A stretch of 43,059 bases of DNA from Nitrospina sp. Lineage in GTDB: Bacteria > Nitrospinota > Nitrospinia > Nitrospinales > Nitrospinaceae. Each line of letters begins with the position of its first letter. The first letter of the stretch is position 1. A model generated the notes under the pieces. The model had not been told where the DNA came from. It was given only the letters and a program-made list of their open reading frames with translations, and searched no databases. The position numbers and the translations under genes are program-made. Where the stretch lies: positions 1 to 43,059 of the forward strand of contig JAGQJZ010000015.1 in NCBI GenBank assembly GCA_020430445.1. The letters run 5' to 3'. Below, in pieces: positions 1 to 43,059 of this stretch.

Positions 1-257
1 ATGAGGTCCTCGCGCTTGAGGTAGATTTTCGCGCCCCCCAGCTCCTTCGTCAAACTCTCAGCGTAATAAAGCGGCGACGGGCGTCCCACATACTGCCGCA
101 GGTAATAGTCGAGTTCCTTTTTAAACTCCGGGTCCTGGATGGCGGAATCGTACAGCCGCTCCAGTTCCTCCAGCGCGGGCATGAGGGTTTCGATGACGAA
201 CTTGCCGCCAAACGGGCCGAAATGCCCTTTTTGATCGGGCAAAACAGATGGATCCAT
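1..257 (-). CDS. trpB: Tryptophan synthase beta subunit, N-terminal part (runs off left edge)
   Basis: TrpB joins indole, channelled from TrpA, to serine to make tryptophan, using PLP in the cytoplasm. Only the first 85 codons are present. The protein starts [20 protein letters not shown] and continues through [18 protein letters not shown] to IYLKRED at the edge, which is the conserved TrpB N-terminus; the PLP lysine lies just beyond the window. The ATG at 257-255 has an AGGAG ribosome site about 7 bases upstream and lies 3 bases after the trpF stop, so it is the last visible gene of the operon. Identity is certain from the motifs. Whether trpA follows cannot be seen. Confidence 0.93.
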
Positions 258-260
258 GGG

Positions 261-896
261 TCACTCCTGATCGACACCGCGCACGGCGGATATGAACGCA
301 CGCAGTTTTTTAATATCCTTCACTCCCGGCTCCTTTTCCACGCCGGAGCAGACATCCACCCCGTAGGGCCTCACCTGGCGGATCGCCTGCGCCACGTTGG
401 CGGAATTCAACCCGCCGGCCAGAATCACCGGTCCCAGACGCTTGCCCCGCTTGGCCAGCTTCCAGTCGAACACATCGCCGGTACCGCCATAGGCTGCGGG
501 ATGAAACGTATCGAGCAAAAACCCGCTCACCGGGTAGGCGGACAATCCTTCAAAGACCGAAGCGTCTTTCACCCTGACGGCCCGGATCGTCCGGGCTTTT
601 ATTTTTTTGCAGAACGCCGGGGTTTCATCGCCATGCAGTTGGACAACGTCGAGTCCCAACCGCGAAACCAGAGTGTTGATCCGTTCCGCTGTTTCATTGA
701 CGAACACGCCGACGCGCTGCACGAACGGCGGCAGTTGGTTCACTATTTCCCGCACCGTTTTTTCAGACACCGCGCGCGGGCTTTTTTCATAGAAGATGAA
801 CCCGACGGCATCCGCGCCGAGTTGCGCCGCCTTGACGGCGTCTCCGGCGTTGGTCATGCCGCAAATTTTAATTTTCACGTCAGGCCGCTTTGCCAT
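261..896 (-). CDS. trpF: Phosphoribosylanthranilate isomerase
   Basis: TrpF converts N-(5-phosphoribosyl)anthranilate to CdRP, the third step from chorismate to tryptophan. The 211-residue protein is a normal single-domain TIM barrel. KICGMTN near the N-terminus carries the catalytic cysteine, VVQLHGDE is the family signature, LLDTF holds the second catalytic acid, and GGLNSANV plus VDVCSGVE form the phosphate-binding end. The start ATG at 896 lies inside the end of trpC, giving a 17-base overlap that points to translational coupling. It is not fused to TrpC as in enterobacteria. Confidence 0.96.
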   Translation of the reverse strand: MAKRPDVKIKICGMTNAGDAVKAAQLGADAVGFIFYEKSPRAVSEKTVREIVNQLPPFVQRVGVFVNETAERINTLVSRLGLDVVQLHGDETPAFCKKIKARTIRAVRVKDASVFEGLSAYPVSGFLLDTFHPAAYGGTGDVFDWKLAKRGKRLGPVILAGGLNSANVAQAIRQVRPYGVDVCSGVEKEPGVKDIKKLRAFISAVRGVDQE

Positions 897-1683
897 GGCC
901 CGTCAACTCACCCAGTTTGTCGGGGATCGATTCCGCCCGCATCAGGGTCTCGCCGATGAGGAACGCGTGGATTCCCGCCTGTTCGAATTCGTCGATTTCC
1001 TCCCGTCCGCGGATGCCGCTTTCGCAGACCAGGGTCGGGTCGCCTGCCGTTTTGGCCATTGTGAGCAAACGGCGGGTAATATTCAAGTCGGTCTTGCCGT
1101 TGGTCAGATCGCGATTGTTGATGCCGATGATCTCCGAACCGGCATAAAGGGCCTTCTCCAGGTCCTCTTCGTTGTGGGCTTCCACGAGCGCCGGCATGCC
1201 CAGTTCCTGCCCCAGCGCCTTGAGATCGCTCAACTGGTTTTTGTCCAGCGAGGTGGCGATGAGGAGAAAAAAGTCCGCACCGAAGGCCCGCGCCTCGTAC
1301 ACCTGATACTCGGAAAAAATAAAATCCTTGCGCAAGAGCGGGATGCCGACCTCCCATGAAATCTGATCCAGGTAATCGAGCTGACCGCCGAAATGCCGCG
1401 ACTCGGTCAGAATCGACATCGCCGCCGCACCGTTGGCGGCGTACTCCCGCGCGATCCGCAGGGCGTCGAAATCCGCGACCAACTCGCCCTTGAAGGGCGT
1501 CCGGCGCTTGATCTCGGCGATGATTCGGCTCCCTGCATCATTTTGGCGCAGGGCCGGGACCACCGGTTTCGGTTCCTGTCTCCCCTGCATCAAACCTTTC
1601 AGATCGGAAAGGGAACGCTGCCGCCGGGTCTCCTCCAGCTCTTCCTTTTTGTCCCTGAAAATTTTATCGAGAATATTCGCCAT
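880..1683 (-). CDS. trpC: Indole-3-glycerol phosphate synthase
   Basis: TrpC closes CdRP to indole-3-glycerol phosphate. The 267-residue protein has the usual helical N-terminal extension (MANILDKIFRDKKEELEETR) followed by a TIM barrel with EIKRRTPFKGEL, LLRKDFIFSEYQ, EAHNEEDLEKAL, IGINNRDL and the phosphate-binding CESGI and FLIGETLM segments. The active-site loop reads RRTPFKG where most homologues have a SPS-type sequence after the lysine, a mild deviation. It lies 7 bases after trpD and overlaps trpF by 17 bases, so it is one cistron of the trp operon. Confidence 0.96.
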   Translation of the reverse strand: MANILDKIFRDKKEELEETRRQRSLSDLKGLMQGRQEPKPVVPALRQNDAGSRIIAEIKRRTPFKGELVADFDALRIAREYAANGAAAMSILTESRHFGGQLDYLDQISWEVGIPLLRKDFIFSEYQVYEARAFGADFFLLIATSLDKNQLSDLKALGQELGMPALVEAHNEEDLEKALYAGSEIIGINNRDLTNGKTDLNITRRLLTMAKTAGDPTLVCESGIRGREEIDEFEQAGIHAFLIGETLMRAESIPDKLGELTGHGKAA

Positions 1684-1690
1684 GGTCCGG

Positions 1691-2698
1691 TCATTCGTTG
1701 GTGATGCGGCACAGGTCCTTTAATTTTTGCCGGGCGGCGCCGGAATTGATCGACTGCTCCGCCAGGCGGATGCCCTCTTGCAGGGAATCGGCCTTGCCGC
1801 TGGTGTAGATCGCCGCGCCCGCGTTCAGCAGAACGATGTCCCGCCGCGGGCCTCCGGCTCCGTCCAGAGTCTCGCGCAGAATGCGGGCGTTGTCTTCCGC
1901 CGTGCCTCCCGCCAGGTCTTCCTCACTGCAATAGGAAAAACCATACTCTGTCGGGTCGATCGTCTTTTCTTTTATTTTCCCTTTCGACAAACGCGAAACC
2001 CTTGTGTCGCAGGTCAGGGTGATTTCATCGAGCCCGTCCTCGCCGTGCACCACCATGGCGCGCTCACACCCCAGCGCCAGCAGCGCCTCCGCCAGAGGCT
2101 GCCGCCACTCGTCGGCAAACACACCGACGACCTGCGTCGGTACCCCCGCCGGGTTGGTCAGCGGCCCCAACAGGTTGAACAGCGTGCGAACTCCCAACTC
2201 CTTGCGCACCGGGGCGGCGTCTTTCATCGCCGGATGAAACGCGGGAGCGAACAGGAACCCGATTCCCGCCTCGTTCAGGCAGCGCTCGACCACGGCCTGC
2301 TCGACGCCCAGGCGAACCCCCAGCGCGTTCAAAACATCGGCGCTTCCGGCGCGGCTGGAAACCGCGCGGTTGCCGTGCTTGGCCACGCGGACCCCGGCTC
2401 CCGCCACAACAAAGGCAGCAGTGGTGGAAATATTGAACGTGTCCGCTCCGTCCCCACCGGTGCCGCAGGTGTCGACCGCGGGCCCTTCCGGCATCTGCAC
2501 ACGGTGCGACTTTTCGCGCATCACCCGCGCCGCGCCGACCAGTTCCGGAACGCTTTCACCCTTCATGCGCAGGGCGACGAGAAATCCTCCCACCCAGGCA
2601 GGAGCGACCTCCCCTTCCATGATCGCCGTCATGGCCCCGACCATTTCGTCTTCGGTGAGGTCTTCCCGGTCCAGTAGTTTTTGCAGCAGCGCCTTCAT
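1691..2698 (-). CDS. trpD: Anthranilate phosphoribosyltransferase
   Basis: TrpD transfers phosphoribose from PRPP to anthranilate. The 335-residue length is standard for a stand-alone TrpD. The PRPP-binding motif GTGGDGADTFNIST is intact, followed by KHGNRAVSSRAGSADVL, which binds metal and anthranilate, and the LLGPLTNPA segment. The MKALLQKLLDREDLTEDEM start gives the usual N-terminal helices. It sits 13 bases after trpG and 7 before trpC. TrpG and TrpD are separate here rather than fused. Confidence 0.97.
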   Translation of the reverse strand: MKALLQKLLDREDLTEDEMVGAMTAIMEGEVAPAWVGGFLVALRMKGESVPELVGAARVMREKSHRVQMPEGPAVDTCGTGGDGADTFNISTTAAFVVAGAGVRVAKHGNRAVSSRAGSADVLNALGVRLGVEQAVVERCLNEAGIGFLFAPAFHPAMKDAAPVRKELGVRTLFNLLGPLTNPAGVPTQVVGVFADEWRQPLAEALLALGCERAMVVHGEDGLDEITLTCDTRVSRLSKGKIKEKTIDPTEYGFSYCSEEDLAGGTAEDNARILRETLDGAGGPRRDIVLLNAGAAIYTSGKADSLQEGIRLAEQSINSGAARQKLKDLCRITNE

Positions 2699-2711
2699 GG
2701 GAAACGGTTCC

Positions 2712-3278
2712 TCAGGCTCCCTGCAGAAAATTATTCAACAAATCCTTGCCCTGCAGGGTCAGGATCGATTCCGGGTGAAACTGCACCCCTTCCACAGGCA
2801 GCTCCTTGTGCCGGATGCCCATGATCTCGTCCTCATCCGTCCACGCCGAAATCTCGAAACAGTCCGGCAGGGTGTCGCGTTTCACCACCAGCGAATGGTA
2901 GCGGGTGGCCTGAAACGGTTGAGGCAGGCCTTTGAACAGGGTTTTATCGTCGTGATGAATCATCGAAGTCTTACCGTGCATGATGCGGTCGGCCTTCACA
3001 ACCTCTCCACCGAATGCGGCGGCAACCGACTGATGCCCCAGACACACACCGAGCAGGGGAATCTTTCCCGAAAACTTCCGCACGAGTTCCACCGAGATGC
3101 CCGCCTTCTCCGGCGTGCAGGGCCCGGGCGATATGACGATTTTCCGGGGCTGTAATTCCTCGATCCTCTCCAGCGTGATCTGATCGTTGCGGTACACCTG
3201 CATGTCCGCCCCCAGTTCCCCCAGGTACTGCACCAGGTTGTAGGTGAAGGAATCGTAGTTGTCGAGCATGAGGATCAT
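2712..3278 (-). CDS. trpG: Anthranilate synthase glutamine amidotransferase subunit
   Basis: This class I glutamine amidotransferase releases ammonia from glutamine for TrpE; in many bacteria the same protein also serves 4-amino-4-deoxychorismate synthase (PabA role). The 188 residues contain the start [20 protein letters not shown], the oxyanion region ISPGPCTPE, the nucleophile in GVCLGHQ (Cys79), and the His-Glu pair in VQFHPES. The start ATG overlaps the trpE stop by 4 bases (ATGA type), so synthesis of the two subunits is probably coupled. Confidence 0.96.
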
Positions 3279-4759
3279 GGCTGCAACCCCTTCTCCGCCA
3301 GTTCGATGGCCTTCAGCAGGGCCTTGCCCTTGTTCATCGTCTCCTCGAATTCTTTTTCCGGAACGGAGTCGGCCACGATCCCCGCGCCCACTCCCAGGTA
3401 AGCGGTGTCACCCTTCACCACCAGCGTGCGAATGGCGATGGCGGTGTCCATGTTGCCGTTGAAACTGATGTACCCCACCGCCCCGGCGTACAACCCACGG
3501 CGCGTCGGCTCCATCTCGTCGATGATTTCCATCGCCCGGATTTTAGGCGCGCCGGACACCGTCCCCGCCGGAAACGCCGCCTTGAGCACGTCGAAACAAT
3601 CCTGCCCGTCTTTCAGTTTTCCGCGCACGTTCGACACAATGTGCATGACATGAGAGTAGCGCTCGATAGTGAAGCGTTCGTTCACATCGACCGAGTTGAT
3701 GCGGGAGACGCGCCCGAGGTCGTTCCGGCCCAGGTCGACCAGCATGATGTGCTCCGCCAGTTCCTTTTCATCCTTGAGCAGGTCTTCCGCCAGCGCCGCG
3801 TCTTCCGCTTCGTCCTTGCCGCGCGGACGCGTTCCGGCGATCGGCCGGACTTCCACCTGCTCCCCTTCCAGCCGTACCAGCACTTCCGGCGAGGAACCGA
3901 CGACACAGACATCCCCGAAATTCAGGTAATACATGTAAGGCGACGGATTGATCGTCCGGAGCGCACGGTACACCGTGAACGGGTCCTGATTGAGTTTGAA
4001 CTTGAGGCGTTGGGACAACACCACCTGGATGGCGTCGCCATCGTGGATGTATTCCTTGACCCGGGCGACGGCGTCCAGGAAATCGTCCTTCTGAAAATTC
4101 GAGACCAGGGGGCCCGGTTCAGCATTGTACACTTCCAGAAGGTCCGGCGGCGTGGGCTGGCGCAGACGGTCCTCCAGCCGGTCTATTTTTTCGATCGTCT
4201 CCACATAAATATCTTCGATGTCGCCCTGATCGGTACGGGCATTGGACACGATCTTGATCGTGTGCGACACGTTGTCAAAAATCAGGAGCGTGTCGGTGAT
4301 GACGAACAGGGAATCGGGAAGGTCCAGGTCGTTTTCCGTGGACTCCGGCAGGTCTTCAAAAAACCGCACCATGTCGTAGCTGATGAACCCCACCGCGCCG
4401 CCGAAAAAACGGGGCAGGCGTGCGTCTTCCACCGGCTCGTATTCTTTTAAAATCCGGCGCAGCGACTCCAGCGGCATGTCTTCTTCCAACGTGCGCTCTT
4501 CCTTCTCGCCGTTGGTTTCGATCGTCACCTGGCGGCCCCGGGTGCGGACAACGATGGAGGGATCGCATCCCAGAAAACAATAGCGGGCCCACTTTTCCCC
4601 TCCCTCGACACTCTCGAGAAGAAAGGTGTATTCGCCCTGCCCTATTTTCATATAGGCCGAAACCGGGGTGTCCAGATCCGCGATGATTTCGCGGCAAACC
4701 GGCACCAGGTTGCCCTGTTTGGCCTTCTCTTTGAATTCTTCCAGCGTGGGAAACAACAT
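3275..4759 (-). CDS. trpE: Anthranilate synthase component I
   Basis: TrpE makes anthranilate from chorismate and ammonia, the committed step of tryptophan synthesis. The 494-residue protein has the N-terminal LLESVEGG motif, where tryptophan binds for feedback inhibition, and the chorismate-binding C-terminal half with [35 protein letters not shown] and [13 protein letters not shown]. It is the first gene of the trp operon. The 155-base gap upstream (4760-4914) shows no leader peptide rich in Trp codons and no clear attenuator, so control by the LLES site is better supported than attenuation. The same gap holds only a 10-base direct repeat (GGGGCTTTGC at 4862 and 4889). Confidence 0.97.
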
Positions 4760-4914
4760 GACAATGCAAAACGAGCACAGGAGACCCGTGCCCGTTATCC
4801 GTGGGATAATAAAAATTCCCGGAAAATCAAGGGGTTATCTGAAAAACAGTAGCATGAAGCGGGGGCTTTGCGCAAGGTGTTTCCAGACGGGGCTTTGCTG
4901 GCGCGACCGGGCGG

Positions 4915-5742
4915 TCAGCCTTCGACTTCTTTCCAGTCCTCGCCGTCCCAGTGCAGGATGAGCCCCAGGTCGCCGGCAGCGTAGATATCATCTTCCGAGC
5001 TGCCCCAGATGGCGGTGAGGTACTCCTCGGTATTGGACTCGATCCGCGTCCACTGGTCACCGTCGAGGTACATGATCATGCCCAGGTCCCCGACAGCGAA
5101 CACCATGTCCTCGTTGGGCCCCCAGATATCGAGAAAGAATTCCGAAGTCCGGGTCGGCATTTCCTTGAAGTTGACTCCATCGAAATGCACGATGGCGCCA
5201 TCCGATCCGCAAAAGTACATGTTGTTGGGAGCGAACCCATGGATGCCGTACAGTTCCTCATTGGAGTTGTAGGTGATCCGCCGCCATTTGCCGTCTTCCA
5301 GTTTGAGCACCAGACCGTCCACGCCAACGGCATAGGTCGCCCCGGCGCAGCCCCAGACACTGGCGATATCGTTGTTGGTGCCGGAGGACATGAATTTCCA
5401 CTCGGTACCGTCGAACTTCGAGATCTTGCCCAGCCGGCAGACCGCGTAGATTTCGTCCGGGCCGAGCCCGAAGATGCCCTGCATCGGCGGAAAGTTTTCC
5501 GTATCCACCATGCTCCATTCCGACCCGTTGAAACGCAGGATTTTTCCATCCGTGCAGACGGCGTACAGATTTTCGCGGTCGTGGCCCCACATGTCCTTGA
5601 TCGTCCAGCGGCCCCCGGTTTCCATTTTGGACCATTCCTTGCCGTTGTAATGCAGCAAGGTTCCCTCCGCGCCGCCGATGAAAACGTCATCGGGACCGAA
5701 ACCGAATATCGACAGCAGATTGCTCTCAGTCAGTTTGGACAT
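4915..5742 (-). CDS. Seven-repeat beta-propeller protein, copy 1
   Basis: Function unknown. The 275 residues are almost wholly made of seven repeats of about 39 residues with the pattern IWG-x(4-5)-D-IYAAGDLG-x-ILHWDG-x-W, for example AIWGSSEDDIYAAGDLGLIL in the last repeat. Such repeats fold as beta-propeller blades, and seven would close a ring. There is no signal peptide, membrane helix or catalytic motif, so a cytoplasmic binding or scaffolding role is the most that can be inferred. The ATG has a GAGGAA ribosome site 8 bases upstream. It lies 33 bases after a paralogue of the same architecture and 155 bases before trpE on the same strand. Confidence 0.8.
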   Translation of the reverse strand: MSKLTESNLLSIFGFGPDDVFIGGAEGTLLHYNGKEWSKMETGGRWTIKDMWGHDRENLYAVCTDGKILRFNGSEWSMVDTENFPPMQGIFGLGPDEIYAVCRLGKISKFDGTEWKFMSSGTNNDIASVWGCAGATYAVGVDGLVLKLEDGKWRRITYNSNEELYGIHGFAPNNMYFCGSDGAIVHFDGVNFKEMPTRTSEFFLDIWGPNEDMVFAVGDLGMIMYLDGDQWTRIESNTEEYLTAIWGSSEDDIYAAGDLGLILHWDGEDWKEVEG

Positions 5743-5775
5743 ATCAGGAATTCCTCAATCCATTCACGGACACAC

Positions 5776-6624
5776 TCAGTATTGATCCGGCAGGGCCATA
5801 TCATGCCACCGGTTGCCGTCCCAGCGCAAAACCGTTCCGTTCTCCCCGCAGATGTAAACATGGTCCTCCGCCAAGCCACGGATTTTCGTCAGGTACTGGT
5901 CCGTACCCGGGTCGGCCGGGGACCATTTCTGCCCGTCAAAATGCAGCAGCGTCGCTTCGTCGCCCGCCGCCCAGATATTGGTGTCCGACGTCCCCCAGAC
6001 GCTCAACAGGTATTCCTCGGTACCGGAATCCATCTTCTGCCATTCCTCGCCATTGAAGTGAAGAATGGTGCCATGCGATCCCACCGTGTACACACTGTTC
6101 GGACCCGCCCCCCACACGCCGTACAGGGAGACCGTTTCGTCTGTCAGTTCTTCTTTGCGCTTAAATTCCTTGCCGTCATAAAAGCGGTAGATGCCCTCGC
6201 CGCCCACGGCGTGCATGCGGGTGATGTCGTCCCCCCAGAAACCGAAGAGGTCGTGGATCGTATTGGGCTCGCGGTATTCCCAGTTCTCTCCGTTCCAGAA
6301 CAACACGCGTCCCCCCACCCCGAAGATGAACATCGAATCCTGCGCAAATCCGAAAGCGGAGTTCAGGGAATCGTAATTGCCGGTATCGACCTGGACCCAC
6401 TCCTTGCCGTTGAAGTGCAGCACGATGCCGCCGATGCCCACGGCGTAGATGTTGTTTTCGTCCGAGGCCCAGAGGCCCATCAGTGGATTGGTGTTGTCCG
6501 TGCGGACCGGCGTCCAGTATTCGCCGTCCCAGTGCTGGGGGATGCCGTCCTTGCCGACAACATAGAGGCTGTCCCGGCGGAACGGCCAGATGTCCATTAA
6601 ATCGGGTTTGGCGCCAGTGAACAT
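5776..6624 (-). CDS. Seven-repeat beta-propeller protein, copy 2
   Basis: Function unknown; paralogue of the next gene downstream. The 282 residues hold seven repeats with the same WG...(I/V)YAVG..G.ILHFNG..W pattern (for instance GLWASDENNIYAVGIGGIVL and SVWGTSDTNIWAAGDEATLL), again without a signal peptide. Sequence between the two copies has diverged well beyond the repeat signature, so the duplication is old. The pair could form two independent propellers or a complex. The 119-base gap from the LRR gene upstream is long enough for a promoter, but I see no convincing one. Confidence 0.78.
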   Translation of the reverse strand: MFTGAKPDLMDIWPFRRDSLYVVGKDGIPQHWDGEYWTPVRTDNTNPLMGLWASDENNIYAVGIGGIVLHFNGKEWVQVDTGNYDSLNSAFGFAQDSMFIFGVGGRVLFWNGENWEYREPNTIHDLFGFWGDDITRMHAVGGEGIYRFYDGKEFKRKEELTDETVSLYGVWGAGPNSVYTVGSHGTILHFNGEEWQKMDSGTEEYLLSVWGTSDTNIWAAGDEATLLHFDGQKWSPADPGTDQYLTKIRGLAEDHVYICGENGTVLRWDGNRWHDMALPDQY

Positions 6625-6743
6625 TTTCAGTCAGGATTGCGGGATGTTGGCATTACCGGCGAAACCGGGCTTGAATCAATTTTAACGTCAAAGAGCGGCA
6701 GGAGAAAAGGAATTCACCGGGACGAGCACCGGGAAAAGCCGGA

Positions 6744-7643
6744 TCACTCGCCGGCGCCGCCCATTTTGAACACGACCTGCTTCAGCTTGGGCAGATTTTC
6801 CGAATTGCGGATCAGGTCCTGAACTTCCTGCGAAATATCATTGTGGATGAGGACCAGCGATTCGAGCTTCTTGAGATGCGGGGAGTTGGCCAGGGCCCGT
6901 GCGCCTTCATCAGTAATGCCGCATTCGTAAAGGTCAAGCAGCGTCAGGTTCTTGAACGTTTCGGAATTGGCGATGACCTCGGCGCCCCGGTTGCCGATGT
7001 TGTTGTAGGTCAGGGTCAGCTGTTGCAGTCCGGCCAGGGTTTCGGATTCCGCCAGCGCCTTGACTCCGGGGAATTCGATGTAGTTCCAGTTGAGGTTGAG
7101 TTCGGTCAGCTTGGACAGGTTTTTCGAAGCCGCAATGGCGGCCGCGCCTCTGTCGGAAATATTGTTGCGGTACAGGGACAGCAGGTTCAACCTTGTGAGC
7201 ACTTCGGACTGCGCGATGTGTTGGACGCCTTCATCCTCCAGGGAATCGCCGAGCCACAGGGAAACCAGGTTCCCCATGATGGGAGATTCCGCGATCGCCT
7301 TCGCTCCTTCCTGCGTCACCTGGTTGTCGCTCATAACCAGCTCGGACAGGTCGAGAAACTTCTTCGATCCGGCAATGGCCTTGACGCCTGCGTCGGTGAC
7401 GTTGTTTTTGAACAGGTTGAGGACGGTGATGTGCTGGGCGTGCGGGCTGTCGACCAGGGCGTGAATTCCTTCATCCCCGATGTCATTGAATTCCAGAAAA
7501 AGGGCGGTGACGCCTTTCAACTTCTCGCTTTTGAGGATTTCGGCAAGAGTGGCGTCGTCAATTTCCCTTTCCCGCAGATCCAGTTCCTGGTTTTCGACAT
7601 TCAGGGACTGTTCGATAATGGTTTCGGCGCTGACATCGTTCAT
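6744..7643 (-). CDS. Leucine-rich-repeat protein (ribonuclease-inhibitor type)
   Basis: Function unknown. The 299 residues contain about eight repeats of 27-29 residues built like LTELNLNWNYIEFPGVKALA and LTLLDLYECGITDEGARALA, that is LxxLxLxxNxIxxxGAxAIA, the RI-like class of leucine-rich repeat. These form a curved solenoid used for protein binding. No signal peptide or membrane segment is seen, so it is probably cytosolic. It heads a same-strand group with the two propeller genes. A promoter with a palindrome in its spacer lies just upstream (7688-7715). Confidence 0.82.
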   Translation of the reverse strand: MNDVSAETIIEQSLNVENQELDLREREIDDATLAEILKSEKLKGVTALFLEFNDIGDEGIHALVDSPHAQHITVLNLFKNNVTDAGVKAIAGSKKFLDLSELVMSDNQVTQEGAKAIAESPIMGNLVSLWLGDSLEDEGVQHIAQSEVLTRLNLLSLYRNNISDRGAAAIAASKNLSKLTELNLNWNYIEFPGVKALAESETLAGLQQLTLTYNNIGNRGAEVIANSETFKNLTLLDLYECGITDEGARALANSPHLKKLESLVLIHNDISQEVQDLIRNSENLPKLKQVVFKMGGAGE

Positions 7644-7687
7644 GAAACGTATTTCCCCAATTGAGGTATGCTGGATGTAAATGCGGT

Positions 7688-7715
7688 ATTGTAGAAAATC
7701 GGTCGATTTTGTAAA
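7688..7715 (-). promoter_or_regulatory. Promoter of the LRR gene with palindromic spacer
   Basis: Read on the minus strand this is TTTACA, 16 bases, TACAAT, a good sigma-70-type match about 45 bases before the LRR start. The spacer contains the perfect inverted repeat AAAATCGGTCGATTTT (7695-7710), which lies between the two hexamers where a repressor would block polymerase. The hexamers and palindrome are seen; the operator role is inferred. Confidence 0.5.
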
Positions 7716-7756
7716 GGTTTAATTTTACACTTCCGTGAACGGACCGCATCCGGGTC

Positions 7757-7786
7757 TTGAGCCGGGCTTCCCGGAATTGCTATATT
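7757..7786 (+). promoter_or_regulatory. Candidate promoter of the moxR-bat operon
   Basis: TTGAGC (7757-7762), an 18-base spacer and TATATT (7781-7786) form a plausible sigma-70 promoter about 56 bases before the moxR start. It is divergent from the LRR promoter in the same 199-base gap. Confidence 0.5.
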
Positions 7787-7842
7787 AGCGGGTTTGTGAA
7801 TCTCTATCATCTCATGGACCCTACCCCTGCGAGCACTTTTTT

Positions 7843-8838
7843 ATGACCCAGGAAATTGAACTGCTGACACAGAACGTCCGCGAACATGGCGGATTCATTG
7901 AAGAATTGTTCCGCGAAATGGAGCGGGTGGTCGTCGGGCAGACCTACCTCATCGAACGCCTCATTTTGAGCCTGTTGACCGGCGAACACGTTCTCGTCGA
8001 GGGCGTGCCCGGCCTGGCCAAAACGACCGCCGTCAAAACCCTCGCGCAAACGATTCACGCCTCGTTCAAGCGGATCCAGTTCACCCCCGACCTGCTGCCG
8101 GCGGATTTGATCGGCACCCAGATTTACCAGCCGCGGACGGAGGAGTTTGTCATCAAAAAGGGTCCCGTGTTCGCCAACATCATCCTGGCGGATGAAATCA
8201 ACCGGGCTCCGGCCAAGGTGCAGAGCGCCCTGCTCGAAGCCATGGAAGAGAGGCAGATCACCATCGGCGGTGAAACGTTCCCCCTGGAATCGCCCTTCAT
8301 GGTTCTGGCAACGCAAAATCCCATCGAACAGGAAGGAACCTACCCGCTTCCCGAGGCCCAAGTCGACCGCTTCATGTTCAAGCTCAAAATAGGCTACCCA
8401 TCCAAAGAAGAGGAAAAGAAAATCCTCCAACGCATGGGTTCCTCCACCAACCACATTCCCAGGGTTCAGGCGGTGGTGGACCCGGAGCGCGTGGTGAAGG
8501 TGCGGGAAATCATCGACAGCCTCTATATCGACGAAAACCTGCAGGACTACATCGTCAACCTGGTCACCGCCACCCGCGACCCGGAGGGCCACGGCCTGAA
8601 AGCCCTGGCGCCACTCATCCAGTACGGCGCCTCCCCCCGCGCCTCGATCTACCTGAACCGGGTGGCCAAGGCCTACGCGTTCATCAAGGGACGCGGCTAT
8701 GTGGTGCCGCAGGACATCAAGACGATTGCGCCGGACGTCCTCCGCCACCGGCTGATCCTGTCCTACGAGGCGGAGGCGGAAAACCTGGATTCCGACGACA
8801 TCCTGAAACAGATTTTCGACACCGTAGAAGTGCCCTGA
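7843..8838 (+). CDS. moxR: MoxR-family AAA+ ATPase
   Basis: MoxR ATPases act as chaperones that work with VWA-domain proteins. The 331-residue protein has Walker A GVPGLAKTT, Walker B IILADEINRAP, the sensor-1 region VLATQNPIEQEGTYPLPEAQ and the family's lid domain. It is cytoplasmic. It is the first gene of a run of DUF58, BatD-like, BatA and BatB genes, the classic arrangement for the aerotolerance (Bat) system. The ribosome site before the ATG is weak (GCGAG), and a 10-codon frame starting at 7814 ends across the moxR start. Confidence 0.95.
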   Translation: MTQEIELLTQNVREHGGFIEELFREMERVVVGQTYLIERLILSLLTGEHVLVEGVPGLAKTTAVKTLAQTIHASFKRIQFTPDLLPADLIGTQIYQPRTEEFVIKKGPVFANIILADEINRAPAKVQSALLEAMEERQITIGGETFPLESPFMVLATQNPIEQEGTYPLPEAQVDRFMFKLKIGYPSKEEEKKILQRMGSSTNHIPRVQAVVDPERVVKVREIIDSLYIDENLQDYIVNLVTATRDPEGHGLKALAPLIQYGASPRASIYLNRVAKAYAFIKGRGYVVPQDIKTIAPDVLRHRLILSYEAEAENLDSDDILKQIFDTVEVP

Positions 8839-8845
8839 CCGCATC

Positions 8846-9799
8846 ATGTGGGAATCCTTCAAAACCCTGGTCCGCGCCCTTTGGGCTCCCCTGCCGGAGA
8901 TCCCCGGGGAACGCAACGACCGTCAGCTCTCTCCGGAACTGATCCGGACGATCCGTGAAATCCAGGTCAAGACCAACCACCTAGTCAACCACATGATGGC
9001 GGGCGAATACGTTTCAGCGTTCAAGGGCAAGGGAATGGAGTTCCGTGAAGTGCGCGAGTACGAACCCGGAGACGACATCCGCCTGATCGAGTGGAACGTC
9101 ACCGCGCGCATGGGGCATCCCTACATCAAGGAATTCCGCGAGGAACGCGAACTCACCCTGATGCTGATGGTGGACGTCAGCGCGTCCGGCCGTTTTGGCT
9201 CCACAGACAAAATGAAAAACGAAGTGGCGGCGGAAGTGGCCTCGATCCTCGCCTACGCGGCGATCAAAAACAACGACAAGGTGGGCCTGATCATTTTCTC
9301 CGACCGCATCGAGCATTTTATCGTGCCGCAAAAAGGCCGGTCGCATATCTGGAACCTCATCCGGACGATTTTGAGCTTCAAACCCGAAGGGCGGGAAACC
9401 AACATCACCCTGCCGCTGGAATACCTGCTCAGGGTCCAGAAAAGAAAATGCGTGGCCTTCCTCATCAGCGATTTCCAGGCCCGGGATTACGCAACCGCGC
9501 TCCGGCTGGCGCGGCAGAAACACGACCTGGTGGCGATCGAAATTTCCGATCCCAGAGAATCCGTATTGCCTGCGGCCGGGCTGGTCCATCTGGAAGACGC
9601 AGAAACGGGAAAGACCGTGATCATCAACACCCACGACCGCGCGCTGACGCTGAAGTACCAGAGAATGAAGGAACGCGACAGCCACGAGCGTAAACGCTGG
9701 ATGCGGTCCCTGGGAATCGACACGATCCGGATTCGCACCGACGGGTCCCCGATCAACCCCATCGTCCAGTATTTTAAAATGAGGGAGAAACGCCATTGA
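8846..9799 (+). CDS. DUF58 domain protein (MoxR partner)
   Basis: The 317-residue protein carries the DUF58 signature around residues 55-110: GKGMEFREVREYEPGDDIR, then IEWNVTARMGHPYIKEFREE, followed by a VWA-like core beginning LMLMVDVSASG. The MIDAS-like sequence is DVSASG, one residue different from the usual DxSxS, so metal binding is likely but not assured. There is no membrane helix. It follows moxR by 7 bases and overlaps the next gene by 4. DUF58 proteins almost always accompany MoxR, and a role in folding or activating the Bat complex is inferred. Confidence 0.9.
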   Translation: MWESFKTLVRALWAPLPEIPGERNDRQLSPELIRTIREIQVKTNHLVNHMMAGEYVSAFKGKGMEFREVREYEPGDDIRLIEWNVTARMGHPYIKEFREERELTLMLMVDVSASGRFGSTDKMKNEVAAEVASILAYAAIKNNDKVGLIIFSDRIEHFIVPQKGRSHIWNLIRTILSFKPEGRETNITLPLEYLLRVQKRKCVAFLISDFQARDYATALRLARQKHDLVAIEISDPRESVLPAAGLVHLEDAETGKTVIINTHDRALTLKYQRMKERDSHERKRWMRSLGIDTIRIRTDGSPINPIVQYFKMREKRH

Positions 9800-10335
9800 A
9801 AACGGAAAACGCTAAATCCGGCGTGCAGGAAAACCGGCCCGGAAATATCTCGAAGGACCCCGTCCTGCCTCCCCTGGAAAAAGAAACCGCATCCTCCGGT
9901 TCCGAGCCGCCGGTGCAGGGAATCAGCCCGAATCTAAAACGGGGCATCCTGATCTTCAGCATCTTCACGGTCCTCGCCTTCGGCGTGTTTGGAACCCTGC
10001 TGATCAAAAAACTGCTGTCCCGCTCCACCGGAGAGACAACCTCCCGCGGTCATGAACTGTTGACGGTGGCGGAGCGACTGGAGTCGGCAGGACTCTACGA
10101 CCAGGCTTTGGGACAATATGAAAAATTCCTCAACGCAAACGAGTCCAACCCAAAACTGCGCGCGGAAGCCGCCTACAAGGCGGGGAAACTCTACGTCAAA
10201 CTCGACAACTGCCGCGACGGACTGGTGCTCCTTTTCCATTCCCAGGCGATCCAGGCCGATGCTCCGTGGACAGACGATTTGAATGCCACCACGGACGCCT
10301 GCATCGCCCGGCTGAAACCTCACCCGAACCCATGA
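9796..10335 (+). CDS. Single-pass membrane protein with TPR-like tail
   Basis: Not recognised as a named family. The 179 residues have a charged, proline-rich cytoplasmic N-terminus (about 50 residues), one clear membrane helix (GILIFSIFTVLAFGVFGTLL), and a C-terminal part with helix-turn-helix spacing typical of TPR (LESAGLYDQALGQYEKFLNA, then LRAEAAYKAGKLYVKL). The C-terminal part probably faces the periplasm. Its stop overlaps the next start (ATGA), and it overlaps the DUF58 gene by 4 bases, so it belongs to the Bat operon and may take a BatC/BatE-like assembly role. Confidence 0.72.
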   Translation: MKTENAKSGVQENRPGNISKDPVLPPLEKETASSGSEPPVQGISPNLKRGILIFSIFTVLAFGVFGTLLIKKLLSRSTGETTSRGHELLTVAERLESAGLYDQALGQYEKFLNANESNPKLRAEAAYKAGKLYVKLDNCRDGLVLLFHSQAIQADAPWTDDLNATTDACIARLKPHPNP

Positions 10336-11357
10336 TAAAACGGATCGCCTTACTGCACGCGCTTTCGGCCCTCCTCCTCTTCGGCGCCGGCGGGCTTTGC
10401 CTGTCATCCGCCGCACAGGGAGAGAATGCGCCGGGCAAGGTGACGGTGGACGCGGCCATTTCCATAAAAGAAATCACCGTCGGCGACCTGGTCACCTACA
10501 CACTGACGGTGACGCATGAACCCGGCATCCGCATCCTCGCCCCCGACACCCCCGGGGAATTTCCCGGCCTGGACCTGGTGGATCAGGGGACGTCGCCCGA
10601 GCGCCAGCGCGACGGCAAAACGGTGGAGGAATTCTGGTTCCGCCTGCGCGGCGACCGCGTGGGCCTGCACACGCTGCCCGCGCCGCCCATCCGTTACGAA
10701 GACCCCAGCGGTGCAACGGAACAGACCGGCTCCGGCCAGGTGCAGCCGCCGGAGATCACCCTCTCCATCCGCTCGGTGCTTTACCGGGACGGGGAGCCCA
10801 CGAATATCCGCGACCTCAAACCCATCGTCGGCGCAGCCTGGCCGTGGAAACAGTACGTCCTGCCCACCCTGGCGTTTATCGGCCTGGCATCCTTGATCGG
10901 CTATCTGGCCAGCCGCTGGGTGAAGCGCAACCGGATTGAACCCACCGTCCCCGTGCCACCGCCTGTGGATGCGGATGAACTGGCCCTGCGGGAGCTCGAA
11001 CGGTTGTTTGAAAAGGGGTACCATCTGCGCGGGCAGATACGGGAACTCTATTTTGAATTTTCGGAAATTTTTCGCCGGTACCTCGGGGAGCGTTACCACA
11101 TCCCGGCGCTGGACTGGACCACGCAGGAAATCGAAAGCGCCCTGTCGCGGCACCGGGACCCGGCACCGGAAAAAAGGGAAGAGGCGCTGCGCATTCTCAG
11201 CGAATCGGACCTGGTGAAGTTCGCCCGCTTTGAAGTGGAAGCGGACGAGGCGGTCCGGTTGATGAAAACCGCGCGCGCCTTTATCCAGACGACCTCCCGA
11301 ACAAAAAATACCGGCTCCGCTGAGACCGCAACGGCACAGCACGCGGAGGCGGGATGA
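10332..11357 (+). CDS. BatD/DUF4381-like membrane protein
   Basis: The 341-residue protein starts at the ATG overlapping the previous stop and opens with a signal peptide (IALLHALSALLLFGAGGLCL, cleavage near SSAAQG). A beta-rich periplasmic domain (KVTVDAAISIKEITVGDLVT and after) resembles the Ig-like domains of BatD. Near residue 180 is a membrane helix (VLPTLAFIGLASLIGYLASR), then a cytoplasmic helical tail with REIYFEFSEIF-type sequence (IRELYFEFSEIFRRYLGERY) typical of DUF4381/BatD C-termini. It overlaps batA by 4 bases. A second, longer BatD-like gene lies at 15154. Confidence 0.8.
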   Translation: MIKRIALLHALSALLLFGAGGLCLSSAAQGENAPGKVTVDAAISIKEITVGDLVTYTLTVTHEPGIRILAPDTPGEFPGLDLVDQGTSPERQRDGKTVEEFWFRLRGDRVGLHTLPAPPIRYEDPSGATEQTGSGQVQPPEITLSIRSVLYRDGEPTNIRDLKPIVGAAWPWKQYVLPTLAFIGLASLIGYLASRWVKRNRIEPTVPVPPPVDADELALRELERLFEKGYHLRGQIRELYFEFSEIFRRYLGERYHIPALDWTTQEIESALSRHRDPAPEKREEALRILSESDLVKFARFEVEADEAVRLMKTARAFIQTTSRTKNTGSAETATAQHAEAG

Positions 11358-12352
11358 CCTATTTCCGGTTCCAGGACCCGTGGCTGTTGCTGTTCCTTTT
11401 ACTCGTTCCACTGATCCTGTACTTCAGCACCGGCAACCGCCTGGCGCGCATGCGTTATTCCGGCGTGGAGGAATTGCTTGAATTGCGCTCGCGTCTCACC
11501 AATCTGCTGGCGTCGCTGCCCGTTGTGCTGCGCTGCCTGGCGGTCGTTCTCATCGTTGTGGCACTGGCCCGGCCACAGGAGGGCCGCAAGAGCACGGAAA
11601 TTCTTTCCGCCGGGGTGGACATCATCCTCGCCATCGACACCTCGGGAAGCATGCGCGCCATGGATTTCGAACAGAAAGGCACCCCCATCGACCGCCTCAC
11701 CGCCGTCAAGGGCGTGGTGGCGAAATTCGTCGATGGGCGGGAGTTCGACCGCATGGGCATGGTGGTGTTCGGCGAAGAAGCGTTCACCCAGTGCCCGCTC
11801 ACTCTGGACCACTCCATCCTGCACAGTTTCATCGACAAACTGACCATCGGCATCGCCGGAGACGCCACGGCCATCGGGTCGGCGATCGGCATCGCCGTCA
11901 AGCGCCTCAAGGAGCTGACCTCGAAATCCAAAGTGATCGTGCTGCTCACCGACGGACGCAACAACGCCGGCAACATCACTCCGTCGCAGGCGGCGGAAGT
12001 GGCCAAAATTTATGGGATCAAAATCTACACCGTGGGCATGGGCACCAATCAAAGGGCTCCGTTCAGGGTCGACACTCCGCTCGGCCCGCGGACCATCCTC
12101 AGGAATGTCGACCTCGACGAAACCGCCCTGCGCGAAATCTCGGAAATCACCGGCGGAAAATTCTTCAAGGCAACGGACGCCAGTTCCCTGCAGAAAATCT
12201 ACGCCACAATCGACGAACTGGAAAAATCGGAAGTGCGCTGGATCGACCATTCGGAGTTCAACGAGCTCTATCCCTACTTCCTGGTCCCGGGAATGTCCCT
12301 GCTCCTGCTGGAAGTCCTGGCGTCGCAATGGCTGCTGGTGAGGATTCCCTGA
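11354..12352 (+). CDS. batA: BatA-like VWA-domain membrane protein
   Basis: The 332-residue protein has an N-terminal membrane helix (DPWLLLFLLLVPLILYFS), a second helix around residue 60 (VVLRCLAVVLIVVALARPQ), then a VWA domain with an intact MIDAS motif (IILAIDTSGSM), a threonine site at GDATAIGSAI and an acidic site at VLLTDGRNNAG, and a C-terminal membrane helix (LVPGMSLLLLEVLASQWLL). This is the standard BatA layout. It sits between the DUF4381-like gene and batB with 4- and 1-base overlaps. Bat proteins are linked to oxygen tolerance and envelope stress; the molecular activity is not established. Confidence 0.9.
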   Translation: MTYFRFQDPWLLLFLLLVPLILYFSTGNRLARMRYSGVEELLELRSRLTNLLASLPVVLRCLAVVLIVVALARPQEGRKSTEILSAGVDIILAIDTSGSMRAMDFEQKGTPIDRLTAVKGVVAKFVDGREFDRMGMVVFGEEAFTQCPLTLDHSILHSFIDKLTIGIAGDATAIGSAIGIAVKRLKELTSKSKVIVLLTDGRNNAGNITPSQAAEVAKIYGIKIYTVGMGTNQRAPFRVDTPLGPRTILRNVDLDETALREISEITGGKFFKATDASSLQKIYATIDELEKSEVRWIDHSEFNELYPYFLVPGMSLLLLEVLASQWLLVRIP

Positions 12353-13335
12353 TGAAATTCGGCCAACCCGAATACCTGTACCTGCTCTGGAGCGTCCTCG
12401 CCCTGTACCTGTTTTTCCGCTGGGCCTGGAACCGGAAACAGAAACTGATCGACCGGTTCGCCGGAGGAACCCTCTTCGGCCACCTGGTCTCGCCACGAAC
12501 GCTGACCTGCAACCGCTCCCGCGTGTTCTGGTGGCTGGCCGCCTGGGTCCTGTTGACCGGAGCCCTGGCGCAGCCCCGATGGGGGTTTCAATGGGACCAG
12601 CTCCACCAGAAGGGAGCCGATGTCATCGTCGCGATCGACGTTTCCAACAGCATGCTCGCAACCGACATCAAGCCCAACCGGCTGGAACGCGCCAAACACA
12701 AGGTCACCGACCTGATCCGCATGCTCGAAGGCGACCGCATCGGCCTGGTCGCCTTCGCCGGAACCAGCTTCGTGCAGTGTCCCCTGACTCTGGATTACAA
12801 CGCGGCGGAAATTTTCCTCTCCGCCCTGGGGGTGGACCTCATCCCGGTGCAGGGCACCGCCCTCGGCCACGCCATCGGCACCTCGGTCAAGGCGTTCAGC
12901 CGCAAGGAAAAAAAGTCGAAGGCGCTCATCCTGATCACCGACGGCGAGGACCACAGCGGCCTGGCCCTTTCCGCCGCCCGGGAAGCGAAAGCGGAAGGGG
13001 TGAAGATTTTTGTGATCGGGATCGGCAATACCGAGGGGGTTCCTATTCCGGCGGCGGGCGGGGGATTCAAAAAAGACGAGAAGGGAAACATGATCATGTC
13101 CCGGCTCAACGAATCGCTCCTGCGCCAGATCGCCGAGACAACCGGAGGCAGTTTCGTCAAATCCGTGACCGGGGACATGGACCTTGAAAAAATCTACCTG
13201 GAAGAAATCCGGCAGAAAGTGGAGTCCAAAGACCTCAAAAGCAACCGCCGCAAACGGTGGCAGGAACAGTTTCAATGGTTCCTCGTCCTGGGGCTGGTGT
13301 TTCTCATGGTCGAACGCAGCGTCCGCGAACGCTAG
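12352..13335 (+). CDS. batB: BatB-like VWA-domain membrane protein
   Basis: I place the start at the ATG of 12352, which shares one base with the batA stop (TGATG), rather than at any in-frame codon further upstream inside batA. The 327-residue product mirrors BatA: N-terminal helix (YLYLLWSVLALYLFFRWAW), second helix around residue 60, VWA domain with MIDAS DVIVAIDVSNSM, GTALGHAIGTSV, ILITDGEDHSG, and a C-terminal helix ending in VERSVRER. BatA and BatB probably interact as a pair at the inner membrane. A 236-base gap follows. Confidence 0.9.
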   Translation: MKFGQPEYLYLLWSVLALYLFFRWAWNRKQKLIDRFAGGTLFGHLVSPRTLTCNRSRVFWWLAAWVLLTGALAQPRWGFQWDQLHQKGADVIVAIDVSNSMLATDIKPNRLERAKHKVTDLIRMLEGDRIGLVAFAGTSFVQCPLTLDYNAAEIFLSALGVDLIPVQGTALGHAIGTSVKAFSRKEKKSKALILITDGEDHSGLALSAAREAKAEGVKIFVIGIGNTEGVPIPAAGGGFKKDEKGNMIMSRLNESLLRQIAETTGGSFVKSVTGDMDLEKIYLEEIRQKVESKDLKSNRRKRWQEQFQWFLVLGLVFLMVERSVRER

Positions 13336-13492
13336 GGGATTTCTCATTGTTTTCCAACAGGCGCAACACCTTGACCCAACGCCGGCCGCATTTTATTGAT
13401 ACACTGTACAGGGAAGTCCCGGAACCCGGAGGCATGTTCTCCGGTCCATTCATTCATTTTGTTGGGGTGCCTCAGGCAATCATTCCGGTCAC

Positions 13493-13530
13493 GGGCAGGA
13501 CGTGTTTTTCCAGAGCCTGCGAACCGTCGA
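13493..13530 (+). promoter_or_regulatory. Conserved intergenic motif, copy 1
   Basis: The segment reads GGGCAGGACGTGTTTTTCCA followed by GAGCCTGCGAACCGTCGA. It is closely matched at 23011-23043, where about 28 positions are identical with two small gaps. Both copies lie in gaps of more than 200 bases before a start codon (41 bases before the Bax-inhibitor gene here). The flanks CAGG and CCTG can pair around the T run. A shared cis element is inferred; the binding factor is unknown. Confidence 0.4.
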
Positions 13531-13571
13531 CCATAGGTTCCCTTTAAATTTCCAACACAGGAGTTGAAAGC

Positions 13572-14273
13572 ATGCAGAACATGCCTCGATATATGGATGC
13601 CGGCGCCGTTGCGGCGGAACAACAGCGCTTCATGGTCCGGGTCTACAACTGGATGGCCGCCGGACTGGCCCTGACCGGCGTCATGGCGTTGTACATCGCC
13701 TCCAGCGAAACCATGATCAACCTGGTGTTCAGCAACAAGGCCGTTCCCATCATCCTCATCGTGGTCCAGTTGGGGCTTGTGGTGTACCTTGCGGGCTGGG
13801 CTCATAAAATGTCCGCCAGCCAGGCGACCGGTGTCTTTCTGCTGTACGCCGGGCTCACAGGCGTGACTTTGTCCTCCGTCTTTCTGGTGTACACCACCTC
13901 GTCCGTGGCCTGGACCTTCTTCGTCACCGCCGGTACTTTTGGCGCGTTGAGCCTGTACGGCCTGGTCACGAAAAAGGATTTGAGCGGCCTGGGCCAGTTC
14001 CTGTTCATGGGACTGGTGGGGCTGATCCTGTCCCGGATCGCCAACATGTTCATCGCCAGCGCTTCCTTCGACAGCGCGCTCAATATCATCGGCGTGCTGA
14101 TCTTCGCTGGACTCACGGTTTACGACACGCAGAAGATCAAGAACATGAACATCATCGGCAACGAGGGAACCGAAGAGGACACCAAGGAAGCCATTGTCGG
14201 CGCCCTCACCCTTTACCTCGACTTCATCAACCTGTTCCTGCACCTGCTCCGCATCATGGGCGACCGCAGGTAA
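13572..14273 (+). CDS. Bax inhibitor-1 / YccA family membrane protein
   Basis: The 233-residue protein has seven hydrophobic segments, the size and layout of the BI-1/YccA family, with the C-terminal signature YLDFINLFLHLLRIMGDRR and the GALTLYLDFIN acidic patch. Relatives regulate the FtsH protease (YccA) or leak calcium and protons (YetJ). The start ATG has AGGAG 8 bases upstream. A 236-base gap before it and only 5 bases to the next gene suggest it heads a second transcription unit within the Bat region. A TTGACC...TATTGA pair at 13371-13399 is a weak promoter candidate. Confidence 0.92.
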   Translation: MQNMPRYMDAGAVAAEQQRFMVRVYNWMAAGLALTGVMALYIASSETMINLVFSNKAVPIILIVVQLGLVVYLAGWAHKMSASQATGVFLLYAGLTGVTLSSVFLVYTTSSVAWTFFVTAGTFGALSLYGLVTKKDLSGLGQFLFMGLVGLILSRIANMFIASASFDSALNIIGVLIFAGLTVYDTQKIKNMNIIGNEGTEEDTKEAIVGALTLYLDFINLFLHLLRIMGDRR

Positions 14274-14278
14274 GACTG

Positions 14279-15157
14279 TTGACACGGGTGATGGCTTCCA
14301 GAACGGCCAAAAGCGTTCTCGGTGTTTTGATCTGGGCTTTCCTGACGGGACCTGCCGCTGCGGGTCCCTTCAGCGACCCCGCCCAGGACGGCGTGGACCG
14401 CTACAACGAGAAGCAATATAAAAAAGCCCTCAAGGAGTTTGAAGCGGCACGCCTGGCGGAGCCCGGGAACGGGGACGTTCTGTACAACCTCGCCAGCACG
14501 TATTACCAGTTGGGCAGCTTCGATCATGCTGTGGAGGCCTTTACCGCGGCCGAGGGCTCCCTCTCCAACCCGGAGATGAAACAGAAAGCGCATTACAACA
14601 AAGGCAACGCCTACTACCGCATGGGCAACGCGGACGCGGCCATCCGCGAATATAAAAAGGCTCTGGAACTGGCTCCGGACGATGTGGACGCCAAATACAA
14701 TCTGGAATTCGTCCGTAGGCAAAAGGAACGGGCGGAACAGTCCGGCAGAACGATGCCGCGCAACATGCAGCAGGAGCAAAAGCCCCGTCCGGGAGGATTG
14801 AATCCGTCCACAGCGGAAAACCAGGGAGAACAGGAAAACCCGGAAAACACCGAGCCCTCTCCCCAGGAAAATGCCGGCGCTCCGGATAAGAACCCAGACA
14901 AAGCCGATGACAGCACGCAGTCGGCGGAAAACCAGCCTCCCGATCATGACCCATCTGATCCCCAGACGTCTCCTCACAACGCCGTTCCGGAAGAACAAAA
15001 GCAGGCTGCCCAGGCTTTAAAAGAAGTCACCGCCATGAACAAGGACGAGGCCGACCGCTGGCTCAATTCGCTGAAAGAGGATTTGAATAAAATGACCCGC
15101 CGCCAGGCCCAGGGGCAGATGAAGGATTTATTCGTTGAAGGTGCAAAGGACTGGTGA
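14279..15157 (+). CDS. batC: BatC-like TPR protein
   Basis: The 292-residue protein has a signal sequence (VLGVLIWAFLTGPAAA), three TPR units from about residue 38 to 135 (DRYNEKQYKKALKEFEAARL; VLYNLASTYYQLGSFDHAVE; KGNAYYRMGNADAAIREYKK), a long Pro/Gln/Glu/Asn-rich linker (about 145-235), and a helical C-terminus. This matches BatC. The start is uncertain: TTG at 14279 gives the full frame, but ATG at 14291, four codons later, is equally good. It overlaps batD by 4 bases (GTGA). Confidence 0.85.
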   Translation: MTRVMASRTAKSVLGVLIWAFLTGPAAAGPFSDPAQDGVDRYNEKQYKKALKEFEAARLAEPGNGDVLYNLASTYYQLGSFDHAVEAFTAAEGSLSNPEMKQKAHYNKGNAYYRMGNADAAIREYKKALELAPDDVDAKYNLEFVRRQKERAEQSGRTMPRNMQQEQKPRPGGLNPSTAENQGEQENPENTEPSPQENAGAPDKNPDKADDSTQSAENQPPDHDPSDPQTSPHNAVPEEQKQAAQALKEVTAMNKDEADRWLNSLKEDLNKMTRRQAQGQMKDLFVEGAKDW

Positions 15158-16947
15158 GCGGAGCCATCACATACAGGTTCTGGACCGGATGTTTGTTCCT
15201 CTTCCTGCTCAGCCTGGTTCCGGCCGCTGCAACCGCGACGGTCAGCATTTCCGCAACGGTGGACAGGACCCACCTGACGCTGGACGACTCCCTCGAACTT
15301 TCCGTCCGCATCAACGGAACAACCCAGGGCGGGTCCCCGGTGCTGCCTCCCCTGCCCGACTTTCAGGTCCAACCCGCCGGCACCTCTTCATCCATCCAGA
15401 TCATCAACGGAACCCGCAGCGCTTCGGTCATCCACCGGTACCTCCTGCTCCCCAAAAAAGAAGGCACCTTCACCCTCGGTTCCGTCCAGCTCGACCTCGA
15501 CGGCAAGCATTACGAAGCGCCGCCGATCACCATAACCGTGGTGGCCCCCTCCGCCAGCCTGCCGGAGAAGGACGCCCCCATTTTCGCCGAGGCGGAAGTC
15601 TCCAACACATCGCCCTATCTGCAGGAACAAATCATCCTCACTTACCGGCTGTACCGCAAGGTCGAAATCCGGAACGCGACCCTGGACGCGCCGCTGGAGC
15701 ATTTCCGCAAGGTGGAACTCGGCGATCCGGTTGAGACCAGCCGCGTGATCAACGGGGTCCGGTATTACATTTCCGAGGCCAGCTACGCGCTGTTTCCCAT
15801 GCAAGAGGGAGTGCTCAGCATTCCCCCGGGAATTTTCCAACTCGACCTGCTCAAGCAGAATTCCCAGAACCGCTCCCCTTTTGGCCGCTTTCATCTGCCC
15901 GACCCCTTTTTTAACGACCCCTTTTTCTCCGGCGGCGCCGCGCTCGAACGAAAAATAATCCGCACGCAGCCGATCGAAATCACCGTCCGGCCATTTCCGG
16001 AAAAAGGGAAACCGGAGGGGTTCACTCCCCTCACCGGCCCGCTGACACTGGAATCGGAACTGACTCCACACGCCCTGTCAGTCGGCGAGACCGCCACCTG
16101 GACGATCACCCTGAAAGGCCGGGCCAACATGGATGAAGTGAAACTGACTCCCCCTGCGGCGGGCAACCGTTTCAAACTTTATGAAGACCAGCCGGTGACG
16201 GAGGAGTCGCCGTCCGGTGAATTCCTTGAAGGGAGCAAAACATTCAAATACGCCCTGGTTCCCACCCGTCCGGGAACATTGAACGTAGACGCAATCCAAC
16301 TGCACTATTTTGATCCGGAAAAAAAAGTGTACAAAACCCTGTCCACCGGTCCGCTCAATGTGACCATCCAACCGGGAGCCGCTCCTTCTTCCAGCCTTTC
16401 AACGGGCAACTCTTCCGCCACATCGAAAAACACCGAACGCGGAGCCAGCGAACTCCTGCCAATCCACACCCAACCCGGAATTTTGGATAAAGGCATCCGG
16501 GGATTCCAGTATCCGGAAATTCTGCTTCCGGGCCTGCTCCTGCCGCCGTTGGGCTTTTTGATTTTCCGTTCCTATTATTTGAAACGGAGGCGAATGCAAC
16601 TGGACAGTGCTTTCGCCAGAAGGCAGAACGCCCGCGCAAAGGCCCTGGACAAACTGAATGAGATCCAGAAGACCCCGGCGCTCGACGCGCAAAAACTGGC
16701 GCGGGAAATTTCCCTGGTGGTCCGCGAATACCTCGGCGATCGTTTCGATTTCCAGGGAACCGCCCTGACTCCGGGCGAGGTTGAAACCCGCCTGAAGCGG
16801 CTTGGGCTGGACCAGCAACACGTCAAAACCGCATTGGCATTGCTCGAACATTGTCAGGAAATCGAATACGCTCCGGTCAACGGAATCGATGAAACCGGTC
16901 TGATCGAGGAATCTTCCCGATTGATCCGGGAACTGGAGGGGGCATGA
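15154..16947 (+). CDS. batD: BatD-like oxygen-tolerance protein
   Basis: The GTG start overlaps the batC stop. The 597-residue product has a signal peptide (GCLFLFLLSLVPAAATATVS), several beta-sandwich repeats in the periplasm, with the motif TLDDSLELSVRINGTTQGGS typical of BatD N-termini and LSVGETATWTITLKG in a later domain, a membrane helix near residue 455 (ILLPGLLLPPLGFLIFRSYY), and a cytoplasmic helical tail with SLVVREYLGDRFD. It is the full-length BatD; the gene at 10332 is a shorter relative. It overlaps batE by 4 bases. Confidence 0.88.
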   Translation: MSGAITYRFWTGCLFLFLLSLVPAAATATVSISATVDRTHLTLDDSLELSVRINGTTQGGSPVLPPLPDFQVQPAGTSSSIQIINGTRSASVIHRYLLLPKKEGTFTLGSVQLDLDGKHYEAPPITITVVAPSASLPEKDAPIFAEAEVSNTSPYLQEQIILTYRLYRKVEIRNATLDAPLEHFRKVELGDPVETSRVINGVRYYISEASYALFPMQEGVLSIPPGIFQLDLLKQNSQNRSPFGRFHLPDPFFNDPFFSGGAALERKIIRTQPIEITVRPFPEKGKPEGFTPLTGPLTLESELTPHALSVGETATWTITLKGRANMDEVKLTPPAAGNRFKLYEDQPVTEESPSGEFLEGSKTFKYALVPTRPGTLNVDAIQLHYFDPEKKVYKTLSTGPLNVTIQPGAAPSSSLSTGNSSATSKNTERGASELLPIHTQPGILDKGIRGFQYPEILLPGLLLPPLGFLIFRSYYLKRRRMQLDSAFARRQNARAKALDKLNEIQKTPALDAQKLAREISLVVREYLGDRFDFQGTALTPGEVETRLKRLGLDQQHVKTALALLEHCQEIEYAPVNGIDETGLIEESSRLIRELEGA

Positions 16948-17693
16948 AACCGCTGCGCTGGATGGGGGTGCTGGGGATATGGCTTGCCTGTTTTTCAACA
17001 GTCCAGGCGGCAAGCCCGGACACGGAAACCCTGATTCAGGCCAACCGCGCCTATCAGGCGGGACATTTCACGGAAGCACGGGAGGGATACCAGCGTTTGC
17101 TGGAACAGGATCCGGAGAACGGTCACCTGCACTACAACATGGGGAACACCTGCTCCAAGCTGGGAAAACCCGGGACCGCCATCTGGCATTACCTTCAGGC
17201 GGAGGCGTACCTGCCGCGTGATGAAGACATTGAAGCCAACCTGCAACTGGTTTTGCGTGAAACAGCGGATATCTGGGACGGCCGCCGTCCGCCTGCGGCG
17301 GCAGCTCTCCTGTTCTGGCTGGAAGACTTCAACCTGCCGGAACACCTCCTGGCCTTCCTGGTTCTCAACCTCGCGTACTGGTCGATTTCAGGAATCAGCC
17401 TGACCCGGGAGAATGAAGGGCTGGAGCGAACCAAAAAAATAGTCGCCGGCCTGGCGGCGGTGGCACTTCTGGCATGCCTGGCCAAAGGTCCCTTGAGTCA
17501 CAAACCACCGACAGCCGTGGTCATCGAAAAGTCCCTCGACGCCGTCACCGCACAATCCCAGGCCGGAAAAGTGCTCTACCAGTTTCATGAAGGAGCGATA
17601 TTGAGTGTACTTTCGGAATCAGGCAGTTGGCTTGAGATCGAATTACCGAGCGGGGAACGGGGATGGGTTAAAAAGAACGGCGTATTGCTCTAG
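16944..17693 (+). CDS. batE: BatE-like TPR and SH3 protein
   Basis: The 249-residue protein has a signal sequence (WMGVLGIWLACFSTVQA), TPR units at about 30-100 (ANRAYQAGHFTEAREGYQRL; HYNMGNTCSKLGKPGTAIWH), two membrane helices in the middle (LLAFLVLNLAYWSISGISL; IVAGLAAVALLACLAKG), and a C-terminal bacterial SH3 domain ending SWLEIELPSGERGWVKKNGV. TPR plus SH3 with two helices is the BatE layout. It is the last gene of the run, and no terminator is visible in the 18 bases before the convergent XRE gene. Confidence 0.85.
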   Translation: MKPLRWMGVLGIWLACFSTVQAASPDTETLIQANRAYQAGHFTEAREGYQRLLEQDPENGHLHYNMGNTCSKLGKPGTAIWHYLQAEAYLPRDEDIEANLQLVLRETADIWDGRRPPAAAALLFWLEDFNLPEHLLAFLVLNLAYWSISGISLTRENEGLERTKKIVAGLAAVALLACLAKGPLSHKPPTAVVIEKSLDAVTAQSQAGKVLYQFHEGAILSVLSESGSWLEIELPSGERGWVKKNGVLL

Positions 17694-17711
17694 CAAAGCA
17701 CGCTCTCCCCG

Positions 17712-18131
17712 TCAGGACACGTCGAGTTCCACTCCACTGAGAAAGCCTTTCAGCATGGCCTTTTGCGAAGGCGTGCCGCGTTTGTAAACCTCGACCAGAC
17801 GGTTCACGGTTTTTCTCAGGTCCTTGTCCTGCATCATCTGCATGAAAGTGGCATCGCTGGAAGTGTCCACATCCAGATTCCGGTCTTTTACCGTAATGGG
17901 GCCTTGCCCTGTCAGCAACCAGTAAATATTCAGGTCTGTTTTAACGCAAAGACCGGTCAGGGTCCCGGCAGAAGGAAGGCTCTTGTCATTTTCGAGATCG
18001 GAAAGGGATCCCTGCGACACCCCGATCAGTTCCGCCAGATCGACCAAGCGCAGCATATTGGAATGTCTCCACATCCTGAGACGTCCGCCTACCGTATCTA
18101 TTTTTTGAGACAAATCGGGATTGTCAGTCAT
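17712..18131 (-). CDS. XRE-family transcriptional regulator
   Basis: The 139-residue protein has an HTH_3/XRE domain at about residues 15-75: LRLVDLAELIGVSQGSLSDL is the helix-turn-helix, followed by ENDKSLPSAGTLTGLCVKTD and the short INIYWLLTGQG-like segment (LNIYWLLTGQG) that is common in phage-type and stress regulators. The C-terminal 60 residues are helical and probably mediate dimer contacts. The ATG has GGAG 7 bases upstream. No phage genes lie nearby. An inverted repeat at 18177-18191 over its own predicted start point suggests self-repression. Confidence 0.88.
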   Translation of the reverse strand: MTDNPDLSQKIDTVGGRLRMWRHSNMLRLVDLAELIGVSQGSLSDLENDKSLPSAGTLTGLCVKTDLNIYWLLTGQGPITVKDRNLDVDTSSDATFMQMMQDKDLRKTVNRLVEVYKRGTPSQKAMLKGFLSGVELDVS

Positions 18132-18176
18132 TACATTCTCCGTACCATGAAAGGTTTACACTGTTTAATTCAGCTT

Positions 18177-18196
18177 TCTAATAAATTTAGATTATA
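18177..18196 (-). promoter_or_regulatory. Minus-strand -10 box with overlapping palindrome before XRE gene
   Basis: A perfect TATAAT is read on the minus strand at 18196-18191. Directly downstream is TCTAATAAATTTAGA (18177-18191), a 5-base inverted repeat with a 5-base centre covering the expected transcription start. No good -35 hexamer is seen, so an activator may be needed. The palindrome fits an XRE operator, by inference. Confidence 0.42.
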
Positions 18197-18226
18197 GATT
18201 TTGTTTTAAGGTTGCATGTTTTTTTG

Positions 18227-18243
18227 GTCACAGAATTGTCACA
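18227..18243 (-). promoter_or_regulatory. Direct repeat with 11-base period (response-regulator-box-like)
   Basis: GTCACA occurs at 18227-18232 and again at 18238-18243, giving an 11-base period. Tandem half-sites with this period are how OmpR/PhoB-family dimers bind. The site lies upstream of the XRE -10 box, which lacks a -35, and an OmpR-family gene ends 77 bases away. The repeat is seen; its use by that regulator is inferred. Confidence 0.35.
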
Positions 18244-18319
18244 ACCGAAGAAAAGTCAACAGTGGGTACGGATAAAGAAAGAGGAGGGGTAAGACTTTAA
18301 ATGCCGGTTCAGGATTTGT

Positions 18320-19045
18320 TCAGGAAAGGTCCATCCCGTCCGTATTGAATCGATAACCAATGCCGCGGACTGTTTCAATAAATTGGCCGGCGCTTTTCAG
18401 TTTATTGCGCAGCCGCTGGATATGAGTGTCCACCGTTCTGGAAAACAGATCGTCGGAATGGTTCCAGACTTTACTGAGTAACAGGTCCCGGCTCTTCACC
18501 CTGCCGGGTTTGTCCAGCAGTTCACACAACAGGCGGTATTCGGTCGGGGTCAAATCAATGGAACTGCCCGCCACCGCCACTTTGTGGGAAGCCAGATTGA
18601 CGCTGAGCTCACCCAGAACAATCAGGTCGTCGGTTTCATCGCCAAACACCCGCCAGAAAATTCTTTTGATGCGAAGTTTCAGTTCTCTCGGGTTGTAGGG
18701 TTTTGTTACATAATCGTCTGCCCCGGTTTCCAACCCATTGATCCGGTCAATTCCCATGTCCCGGCTGGACAGCATCACAATGGGAATTCTTGAAAAATAA
18801 TTGTCTTTCCTCAGGAAGTCGCAGATTTCCAGACCACTGATGAAGGGCAGGCTGACATCCAGAATGACCAGGTCCGGTTTTTCATTGTGAATCAGGTCCA
18901 GGCCCGATTCACCATCCGATGCCGCAAACACGCGCACCGACGGGTCTTCAAGATCTTCCTTCAGGGAGCGGAGTATTTCCGGATCATCATCCACCACGAC
19001 GATCTTGACTTCCCTTTTTCTGGTCTTGTTGGTGGCTGTAATCAT
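18320..19045 (-). CDS. OmpR/PhoB-family response regulator (orphan)
   Basis: The 241-residue protein has a receiver domain with the acidic pair in VVVDDDPE, the phosphoacceptor Asp63 in DLVILDVSLP, the switch serine in MLSSRD and Lys115 in VTKPYNP, then a winged-helix DNA-binding domain from about 140 (DLTPTEYRLLCELLDKPGRV; DTHIQRLRNKLKSAG; ETVRGIGYRF). All phosphorylation residues are intact. No histidine kinase is encoded in the window. It is the last gene of a three-gene run, overlapping the hydrolase by 4 bases. Confidence 0.95.
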   Translation of the reverse strand: MITATNKTRKREVKIVVVDDDPEILRSLKEDLEDPSVRVFAASDGESGLDLIHNEKPDLVILDVSLPFISGLEICDFLRKDNYFSRIPIVMLSSRDMGIDRINGLETGADDYVTKPYNPRELKLRIKRIFWRVFGDETDDLIVLGELSVNLASHKVAVAGSSIDLTPTEYRLLCELLDKPGRVKSRDLLLSKVWNHSDDLFSRTVDTHIQRLRNKLKSAGQFIETVRGIGYRFNTDGMDLS

Positions 19046-19713
19046 TGTCCGCCGTTTATTAAATTCTGCGATTGAAAGAAACGAAAAGCATCCTTAACGA
19101 TCCATCTCCCATGGGACAGCAAGCCGTGGTCTGAATCCAGTTCAACCAACTCAACCCAGGGACGGGTCTGGCAAAATGATCGGGAACCCTCCAGAGGAAC
19201 CACTTCATCCTGAGCTCCGTGTACCAGACGGGTGGGAAGACATCTCTCAAGGTTCAATGAATCCCAAGTCTCAGCGTCTTGAAACAAGGATGAATTCAAG
19301 TCGACAATTTTATTATAACGATAATTAAAAACCTGAATCAAGGACGGAAATTTTTCGTTGGGCTTAAATTCCCCCATGACCTTCTTCTTCCAACGCGAAA
19401 CGAAATTGATACCGGGACACATCAAATAAAGGCACCGGACTCGGGGTTCCATCTGGGCCGTTAACAAAGCCAGATAACCCCCCATACTGCTCCCAACGAG
19501 GCCGTAGCGCTCCGCCGGATTCTCATAAATCGTTTGCCGAATGATATTGATCTGGCTGGTCACCGTCAGGTTGCGGAAGTCCCCTCCCTCCAGATCGGGA
19601 ATCACCAGGGAAACACCTGAAGACGCAAAATACCGCCGAAACAGCGTGGCTTTATAGGAACCGGGACTGGACGCGAATCCATGCAGGTAAATGATCAGGG
19701 AATCCTGTCTCAC
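19042..19713 (-). CDS. YqiA-like alpha/beta hydrolase (esterase)
   Basis: The 223-residue protein starts with IIYLHGFASSPGSYKATLFR, has the nucleophile elbow GLVGSSMGGYLALL, the acid loop RLVHGAQDEVVPLEGS, and the histidine in ELDSDHGLLSHG. That is a full Ser-Asp-His triad of the UPF0227/YqiA esterase type. Substrate unknown. It overlaps both the transporter upstream and the response regulator downstream by 4 bases, so the three are one translationally coupled unit. A role in processing a molecule imported by the transporter is possible but only an inference. Confidence 0.88.
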   Translation of the reverse strand: MRQDSLIIYLHGFASSPGSYKATLFRRYFASSGVSLVIPDLEGGDFRNLTVTSQINIIRQTIYENPAERYGLVGSSMGGYLALLTAQMEPRVRCLYLMCPGINFVSRWKKKVMGEFKPNEKFPSLIQVFNYRYNKIVDLNSSLFQDAETWDSLNLERCLPTRLVHGAQDEVVPLEGSRSFCQTRPWVELVELDSDHGLLSHGRWIVKDAFRFFQSQNLINGGQ

Positions 19714-21221
19714 TTGATTTCAAGGCGGCTGAATTCAAGCATTTTCCGGACCCATGGTAATAAAGCGTATGCGGGAAACGCCAGAAAAAAGGTCAGTAAA
19801 AAATAAGGCGCGTATCCCATGGCCTCCGCACCGAAACCACTGGCCCACCCCGCCACCGACCGGCTGAAGGCAAAAATAGACGACAGAAGTGCGTATTCAG
19901 AGGCCGACCGCTGCTTGTTGACGATGGCCATCAGAAATGCAAGAAATGCAGCGGAGCCCAACCCCCCGGTGAAGGATTCCACAACGCTCGCACCGTACAG
20001 GACCACCCGGTCCGCCGCATCGGGTGCGAGACCGGCTCCGGGCTCCAGGCTGACAGCGGCAAAGGCATATCCCAGATTCGACATGGCCTGTAAAAGTCCC
20101 AGCACCCAGACTGCCTTGAATATGCCCACTCTATCCGTATACCATCCGCCGGCAATGCCTCCCGCTATGGAAAGTCCGAGACCGATGTTGACGGAAACCA
20201 ACCCGATCTCCGAGGCGGAAAATCCGGAATCCACCCAGAACGGTTTGACCATGAACCCCATGGAAGTGTCGGCCAGCTTGTAAATCAGAATAAAAATCAC
20301 AACGGGGATTATGTGCGGGCGTTGAAGCAATTCGAACATGGCGCCGAACATCGGGCCCTGGCGGAGCGCGGCGTGAAACTGCTGCCGGTCTTCGTCGTTC
20401 CTGTTGGCGGACGCCGTCCGCCCCACCCAAAAAATCAGGACACCCGCCCCGATCAGGAGCGGCCAGGCAAGCGAGCCCGCCTCGAATATTTTCATTCGCG
20501 AATCGACCAGCCCCAGAAGCATGAGCAGGACGAGGTAAACCCCGGTCAGGGATTGCGGGTGCCGGATCAACCGCCGCCACTCATCTCCCGCCGAAACAGA
20601 TGAGCGGGTCACAATATTTTGTTCCGCCGGGGCCAGCAGAATAAACGCTCCGCAGGAGAACAGAATCAACGCTCCCCCGATGTAGGTCGCCGTCCAGCCC
20701 AGCCAATCGCTGAGCACCAGAATGAACCCGGCCGCCAGCATGCCCACCCGGTAGAAGCCATTGCGCAACCCGTTCGCCATGCCCAGTTCATCCTTGTCGA
20801 ACATTTCGATCGTGTACGCGTCGATGGCGATATCGCTGGTGGCGGACAACAGGGTGAACAGACCGATGGCCACCCACACCCAGGGACCGAACTCCAACCA
20901 GATGCCGAACAGCAAAAGAACAACTCCCATCAGCACATCCATGGCGAAAATCCAGCGGCGGTGGTAGCGATAATAATCCACCGCCGGAGCCCAGATGAAC
21001 TTGATGGTCCAGGAAAGTCCCAACAAGCTCATGAACCCGATTTTCCAGAGGTCCACTCCCTGCTGACGAAAATGAACCGGAAAAACGTCATAGAAAACGC
21101 CCAGGGGGAACCCTTCCGCAAAGTAAAGGATGCCCACCCAGAAAAACTTCGATTTCAGCAGAGGCTTCGGGTCAGTCAAGGGGAGTTCCGGGTAACGATG
21201 GCGTGGAAGGACTTGATTCAA
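19710..21221 (-). CDS. MFS transporter, AmpG / PAT-like
   Basis: The 503-residue protein has about 12-14 membrane helices. The N-terminal FFWVGILYFAEGFPLGVFYD, GLSWTIKFIWAPAVDYY and the mid-protein FWVDSGFSASEIGLVSVNIG are typical of AmpG-like permeases, which import anhydro-muropeptides during wall recycling, and of the related PAT (SLC33A1) group. No ampD, nagZ or beta-lactamase gene lies beside it, so the substrate is open. The chosen start is a TTG (21221) without a clear ribosome site, so the true start may differ. It is divergent from the MotB-like gene. Confidence 0.82.
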   Translation of the reverse strand: MNQVLPRHRYPELPLTDPKPLLKSKFFWVGILYFAEGFPLGVFYDVFPVHFRQQGVDLWKIGFMSLLGLSWTIKFIWAPAVDYYRYHRRWIFAMDVLMGVVLLLFGIWLEFGPWVWVAIGLFTLLSATSDIAIDAYTIEMFDKDELGMANGLRNGFYRVGMLAAGFILVLSDWLGWTATYIGGALILFSCGAFILLAPAEQNIVTRSSVSAGDEWRRLIRHPQSLTGVYLVLLMLLGLVDSRMKIFEAGSLAWPLLIGAGVLIFWVGRTASANRNDEDRQQFHAALRQGPMFGAMFELLQRPHIIPVVIFILIYKLADTSMGFMVKPFWVDSGFSASEIGLVSVNIGLGLSIAGGIAGGWYTDRVGIFKAVWVLGLLQAMSNLGYAFAAVSLEPGAGLAPDAADRVVLYGASVVESFTGGLGSAAFLAFLMAIVNKQRSASEYALLSSIFAFSRSVAGWASGFGAEAMGYAPYFLLTFFLAFPAYALLPWVRKMLEFSRLEIK

Positions 21222-21316
21222 CCATCAATTCAATTAAATAGGGCCAGGGAAGCCCAACCGGGAAACGAATTGCCGCGATTCACTGCAACAATATACCTTT
21301 TAAGCCTTGATTTTAA

Positions 21317-21322
21317 TATAAT
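21317..21322 (+). promoter_or_regulatory. Possible -10 box before the MotB-like gene
   Basis: A perfect TATAAT lies about 45 bases before the MotB-like ATG in an AT-rich stretch of the divergent 146-base gap. I see no convincing -35 hexamer at the proper distance, so this is only a candidate. Confidence 0.25.
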
Positions 21323-21367
21323 TATCTCATCCTTTCCAACCGATAGGAAGGAAACCGGACAAATACC

Positions 21368-22900
21368 ATGGACCCTACAGAAAACATACAGCTCGTCAAA
21401 GAGCAATTGAAGGCCAAGACCAGCGAGCTCAAGAAGCAGGAAAAAGAGAAAAACCTGCTGAATGAGAAAATCCAGGCGATTCTGACCCTGAACCGGAAAA
21501 AAATCCAGGAACTGACCCACGAGATTGAAGAAAAAGAAAACCAGCTTCGCGAAGCCCAGTCCCAGGCCTGGGCGGCCCGCATCGCCCGCCATTCCGGAAT
21601 AAAGGACAGCACCCGGGAAACACCGGAGGCGAACAGCGAAGAAGCTCCCGCCCCTCCGGAACTCCAGGAAAAAATCGAAAAGCTTAAGGAACGCGAAAAA
21701 CATTTAAAGGAACGGGTCCAGGAAGAAAGAAAACTCAACGACAAGAATCAAAAAGACAAATCCCTCCTCCTGAAAGAACTCAAAAGGCTGCGCAAGGAAC
21801 AGGAGAATATCGACAACTTGGTCAAGCAGATCGAGGAAATGAAGGCGCAGCTTTCCCAGCGCTCCGCCATGCCTTCCCGCGACATTGAAAAACTCCTGCG
21901 GGAAAAAGACGACCTGATCGAAAACTACGAAAAGATGCTCTACGGCAGCGTGGAACCCGGCGAAGAGGGCATGCTTCCCTCTGAAATCATCATGGACCTG
22001 AAAATGGAACTCCATGAAATGATGGAGGAGCGGAAAAAGCTGATGGCCGACCTGGATAAACTCCAGGACTACGTCGCCCAACTGGAAATGAAGGTCTCCT
22101 TGAATGAGGAAAAGGACGCTTCCGAAAAACGGGAGAGCCGGATGAACGTTGAAAGCCGCGCCCAGGCCACGGCCGAATTCTCATCCGGACTGGAAGGGTT
22201 CCTCATCACCTATTCGGATATGATCACCCTGCTCCTCGCGGTGTTCATCCTCATGGTCTCCGTCTCCCGCATCGATGCGCAAAAACTGTTCGACGTCACC
22301 TCTTCCTGGCAGGACCGGAAAATCCGCGTGGACAAGAAGAATTATTACCTGACCCAGAAAGAATGGGAGATGCTGAACTGGATCAAAAAGGAATCGGAAA
22401 AACACCAGGCCCGGTACGAAACCTTCGTGCCGGGAAACCGGGCCACTTTACACATCGCTCTCAAATCAGACGAGTTGTTCGCTCCCGGATCGGCCAACCT
22501 GAAATCCGGAGCGGAAGAAGTCCTGCTCGAAGCCATCGGCGACCAGTATCTGGAAGGACTCAAGGAAGTCCGGGTCCAGGGACACACGGACGATGTTCCG
22601 CTGCGCGCCGGTGGCGCCTTCGCTTCCAACTGGGAGCTCTCCGCCGCGCGTGCCGCCCGGGTGGCCCGGGTGATGATCGACCAGCTCAAGATTCCGCCGG
22701 AAAAATTCGCCGTGACGGGATTTGGCGAATTCCGTCCCAAACTTGAAAATTCCAAAGGAGATGAGGCACGGGCACAGAACCGCCGGGTGGAGGTGGTGCT
22801 GGTCAAGGACAAGGACGTGGTCCGGGAAGAGCAGGAAAAAACAGGCGTGAAAGTCGACGCGGACCGGATCCGGCAGGCCAGCGGGGCGTTCGGAAAGTGA
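21368..22900 (+). CDS. MotB-like stator protein with long cytoplasmic coiled coil
   Basis: The 510-residue protein ends in a clear MotB/OmpA peptidoglycan-binding domain (about 355-482: RVQGHTDDVPLRAGGAFASN, WELSAARAARVARVMIDQL, GFGEFRPKLENS, AQNRRVEVVLVKD). Its only membrane helix is at 281-300, TYSDMITLLLAVFILMVSVS, and Asp284 is placed like the ion-carrying aspartate of MotB. What is unusual is the N-terminus: MotB normally has a short cytoplasmic tail, but here about 270 residues rich in Glu, Lys and Leu form predicted coiled coils in three blocks (10-70, 95-165, 170-250). A MotA-like gene lies 2.3 kb downstream, separated by an adenylate cyclase gene. Confidence 0.88.
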   Translation: MDPTENIQLVKEQLKAKTSELKKQEKEKNLLNEKIQAILTLNRKKIQELTHEIEEKENQLREAQSQAWAARIARHSGIKDSTRETPEANSEEAPAPPELQEKIEKLKEREKHLKERVQEERKLNDKNQKDKSLLLKELKRLRKEQENIDNLVKQIEEMKAQLSQRSAMPSRDIEKLLREKDDLIENYEKMLYGSVEPGEEGMLPSEIIMDLKMELHEMMEERKKLMADLDKLQDYVAQLEMKVSLNEEKDASEKRESRMNVESRAQATAEFSSGLEGFLITYSDMITLLLAVFILMVSVSRIDAQKLFDVTSSWQDRKIRVDKKNYYLTQKEWEMLNWIKKESEKHQARYETFVPGNRATLHIALKSDELFAPGSANLKSGAEEVLLEAIGDQYLEGLKEVRVQGHTDDVPLRAGGAFASNWELSAARAARVARVMIDQLKIPPEKFAVTGFGEFRPKLENSKGDEARAQNRRVEVVLVKDKDVVREEQEKTGVKVDADRIRQASGAFGK

Positions 22901-23010
22901 CCCGCCCTCTTCCACGGCCTGTTCCCCATCCGGCAATTTGACAGTGGCTTTTTACCGGTGCGCCTTATATCCTATATCAAGGACGTCTCCAATAAATTGA
23001 CATTGGCCGC

Positions 23011-23043
23011 GAACAGGTCCTGTTTTTCAGGGCCTGCGAGTCG
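23011..23043 (+). promoter_or_regulatory. Conserved intergenic motif, copy 2
   Basis: GAACAGGTCCTGTTTTTCAG followed by GGCCTGCGAGTCG matches the element at 13493-13530. In this copy CAGGTCCTG and CAGGGCCTG can pair (one G-U) around a TTTTT loop. It lies 77 bases before the adenylate cyclase start in a 220-base gap that holds no gene. The function is unknown. Confidence 0.4.
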
Positions 23044-23120
23044 CTGAAATGAAAACGTCGAACGATTGAGGCCTCCTCAGGAATATCCAATTCCATCCCT
23101 CAACAACCCGAAGGGGACGC

Positions 23121-25205
23121 ATGACGGAAGGGCAAACCAGCCTTACCAACGAGTTGTTCAACAACCGCCAGTTGTTCATCCGCTACAACCGGTTCAAACT
23201 GGACCGGATCAATGAAATTCTGGCCTTCAACGACCGGCGGGTTTTCACCCTCATCCCGCGTCTTTTACACTCCAACCAGGCAGGCCTGCCCGGATACGTC
23301 GAAGGCGATGTTCCCCAGGGCATCTACAATTACCTGTTGAACCCGGAAATTCTCTACACCGCGGAGCATCTGTTTCCCGACGTCATCATCCGCCGGAACA
23401 ACTACGACAAGCCGTTCATCGAAACAGTCCTGCTGATGGGAAGCGTCGGCTCCATCGCCCACACCCAGAAATCAGACCTCGACTACACCCTGCTGGTCAG
23501 AAAAAGCAGCGTGACCGAGCAGCAACTCGAACTGTTCAATCGCAAACTGAAACTGATCGAAAACTGGGTCTGGGAAAACCACAAGCTGGAAATCCACTTT
23601 TTCGTCAACGATATTGACGAGGTCAAACAGAATATCTTCGGGGAAAGCGACAGCGAAAGCACCGGCTCCGCCCTGGCCAAACTCCTCAAGGAGGAAATGT
23701 ACCGGACCCTGGTGATCATCGCCGGCAAAATACCGTACTGGTGGATCATGCCCCTGAAAACCACGGACGAACAATACGAAAAAAACTGCGAAATGATCCG
23801 CCGCCACCAGACCCTGCTCAATCCCGACGAGTTTGTCGACATCGGCAACGTCGAGGACATTGCGGACGACGAGTTTTTCGGCGGCACCATCTGGGCTTTA
23901 ATCAAGTCCTTCAAGGCCCCTTTCAAAACCCTCATTAAAATGGGGCTCCTGGAAGACTACATGTTCAGCCAAACACGGTTCAACCTTCTCTGCCATGAAA
24001 TCAAAAAGAAAGTCTTCTCACAGGTTCCCTTCGATGAAATCGACCCCTACCTGAGCCTGTTCCTGCGCTCGGAGAGCTATTTCAAAGGCTCCAAAGGCTT
24101 CAACGAAGTGGACGCCCTGAGAACCGCTTTTTATATCAAGGTCGGGACCCAGGTCACCGGCGACGACATGGACCGCAGAACCCGGGACGGCAAGAAAAGA
24201 GTCCTGATTGAACTGGTGAGAAAATGGGACTGGCCCACAAACCGCCTGGAACAACTCAACAATTATATCCAGTGGCAGATGATGCAAAAGGTGGCGCTGG
24301 GGGACCGCATCAACAAGATCCTGATGAACTCCTACCGCATCATCTCGGAACACAACAAGAAACTGGGCAACGAAAATTCGCTCATCACGGAGCGGGACAC
24401 GCATTTGCTGGGAAGAAAACTGTTCAGCTTTTTCAACAAGTCCAACTACAAGGTAGAAAGTCTTTTCGCCTTGATCGATGGGGAAACCGGAGAGAAGGAA
24501 CTCACCTTCCTGTTCCACCAGACCAATCCCCGGGAAAAAGGGGAATGGTATTTGATCCGGGGCAGGTCGAAGGCCTTTCTCGAGCAGATTCCGAAGGAAA
24601 ATATAATCAAGAAAGCGGCTTCGCTGCAATTCCTTCTCGCCTTCACCTGTTTCAACAGCCTGTTCCGCAGAGACACCGCAATCCTCCTGCGGTCGGAGCA
24701 ACACCAGTCGATCAAGGACCTGGATCTGCGGAACATCCTGCAGGATCTTTCCACCTACCTGGCGCAGGTCGACGTGGCCAATATCCCCAACGAGCATCTG
24801 CTGGCCCCCGCCCACATCGTCCAGTTGTTCATGATCCTGGATTTTGGCAACCCCATTCCGGCGGAGGTCCTGAAAGACAACCGGAAGGAGTTTGAAACAG
24901 CGGGAAAACACGCGGAATTCCTGAACCAGCGTATCGGACGGTTGAGGGCCGTCACGGCGATTTACCTGACGTCCTGGGGCGAATTGTTCTGCAAAACCCA
25001 CGGAGGCCTCAACTGCATGCACCGGGCTCTGGCGGAGCTGGGCCCGCAAGTGACTGGAACAGAAGCGGATAAGGAAGATTTCCTTAAGGTTTTTATCCCC
25101 GGAAACCGCAGAGATGTATTGAGCCTTTCCTGGCTAAATAGTTATATTTTAAAGTCTCTCAGGGCTCGGACCCGTGACGCGGCAGCCGCGGAGGCCGCGA
25201 ATTGA
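23121..25205 (+). CDS. cyaA: Class I adenylate cyclase
   Basis: Class I cyclases make cAMP from ATP in the cytoplasm. The 694-residue protein shows the family's nucleotidyltransferase-like site: LLMGSVGSIAHTQKSDLDYT places Gly107-Ser108 and Asp119/Asp121 as in E. coli CyaA (GS...SDLD). Further family motifs are ENWVWENHKLEIHFFVND, KEEMYRTLVIIAGKIPYWW, DEFFGGTIWALIKSFKAPFK, LLEDYM and VRKWDWP. At 694 residues it is about 150 shorter than the E. coli enzyme, mostly missing from the C-terminal regulatory part. It is placed between MotB- and MotA-like genes, 220 bases after the former and 31 before the latter. That setting is unusual for cyaA. Confidence 0.9.
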   Translation: MTEGQTSLTNELFNNRQLFIRYNRFKLDRINEILAFNDRRVFTLIPRLLHSNQAGLPGYVEGDVPQGIYNYLLNPEILYTAEHLFPDVIIRRNNYDKPFIETVLLMGSVGSIAHTQKSDLDYTLLVRKSSVTEQQLELFNRKLKLIENWVWENHKLEIHFFVNDIDEVKQNIFGESDSESTGSALAKLLKEEMYRTLVIIAGKIPYWWIMPLKTTDEQYEKNCEMIRRHQTLLNPDEFVDIGNVEDIADDEFFGGTIWALIKSFKAPFKTLIKMGLLEDYMFSQTRFNLLCHEIKKKVFSQVPFDEIDPYLSLFLRSESYFKGSKGFNEVDALRTAFYIKVGTQVTGDDMDRRTRDGKKRVLIELVRKWDWPTNRLEQLNNYIQWQMMQKVALGDRINKILMNSYRIISEHNKKLGNENSLITERDTHLLGRKLFSFFNKSNYKVESLFALIDGETGEKELTFLFHQTNPREKGEWYLIRGRSKAFLEQIPKENIIKKAASLQFLLAFTCFNSLFRRDTAILLRSEQHQSIKDLDLRNILQDLSTYLAQVDVANIPNEHLLAPAHIVQLFMILDFGNPIPAEVLKDNRKEFETAGKHAEFLNQRIGRLRAVTAIYLTSWGELFCKTHGGLNCMHRALAELGPQVTGTEADKEDFLKVFIPGNRRDVLSLSWLNSYILKSLRARTRDAAAAEAAN

Positions 25206-25236
25206 TCCATTGCGCACCCCGCAGGGTTAACTTTTA

Positions 25237-26061
25237 ATGGCAACAGCAGTCAAAACACAGGAAGAACTCGCCCAACAGGGAATCGACACCGCCCCGCAGC
25301 AGAATGTTGTCGACATGGGGACCATCCTCGGCACCCTGTTCGGGGTCCTGCTCATTTTCGGCGCCATTCTCTACCAGGGCGATGTCGGCCTGTTCTGGAG
25401 CATTCCCTCCGCCCTGATCGTATTCGGCGGCACGGTGACCACGGCGTTCATCGCCTTCCCCTCGCAAAAAATCATGGGCATGATCCCGGTCCTCATCAAT
25501 GCCTTCAAACCCGACGTGCACAAACCCGCGGATTACGTCGACATCATCATGTCGCTTTCCTCAAAATACAGAACCGGGGGCATGAAGCGCCTGGAGTCCG
25601 AAGAAGAGTTTCTCAACAACCGGTTTTTACGGTCCGGAATTTCCATGATCGTCGATGGATACAACTCCAGGGAAATTCAGGAGATCATGGAGCGCGAACT
25701 GCAGGCGCTGATAGACCGCCACAACAGCGGCCAGAAAATACTCCGTTTCATGGCCGTGCAATCTCCGGTGTTCGGCATGGCCGGAACGCTGATCGGCCTG
25801 ATCCAGATGCTGTCGCAGCTTGAAGACCCCAGCCAGATCGGCTCCGGTCTCGCCACGGCCCTGATCACCACGTTTTATGGCATCATGCTGGCGAACCTGA
25901 TCCTCATTCCGCTGGTCGCCAAGCTGAACACTCGGACGGAAAACGAAACCACCCTGCTGAAAGCCATTCGCGTCGGCGTCATGGGCATTCACGACCGGGT
26001 CAATCCACAAAAAATCCGGCGCAGCATGAACGCGCTGCTCCCTCCTGACAACCAGAAATAA
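25237..26061 (+). CDS. MotA-like stator protein
   Basis: The 274-residue protein has four membrane helices (about 28-46, 52-72, 172-192, 203-226) and the long cytoplasmic loop of MotA/PomA. The loop contains KYRTGGMKRLESEEEF, matching the conserved RxxG...LE region with the charged residues that drive the flagellar rotor. The membrane prolines are present in AVQSPVFGMAGTLIGLIQML and NLILIPLVAKL. The size is normal, unlike its B partner. It precedes the pentapeptide gene with a 1-base stop/start overlap (TAATG). No flagellar gene is in the window. Confidence 0.9.
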   Translation: MATAVKTQEELAQQGIDTAPQQNVVDMGTILGTLFGVLLIFGAILYQGDVGLFWSIPSALIVFGGTVTTAFIAFPSQKIMGMIPVLINAFKPDVHKPADYVDIIMSLSSKYRTGGMKRLESEEEFLNNRFLRSGISMIVDGYNSREIQEIMERELQALIDRHNSGQKILRFMAVQSPVFGMAGTLIGLIQMLSQLEDPSQIGSGLATALITTFYGIMLANLILIPLVAKLNTRTENETTLLKAIRVGVMGIHDRVNPQKIRRSMNALLPPDNQK

Positions 26062-26912
26062 TGTCTCAAGTCGAAGAAGTCCTCAACCAGGCCCTGAAAA
26101 ACCCCACACAGGACGGGGTGAACCTCAATGGCTACGATCTGAAGGGAATCAGCCTGAACGGAACGTCGTTTATCTTCGCCGTGCTCCACGACGTGGTCTT
26201 CGACGAGGCCGAGTTGACCGACATCAACTATTCGGAAGCCAATCTGAAAAGCACCAGGTTCCGCAACGCCCGGCTCAAAAACGTGAACTTCGGCAACACG
26301 TCCCTGCGGGAATCCAATTTTGAAGACGCAACACTGGTTCAGTGCAGTTTCCGCAACACCGACCTGGAGCACGCCATTTTTTCAGGAGCCACCCTGCGCG
26401 GGTGCGATTTCCGGGGCAGCAATCTCAACCACACCAACCTGTACCACACGAAAATCTCGGATTGCGATTTCGGCTTCGCCCGGATGATGTATGTCTACGC
26501 CAAGTCGTCCGAAATCAATAAATGCGTGATGACCGGCATCAACGCACGCGGGGCGGACTTCAGTTTTTCCAGGATGGAAAATGTCGACCTGCGCGGCGCC
26601 ACGCTCAAATATTCCGACTTCAACTCCTGTTCACTGCCCGAAGCCAACCTGTCCAACGCCATCCTCATCGGCTGCGAACTCAAGGACGCCTTCTGCAAAT
26701 TCGCCACCATGATCGAAACCAATCTCGAGGGAGCCGACCTCACCTACGCCAACCTGGAGGAGTGCAATCTGGAAAAGGCCTTCCTCCTGGAGGCCAACCT
26801 GCACGGCACCAACCTGGCCAAGTCCAACCTGAAAAACGCCTACCTGGTGGACTCCAACCACAGCAAAGCCAACACCAAGGGCGCCGACATCAAGAACACC
26901 ATTTTCGACTGA
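26061..26912 (+). CDS. Pentapeptide-repeat protein
   Basis: The 283 residues are nearly all pentapeptide repeats of the A(D/N)LXX type, for example FRNARLKNVNFGNTSLRESN and ANLEECNLEKAFLLEANLHG, forming a right-handed quadrilateral beta-helix. The first 30 residues are helical. It has no signal peptide, so it is likely cytosolic. Its start overlaps the MotA-like stop, which strongly suggests it is part of the cyclase-stator operon. Pentapeptide proteins serve as scaffolds or DNA mimics; a docking role on the stator or cyclase is an inference. Confidence 0.88.
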   Translation: MSQVEEVLNQALKNPTQDGVNLNGYDLKGISLNGTSFIFAVLHDVVFDEAELTDINYSEANLKSTRFRNARLKNVNFGNTSLRESNFEDATLVQCSFRNTDLEHAIFSGATLRGCDFRGSNLNHTNLYHTKISDCDFGFARMMYVYAKSSEINKCVMTGINARGADFSFSRMENVDLRGATLKYSDFNSCSLPEANLSNAILIGCELKDAFCKFATMIETNLEGADLTYANLEECNLEKAFLLEANLHGTNLAKSNLKNAYLVDSNHSKANTKGADIKNTIFD

Positions 26913-26934
26913 TCCGGTTCTGCTGAAACCGGGT
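26912..26934 (+). terminator. Weak hairpin after the pentapeptide gene
   Basis: ATCCGGTT and AACCGGGT form an 8-base stem (one G-U) around CTGCTGA directly after the stop codon. No T-run follows, so intrinsic termination is doubtful; it may only be a processing or pausing site. Confidence 0.25.
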
Positions 26935-26967
26935 TAAACTGAGGGTTCAACCCAACAGGAGCCCGTT

Positions 26968-27582
26968 ATGAAAGTGAACCGAATTCCCTTTGCATTTTTG
27001 CTGCTTGCCCTCTTCCTTGGCCTGACCGCGTTCAACACGCAAGACCGGATCGCCGCCTACGAATCGCCCGAACGCGCCGTCTGGCAGAAACCGGACGAGG
27101 TCGTGGCTGCATTGAAAATCCGGGAGGGAAGCCAGATCGCCGACCTCGGCTCGGGCAGCGGCTACTTCACCTTCCGCCTGGCCGATGCCACGGGCCCCTC
27201 GGGCAAAGTCTATGCGGTGGATGTGAACTCCGAGATGAACGAATACGTCAACGGGCGGGCGGAGAAGGGCGGCTACCAAAACGTCTCAACCGTGCTGGCC
27301 GCAACGGACGACCCCAGACTTCCTCAAGCGGGCATCGACCTGATCTTCTCCTGCGACAGCTACCACCATCTGGAAAACAGGACGGCCTATTTTAAAAACG
27401 TCAAACAGTATTTAAAGCCCGGCGCGCGGGTGGCGATTATTGACTTCAAGAAGGAAGCGTTCCATCACTATACCGAGAGCCATATCATCAAGCAGGAAAT
27501 GGAAGCCGCCGGCTACAAATTGGAAGAGGAAATCGACACCCTCCCCCGCCAGCATTTTTTAATATTTTCTATTGAGGGGTAA
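26968..27582 (+). CDS. Class I SAM-dependent methyltransferase with signal sequence
   Basis: The 204-residue protein has a strong N-terminal hydrophobic stretch (PFAFLLLALFLGLTAFN) after a basic start MKVNR, then a Rossmann methyltransferase core: motif I IADLGSGSGYFTFRLA, acidic motif II YAVDVNSEM, IDLIFSCDSYHHLEN and the post-motif LKPGARVAIIDFKKE. The ATG has a good AGGAG site. Export or membrane anchoring is inferred from the N-terminus and is odd for an enzyme needing SAM. Substrate unknown. It stands 55 bases after the pentapeptide gene and could belong to that transcript. Confidence 0.82.
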   Translation: MKVNRIPFAFLLLALFLGLTAFNTQDRIAAYESPERAVWQKPDEVVAALKIREGSQIADLGSGSGYFTFRLADATGPSGKVYAVDVNSEMNEYVNGRAEKGGYQNVSTVLAATDDPRLPQAGIDLIFSCDSYHHLENRTAYFKNVKQYLKPGARVAIIDFKKEAFHHYTESHIIKQEMEAAGYKLEEEIDTLPRQHFLIFSIEG

Positions 27583-27868
27583 TATACCAATGGAAAACTA
27601 AAATTTACAAAGAAGCCGGATTGAGAAGTTTACTGAAAAAGAATATTTTATTTTGCCAAAGCCAAAACCACCGAGCCGCCCAATAGCTGCAACTTATACA
27701 ATCCCCTGTCTATTCTTTCCACAAGGGCTTGTCCTTTCCAAGTCTGTATTTTCCAACCACCTCTCCCTAATGACGCCTGCAACGCTAAAAACGGGGCTAC
27801 CAAGCGAATCAAAAATAGGGAGCGTGGCCCAGATATTCATCCGAAGAATCCGTGCCCCGAAGGGTTAG
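27583..27868. other. Gene-poor stretch
   Basis: Together with the repeat that follows it, this is a 347-base gap that is AT-richer than its neighbours. I see no credible gene. A minus-strand frame over about 27646-27840 is open and ends GLYKLQLLGGSVVLALAK but has no start codon or ribosome site; it could be a decayed gene end. A 71-codon plus-strand frame from 27653 also lacks support. Confidence 0.4.
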
Positions 27869-27914
27869 ATCCAGACTTCTGGATTGCGTCGTCGCGTTGC
27901 TCCTCGCAATGACA
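27869..27914. repeat. REP-like intergenic repeat
   Basis: The segment includes CAGACTTCTGGATTGCGTCG and GCTCCTCGCAATGACA. Elements of the form GATTGC...GTCGC...CTCCTCGCAATGAC are known as dispersed intergenic repeats in many bacterial genomes. Only one copy lies in this window, so repetition is argued from recognition of the element type, not from copies seen here. Confidence 0.5.
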
Positions 27915-27929
27915 AAAGGTTTCTCCTTT

Positions 27930-28826
27930 TTACCTAATACCCTTTTCCCCAACCGGCATCACACACCTGAACCCGACATTTTCGTAAAATTCGTCTGGGT
28001 CGGCTTCGGTGCGGTGGAATACGTACCGGTACGCGTCCAGAAAATAATGCCCCCCCTTCTGGAATCCGTTGCCACGCATCACCTTCAACCGTCCACCCAT
28101 TTTCTTGTTGCGGTAGTCGCTTCCCTTATACGGCAGGTACCAGCTCAAGGTCCATTCCATCACGTTACCGCCCATGTCGTACGCGCCGTAAGGACTCACG
28201 TCCTTCGGGTATTCGCCCACATTGGCGAAGTCTTTCTTCCCCTCCAATCCCATGTTGGAGATCCCTTTCTGGTATTCATTTCCCCAGGGGAACAGGCGGC
28301 CGTCGGTTCCGCGCGCGGCCTTCTCCCATTGCTCCTCCGTGGGCAGAATCTTCCCCGCCCACAGCGCGTAGGCCATGGCCTCGCCCCAGGACACATTGGT
28401 CACGGGCTGGTTTCCCGTTCCTTCGGGAAACGCCTCCCCTTCCCAGTGAGAGGGACGGTCGTGATAGCGCGTGGCTTCCAGGAAACGCTGGTATTCGCGG
28501 TTGGTCACTTCATACTTGTCGATGTAGAACGCGGGCAGGTCGAGTTTCTGCTGCGGCCCCTGGTCGACAAACAGGGGTTTCACGGTGCCGATCTTGAGGT
28601 GGGTGTTGTCCGGATCCTTCATGTCCGTTCCCAGCAGGAACTCCCCGGCGGGCACCAGCACCATCTCCTTGCCGTCGATCTTGCTGACGATCCCCCTGGC
28701 GGGCGCAGAGTTTTCGCTTTGCTCCGGATTGGAGCCGCCGGAGCAACCGGCCAGAAGCGACACCAGCGCCAGCCCCAAAGCGGCCCTGCACAGGGGGGAC
28801 AACCGGATTGCGGGATAAAGAGTCAT
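27930..28826 (-). CDS. Formylglycine-generating-enzyme-like lipoprotein
   Basis: The 298-residue protein has a signal peptide ending in the lipobox LLAGC (cysteine near residue 28), so it is probably a lipoprotein. The rest is an FGE-sulfatase (SUMF1) fold: MVLVPAGEFLLGTDMKDPDN, FYIDKYEVTNREYQRFLEAT, PVTNVSWGEAMAYALWAG, LPTEEQWEKAARGTDGRLFP, GGNVMEWTLSWY and FRCVMPV. I do not see the paired cysteines of true sulfatase-activating enzymes near the C-terminus, so a binding or structural role is more likely. It starts immediately after the stop of the small acidic gene. Confidence 0.87.
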   Translation of the reverse strand: MTLYPAIRLSPLCRAALGLALVSLLAGCSGGSNPEQSENSAPARGIVSKIDGKEMVLVPAGEFLLGTDMKDPDNTHLKIGTVKPLFVDQGPQQKLDLPAFYIDKYEVTNREYQRFLEATRYHDRPSHWEGEAFPEGTGNQPVTNVSWGEAMAYALWAGKILPTEEQWEKAARGTDGRLFPWGNEYQKGISNMGLEGKKDFANVGEYPKDVSPYGAYDMGGNVMEWTLSWYLPYKGSDYRNKKMGGRLKVMRGNGFQKGGHYFLDAYRYVFHRTEADPDEFYENVGFRCVMPVGEKGIR

Positions 28827-29123
28827 TTAGAAATCGTCGTCATCGTCATCATCTCCGTCAACGATATCGTGCTGGGCGTCCACCTCGGCCTGCTCCGCCT
28901 GGTCCATCAGTTCCTTGATCTGCCCGTAACCGGTGGCCATGCGCTGGATATTGATCAGCAGATTGATCAACTCCTCGTCCGGGCACTCGCGCATTCCGCT
29001 CACCAGGGAACCGCGCGGGTCATCGGCAAATTGTTCGTCCCACTTGTCGAACGTAGTCAGGATCTTGTCCTTGCAGTGAATGAGGTCGTAAAAGAAACTT
29101 TGTATTTCAATTTTCGCGGCCAT
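28827..29123 (-). CDS. Small protein with poly-aspartate tail
   Basis: Not recognised. I take the ATG at 29123 (MAAKIEIQSFFYDLIHCKDK) because it has a TAGGA site just upstream; an in-frame codon 34 residues earlier lacks one. The 98-residue product is mostly helical, with DKWDEQFADDPRGSLVSGMR and LINLLINIQRMATGYGQIKE, and ends in an acidic tail with seven consecutive aspartates before a final Phe. Acidic tails of this kind often bind cations or basic partners. The next gene starts at the following base, so the two are co-transcribed. Confidence 0.7.
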   Translation of the reverse strand: MAAKIEIQSFFYDLIHCKDKILTTFDKWDEQFADDPRGSLVSGMRECPDEELINLLINIQRMATGYGQIKELMDQAEQAEVDAQHDIVDGDDDDDDDF

Positions 29124-29289
29124 GTATCCTACCTGTGCAAAAAGGGATTCGAAATTATTCCCGATTCGGGATTGAGTTGATGAATCGTGCAAAAATTCCA
29201 TAGATACCACAAGTCCCGCCCGCACCCAAACGTTCCTTTGGAGTTTTCAGAATAACCCGGATGGGGTGCCGCCAAAACCCTGAATTTGT

Positions 29290-29319
29290 TTGAACTGCCG
29301 GGTGCGGATAATGTATTTT
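29290..29319 (+). promoter_or_regulatory. Candidate promoter of the DUF1566 gene
   Basis: TTGAAC (29290-29295), 18 bases, TATTTT (29314-29319) lies 65 bases before the ATG. The rest of the 260-base gap holds a short inverted repeat TCCCGATTCGGGA (29159-29171), 36 bases before the acidic-protein start on the other strand, and no gene. Confidence 0.35.
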
Positions 29320-29383
29320 ATTTAAAAGCACGTCTTCCCCTCTGCCGGAAGACCCGGTTTCAACGCCTCAACTCCACTTTCAC

Positions 29384-29857
29384 ATGGCCGAACGCTTTAT
29401 CGACAACGAAAACGGGACCATCAGCGACACCAAATACAAGCTGATGTGGACCAAGGAGGACAGCTACCTCATGCGGGGCCGCTGGTGCAACTGGAAGGGC
29501 GCCAACAAGTTCGTCGCCTGGCTCAACGAGCAGAAATTCGGCGGCCACGACGACTGGCGTTTGCCCAAAAACCAGGAATGCCGCAACCTCTACGACCACG
29601 ACTCCAAGAACATGGATTTCAACGGCGACATCGTCCACCTCGACTTCATCTTTCCCGAAGGCTGCGGCTCCACCTACTGGTGCCAGGAGGACAACGGCAT
29701 CAACGCCATGGCCTACAATTTTTACAGCGACCGGGGCTACCTGATCCGTAAAACCGCCAAGGACGAATCGTTCATGTCCGCCCGCGCCGTGCGCGGGACC
29801 GGCAAGGCCAAGGTGGCCAACCGCGTTTCCACCACCGGCCGCAGCCGGCGGGAATAA
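29384..29857 (+). CDS. DUF1566 (Lcl-type C-lectin fold) protein
   Basis: The 157-residue protein has the DUF1566 signature: RFIDNENGTISDTKYKLMWT at the N-terminus, NKFVAWLNEQKFGGHDDWRL with PKNQECRNLYD, TYWCQEDNGINAMAYNF and SARAVRG. DUF1566 domains share the C-type-lectin-like fold with FGE proteins and are usually exported, but this copy has no signal peptide. The C-terminus is basic (TTGRSRRE). Function unknown. It is followed by alr after about 40 bases and may be co-transcribed with it. Confidence 0.82.
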   Translation: MAERFIDNENGTISDTKYKLMWTKEDSYLMRGRWCNWKGANKFVAWLNEQKFGGHDDWRLPKNQECRNLYDHDSKNMDFNGDIVHLDFIFPEGCGSTYWCQEDNGINAMAYNFYSDRGYLIRKTAKDESFMSARAVRGTGKAKVANRVSTTGRSRRE

Positions 29858-29897
29858 TCCCCGCGTTCCTACCGGAGACGTCACCACGGAGACCGTC

Positions 29898-31076
29898 ATC
29901 AACAACGCCAATACCAGCACCGGCAAACACCGGACAACGGTCGCCGAGATCGACCTTGCGGCTTTGCGGTCCAACTTCAGAACCGCACAGGGACTGCTGC
30001 GTCCGGGCGTCAAAACAATGGCCGTGGTCAAGGCGGACGGCTACGGCCACGGTTCCGTGGCCTGCGCCCGGGCTCTGGTGGAAGAAGGCGCTCACGCCCT
30101 GGGCGTCGGCATCCTGGAAGAGGGTCTGCTGCTGCGGCGGGAAGGCATTCGGGTTCCCATCCAGGTGCTGGGCAGCGTGTTCCCGGAAGAAATCGACGAC
30201 CTGATCCAGAACGACCTGACCACCACCCTGTGCTCGCTCGAACTGGCGCGGGACATCGCCCGCCGGGCGGAGCGGCTCAACCGGCAGGCCGGCGTGCATG
30301 TCAAAGTCAACACCGGCATGAGCCGCCTCGGTATCGCCCCCCAGTCCGCGCCCGGATTTTTCGAGGAACTGGCGGCGTTCAAGTCCCTGCGCATCGACTC
30401 CGTCTTCACCCACTTCGCCTCGGCGGATGAAGCCGACCCGGCTTTTTCCCGGGAGCAGTTGAAAAAATTCGAAACGACCCTCGACCGGTTGAAGCAGCAC
30501 GGCATTCCCGTAACGTGCGCCCATTCGGCCAACAGCGCCGCGCTGCTGCAATATCCTGCAAGCCACCTGGACATGGTCCGCCCGGGAATCCTGCTTTACG
30601 GCGTGCTGACCTCCCCCGACCTGGAGCCTTACCGCAAGGTCCTGCAAAACAGTCCGCACGGCTTTGCCCCGGTCATGCAGTGGAAAACCCGCATCCTGCG
30701 GCTGAACCCGATTCCCTCCGGAACCCCGCTCAGCTACGGGCGCAAATTCACCACGAAAAGGGAGAGCCTGATCGCCACGTTGCCCGTCGGGTACGCCGAC
30801 GGATTGCAACGGAGCCTTTCCGGCAAAATGCAGGTGCTCGTCCACGGCCAACGTGTCCCGCAAGTGGGAGCGATCTGCATGGACCTGTCGATGATTGACG
30901 TGACCGCTATTCCCGGCGTGCAGGAAGGCGACGAGGTGGTGCTGTTCGGCAAGCAGGGAGAAGCGTCGATCTCAATCGAGGAAGTGGCGGGCTGGTGCGG
31001 CACCCTGCCCTACGAAATCATGTGCGGCGTCGGCAAGCGGGTGCCCCGGGTGCACCTCCCGGAAAGCGGGAGTTAG
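29898..31076 (+). CDS. alr: Alanine racemase, start codon not canonical
   Basis: Alr makes D-alanine for peptidoglycan using PLP. AVVKADGYGHGS carries the PLP lysine, GVHVKVNTGMSRLGI, DMVRPGILLYG, LSYGRKFTT (catalytic Tyr side) and AICMDLSMIDVT follow in order. The conserved N-terminal stretch AEIDLAALRSNFRTAQGLL begins upstream of the first in-frame ATG/GTG/TTG (TTG at 29964), and the frame is open back to a TGA at 29742 without any canonical start. I set the start at ATC 29898, which has GGAG 6 bases before it; initiation at ATC, or a base error, is inferred. From TTG 29964 the protein would be 370 residues and lack the first strand. The gene overlaps convergent pyrD by 4 bases. Confidence 0.88.
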   Translation: MNNANTSTGKHRTTVAEIDLAALRSNFRTAQGLLRPGVKTMAVVKADGYGHGSVACARALVEEGAHALGVGILEEGLLLRREGIRVPIQVLGSVFPEEIDDLIQNDLTTTLCSLELARDIARRAERLNRQAGVHVKVNTGMSRLGIAPQSAPGFFEELAAFKSLRIDSVFTHFASADEADPAFSREQLKKFETTLDRLKQHGIPVTCAHSANSAALLQYPASHLDMVRPGILLYGVLTSPDLEPYRKVLQNSPHGFAPVMQWKTRILRLNPIPSGTPLSYGRKFTTKRESLIATLPVGYADGLQRSLSGKMQVLVHGQRVPQVGAICMDLSMIDVTAIPGVQEGDEVVLFGKQGEASISIEEVAGWCGTLPYEIMCGVGKRVPRVHLPESGS

Positions 31077-32011
31077 AGCGGATACAGTTCGGAAATCGAT
31101 CGGACGCCGTTGTCGCGGCACCAGGTTTTCATCCCTTGCACAATCTTAAGCGTTACGCCGGGATCGAAAAAATTGGCCGTTCCCACCTGCACCGCCCGTG
31201 CTCCGGCCATGAGGTATTCCAGCGCGTCCTCCGCCGTGCGAATTCCCCCCACGCCAAACAGCGGCACCTTCACCGCCCGCGCCGTGTGGTACACCATCTG
31301 CAATGAAATCGGCTTGATGGCCGGACCGGACAGCCCGCCGGTGATATTGGCGAGATACGGCGCACGGGTTTCAATATCCATCACCATGCCCACGTGGGTG
31401 TTGGTCAAAGACAACGCGTCCGCCCCTGCCGCCTCCGCCGCGCGCGCGGTTTCCGTGATGTCGGTCACGTTGGGCGAAAGCTTCACAATGAGAAATTTTG
31501 CAGCCGCCTTCCGCGCCGCCCCCACCACCTCTTCGACCAGGCGCGGATCGGAACTGAATTGATGTCCCCCTTCTTTCACATTGGGACAGGAGATGTTCAT
31601 CTCCAACGCGTCGACGCGTTCATGCGCCGAAAGCGCCTCCGCCATGCGGACGTATTCCTCCACCGTGTTGCCGAAAAAATTGCAGATGACCGCACAGGAG
31701 TATTGCGCGATGCGCGGCAGTTTTTCAGCGGCGAATTTTTCGAGACCCACGTTTTCCAGCCCGATGGCGTTGAGCATGCCCTCTCCCGATTCGGCCACGC
31801 GCGGCACCGGATTGCCCAGACGCGGCTCGAGAGACAACCCCTTGGTGCAGAATCCCCCCAATTGGTTGAGATCGACAAACGGGGTGAATTCCAGCCCGTA
31901 CCCGAACGTCCCCGAAGCTGCAACCACTGGATTTTTAAGGGAAAATTTCCCCATCGAGACAGACAGGTCTGGATTGTTCGGACTGGAAATCACAGGGAGC
32001 TCCGGTGGCAT
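31073..32011 (-). CDS. pyrD: Dihydroorotate dehydrogenase, class 1B type
   Basis: PyrD oxidises dihydroorotate to orotate in pyrimidine synthesis, in the cytoplasm with FMN. The 312-residue length and LKNPVVAASGTFGYGLEF at the N-terminus fit class 1. The catalytic base is the cysteine of MNISCPNVKEGG, which marks class 1; the FMN site includes FLIVKLSPNV, SLTNTHVG and VPLFGVGGIRTAEDALEYLM. The length and GIRTAEDALE end resemble class 1B, which needs PyrK; pyrK is not in the window, so the electron acceptor is open. No strong ribosome site precedes the ATG. Confidence 0.93.
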   Translation of the reverse strand: MPPELPVISSPNNPDLSVSMGKFSLKNPVVAASGTFGYGLEFTPFVDLNQLGGFCTKGLSLEPRLGNPVPRVAESGEGMLNAIGLENVGLEKFAAEKLPRIAQYSCAVICNFFGNTVEEYVRMAEALSAHERVDALEMNISCPNVKEGGHQFSSDPRLVEEVVGAARKAAAKFLIVKLSPNVTDITETARAAEAAGADALSLTNTHVGMVMDIETRAPYLANITGGLSGPAIKPISLQMVYHTARAVKVPLFGVGGIRTAEDALEYLMAGARAVQVGTANFFDPGVTLKIVQGMKTWCRDNGVRSISELYPL

Positions 32012-32051
32012 GCAAAAGGGCTGAAACTTATTAAACTACAAATACTTGCAC

Positions 32052-32080
32052 TTGACACCTGTTTTTTGTAAAAATATAAT
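32052..32080 (+). promoter_or_regulatory. Perfect consensus sigma-70 promoter
   Basis: TTGACA (32052-32057), exactly 17 bases, TATAAT (32075-32080). Both hexamers match the sigma-70 consensus at every position, which is rare. Transcription should start near 32087, giving a leader of about 165 bases before the SPOR gene or a separate small RNA. Confidence 0.8.
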
Positions 32081-32086
32081 AGCAAT

Positions 32087-32251
32087 GAAATCAATTGGTT
32101 AGTTTTTACTGTTTTTAACTGATTGAAATTCAATAAATTAAGAAGCAAAAGGGAACCGGAACTATAACCGGAAAACCGGGAATGAAAAATAGTCTATTGA
32201 ATAATAAGACCTTGATCAGGAAATACCAACCTCCACACTCTGGGTAATGCC
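32087..32251 (+). other. Structured leader or small-RNA region
   Basis: This lies between the perfect promoter and the SPOR start. TCAATTGGTT (32091-32100) and AACTGATTGA (32117-32126) form a 10-base stem with two G-U pairs and a 16-base loop. Three AACCGG units follow at 32154, 32166 and 32174. There is no intrinsic terminator, so readthrough into the SPOR gene is expected. I recognise no riboswitch class or known RNA. Confidence 0.4.
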
Positions 32252-33091
32252 ATGTCAATCAATCTGACCCTTGAAAAACCAGACTCCCCGCAAGAAGAAC
32301 CTCCCGTCCGTTACACCAAGCGCATCGACGACCTGATTGAAGACGCGGAGATTGAAGCTGAAATCGAAGCGGAACGCAAGGTACGCGCTAAGAACACCAA
32401 AATCGTCGCCATCTCCGTCGTGGCCATCGGCCTGCTCGGCTTCCTTTACTATGGCATTCAATCCCAGTCCTTTTCACCGGATAAATCCCAGAAAGCAGAA
32501 GCGCCCAAAGTCGCCCAACTGACTCCCAAGGCAGCCGCGAAACCGGCACCCGCCTCCCAGGAAACCAACGCGGCCGCCGGGAGCACGGTCCCTGAAATAA
32601 AGCCCGTGGCCAAAACGCCTGCGACGCCGGCCAAACCCGAACCGGCGAAGCCGGCCGAGAAAGCGCCCGTCAAAACCGCGAAGGCGCCGGTTGCCGAGTC
32701 CAAAAGTCCTTCTAAAAAAATAAGCTTTTCCAGCGCTTCCAAAACCGAAACCACGAAAACGCAAAAGCCCACAGGCACTCCGCTCAATGCCCTGAGCCTG
32801 CCGCCCGCGAGGACCTTGCAGACTCCCGTAAAATCAGCCGGCACCGCAGCCGGAGGCTACTTCGTGCAGGTAGGCGCCTTCTCCAGCAAGGCCAATGCCA
32901 GCCGCATGGCCAACAAATTGAAAAGCGCCGGATTTACGCCGACTCTCGGAACGAAAACGGTCAACAACAAAACGGTCAACGTGGTCAAGATTGGGGGATT
33001 CGAATCCTCCGGGCAAGCCAAATCGGCCCGTTCGGACCTGAACCGCGCCGGATTTAAAAACTCCTTCGTTTTCTTTTCCAAGCAGGGTTGA
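32252..33091 (+). CDS. SPOR-domain membrane protein (FtsN-like layout)
   Basis: SPOR domains bind denuded glycan strands at the division septum. The 279-residue protein has a 50-residue acidic cytoplasmic tail (IDDLIEDAEIEAEIEAERKV), one membrane helix (about 50-67, IVAISVVAIGLLGFLYYGIQ), a long Ala/Lys/Pro-rich periplasmic linker (75-200) and a C-terminal SPOR domain starting GYFVQVGAFSSKANASRMAN and ending DLNRAGFKNSFVFF. That is the order found in FtsN and related proteins. No other division gene is near. It is driven by a consensus promoter and closed by a strong terminator, so it is a single-gene unit. Confidence 0.9.
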   Translation: MSINLTLEKPDSPQEEPPVRYTKRIDDLIEDAEIEAEIEAERKVRAKNTKIVAISVVAIGLLGFLYYGIQSQSFSPDKSQKAEAPKVAQLTPKAAAKPAPASQETNAAAGSTVPEIKPVAKTPATPAKPEPAKPAEKAPVKTAKAPVAESKSPSKKISFSSASKTETTKTQKPTGTPLNALSLPPARTLQTPVKSAGTAAGGYFVQVGAFSSKANASRMANKLKSAGFTPTLGTKTVNNKTVNVVKIGGFESSGQAKSARSDLNRAGFKNSFVFFSKQG

Positions 33092-33121
33092 TCTCCCAAA
33101 ACCAGAGAACACATTCTCCCC

Positions 33122-33151
33122 GGGGGGCGAATTCATTTCGCCCCCTTTTTT
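33122..33151 (+). terminator. Intrinsic terminator of the SPOR gene
   Basis: GGGGGCGAA (33123-33131) pairs perfectly with TTCGCCCCC (33137-33145) around TTCAT and is followed by six T. It lies 30 bases after the stop codon. Confidence 0.92.
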
Positions 33152-33212
33152 CGCTATTCTTTCTCTCCTCCTGTAAGTTAATCTTATAGGACGGCGACAC
33201 CAAGAACACACA

Positions 33213-33229
33213 ACCCTGCCTGGCAGGGT
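33213..33229 (+). promoter_or_regulatory. Perfect palindrome before the His-rich gene
   Basis: ACCCTGCCTGGCAGGGT is an 8-base inverted repeat with a 1-base centre, 49 bases before the start of the histidine-rich gene. Its size and place fit a dimeric repressor or activator site. The regulator is unknown. Confidence 0.4.
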
Positions 33230-33278
33230 CCCGGCTTTTCATTGACCGAACTCTCTATCACCCTTTAAGGAGACAGCA

Positions 33279-33620
33279 ATGCAACGCACTCGCACCCTGT
33301 CAGGAATCCTGACGCTGGCGGTTCTGCTCACGTTATCCGGCACTGCCCTGGCCCACGACGACGCACACCATGAAAAAGGTGGGGAATACAAGGAACACCA
33401 CATGAAAGAAGGCAGCGATACCTATGAATCGGGACACCCGGAAGGTCACGAGTACCGGAAGGGTCACGCCTACAAAACGGAAGGCAGTGACGGCGAACAG
33501 GCCGGTGGAGAATACCGGGACCACCATGGCGAATACAAAGATCATCACGGTGAATACAAGGAAGGCCATCACGACCGCAAGTCCGAAGGCAGTGACAACA
33601 TGCAAGACAGCCATCACTAG
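33279..33620 (+). CDS. Exported histidine-rich repeat protein
   Basis: The 113-residue precursor has a clear signal peptide (GILTLAVLLTLSGTALAHDD, cleavage after ALA). The mature part of about 87 residues is very rich in His, Glu, Gly, Lys and Asp, with HH pairs and tandem units such as GGEYKEHH, GGEYRDHHGEYKDHHGEYKE and GHHDRKSEGS. It lacks hydrophobic residues, so it is probably disordered and may bind Ni, Zn or Cu in the periplasm. The ATG has an AGGAG site. It is isolated between two strong terminators with a palindrome upstream, so it is a stand-alone regulated gene. No known family is recognised. Confidence 0.82.
   Translation: MQRTRTLSGILTLAVLLTLSGTALAHDDAHHEKGGEYKEHHMKEGSDTYESGHPEGHEYRKGHAYKTEGSDGEQAGGEYRDHHGEYKDHHGEYKEGHHDRKSEGSDNMQDSHH
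33510..33575 (+). repeat. Tandem GEY-HH coding repeat
   Basis: Imperfect tandem units of about 24 bases encode GEY(R/K)(D/E)xHH. They explain most of the mature protein's second half. Confidence 0.6.
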
Positions 33621-33641
33621 TCAAAGCATTTTCGAAAAACA

Positions 33642-33677
33642 GCACCCCGGAGTTCACCGGCTCCGGGGTGCTTTTTT
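33642..33677 (+). terminator. Intrinsic terminator of the His-rich gene
   Basis: GCACCCCGGAG (33642-33652) pairs with CTCCGGGGTGC (33661-33671) around TTCACCGG and is followed by six T. Confidence 0.93.
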
Positions 33678-33796
33678 ACTTCCCTTAAAAGGTTTAAATT
33701 TCTACCATAACCTGATACTGTTTCAGGCAGTTTTCGGAACTCCGGCTGTCTCCACTCCCGTTTGCCCGGCCGGACGCACCTCTTCCTCCAATCTCC

Positions 33797-34738
33797 ATGT
33801 GGCTTGATTTAACCCTAATCCTGGCCGGACTGGCGCTCCTGTATTACGGCGGTGACCTCCTGATCACCGGCAGCGTGCGTGTCGCCCGCCACTACCGCCT
33901 GCCTCCGTTCGTCATCGGCGCCACCATCATGGGGTTCGGCACCTCCGCGCCGGAGCTCTGCGTCAGCATTCTGGCCGCGATCAAGGGCGCGCCGGAAGTC
34001 GCCCTGGGAAATGTAGTCGGCAGCAACGTCGCCAACATCGGGCTTGTTCTGGGGATCACCACATGCCTCGTTCCCGTGGCCATTCAGCCGGAACGGTTCA
34101 AACGCGAAACACCGCCCCTGCTGCTGGCAACAGCGCTCCTGTTGCTGTTCAACTGGAACCAGTTTCTCGGCCGGGTCGAAGGACTTGTACTCGTCGCCTG
34201 CCTCGTCGCGTACATTCTCCGCTCCCTGGGTTCGCGCGATGAAGGGGATGCCGAACTCGAGGAAGACCACCGTTTTTTCCCCAACGCGGGACTTTCCGTT
34301 CAGTTCCTGCTCATCGCCGTGGGACTCGCGGGTCTGGTTCTGGGCGCGCACTGGATGGTCAACGGCTCGGTCAACATTGCCCGGTCTTTTGGCGTCAGTG
34401 AATGGCTGATCGGCATCACGATCGTTGCGGTGGGCACCAGCCTGCCGGAAATCGTATCGTCCGCCATGTCCGCTCTCCGTGGCCACGGGGAAATGGCGCT
34501 CGGGAACGTTTTCGGCAGCAATATCTTCAATGTGACCATGGTGCTGGGCACGGCTTCCCTGATGCATCCACTTGAGATCGCGACCCCCATCAAAATGGAT
34601 TTACTGTTCTGCGGGGGCCTCACCCTGTTGCTGCTGATCCTGATCCGGCTTGAGCACGTCCTGGTCAAACGCGACGGGATCATTCTGCTGTTCTGTTACG
34701 GGGGGTATATCGGAATGAAATCGGCGGGATGGTTCTGA
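33797..34738 (+). CDS. CaCA-family sodium/calcium exchanger
   Basis: The 313-residue inner-membrane protein has about ten helices and the two alpha-repeats of the family: MGFGTSAPELCVSILAAIKG with GNVVGSNVANIGLVLG, and VAVGTSLPEIVSSAMSALRG with GNVFGSNIFNVTMVLG. The acidic residue of each GTSxPE motif, which holds the ion, is present. It is of the YrbG type that swaps cation for Na+ or H+. No ribosome site is visible before the ATG. It ends next to the convergent bactofilin-TPR gene, with stops one base apart. Confidence 0.93.
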   Translation: MWLDLTLILAGLALLYYGGDLLITGSVRVARHYRLPPFVIGATIMGFGTSAPELCVSILAAIKGAPEVALGNVVGSNVANIGLVLGITTCLVPVAIQPERFKRETPPLLLATALLLLFNWNQFLGRVEGLVLVACLVAYILRSLGSRDEGDAELEEDHRFFPNAGLSVQFLLIAVGLAGLVLGAHWMVNGSVNIARSFGVSEWLIGITIVAVGTSLPEIVSSAMSALRGHGEMALGNVFGSNIFNVTMVLGTASLMHPLEIATPIKMDLLFCGGLTLLLLILIRLEHVLVKRDGIILLFCYGGYIGMKSAGWF

Positions 34739-34739
34739 A

Positions 34740-36761
34740 TCAACCGGTGGGAGGATCGTTGTTTTCAAACCGCCAGAGCTGCTGCTTGTAATATTTGGAG
34801 TCGGGTTCCAGTTCAAGCGCCCGCGAAATGTGTTCCACCGCCTTTTCCTTGTTTCCCCTGGCGAAGTAGATTTCAGACAAAGTATCTATAAAGTCCGCCT
34901 TGTCCGGAAACCGTTTCAGGGTTTTCTGCGACAACGCCAGGCCTTCATCCAGTTTCATCCGCTTTTTGGCATACAACCAGGCCAGACGGTTCATGACTTC
35001 GACATCCTTCGGCATCAACTCCAAACCTTTTTCACAAAACCGGATGGCAACCGTGTAGTAGCCTTTTTTCCGGTAGGCGTTGCACAGTTCGTATTGCGCT
35101 TCTCCCAATTCCGGTTGATCCTTGATAAGCTGCGACAAGGTCTTCACGGCGCCATCGTATTGTTTGAGTTCCGTCATGGCTTTCCCCTCCCACAGGTGAA
35201 ACTCCGCCGGATCCTTGTCGATTTTCAGGGCCTTCTTGAAGTGGTCCAGAGCTTCGTCAAACTGTCCCTGGTGATACGCCACCCGCCCCAGTTCAAAATG
35301 GGCCGGCGCCATCTGTTCATCCAGTGACACCGCCTTGCTCAGGGATTCCCGGGCCTTGTCCCACTCCTGTTTTTCAGCCTGCAAGTGCCCCAGGCGGTAA
35401 TGCCCTTCGCTGAATTTGGGATCGAGCTTGACCGCCCGGGCGAAGGCTTCCCCGGCGCGCTTTTCGTCTTTCCGGTCGAGGTAGATTTTCCCCAGGCGCG
35501 CCTGCACCTTCGGGTCCTGCGGGTTGAGTTTTTCCGCCAACTGGTACGAGACCAGGGACTGGTCGAGCGCGCCGGTTTCAAAGTACCAGTCCGCCAGTTT
35601 CAACTGTGCGCGGAAGTTTTCCGGGTACAGTTCGGTGACCTTTTTGAAGGATTTGATGGCCTCCGGCTCCTTGCCGGTGAGGATCAGCAACTCCCCTTCC
35701 ATCAGGTGCAGGTCGGGATCGTCGTTTTTCACCTTGATCGCCTCTCTTATCTTGGCCAGTGCCTCGTCGATCTTTCCATCATTTTTGTAGATTTCCGCCA
35801 GCGCCTCGTGCGCCTGGTAAAAACGGGGATTGAGCTTCACCGCCATTTTGATGTGCTCAATGCCTTCCTCCTTCTTCCCTTCCTTTATCTTGAGCTGCCC
35901 CATGTCATAAAAAGCCAGGTAGTTTTTCGGGTCCAGATCCAGCGCGGCCTGGTAGACGTTCGCCGCTTCCTGAAACTTGCCCTTGGCCGTGTAGGCCTTG
36001 GCCAGCTTGATATGGTTTGCCGTGGCGGAAGGCTCCAGTTCGATGGAACGCTGGAACTGGGTCAGGGCTTCGTTATATTCCTTCTTCTGCAGATAGACGT
36101 CGCCCAGTCCGGCGTAGACTTTTGGATTGTTGCGGGTGATTTTGAGCGCCTTGCGAAATTCCAGTTCCGCATCGGAATATTTTTTCTGGGCGATGAGGGA
36201 TTGCCCCCGGTTGATCAGGACCTCGATGGACTCACCGAAATAACTCGGGTACAGGTACCAGCCGCCGACCCCCGCCGCGAGCAGGACCCCCGCCGCAACG
36301 GGACCGGCCCAGCGCTTCTTCTTTCGCGGTTTTTCCAGAACGGGTTCGGGTTCCGCAGGCGGGCTCGCCACCTCGCCGGGAACCTCCTCGATTTTGGGTA
36401 AAGCCTCCGCCAGTGTGGACTGAACCGGCGCTGCCGTTTTCGCGGGGGCCTTCTGGTGCATCCGGCACCGGCCCTCGAACCGGCACCCCTCTTCCACCAC
36501 CAGATGACCGGTCAGGATGTCCCCTTCCAGATCGCTCCCCTGCGCCAGCGAGACCCGGTTTTCGGCGGTGATATTGCCACGGATCTTCCCCAGGTTCGTG
36601 ATATTCCGTGTCTGGATATTACCCTTCACCCGGCCCATTTCGCCGATAATCAGGTGATCCGAGGCCAGAATCTCTCCCTCGATCTCTCCGTCGAAGTGGA
36701 CCGTGCCATTGACCGTGAGGGTCCCCTTCAGTTTGACGCCGTTTTGAAAATAAGAATCCAT
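34740..36761 (-). CDS. Bactofilin-TPR fusion membrane protein
   Basis: I take the ATG at 36761 (MDSYFQNGVKLKGTLTVNGT), which has GGA 8 bases upstream; a TTG at 36785 would add eight residues. Residues about 5-100 are a bactofilin domain (GTVHFDGEIEGEILASDHLI, VKGNIQTRNITNLGKIRGNI, GDILTGHLVVEEGCRFEGRC). After a Pro/Ala/Glu linker comes KPRKKKRW and one membrane helix (near 152-171), then about 14 TPR units to the C-terminus (for example AELEFRKALKITRNNPKVYA and AKAYTAKGKFQEAANVYQAA). By the positive-inside rule the bactofilin part is cytoplasmic and the TPR part periplasmic. Bactofilins polymerise into filaments that guide envelope machinery; the direct TPR fusion is unusual. Confidence 0.9.
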   Translation of the reverse strand: MDSYFQNGVKLKGTLTVNGTVHFDGEIEGEILASDHLIIGEMGRVKGNIQTRNITNLGKIRGNITAENRVSLAQGSDLEGDILTGHLVVEEGCRFEGRCRMHQKAPAKTAAPVQSTLAEALPKIEEVPGEVASPPAEPEPVLEKPRKKKRWAGPVAAGVLLAAGVGGWYLYPSYFGESIEVLINRGQSLIAQKKYSDAELEFRKALKITRNNPKVYAGLGDVYLQKKEYNEALTQFQRSIELEPSATANHIKLAKAYTAKGKFQEAANVYQAALDLDPKNYLAFYDMGQLKIKEGKKEEGIEHIKMAVKLNPRFYQAHEALAEIYKNDGKIDEALAKIREAIKVKNDDPDLHLMEGELLILTGKEPEAIKSFKKVTELYPENFRAQLKLADWYFETGALDQSLVSYQLAEKLNPQDPKVQARLGKIYLDRKDEKRAGEAFARAVKLDPKFSEGHYRLGHLQAEKQEWDKARESLSKAVSLDEQMAPAHFELGRVAYHQGQFDEALDHFKKALKIDKDPAEFHLWEGKAMTELKQYDGAVKTLSQLIKDQPELGEAQYELCNAYRKKGYYTVAIRFCEKGLELMPKDVEVMNRLAWLYAKKRMKLDEGLALSQKTLKRFPDKADFIDTLSEIYFARGNKEKAVEHISRALELEPDSKYYKQQLWRFENNDPPTG

Positions 36762-36807
36762 ATTGGGTCCGTGAAAATCAGACAATCGGAGATTTACCGC
36801 CAGAATT

Positions 36808-36837
36808 ATTATAATGCCAATTAAATGAGTATGTTAA
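36808..36837 (-). promoter_or_regulatory. Promoter of the bactofilin-TPR gene
   Basis: On the minus strand this is TTAACA, 18 bases, TATAAT, a near-consensus match. Its expected start point near 36801 leaves a leader of about 40 bases to the ATG at 36761 but only 15 to the TTG at 36785, which favours the ATG. Confidence 0.6.
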
Positions 36838-36868
36838 TAAAATTATTCTCCGGTAGCGGGAAGCCCCG

Positions 36869-36897
36869 TTGATTCCACAGGGCCAACCTGTTATGGT
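36869..36897 (+). promoter_or_regulatory. Candidate promoter of rph
   Basis: TTGATT (36869-36874), 17 bases, TATGGT (36892-36897), with a start point near 36904 and 40 bases to the rph ATG. It is divergent from the bactofilin promoter. Confidence 0.4.
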
Positions 36898-36943
36898 ACC
36901 GCCTTATTTTTTCAATCCCCGCAACATATTTCCTGGAGCGATC

Positions 36944-37666
36944 ATGGCACGACCGGATAAACGCCCTTTGAACAAAATGCGCCCGACCACCATCAAAAAA
37001 AATGTCAACCGGCATGCCGAAGGCTCGGTTCTCATCCAGGTCGGCAACACGCATGTTTTGTGCACCGCCAGCGTCGAAGAAAGGGTGCCGCCTTTCCTGC
37101 GCGATAAAAATCAGGGCTGGGTCACCGCCGAATACTCCATGCTCCCCCGGTCGACCCATACCCGGACCCCGCGCGAATCCAGCAAGGGCAAGGTCAGCGG
37201 CCGCACTCAGGAAATCCAGCGCCTGATCGGCCGGTCCCTGCGGACGGTGGTCGACCTCGAAAACCTCGGCGAACGCACGATCTGGATCGACTGCGATGTG
37301 CTCCAGGCCGATGGCGGCACGCGCACCGCCTCCATCACCGGCTCGTTTGTCGCCTTGTGCCTGGCGCTGAAGAACCTTAAAAAGAAAAAAATACTGAACA
37401 CTATTCCCATTCGCGATTTCGTTGCCGCCACCAGCGTCGGTATTTACGATGGCAAGCACATCCTCGATCTCAATTACGACGAAGACTCCACCGCCAGCGT
37501 CGACTTCAACGTGGTGCGGACCGGCGCGGGAAAATTCATCGAAATCCAGGGAACGGCGGAACGCGATCCGTTCAGCGAAAAGGACCTCTCGGCCCTGCTC
37601 AAGCTGGCGGACAAGGGAATACAGGAGTTGATCGCCATGCAGAAAAAGGTGATCGGTCCGCTCTGA
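36944..37666 (+). CDS. rph: Ribonuclease PH
   Basis: RNase PH trims tRNA 3' ends using phosphate. I place the start at the ATG of 36944 ([20 protein letters not shown]), which matches the family's usual N-terminus and has TGGAG upstream; a 25-residue longer frame from 36869 would begin in the promoter. The 240-residue product has [80 protein letters not shown] and [18 protein letters not shown]. All phosphate- and RNA-binding segments are present. Its stop is 7 bases from the convergent nth stop. Confidence 0.96.
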
Positions 37667-37673
37667 CAGACGC

Positions 37674-38327
37674 CTAGCGTTTGCGCGTCACCCCCAGTTT
37701 GACGCAGAACTCTTCAACCGGGCATTCACTGCAAACCGGCGACTGCGGTTTACAGCAGTTCTGCCCAAAGGCCACCAGCAGGTTGTTGAGCTCCTTCCAG
37801 TAGCGTTTCGGCAGGGTCTCCCTGAGCGCCATCTCCGTCTCATCCGCCGTGCGGGTGCGGACCAGTCCCCAGCGGTTGCAGATGCGGTGGACGTGGGTGT
37901 CCACGCAAATACCGGGCTTGTCAAATCCCAGAATCAGGGTGAGGTTGGCGGTTTTCCGCCCCACTCCCGGCAGAGCCAGCAGTTCATCGAGCGTGTCCGG
38001 AACCCGGCCCGCGTAATCGTGCAGCAGAATCCGGCACAGCGCCAGCAGGCTTCTCTGCTTGTTGCGGAAAAAAGCCGCCGGGTAGATGGCGTCGCGTATT
38101 TTCGCCGGAGGGACCCGCAGCATTCCCTCCGGATCATCGGCCAGGGCGAATAGCCGTTCCGAGGCCGCCTCGGTCACCTCGTCCCGGGTGCGCAGACTGA
38201 TCAGGGTGCTGACCAGAACGCGGAACGGGCTGCCCGACCGGCTGATCTGGGTCACCGCCGGAGTGGGCCAGGCGCGGCAGGCCCGGCGGATCCGTCCCAG
38301 GCTGGCGGGGAGGTTCTCGGGGTTCAC
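37674..38327 (-). CDS. nth: Endonuclease III family DNA glycosylase
   Basis: Nth removes oxidised pyrimidines and cuts the abasic strand. The 217-residue protein has the helix-hairpin-helix LLALPGVGRKTANLTLI with the catalytic lysine, the catalytic aspartate in GICVDTHVHRICNR, and the iron-sulfur cluster ligands as C-x6-C-x2-C-x5-C in CCKPQSPVCSECPVEEFC. The DNA-intercalating segment reads LISLRTRDEV, where E. coli has LSAQATD, so the glutamine is replaced. The start is a GTG at 38327 with no clear ribosome site. Confidence 0.93.
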   Translation of the reverse strand: MNPENLPASLGRIRRACRAWPTPAVTQISRSGSPFRVLVSTLISLRTRDEVTEAASERLFALADDPEGMLRVPPAKIRDAIYPAAFFRNKQRSLLALCRILLHDYAGRVPDTLDELLALPGVGRKTANLTLILGFDKPGICVDTHVHRICNRWGLVRTRTADETEMALRETLPKRYWKELNNLLVAFGQNCCKPQSPVCSECPVEEFCVKLGVTRKR

Positions 38328-38445
38328 TGAAAACTCATAAGTTGGGGACGGAAATGATAGAAAAAAGTCATTGTTTTTGCTAGTATAACCAGCTTAAACT
38401 CCTGGCGGGCGAAGGCCCTTCATTCAATTTTTCAAGTGTTCATCC

Positions 38446-39956
<1,511 letters not shown>

Positions 39957-39967
39957 CCGGAACCCTC

Positions 39968-40606
39968 ATGCGTATTCCTATTGCCGGGGATGGATACCGT
40001 TTCATCCTGCCATTGCTTGCGGCCACGGTCGCCTTTTTTATCCTGGGCTGGACCGCAGCCGCGGTCGTGGCGCTGCTCGGCCTGCTGTTCGTCGTCAACT
40101 TCTTTCGCGATCCTGAGCGCAACGTGCCGCAGGAGCCGGGACTGGTCGTTTCCCCGGCCGACGGCAAGGTGGTGGAAATCGAGGCGGACCAGGACGCTCT
40201 CCTCTCCGGTTCCTATACACGAATCAGCATTTTCCTGAATGTGTTCAATGTCCACGTCAATCGCGTGCCGGTAGCGGGCACAATCCGCGCAATACGGTAT
40301 AATAAAGGCAAGTTTTTGAACGCCGCCAGCCACAAGGCGTCTCTGGACAACGAGCAGAACACCGTGCTCATCGACAATGGGAACTATTCCGTTCTGGTCA
40401 AGCAGATCGCCGGCCTCATCGCCCGCCGCATCGTCTGGTGGGTGAAGGAAGGCCAGCCGCTGGACCGGGGAGAGCGCTTCGGCCTGATCCGCTTTGGCTC
40501 CCGCACCGACATCTTTTTGCCCGAGGGCTCCCGCATCGATGTGAAGATCGGGGACTGTGTGAAGGGTGGGTGCAGCGTTCTGGGAAAAATGCCTGAGGAC
40601 TCCTAA
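39968..40606 (+). CDS. psd: Phosphatidylserine decarboxylase
   Basis: Psd makes phosphatidylethanolamine from phosphatidylserine at the inner membrane, using a pyruvoyl group formed by self-cleavage. The 212-residue protein is of the short type: membrane helices near 10-45, VVSPADGKVVEIEADQDALL, the histidine in LNVFNVHVNRVPVAGTIRAI, and the cleavage site in LIRFGSRTDIFLPEG (between Gly and Ser). It is followed without a gap by pssA, so the two steps of PE synthesis are encoded together. Confidence 0.95.
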   Translation: MRIPIAGDGYRFILPLLAATVAFFILGWTAAAVVALLGLLFVVNFFRDPERNVPQEPGLVVSPADGKVVEIEADQDALLSGSYTRISIFLNVFNVHVNRVPVAGTIRAIRYNKGKFLNAASHKASLDNEQNTVLIDNGNYSVLVKQIAGLIARRIVWWVKEGQPLDRGERFGLIRFGSRTDIFLPEGSRIDVKIGDCVKGGCSVLGKMPEDS

Positions 40607-41362
40607 ATGAAAGTCAGCCGCGGACAACTCAAAAAGGGCATCTACATTCTGCCCAGTCTGCTCACCACCTGCAGCGTGTTTTGCGGTTTCTACGCCTTCA
40701 TCGCCACCATGAACGACAAGTTCTACACCGCTGCGGTGGCCATCCTGATCGCCATGGTCTTCGACGGGCTGGACGGGCGCGTGGCCCGGCTGACCAAAAC
40801 CTCCAGCGCCTTCGGCGTGCAGTACGATTCCTTGGCCGACGTCATTTCCTTTGGCATGGCGCCTGCTTTTCTCGCCTACGCCTGGGTGCTGAAGCCCTTC
40901 GGCCACCTCGGGTGGATGGCGGCATTCCTGTTTTTACTGTGTGGGGCGCTGCGCCTGGCTCGCTTCAATGTCACCAAGCCCGATCAGATGGGGAGCAACT
41001 TCATCGGACTGCCCATCCCCGCGGCCGCGGCGGTGATCGCCTCCATCATCATCGCTTCGGAGGACCTATTCTCCACACGCCTGAATCCCATGATCATGGT
41101 CTGCATCGTATACCTGTTGGCCTTTTTGATGGTGAGCAACTTGAGGTATCCGGCGTTCAAACATCTGGAGTTTAAGAAACGGGTTCCGTTCACCCGGTTC
41201 CTGTTCGCGGTCCTGTTCCTGTACGCCTTTGCCACCGTTCCCAAAGTTGCCCTGTGTGTTGTGATGGGACTGTACCTGTTGAGCGGCCCTTACCTGTATA
41301 TCCAATCCCTCTTTAAGAGTCATGGCGACAACCGCCAGCACCACGGGGCCAATCTCCCCTGA
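40607..41362 (+). CDS. pssA: CDP-diacylglycerol-serine O-phosphatidyltransferase
   Basis: PssA makes phosphatidylserine from CDP-diacylglycerol and serine. The 251-residue membrane protein has about eight helices and the CDP-alcohol phosphotransferase motif FDGLDGRVARLTKTSSAFGV followed by QYDSLADVISFG, with all the aspartates of DGxxAR...GxxxDxxxD present. It starts at the base after the psd stop. Confidence 0.96.
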   Translation: MKVSRGQLKKGIYILPSLLTTCSVFCGFYAFIATMNDKFYTAAVAILIAMVFDGLDGRVARLTKTSSAFGVQYDSLADVISFGMAPAFLAYAWVLKPFGHLGWMAAFLFLLCGALRLARFNVTKPDQMGSNFIGLPIPAAAAVIASIIIASEDLFSTRLNPMIMVCIVYLLAFLMVSNLRYPAFKHLEFKKRVPFTRFLFAVLFLYAFATVPKVALCVVMGLYLLSGPYLYIQSLFKSHGDNRQHHGANLP

Positions 41363-41405
41363 TTTTTGCAATGGCTGGCAAAACCATAACGCGAACGACA
41401 CGCTT

Positions 41406-41507
41406 GGGAAAACTACGCTCAATGTCAATGTGCAACGAGCTTAAAATCGAAATCTGGCCTGAAACCGAGGCGAAGGAAACTCACTCAGGGAAGCTACGCT
41501 AAATGTC
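41406..41507 (+). repeat. Duplicated translation-start context before accD
   Basis: Two near-identical segments of about 20 bases lie 82 bases apart: 41406-41426 and 41488-41507. Both contain CTACGCT followed by (C/A)AATGTC and are preceded by GGGAA. The second is the actual accD start region. The first has an out-of-use ATG. The 140-base gap otherwise holds no gene. Confidence 0.6.
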
Positions 41508-42366
41508 GTGGATCGATAAATTCAAATCCAAATCTGGAATCGGGAAGAAAATTCCCAAACCCACCCCCAGTTGGATCGAATGTAAAAGCTGCAAAGTGCA
41601 GTTGTATGAGATCGACCTGGAAGAAAACGCCAACGTCTGTCCGAAATGCGACTATCATTTCCGGCTCAGCGCCGAAGAGCGAATCACCCAACTGGTGAAC
41701 CCAGGCTCTTTCATCGAACACGACGCCAATCTGACTTCGGGCGATCCACTCAAGTTCAAGGACCTGAAGCGCTACAAGGAACGCTTGAAAACAGCGCAGC
41801 GGGACAACCCCAGCAAGGATTCGATCATCTCCGGCACGGGAATGATCGGCGACCACCACGTCGAGTTGTGCGCGTTCCAGTTCAAATTCATGGGCGGAAG
41901 CATGGGCTCCGTTGTCGGGGAAAAAATCACCCGCGCTATTGAACGGGCGGTGCGGGAGTTGAACGCGTTGATCATCATCAACTGTTCCGGCGGGGCGCGC
42001 ATGCAGGAAGGTATTTTTTCGCTCATGCAGATGGCCAAGACCTCGGCCGCGCTCAACCTTCTGGCCGAAAAGAAGCTGCCCTATATTTCGATCCTCACCG
42101 ACCCCACCACCGGCGGTGTGTCGGCCAGTTTTGCATTTCTGGGAGATATCATCCTGGCGGAACCCGGCGCGACCGTCGGCTTCGCCGGCAAACGGGTGAT
42201 TGAGCAAACCATCAAGCAGAAACTGCCGGAAGGCTTTCAGACGGCGGAGTTCCTGCTTGAGCACGGGCTGATCGACCAGGTGGTGCACCGTCACGACCTG
42301 CGCGCAACGCTCAACCGCCTCCTGTCTTTACTGAAAAACGCGCCCTGCACCCCATTACGGTCCTGA
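41503..42366 (+). CDS. accD: Acetyl-CoA carboxylase carboxyltransferase subunit beta
   Basis: AccD with AccA transfers carboxyl from biotin to acetyl-CoA, the first step of fatty-acid synthesis. The 287-residue protein has the N-terminal zinc ribbon (WIECKSCKVQL, VCPKCDYHFR), then the carboxyltransferase core with GDHHVELCAFQFKFMGGSMG, NCSGGARMQEGIFSLMQMAK and GGVSASFAFLGDIILAEPGA. Sequence and length are normal. Its stop overlaps the next start (ATGA). Confidence 0.96.
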   Translation: MSWIDKFKSKSGIGKKIPKPTPSWIECKSCKVQLYEIDLEENANVCPKCDYHFRLSAEERITQLVNPGSFIEHDANLTSGDPLKFKDLKRYKERLKTAQRDNPSKDSIISGTGMIGDHHVELCAFQFKFMGGSMGSVVGEKITRAIERAVRELNALIIINCSGGARMQEGIFSLMQMAKTSAALNLLAEKKLPYISILTDPTTGGVSASFAFLGDIILAEPGATVGFAGKRVIEQTIKQKLPEGFQTAEFLLEHGLIDQVVHRHDLRATLNRLLSLLKNAPCTPLRS

Positions 42367-43059
42367 TGATCCATTGGACTCCCTTATACAGGTTCAGCAA
42401 GGCCATTGACCGGATACAAAGGATTCAAACGGCCACGACGACAACCGAGGAATTCGGCATTGTTCCCGATCCACATCTTTTTGGTTCCCCGGAATGGTGG
42501 GAGTCGATTGAAAAAGGAGAGAAAAAGGTTTTTCATCTTTCCGGAGAAATCACCCGGATACACACCGGCGGCGTGGGAGACTGGCCTGAGTTCGAAATGA
42601 TCGACGACCAGGGAAATTACCGCACCTGGGCTAAGGAGGGCGACAAAAGGCGCTATGTCGAAGGCCTTAAGATCAGAATACAATACGTGGAGTATCAAAA
42701 CAGATACGATCATTCCACAGGCAACCACATCCTTGAAATTGACATCGAAGAAAGTGACAAGAGATCCTCATCCGCGCCCCTGGGACTCCAAAACGACATT
42801 CAAAAACTGTTTGGAGGGCCTGGAACTTTCATTCACTATTTCTTTTTCAAGAACGAAAACACCGCAAAAGCGTTCGCCGGGATGTTTGGCAATTCAAAAA
42901 ACGTGAAAATCTCCCCTTTGGAACAGCGGGAAGATTTATTTGTTTCGCTGATCGACGCCCCGGAGAACTGGCAGGATGAGCTCAACCGCATCCGGGAAGT
43001 TAAAAACGCGGCGAGTGAACTGGGCGGCCTCTACGACGGAAGCGAATTGATCACCGAAC
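42366..43059 (+). CDS. Unknown protein, C-terminus beyond right edge
   Basis: The frame starts at the ATG that overlaps the accD stop and stays open for 231 codons to the end of the window. The product begins MIHWTPLYRFSKAIDRIQRI and includes EKKVFHLSGEITRIHTGGVG, RYVEGLKIRIQYVEYQNRYD, GTFIHYFFFKNENTAKAFAG and a helical stretch to the edge. There is no signal peptide or membrane helix. The FHYFFF..NENTAKAFAGMF segment recalls RraB-like small domains, but the match is too thin to name it. Coupling to accD suggests co-expression. Confidence 0.7.
   Translation, partial: MIHWTPLYRFSKAIDRIQRIQTATTTTEEFGIVPDPHLFGSPEWWESIEKGEKKVFHLSGEITRIHTGGVGDWPEFEMIDDQGNYRTWAKEGDKRRYVEGLKIRIQYVEYQNRYDHSTGNHILEIDIEESDKRSSSAPLGLQNDIQKLFGGPGTFIHYFFFKNENTAKAFAGMFGNSKNVKISPLEQREDLFVSLIDAPENWQDELNRIREVKNAASELGGLYDGSELITE

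Follow-up and report, generated by a model that had tools for sequence, protein, structure and literature searches.

A four-gene operon conserved in the Nitrospinota order that includes Nitrospina may attach an accessory flagellar-type, probably Na+-driven stator to a cAMP-signalling core made of a class I adenylate cyclase (AC) and a pentapeptide-repeat protein (PPR). The coupling between the two parts is what we infer from the arrangement of the genes and from the proteins that they encode, and we hold this reading tentatively, at somewhat less than an even chance. It hints at a link between motor state and cyclic AMP in marine nitrite-oxidiser relatives (Nitrospinota). The genes lie in the window (the whole 43,059-nucleotide stretch analysed, contig C77) of a Nitrospinota metagenome-assembled genome (MAG; 3.3 Mb, 86% complete). 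Relatives are given by neutral labels for family and genus (f1g1 and so on) and for genome (G031 etc.).

Organization and conservation of the four-gene unit

All four genes lie on the forward strand. The first (21368–22900) encodes the MotB-like B subunit of a stator designated type W (MotB-W, 510 aa; Pfam OmpA 4e-14 and MotB_plug 5e-12), the second (23121–25205) encodes AC (694 aa; Adenylate_cycl 2e-66 and Adenyl_cycl_N 5e-48), the third (25237–26061) the MotA/PomA-like A subunit (MotA-W, 274 aa; MotA_ExbB 1e-28 and MotA_N 1e-6, the latter barely over cut-off) and the fourth (26061–26912) the PPR protein (283 aa; Pentapeptide 3e-48). Each of the four families is matched far beyond its Pfam cut-off. 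The longest gap of the unit, 220 bases, separates the MotB-like gene from AC (22901–23120; 24–214 bases in intact relatives), and the MotA-like stop and the PPR start share one base (TAATG). An earlier sequence-only reading of this DNA had described the same order on one strand and the one-base overlap, and the open reading frames, the Pfam matches and the TAATG junction agree with it. That reading had also noted that no flagellar gene is present, which holds for the locus but not for the genome: the unit has MFS, methyltransferase and FGE-sulfatase-domain genes, not flagellar ones, as its neighbours, and the genome encodes FliM, FliN, FlhA, FliP and FlhF together with five flagellin-family matches. 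A search for a plasmid match returned none.

The complete unit, in the order MotB-AC-MotA-PPR, is present in the window and at 29 more loci (30 genomes); each of the order's four families is represented, by 11 genera in total. The AC-MotA gaps are mostly 8–35 bases and the MotA-PPR gaps run from -8 to +23, with longer gaps of 24–220 bases between MotB and AC. Outside the order neither a stator nor a PPR orthologue adjoins AC, and among 80 AC loci none there is linked to stator genes. The sequence-only reading had staked its proposal on linkage of the four genes in relatives, and this linkage is conserved. No described system of such a make-up was known to that reading; in the open-access literature on AC with stators or AC with pentapeptide proteins we likewise found no published description of the four-gene unit.

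As a synteny control, the whole window was compared with 60-kb stretches of five genomes. Gene order from ~18.3 kb to beyond 32 kb is kept across families on both strands, the flanking genes being on the opposite strand. Since the cassette lies inside a longer conserved block that includes opposite-strand genes, order alone is weak evidence. Such a block is compatible with slow change of gene order in this neighbourhood, the stator and the cyclase having no functional link, an explanation that we regard as decidedly unlikely. The tight same-strand packing of the four genes, with overlaps or near-overlaps, speaks against it, as do the stator losses and replacement described below.

The cyclase and its pentapeptide partner

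The window AC belongs to the cAMP-making class I family. The nucleotidyltransferase-type active-site motif G107-S108...D119-x-D121 together with E157 is invariant in an alignment of 19 homologues, and cAMP synthesis is predicted for the protein. AC matches the PF01295 profile at positions 1–416 of 601; the rest, that is, the C-terminal region of the enterobacterial type, is absent. The AF2 model has a pLDDT of 86.6 and its closest folds in the PDB are those of AadA/AAD(9) adenylyltransferases, with E just above 0.001; no solved structure was found that matches the AC profile. Seven cyclases are encoded in the host genome, the window AC and six of class III. AC is present in 56/77 genomes of the phylum, and identity to the window protein is 46–80% for full-length copies in the same order and 29–33% in other orders.

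PPR orthologues (E below 1e-40), nearly all of them 283–286 aa long, were found in 49 of the order's genomes, always in the same number as AC, so that the one genome with a pair of ACs has a pair of PPRs too. None turned up in the AC-less genomes of the order, and the few ACs without a PPR match are on truncated contigs or come from other orders. Outside Nitrospinota, single AC-fusion proteins of ~1,300 aa (one cut by a contig end), with a long N-terminal region ahead of the class I AC, are encoded at ten of the AC loci; these come from Desulfobacterales, Desulfobacula, Desulfovibrio and unclassified Deltaproteobacteria. The N-terminal region contains pentapeptide repeats in all six of the fusions that were scanned with Pfam, and HEAT repeats too in one of them. 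The ten fusion ACs form a clade apart from the Nitrospinota ACs, and in a sample of the Desulfobacterota-type phylum both ACs of fused length and solo ACs occur. The MotA proteins of fusion-bearing genomes are just 30–37% identical.

Given the AC-PPR gene fusion and the strict co-occurrence, the AC-PPR partnership is the best-supported functional claim that we make: AC and PPR form an inseparable core, with PPR as a dedicated partner of AC and the stator as an add-on. That the two are strict neighbours here and fused in another group suggests that class I cyclases can have a pentapeptide partner, an idea open to immediate testing.

A flagellar-type stator with a cytoplasmic coiled coil

MotB-W is laid out as a cytoplasmic coiled coil (aa ~1–256), a single transmembrane segment with the channel Asp (~276–300) and an OmpA-like peptidoglycan-binding domain (~370–472). 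In 16 homologues D284 is invariant and the N-terminal segment is conserved. The AF2 prediction places three long helices (3–78, 97–192 and 204–256) ahead of the transmembrane segment, which bears out the cytoplasmic coiled coil of the sequence-only reading; as the whole-model pTM is only 0.32, the helices alone were used.

The nearest solved structures of MotA-W are MotA/PomA (PDB match, E ~1e-43). In PomA, the charge of R88, E96 and D114 is indispensable for motility, and T158, T185 and T186 are the Na+-site threonines (PMC10374538). Mapping to PomA numbering indicates that MotA-W has equivalents of these three rotor-contact residues and matches all three threonines; PomA K89 and R232 are not kept. 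In genus g5, which takes in a groundwater MAG, T185 is changed to alanine as in H+ stators, a substitution that in our view points to a functional channel. The type W stator scores under the NCBIfam equivalog cut-offs. With the channel Asp, the peptidoglycan-binding domain, the rotor residues and the Na+-site threonines kept, type W looks like a working flagellar-type stator, and judging by the threonines it is probably driven by Na+.

Flagellar genes and further stators in the host

Three MotA-type stator sets are encoded in the host genome: type W, a conventional pair and a second coiled-coil pair, the last two being conserved in the order as well. The conventional pair has a short MotB, adjoins a response regulator-HD protein and lies on the FliM contig in several genomes. 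A PilZ protein is encoded next downstream of the second coiled-coil pair in 21 loci, and in the window's family f1 a cNMP-PAS-GGDEF-EAL protein is encoded ahead of the pair. The MotA of this pair is without an E96 equivalent, and the N-terminus of its MotB is homologous to that of MotB-W (33% over 221 aa, E 8e-20). The host has 17 matches to cNMP-binding domains. Type W is found in genomes with flagellar genes, except for one 70% complete MAG (G058).

The sequence-only reading had taken type W for a non-flagellar stator. With a flagellum and two other stators in the host this description is unsupported, and MotA-W keeps the PomA rotor-contact residues. A non-flagellar host is ruled out by the flagellar genes. 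The same reading had proposed looking for host flagellar genes and would have yielded if these were the only stators of a normal flagellar set; a flagellar set was found, but so were other stators, and the three MotA-type sets rule out type W as the only one.

These observations also bear on whether type W could be a non-flagellar ion-driven motor or envelope-stress sensor that resembles ZorAB and signals via cAMP. PADLOC ZorB models match MotB-W (E 1e-18 to 1e-14), though through general MotB/OmpA features, and MotB-W combines a cytoplasmic rod with a wall-binding domain as ZorAB does; in ZorAB both are needed for function and it is proposed that the rod signals to effectors (PMC11890865). 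The retention of R88/E96/D114, the presence of flagellar genes wherever type W occurs save in the incomplete G058, the extension on the B rather than the A subunit and the absence of a nuclease or helicase effector nearby make a motor of this kind very unlikely. Membership of Zorya itself was considered and ruled out: the tail is on the B subunit, the ZorC/D/E effectors are absent, and the MotA-like, AC and PPR proteins are without a PADLOC match.

Loss and replacement of the stator

Mapped on the AC tree, absence of the stator calls for three changes or more. In genera g2, g3 and g15, AC-PPR is retained and MotA and MotB, which flank AC, are both gone. In G033 only decayed pieces of MotA and MotB accompany the retained AC-PPR, and in G059 MotA is lost and the end of MotB remains. 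In G031 the same locus reads MotB-MotB-MotA-AC-PPR: the stator beside AC-PPR is a divergent one, with a MotA that is 49% identical and two MotB-like proteins that have long (coiled-coil) N-termini. In G043 a second AC copy is preceded by this same divergent MotA, and a remnant of the usual one survives between that AC and PPR; such decayed traces of the old MotA between AC and PPR are seen in two relatives. The exchange of one stator for another beside AC-PPR, in one sublineage only, argues for a functional tie. Both the joint absence of MotA and MotB and the replacement at the same locus count against neighbourhood conservation as the explanation of the unit.

At AC and PPR positions that are conserved in stator-bearing genomes, the stator-less lineages have no clear excess of changes compared with others; there is thus no sign here of AC-stator contact. 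MotA and flagellins are lost in 4/5 AC-less genomes versus 1/31 with AC (Fisher p 0.0004, phylogeny not corrected for); G028 is AC-less yet keeps MotA and flagellins. Flagellin matches are lower in g3 and g15 (1–4 versus 4–9). Because G033 and G059 are without the type W MotA yet have 6 and 8 flagellin matches, flagellin number is not relied on and was dropped as a correlate of stator loss.

Several of these results would also be expected if type W were an ordinary accessory flagellar stator in a dual-stator arrangement and AC-PPR an independent pair. The two would then be co-transcribed on account of the control of motility by cAMP, and the stator would neither touch the cyclase directly nor signal to it. 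The host flagellum with its other stators, the kept rotor residues, the conservation of AC-PPR without a stator and the lack of compensating AC/PPR changes after stator loss all fit, and in one Vibrio strain a class I AC is described that controls Na+ motility through cAMP and makes no contact with the stator (PMC13079933). We judge this arrangement possible but somewhat unlikely. Three points speak against it: the ~256-aa cytoplasmic coiled coil, for which no role in ordinary stators is known and which the two messenger-linked stators share as a homologous segment; the position of AC between the MotB-like and MotA-like genes; and the swapped stator, which is once more a neighbour of AC.

A possible link from motor to cyclic AMP

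In the coupled operon that we tentatively favour, a MotB dimer fixed to the cell wall would project its coiled coil into the cytoplasm and there hold or contact the AC-PPR pair. Stator engagement, load or ion flow would change local cAMP synthesis, or else cAMP or the state of AC would gate the stator. Some of the genome's many cNMP-binding domains would read the cAMP, perhaps among them that of the cNMP-GGDEF-EAL protein next to the PilZ-linked stator, in which case cAMP would be tied to c-di-GMP and to stator choice. Such a loop would be analogous to Pseudomonas MotC-SadC, with cAMP replacing c-di-GMP. In its favour we count the ordered and tightly packed unit in 30 genomes, the AC-PPR pairing and fusions, the stator swap, the homologous coiled coils of the two messenger-linked stators, the retained PomA residues and the joint loss of AC with MotA and flagellins. 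Against it we count the longer syntenic block, the survival of AC-PPR in lineages that lost the stator, the lack of AC or PPR changes following that loss, the six other cyclases of the genome and the absence of stator linkage outside the order among 80 AC loci. A bolder version, in which the wall-anchored rotary stator senses load or ion flux and governs a class I AC via the coiled coil and a pentapeptide adaptor, as a direct motor-to-cAMP transducer beside a c-di-GMP-wired sister coiled-coil stator, we consider unlikely.

The reporting of load or surface contact from motor to second messenger is an open question, and the described stator-cyclase example uses c-di-GMP; a conserved stator-cyclase operon would supply the cAMP counterpart. 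Two homologous coiled-coil stators in marine nitrifier relatives, one associated with cAMP and the other with PilZ/c-di-GMP, would make two-messenger stator choice a testable idea.

Comparison with known systems

Type W is like PomAB/MotAB (Vibrio PomAB, PDB 8brd/8bri; MotAB, 8ucs) in its A-subunit match, channel Asp, OmpA domain and the residues R88/E96/D114 and T158/T185/T186. It differs in the ~256-aa cytoplasmic coiled coil of the B subunit, in K89 and R232, which are not kept, and in the position of its genes, which are separate from the flagellar ones and enclose a class I AC. AC shares both Pfam domains and the nucleotidyltransferase motif and fold with the CyaA family of class I enzymes, whereas its length of 694 aa, the absent C-terminal part of the profile and the dedicated pentapeptide partner set it apart. 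The Desulfobacterota-type fusions likewise pair pentapeptide repeats with a class I AC, but within one protein of ~1,300 aa whose N-terminal part is a HEAT/helical region; they have no stator, and their AC belongs to a separate clade. Zorya ZorAB is also a wall-binding ion-driven motor with a cytoplasmic rod; there the rod is on ZorA, the A subunit, and the effectors are nucleases and helicases, whereas here the rod is on the B subunit and no such effectors are present.

In the nearest described case, from Pseudomonas, interaction with the MotCD stator is reported to stimulate the diguanylate cyclase SadC, and the PilZ protein FlgZ removes the stator (PMC12288467). As with MotC-SadC, an accessory stator is tied here to a second-messenger cyclase, a link known in our case from genomes alone. 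Unlike in MotC-SadC, a class I AC would supply cAMP as the messenger, and a separate PilZ-linked stator is encoded in the same genome.

Stator and cyclase genes in relatives

Class I adenylate cyclase and pentapeptide repeats are joined in one protein of ~1,300 aa in Desulfobacterota-type genomes, at the loci L206:7982-11854, L218:7937-11857, L229:7997-11947, L222:7512-11492 and L192:202-4125, the last of which carries HEAT repeats too. In genome G031 (L080:10995-15253), the stator that adjoins the cyclase and pentapeptide-repeat genes is divergent: it combines a single MotA with two differing coiled-coil MotB-like proteins in tandem. Directly downstream of the pentapeptide-repeat gene in the window, and on the same strand, lies a SAM methyltransferase-like gene (26968-27582) that is apparently restricted to this genome, because the corresponding loci of relatives hold no match to it.

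The second coiled-coil stator operon of the host (L035:6897-12429, contig C55 of G000) encodes a cNMP-PAS-GGDEF-EAL protein, MotA, a 486-aa MotB, a PilZ protein and a 207-aa protein with no Pfam match; the gene order MotA-MotB-PilZ occurs at 21 loci within the order. The Nitrospinota genome G047, a single contig, encodes an additional MotA/MotB-like pair (L113:4942-6815), with the MotB motif SWKVAYADFVTAMMAFFLLMW, that is very distant from the other three stator types (19% identity). FliM is present in G049 (L253), G029 (L254) and G022, accompanied by export or C-ring genes at the first two loci; these genomes gave no MotA match and 0 or 1 flagellin matches. Their flagellar systems may be reduced or unpowered, or the missing genes may fall in gaps of the assemblies.

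In genus g5, which takes in the groundwater MAG NC_groundwater_1754, the cassette's MotA (MotA-W; L055, L056) has Ala at the equivalent of Vibrio PomA T185, a Na+-site threonine. This change would fit a freshwater habitat, and Ala at this position is shared with H+ stators.
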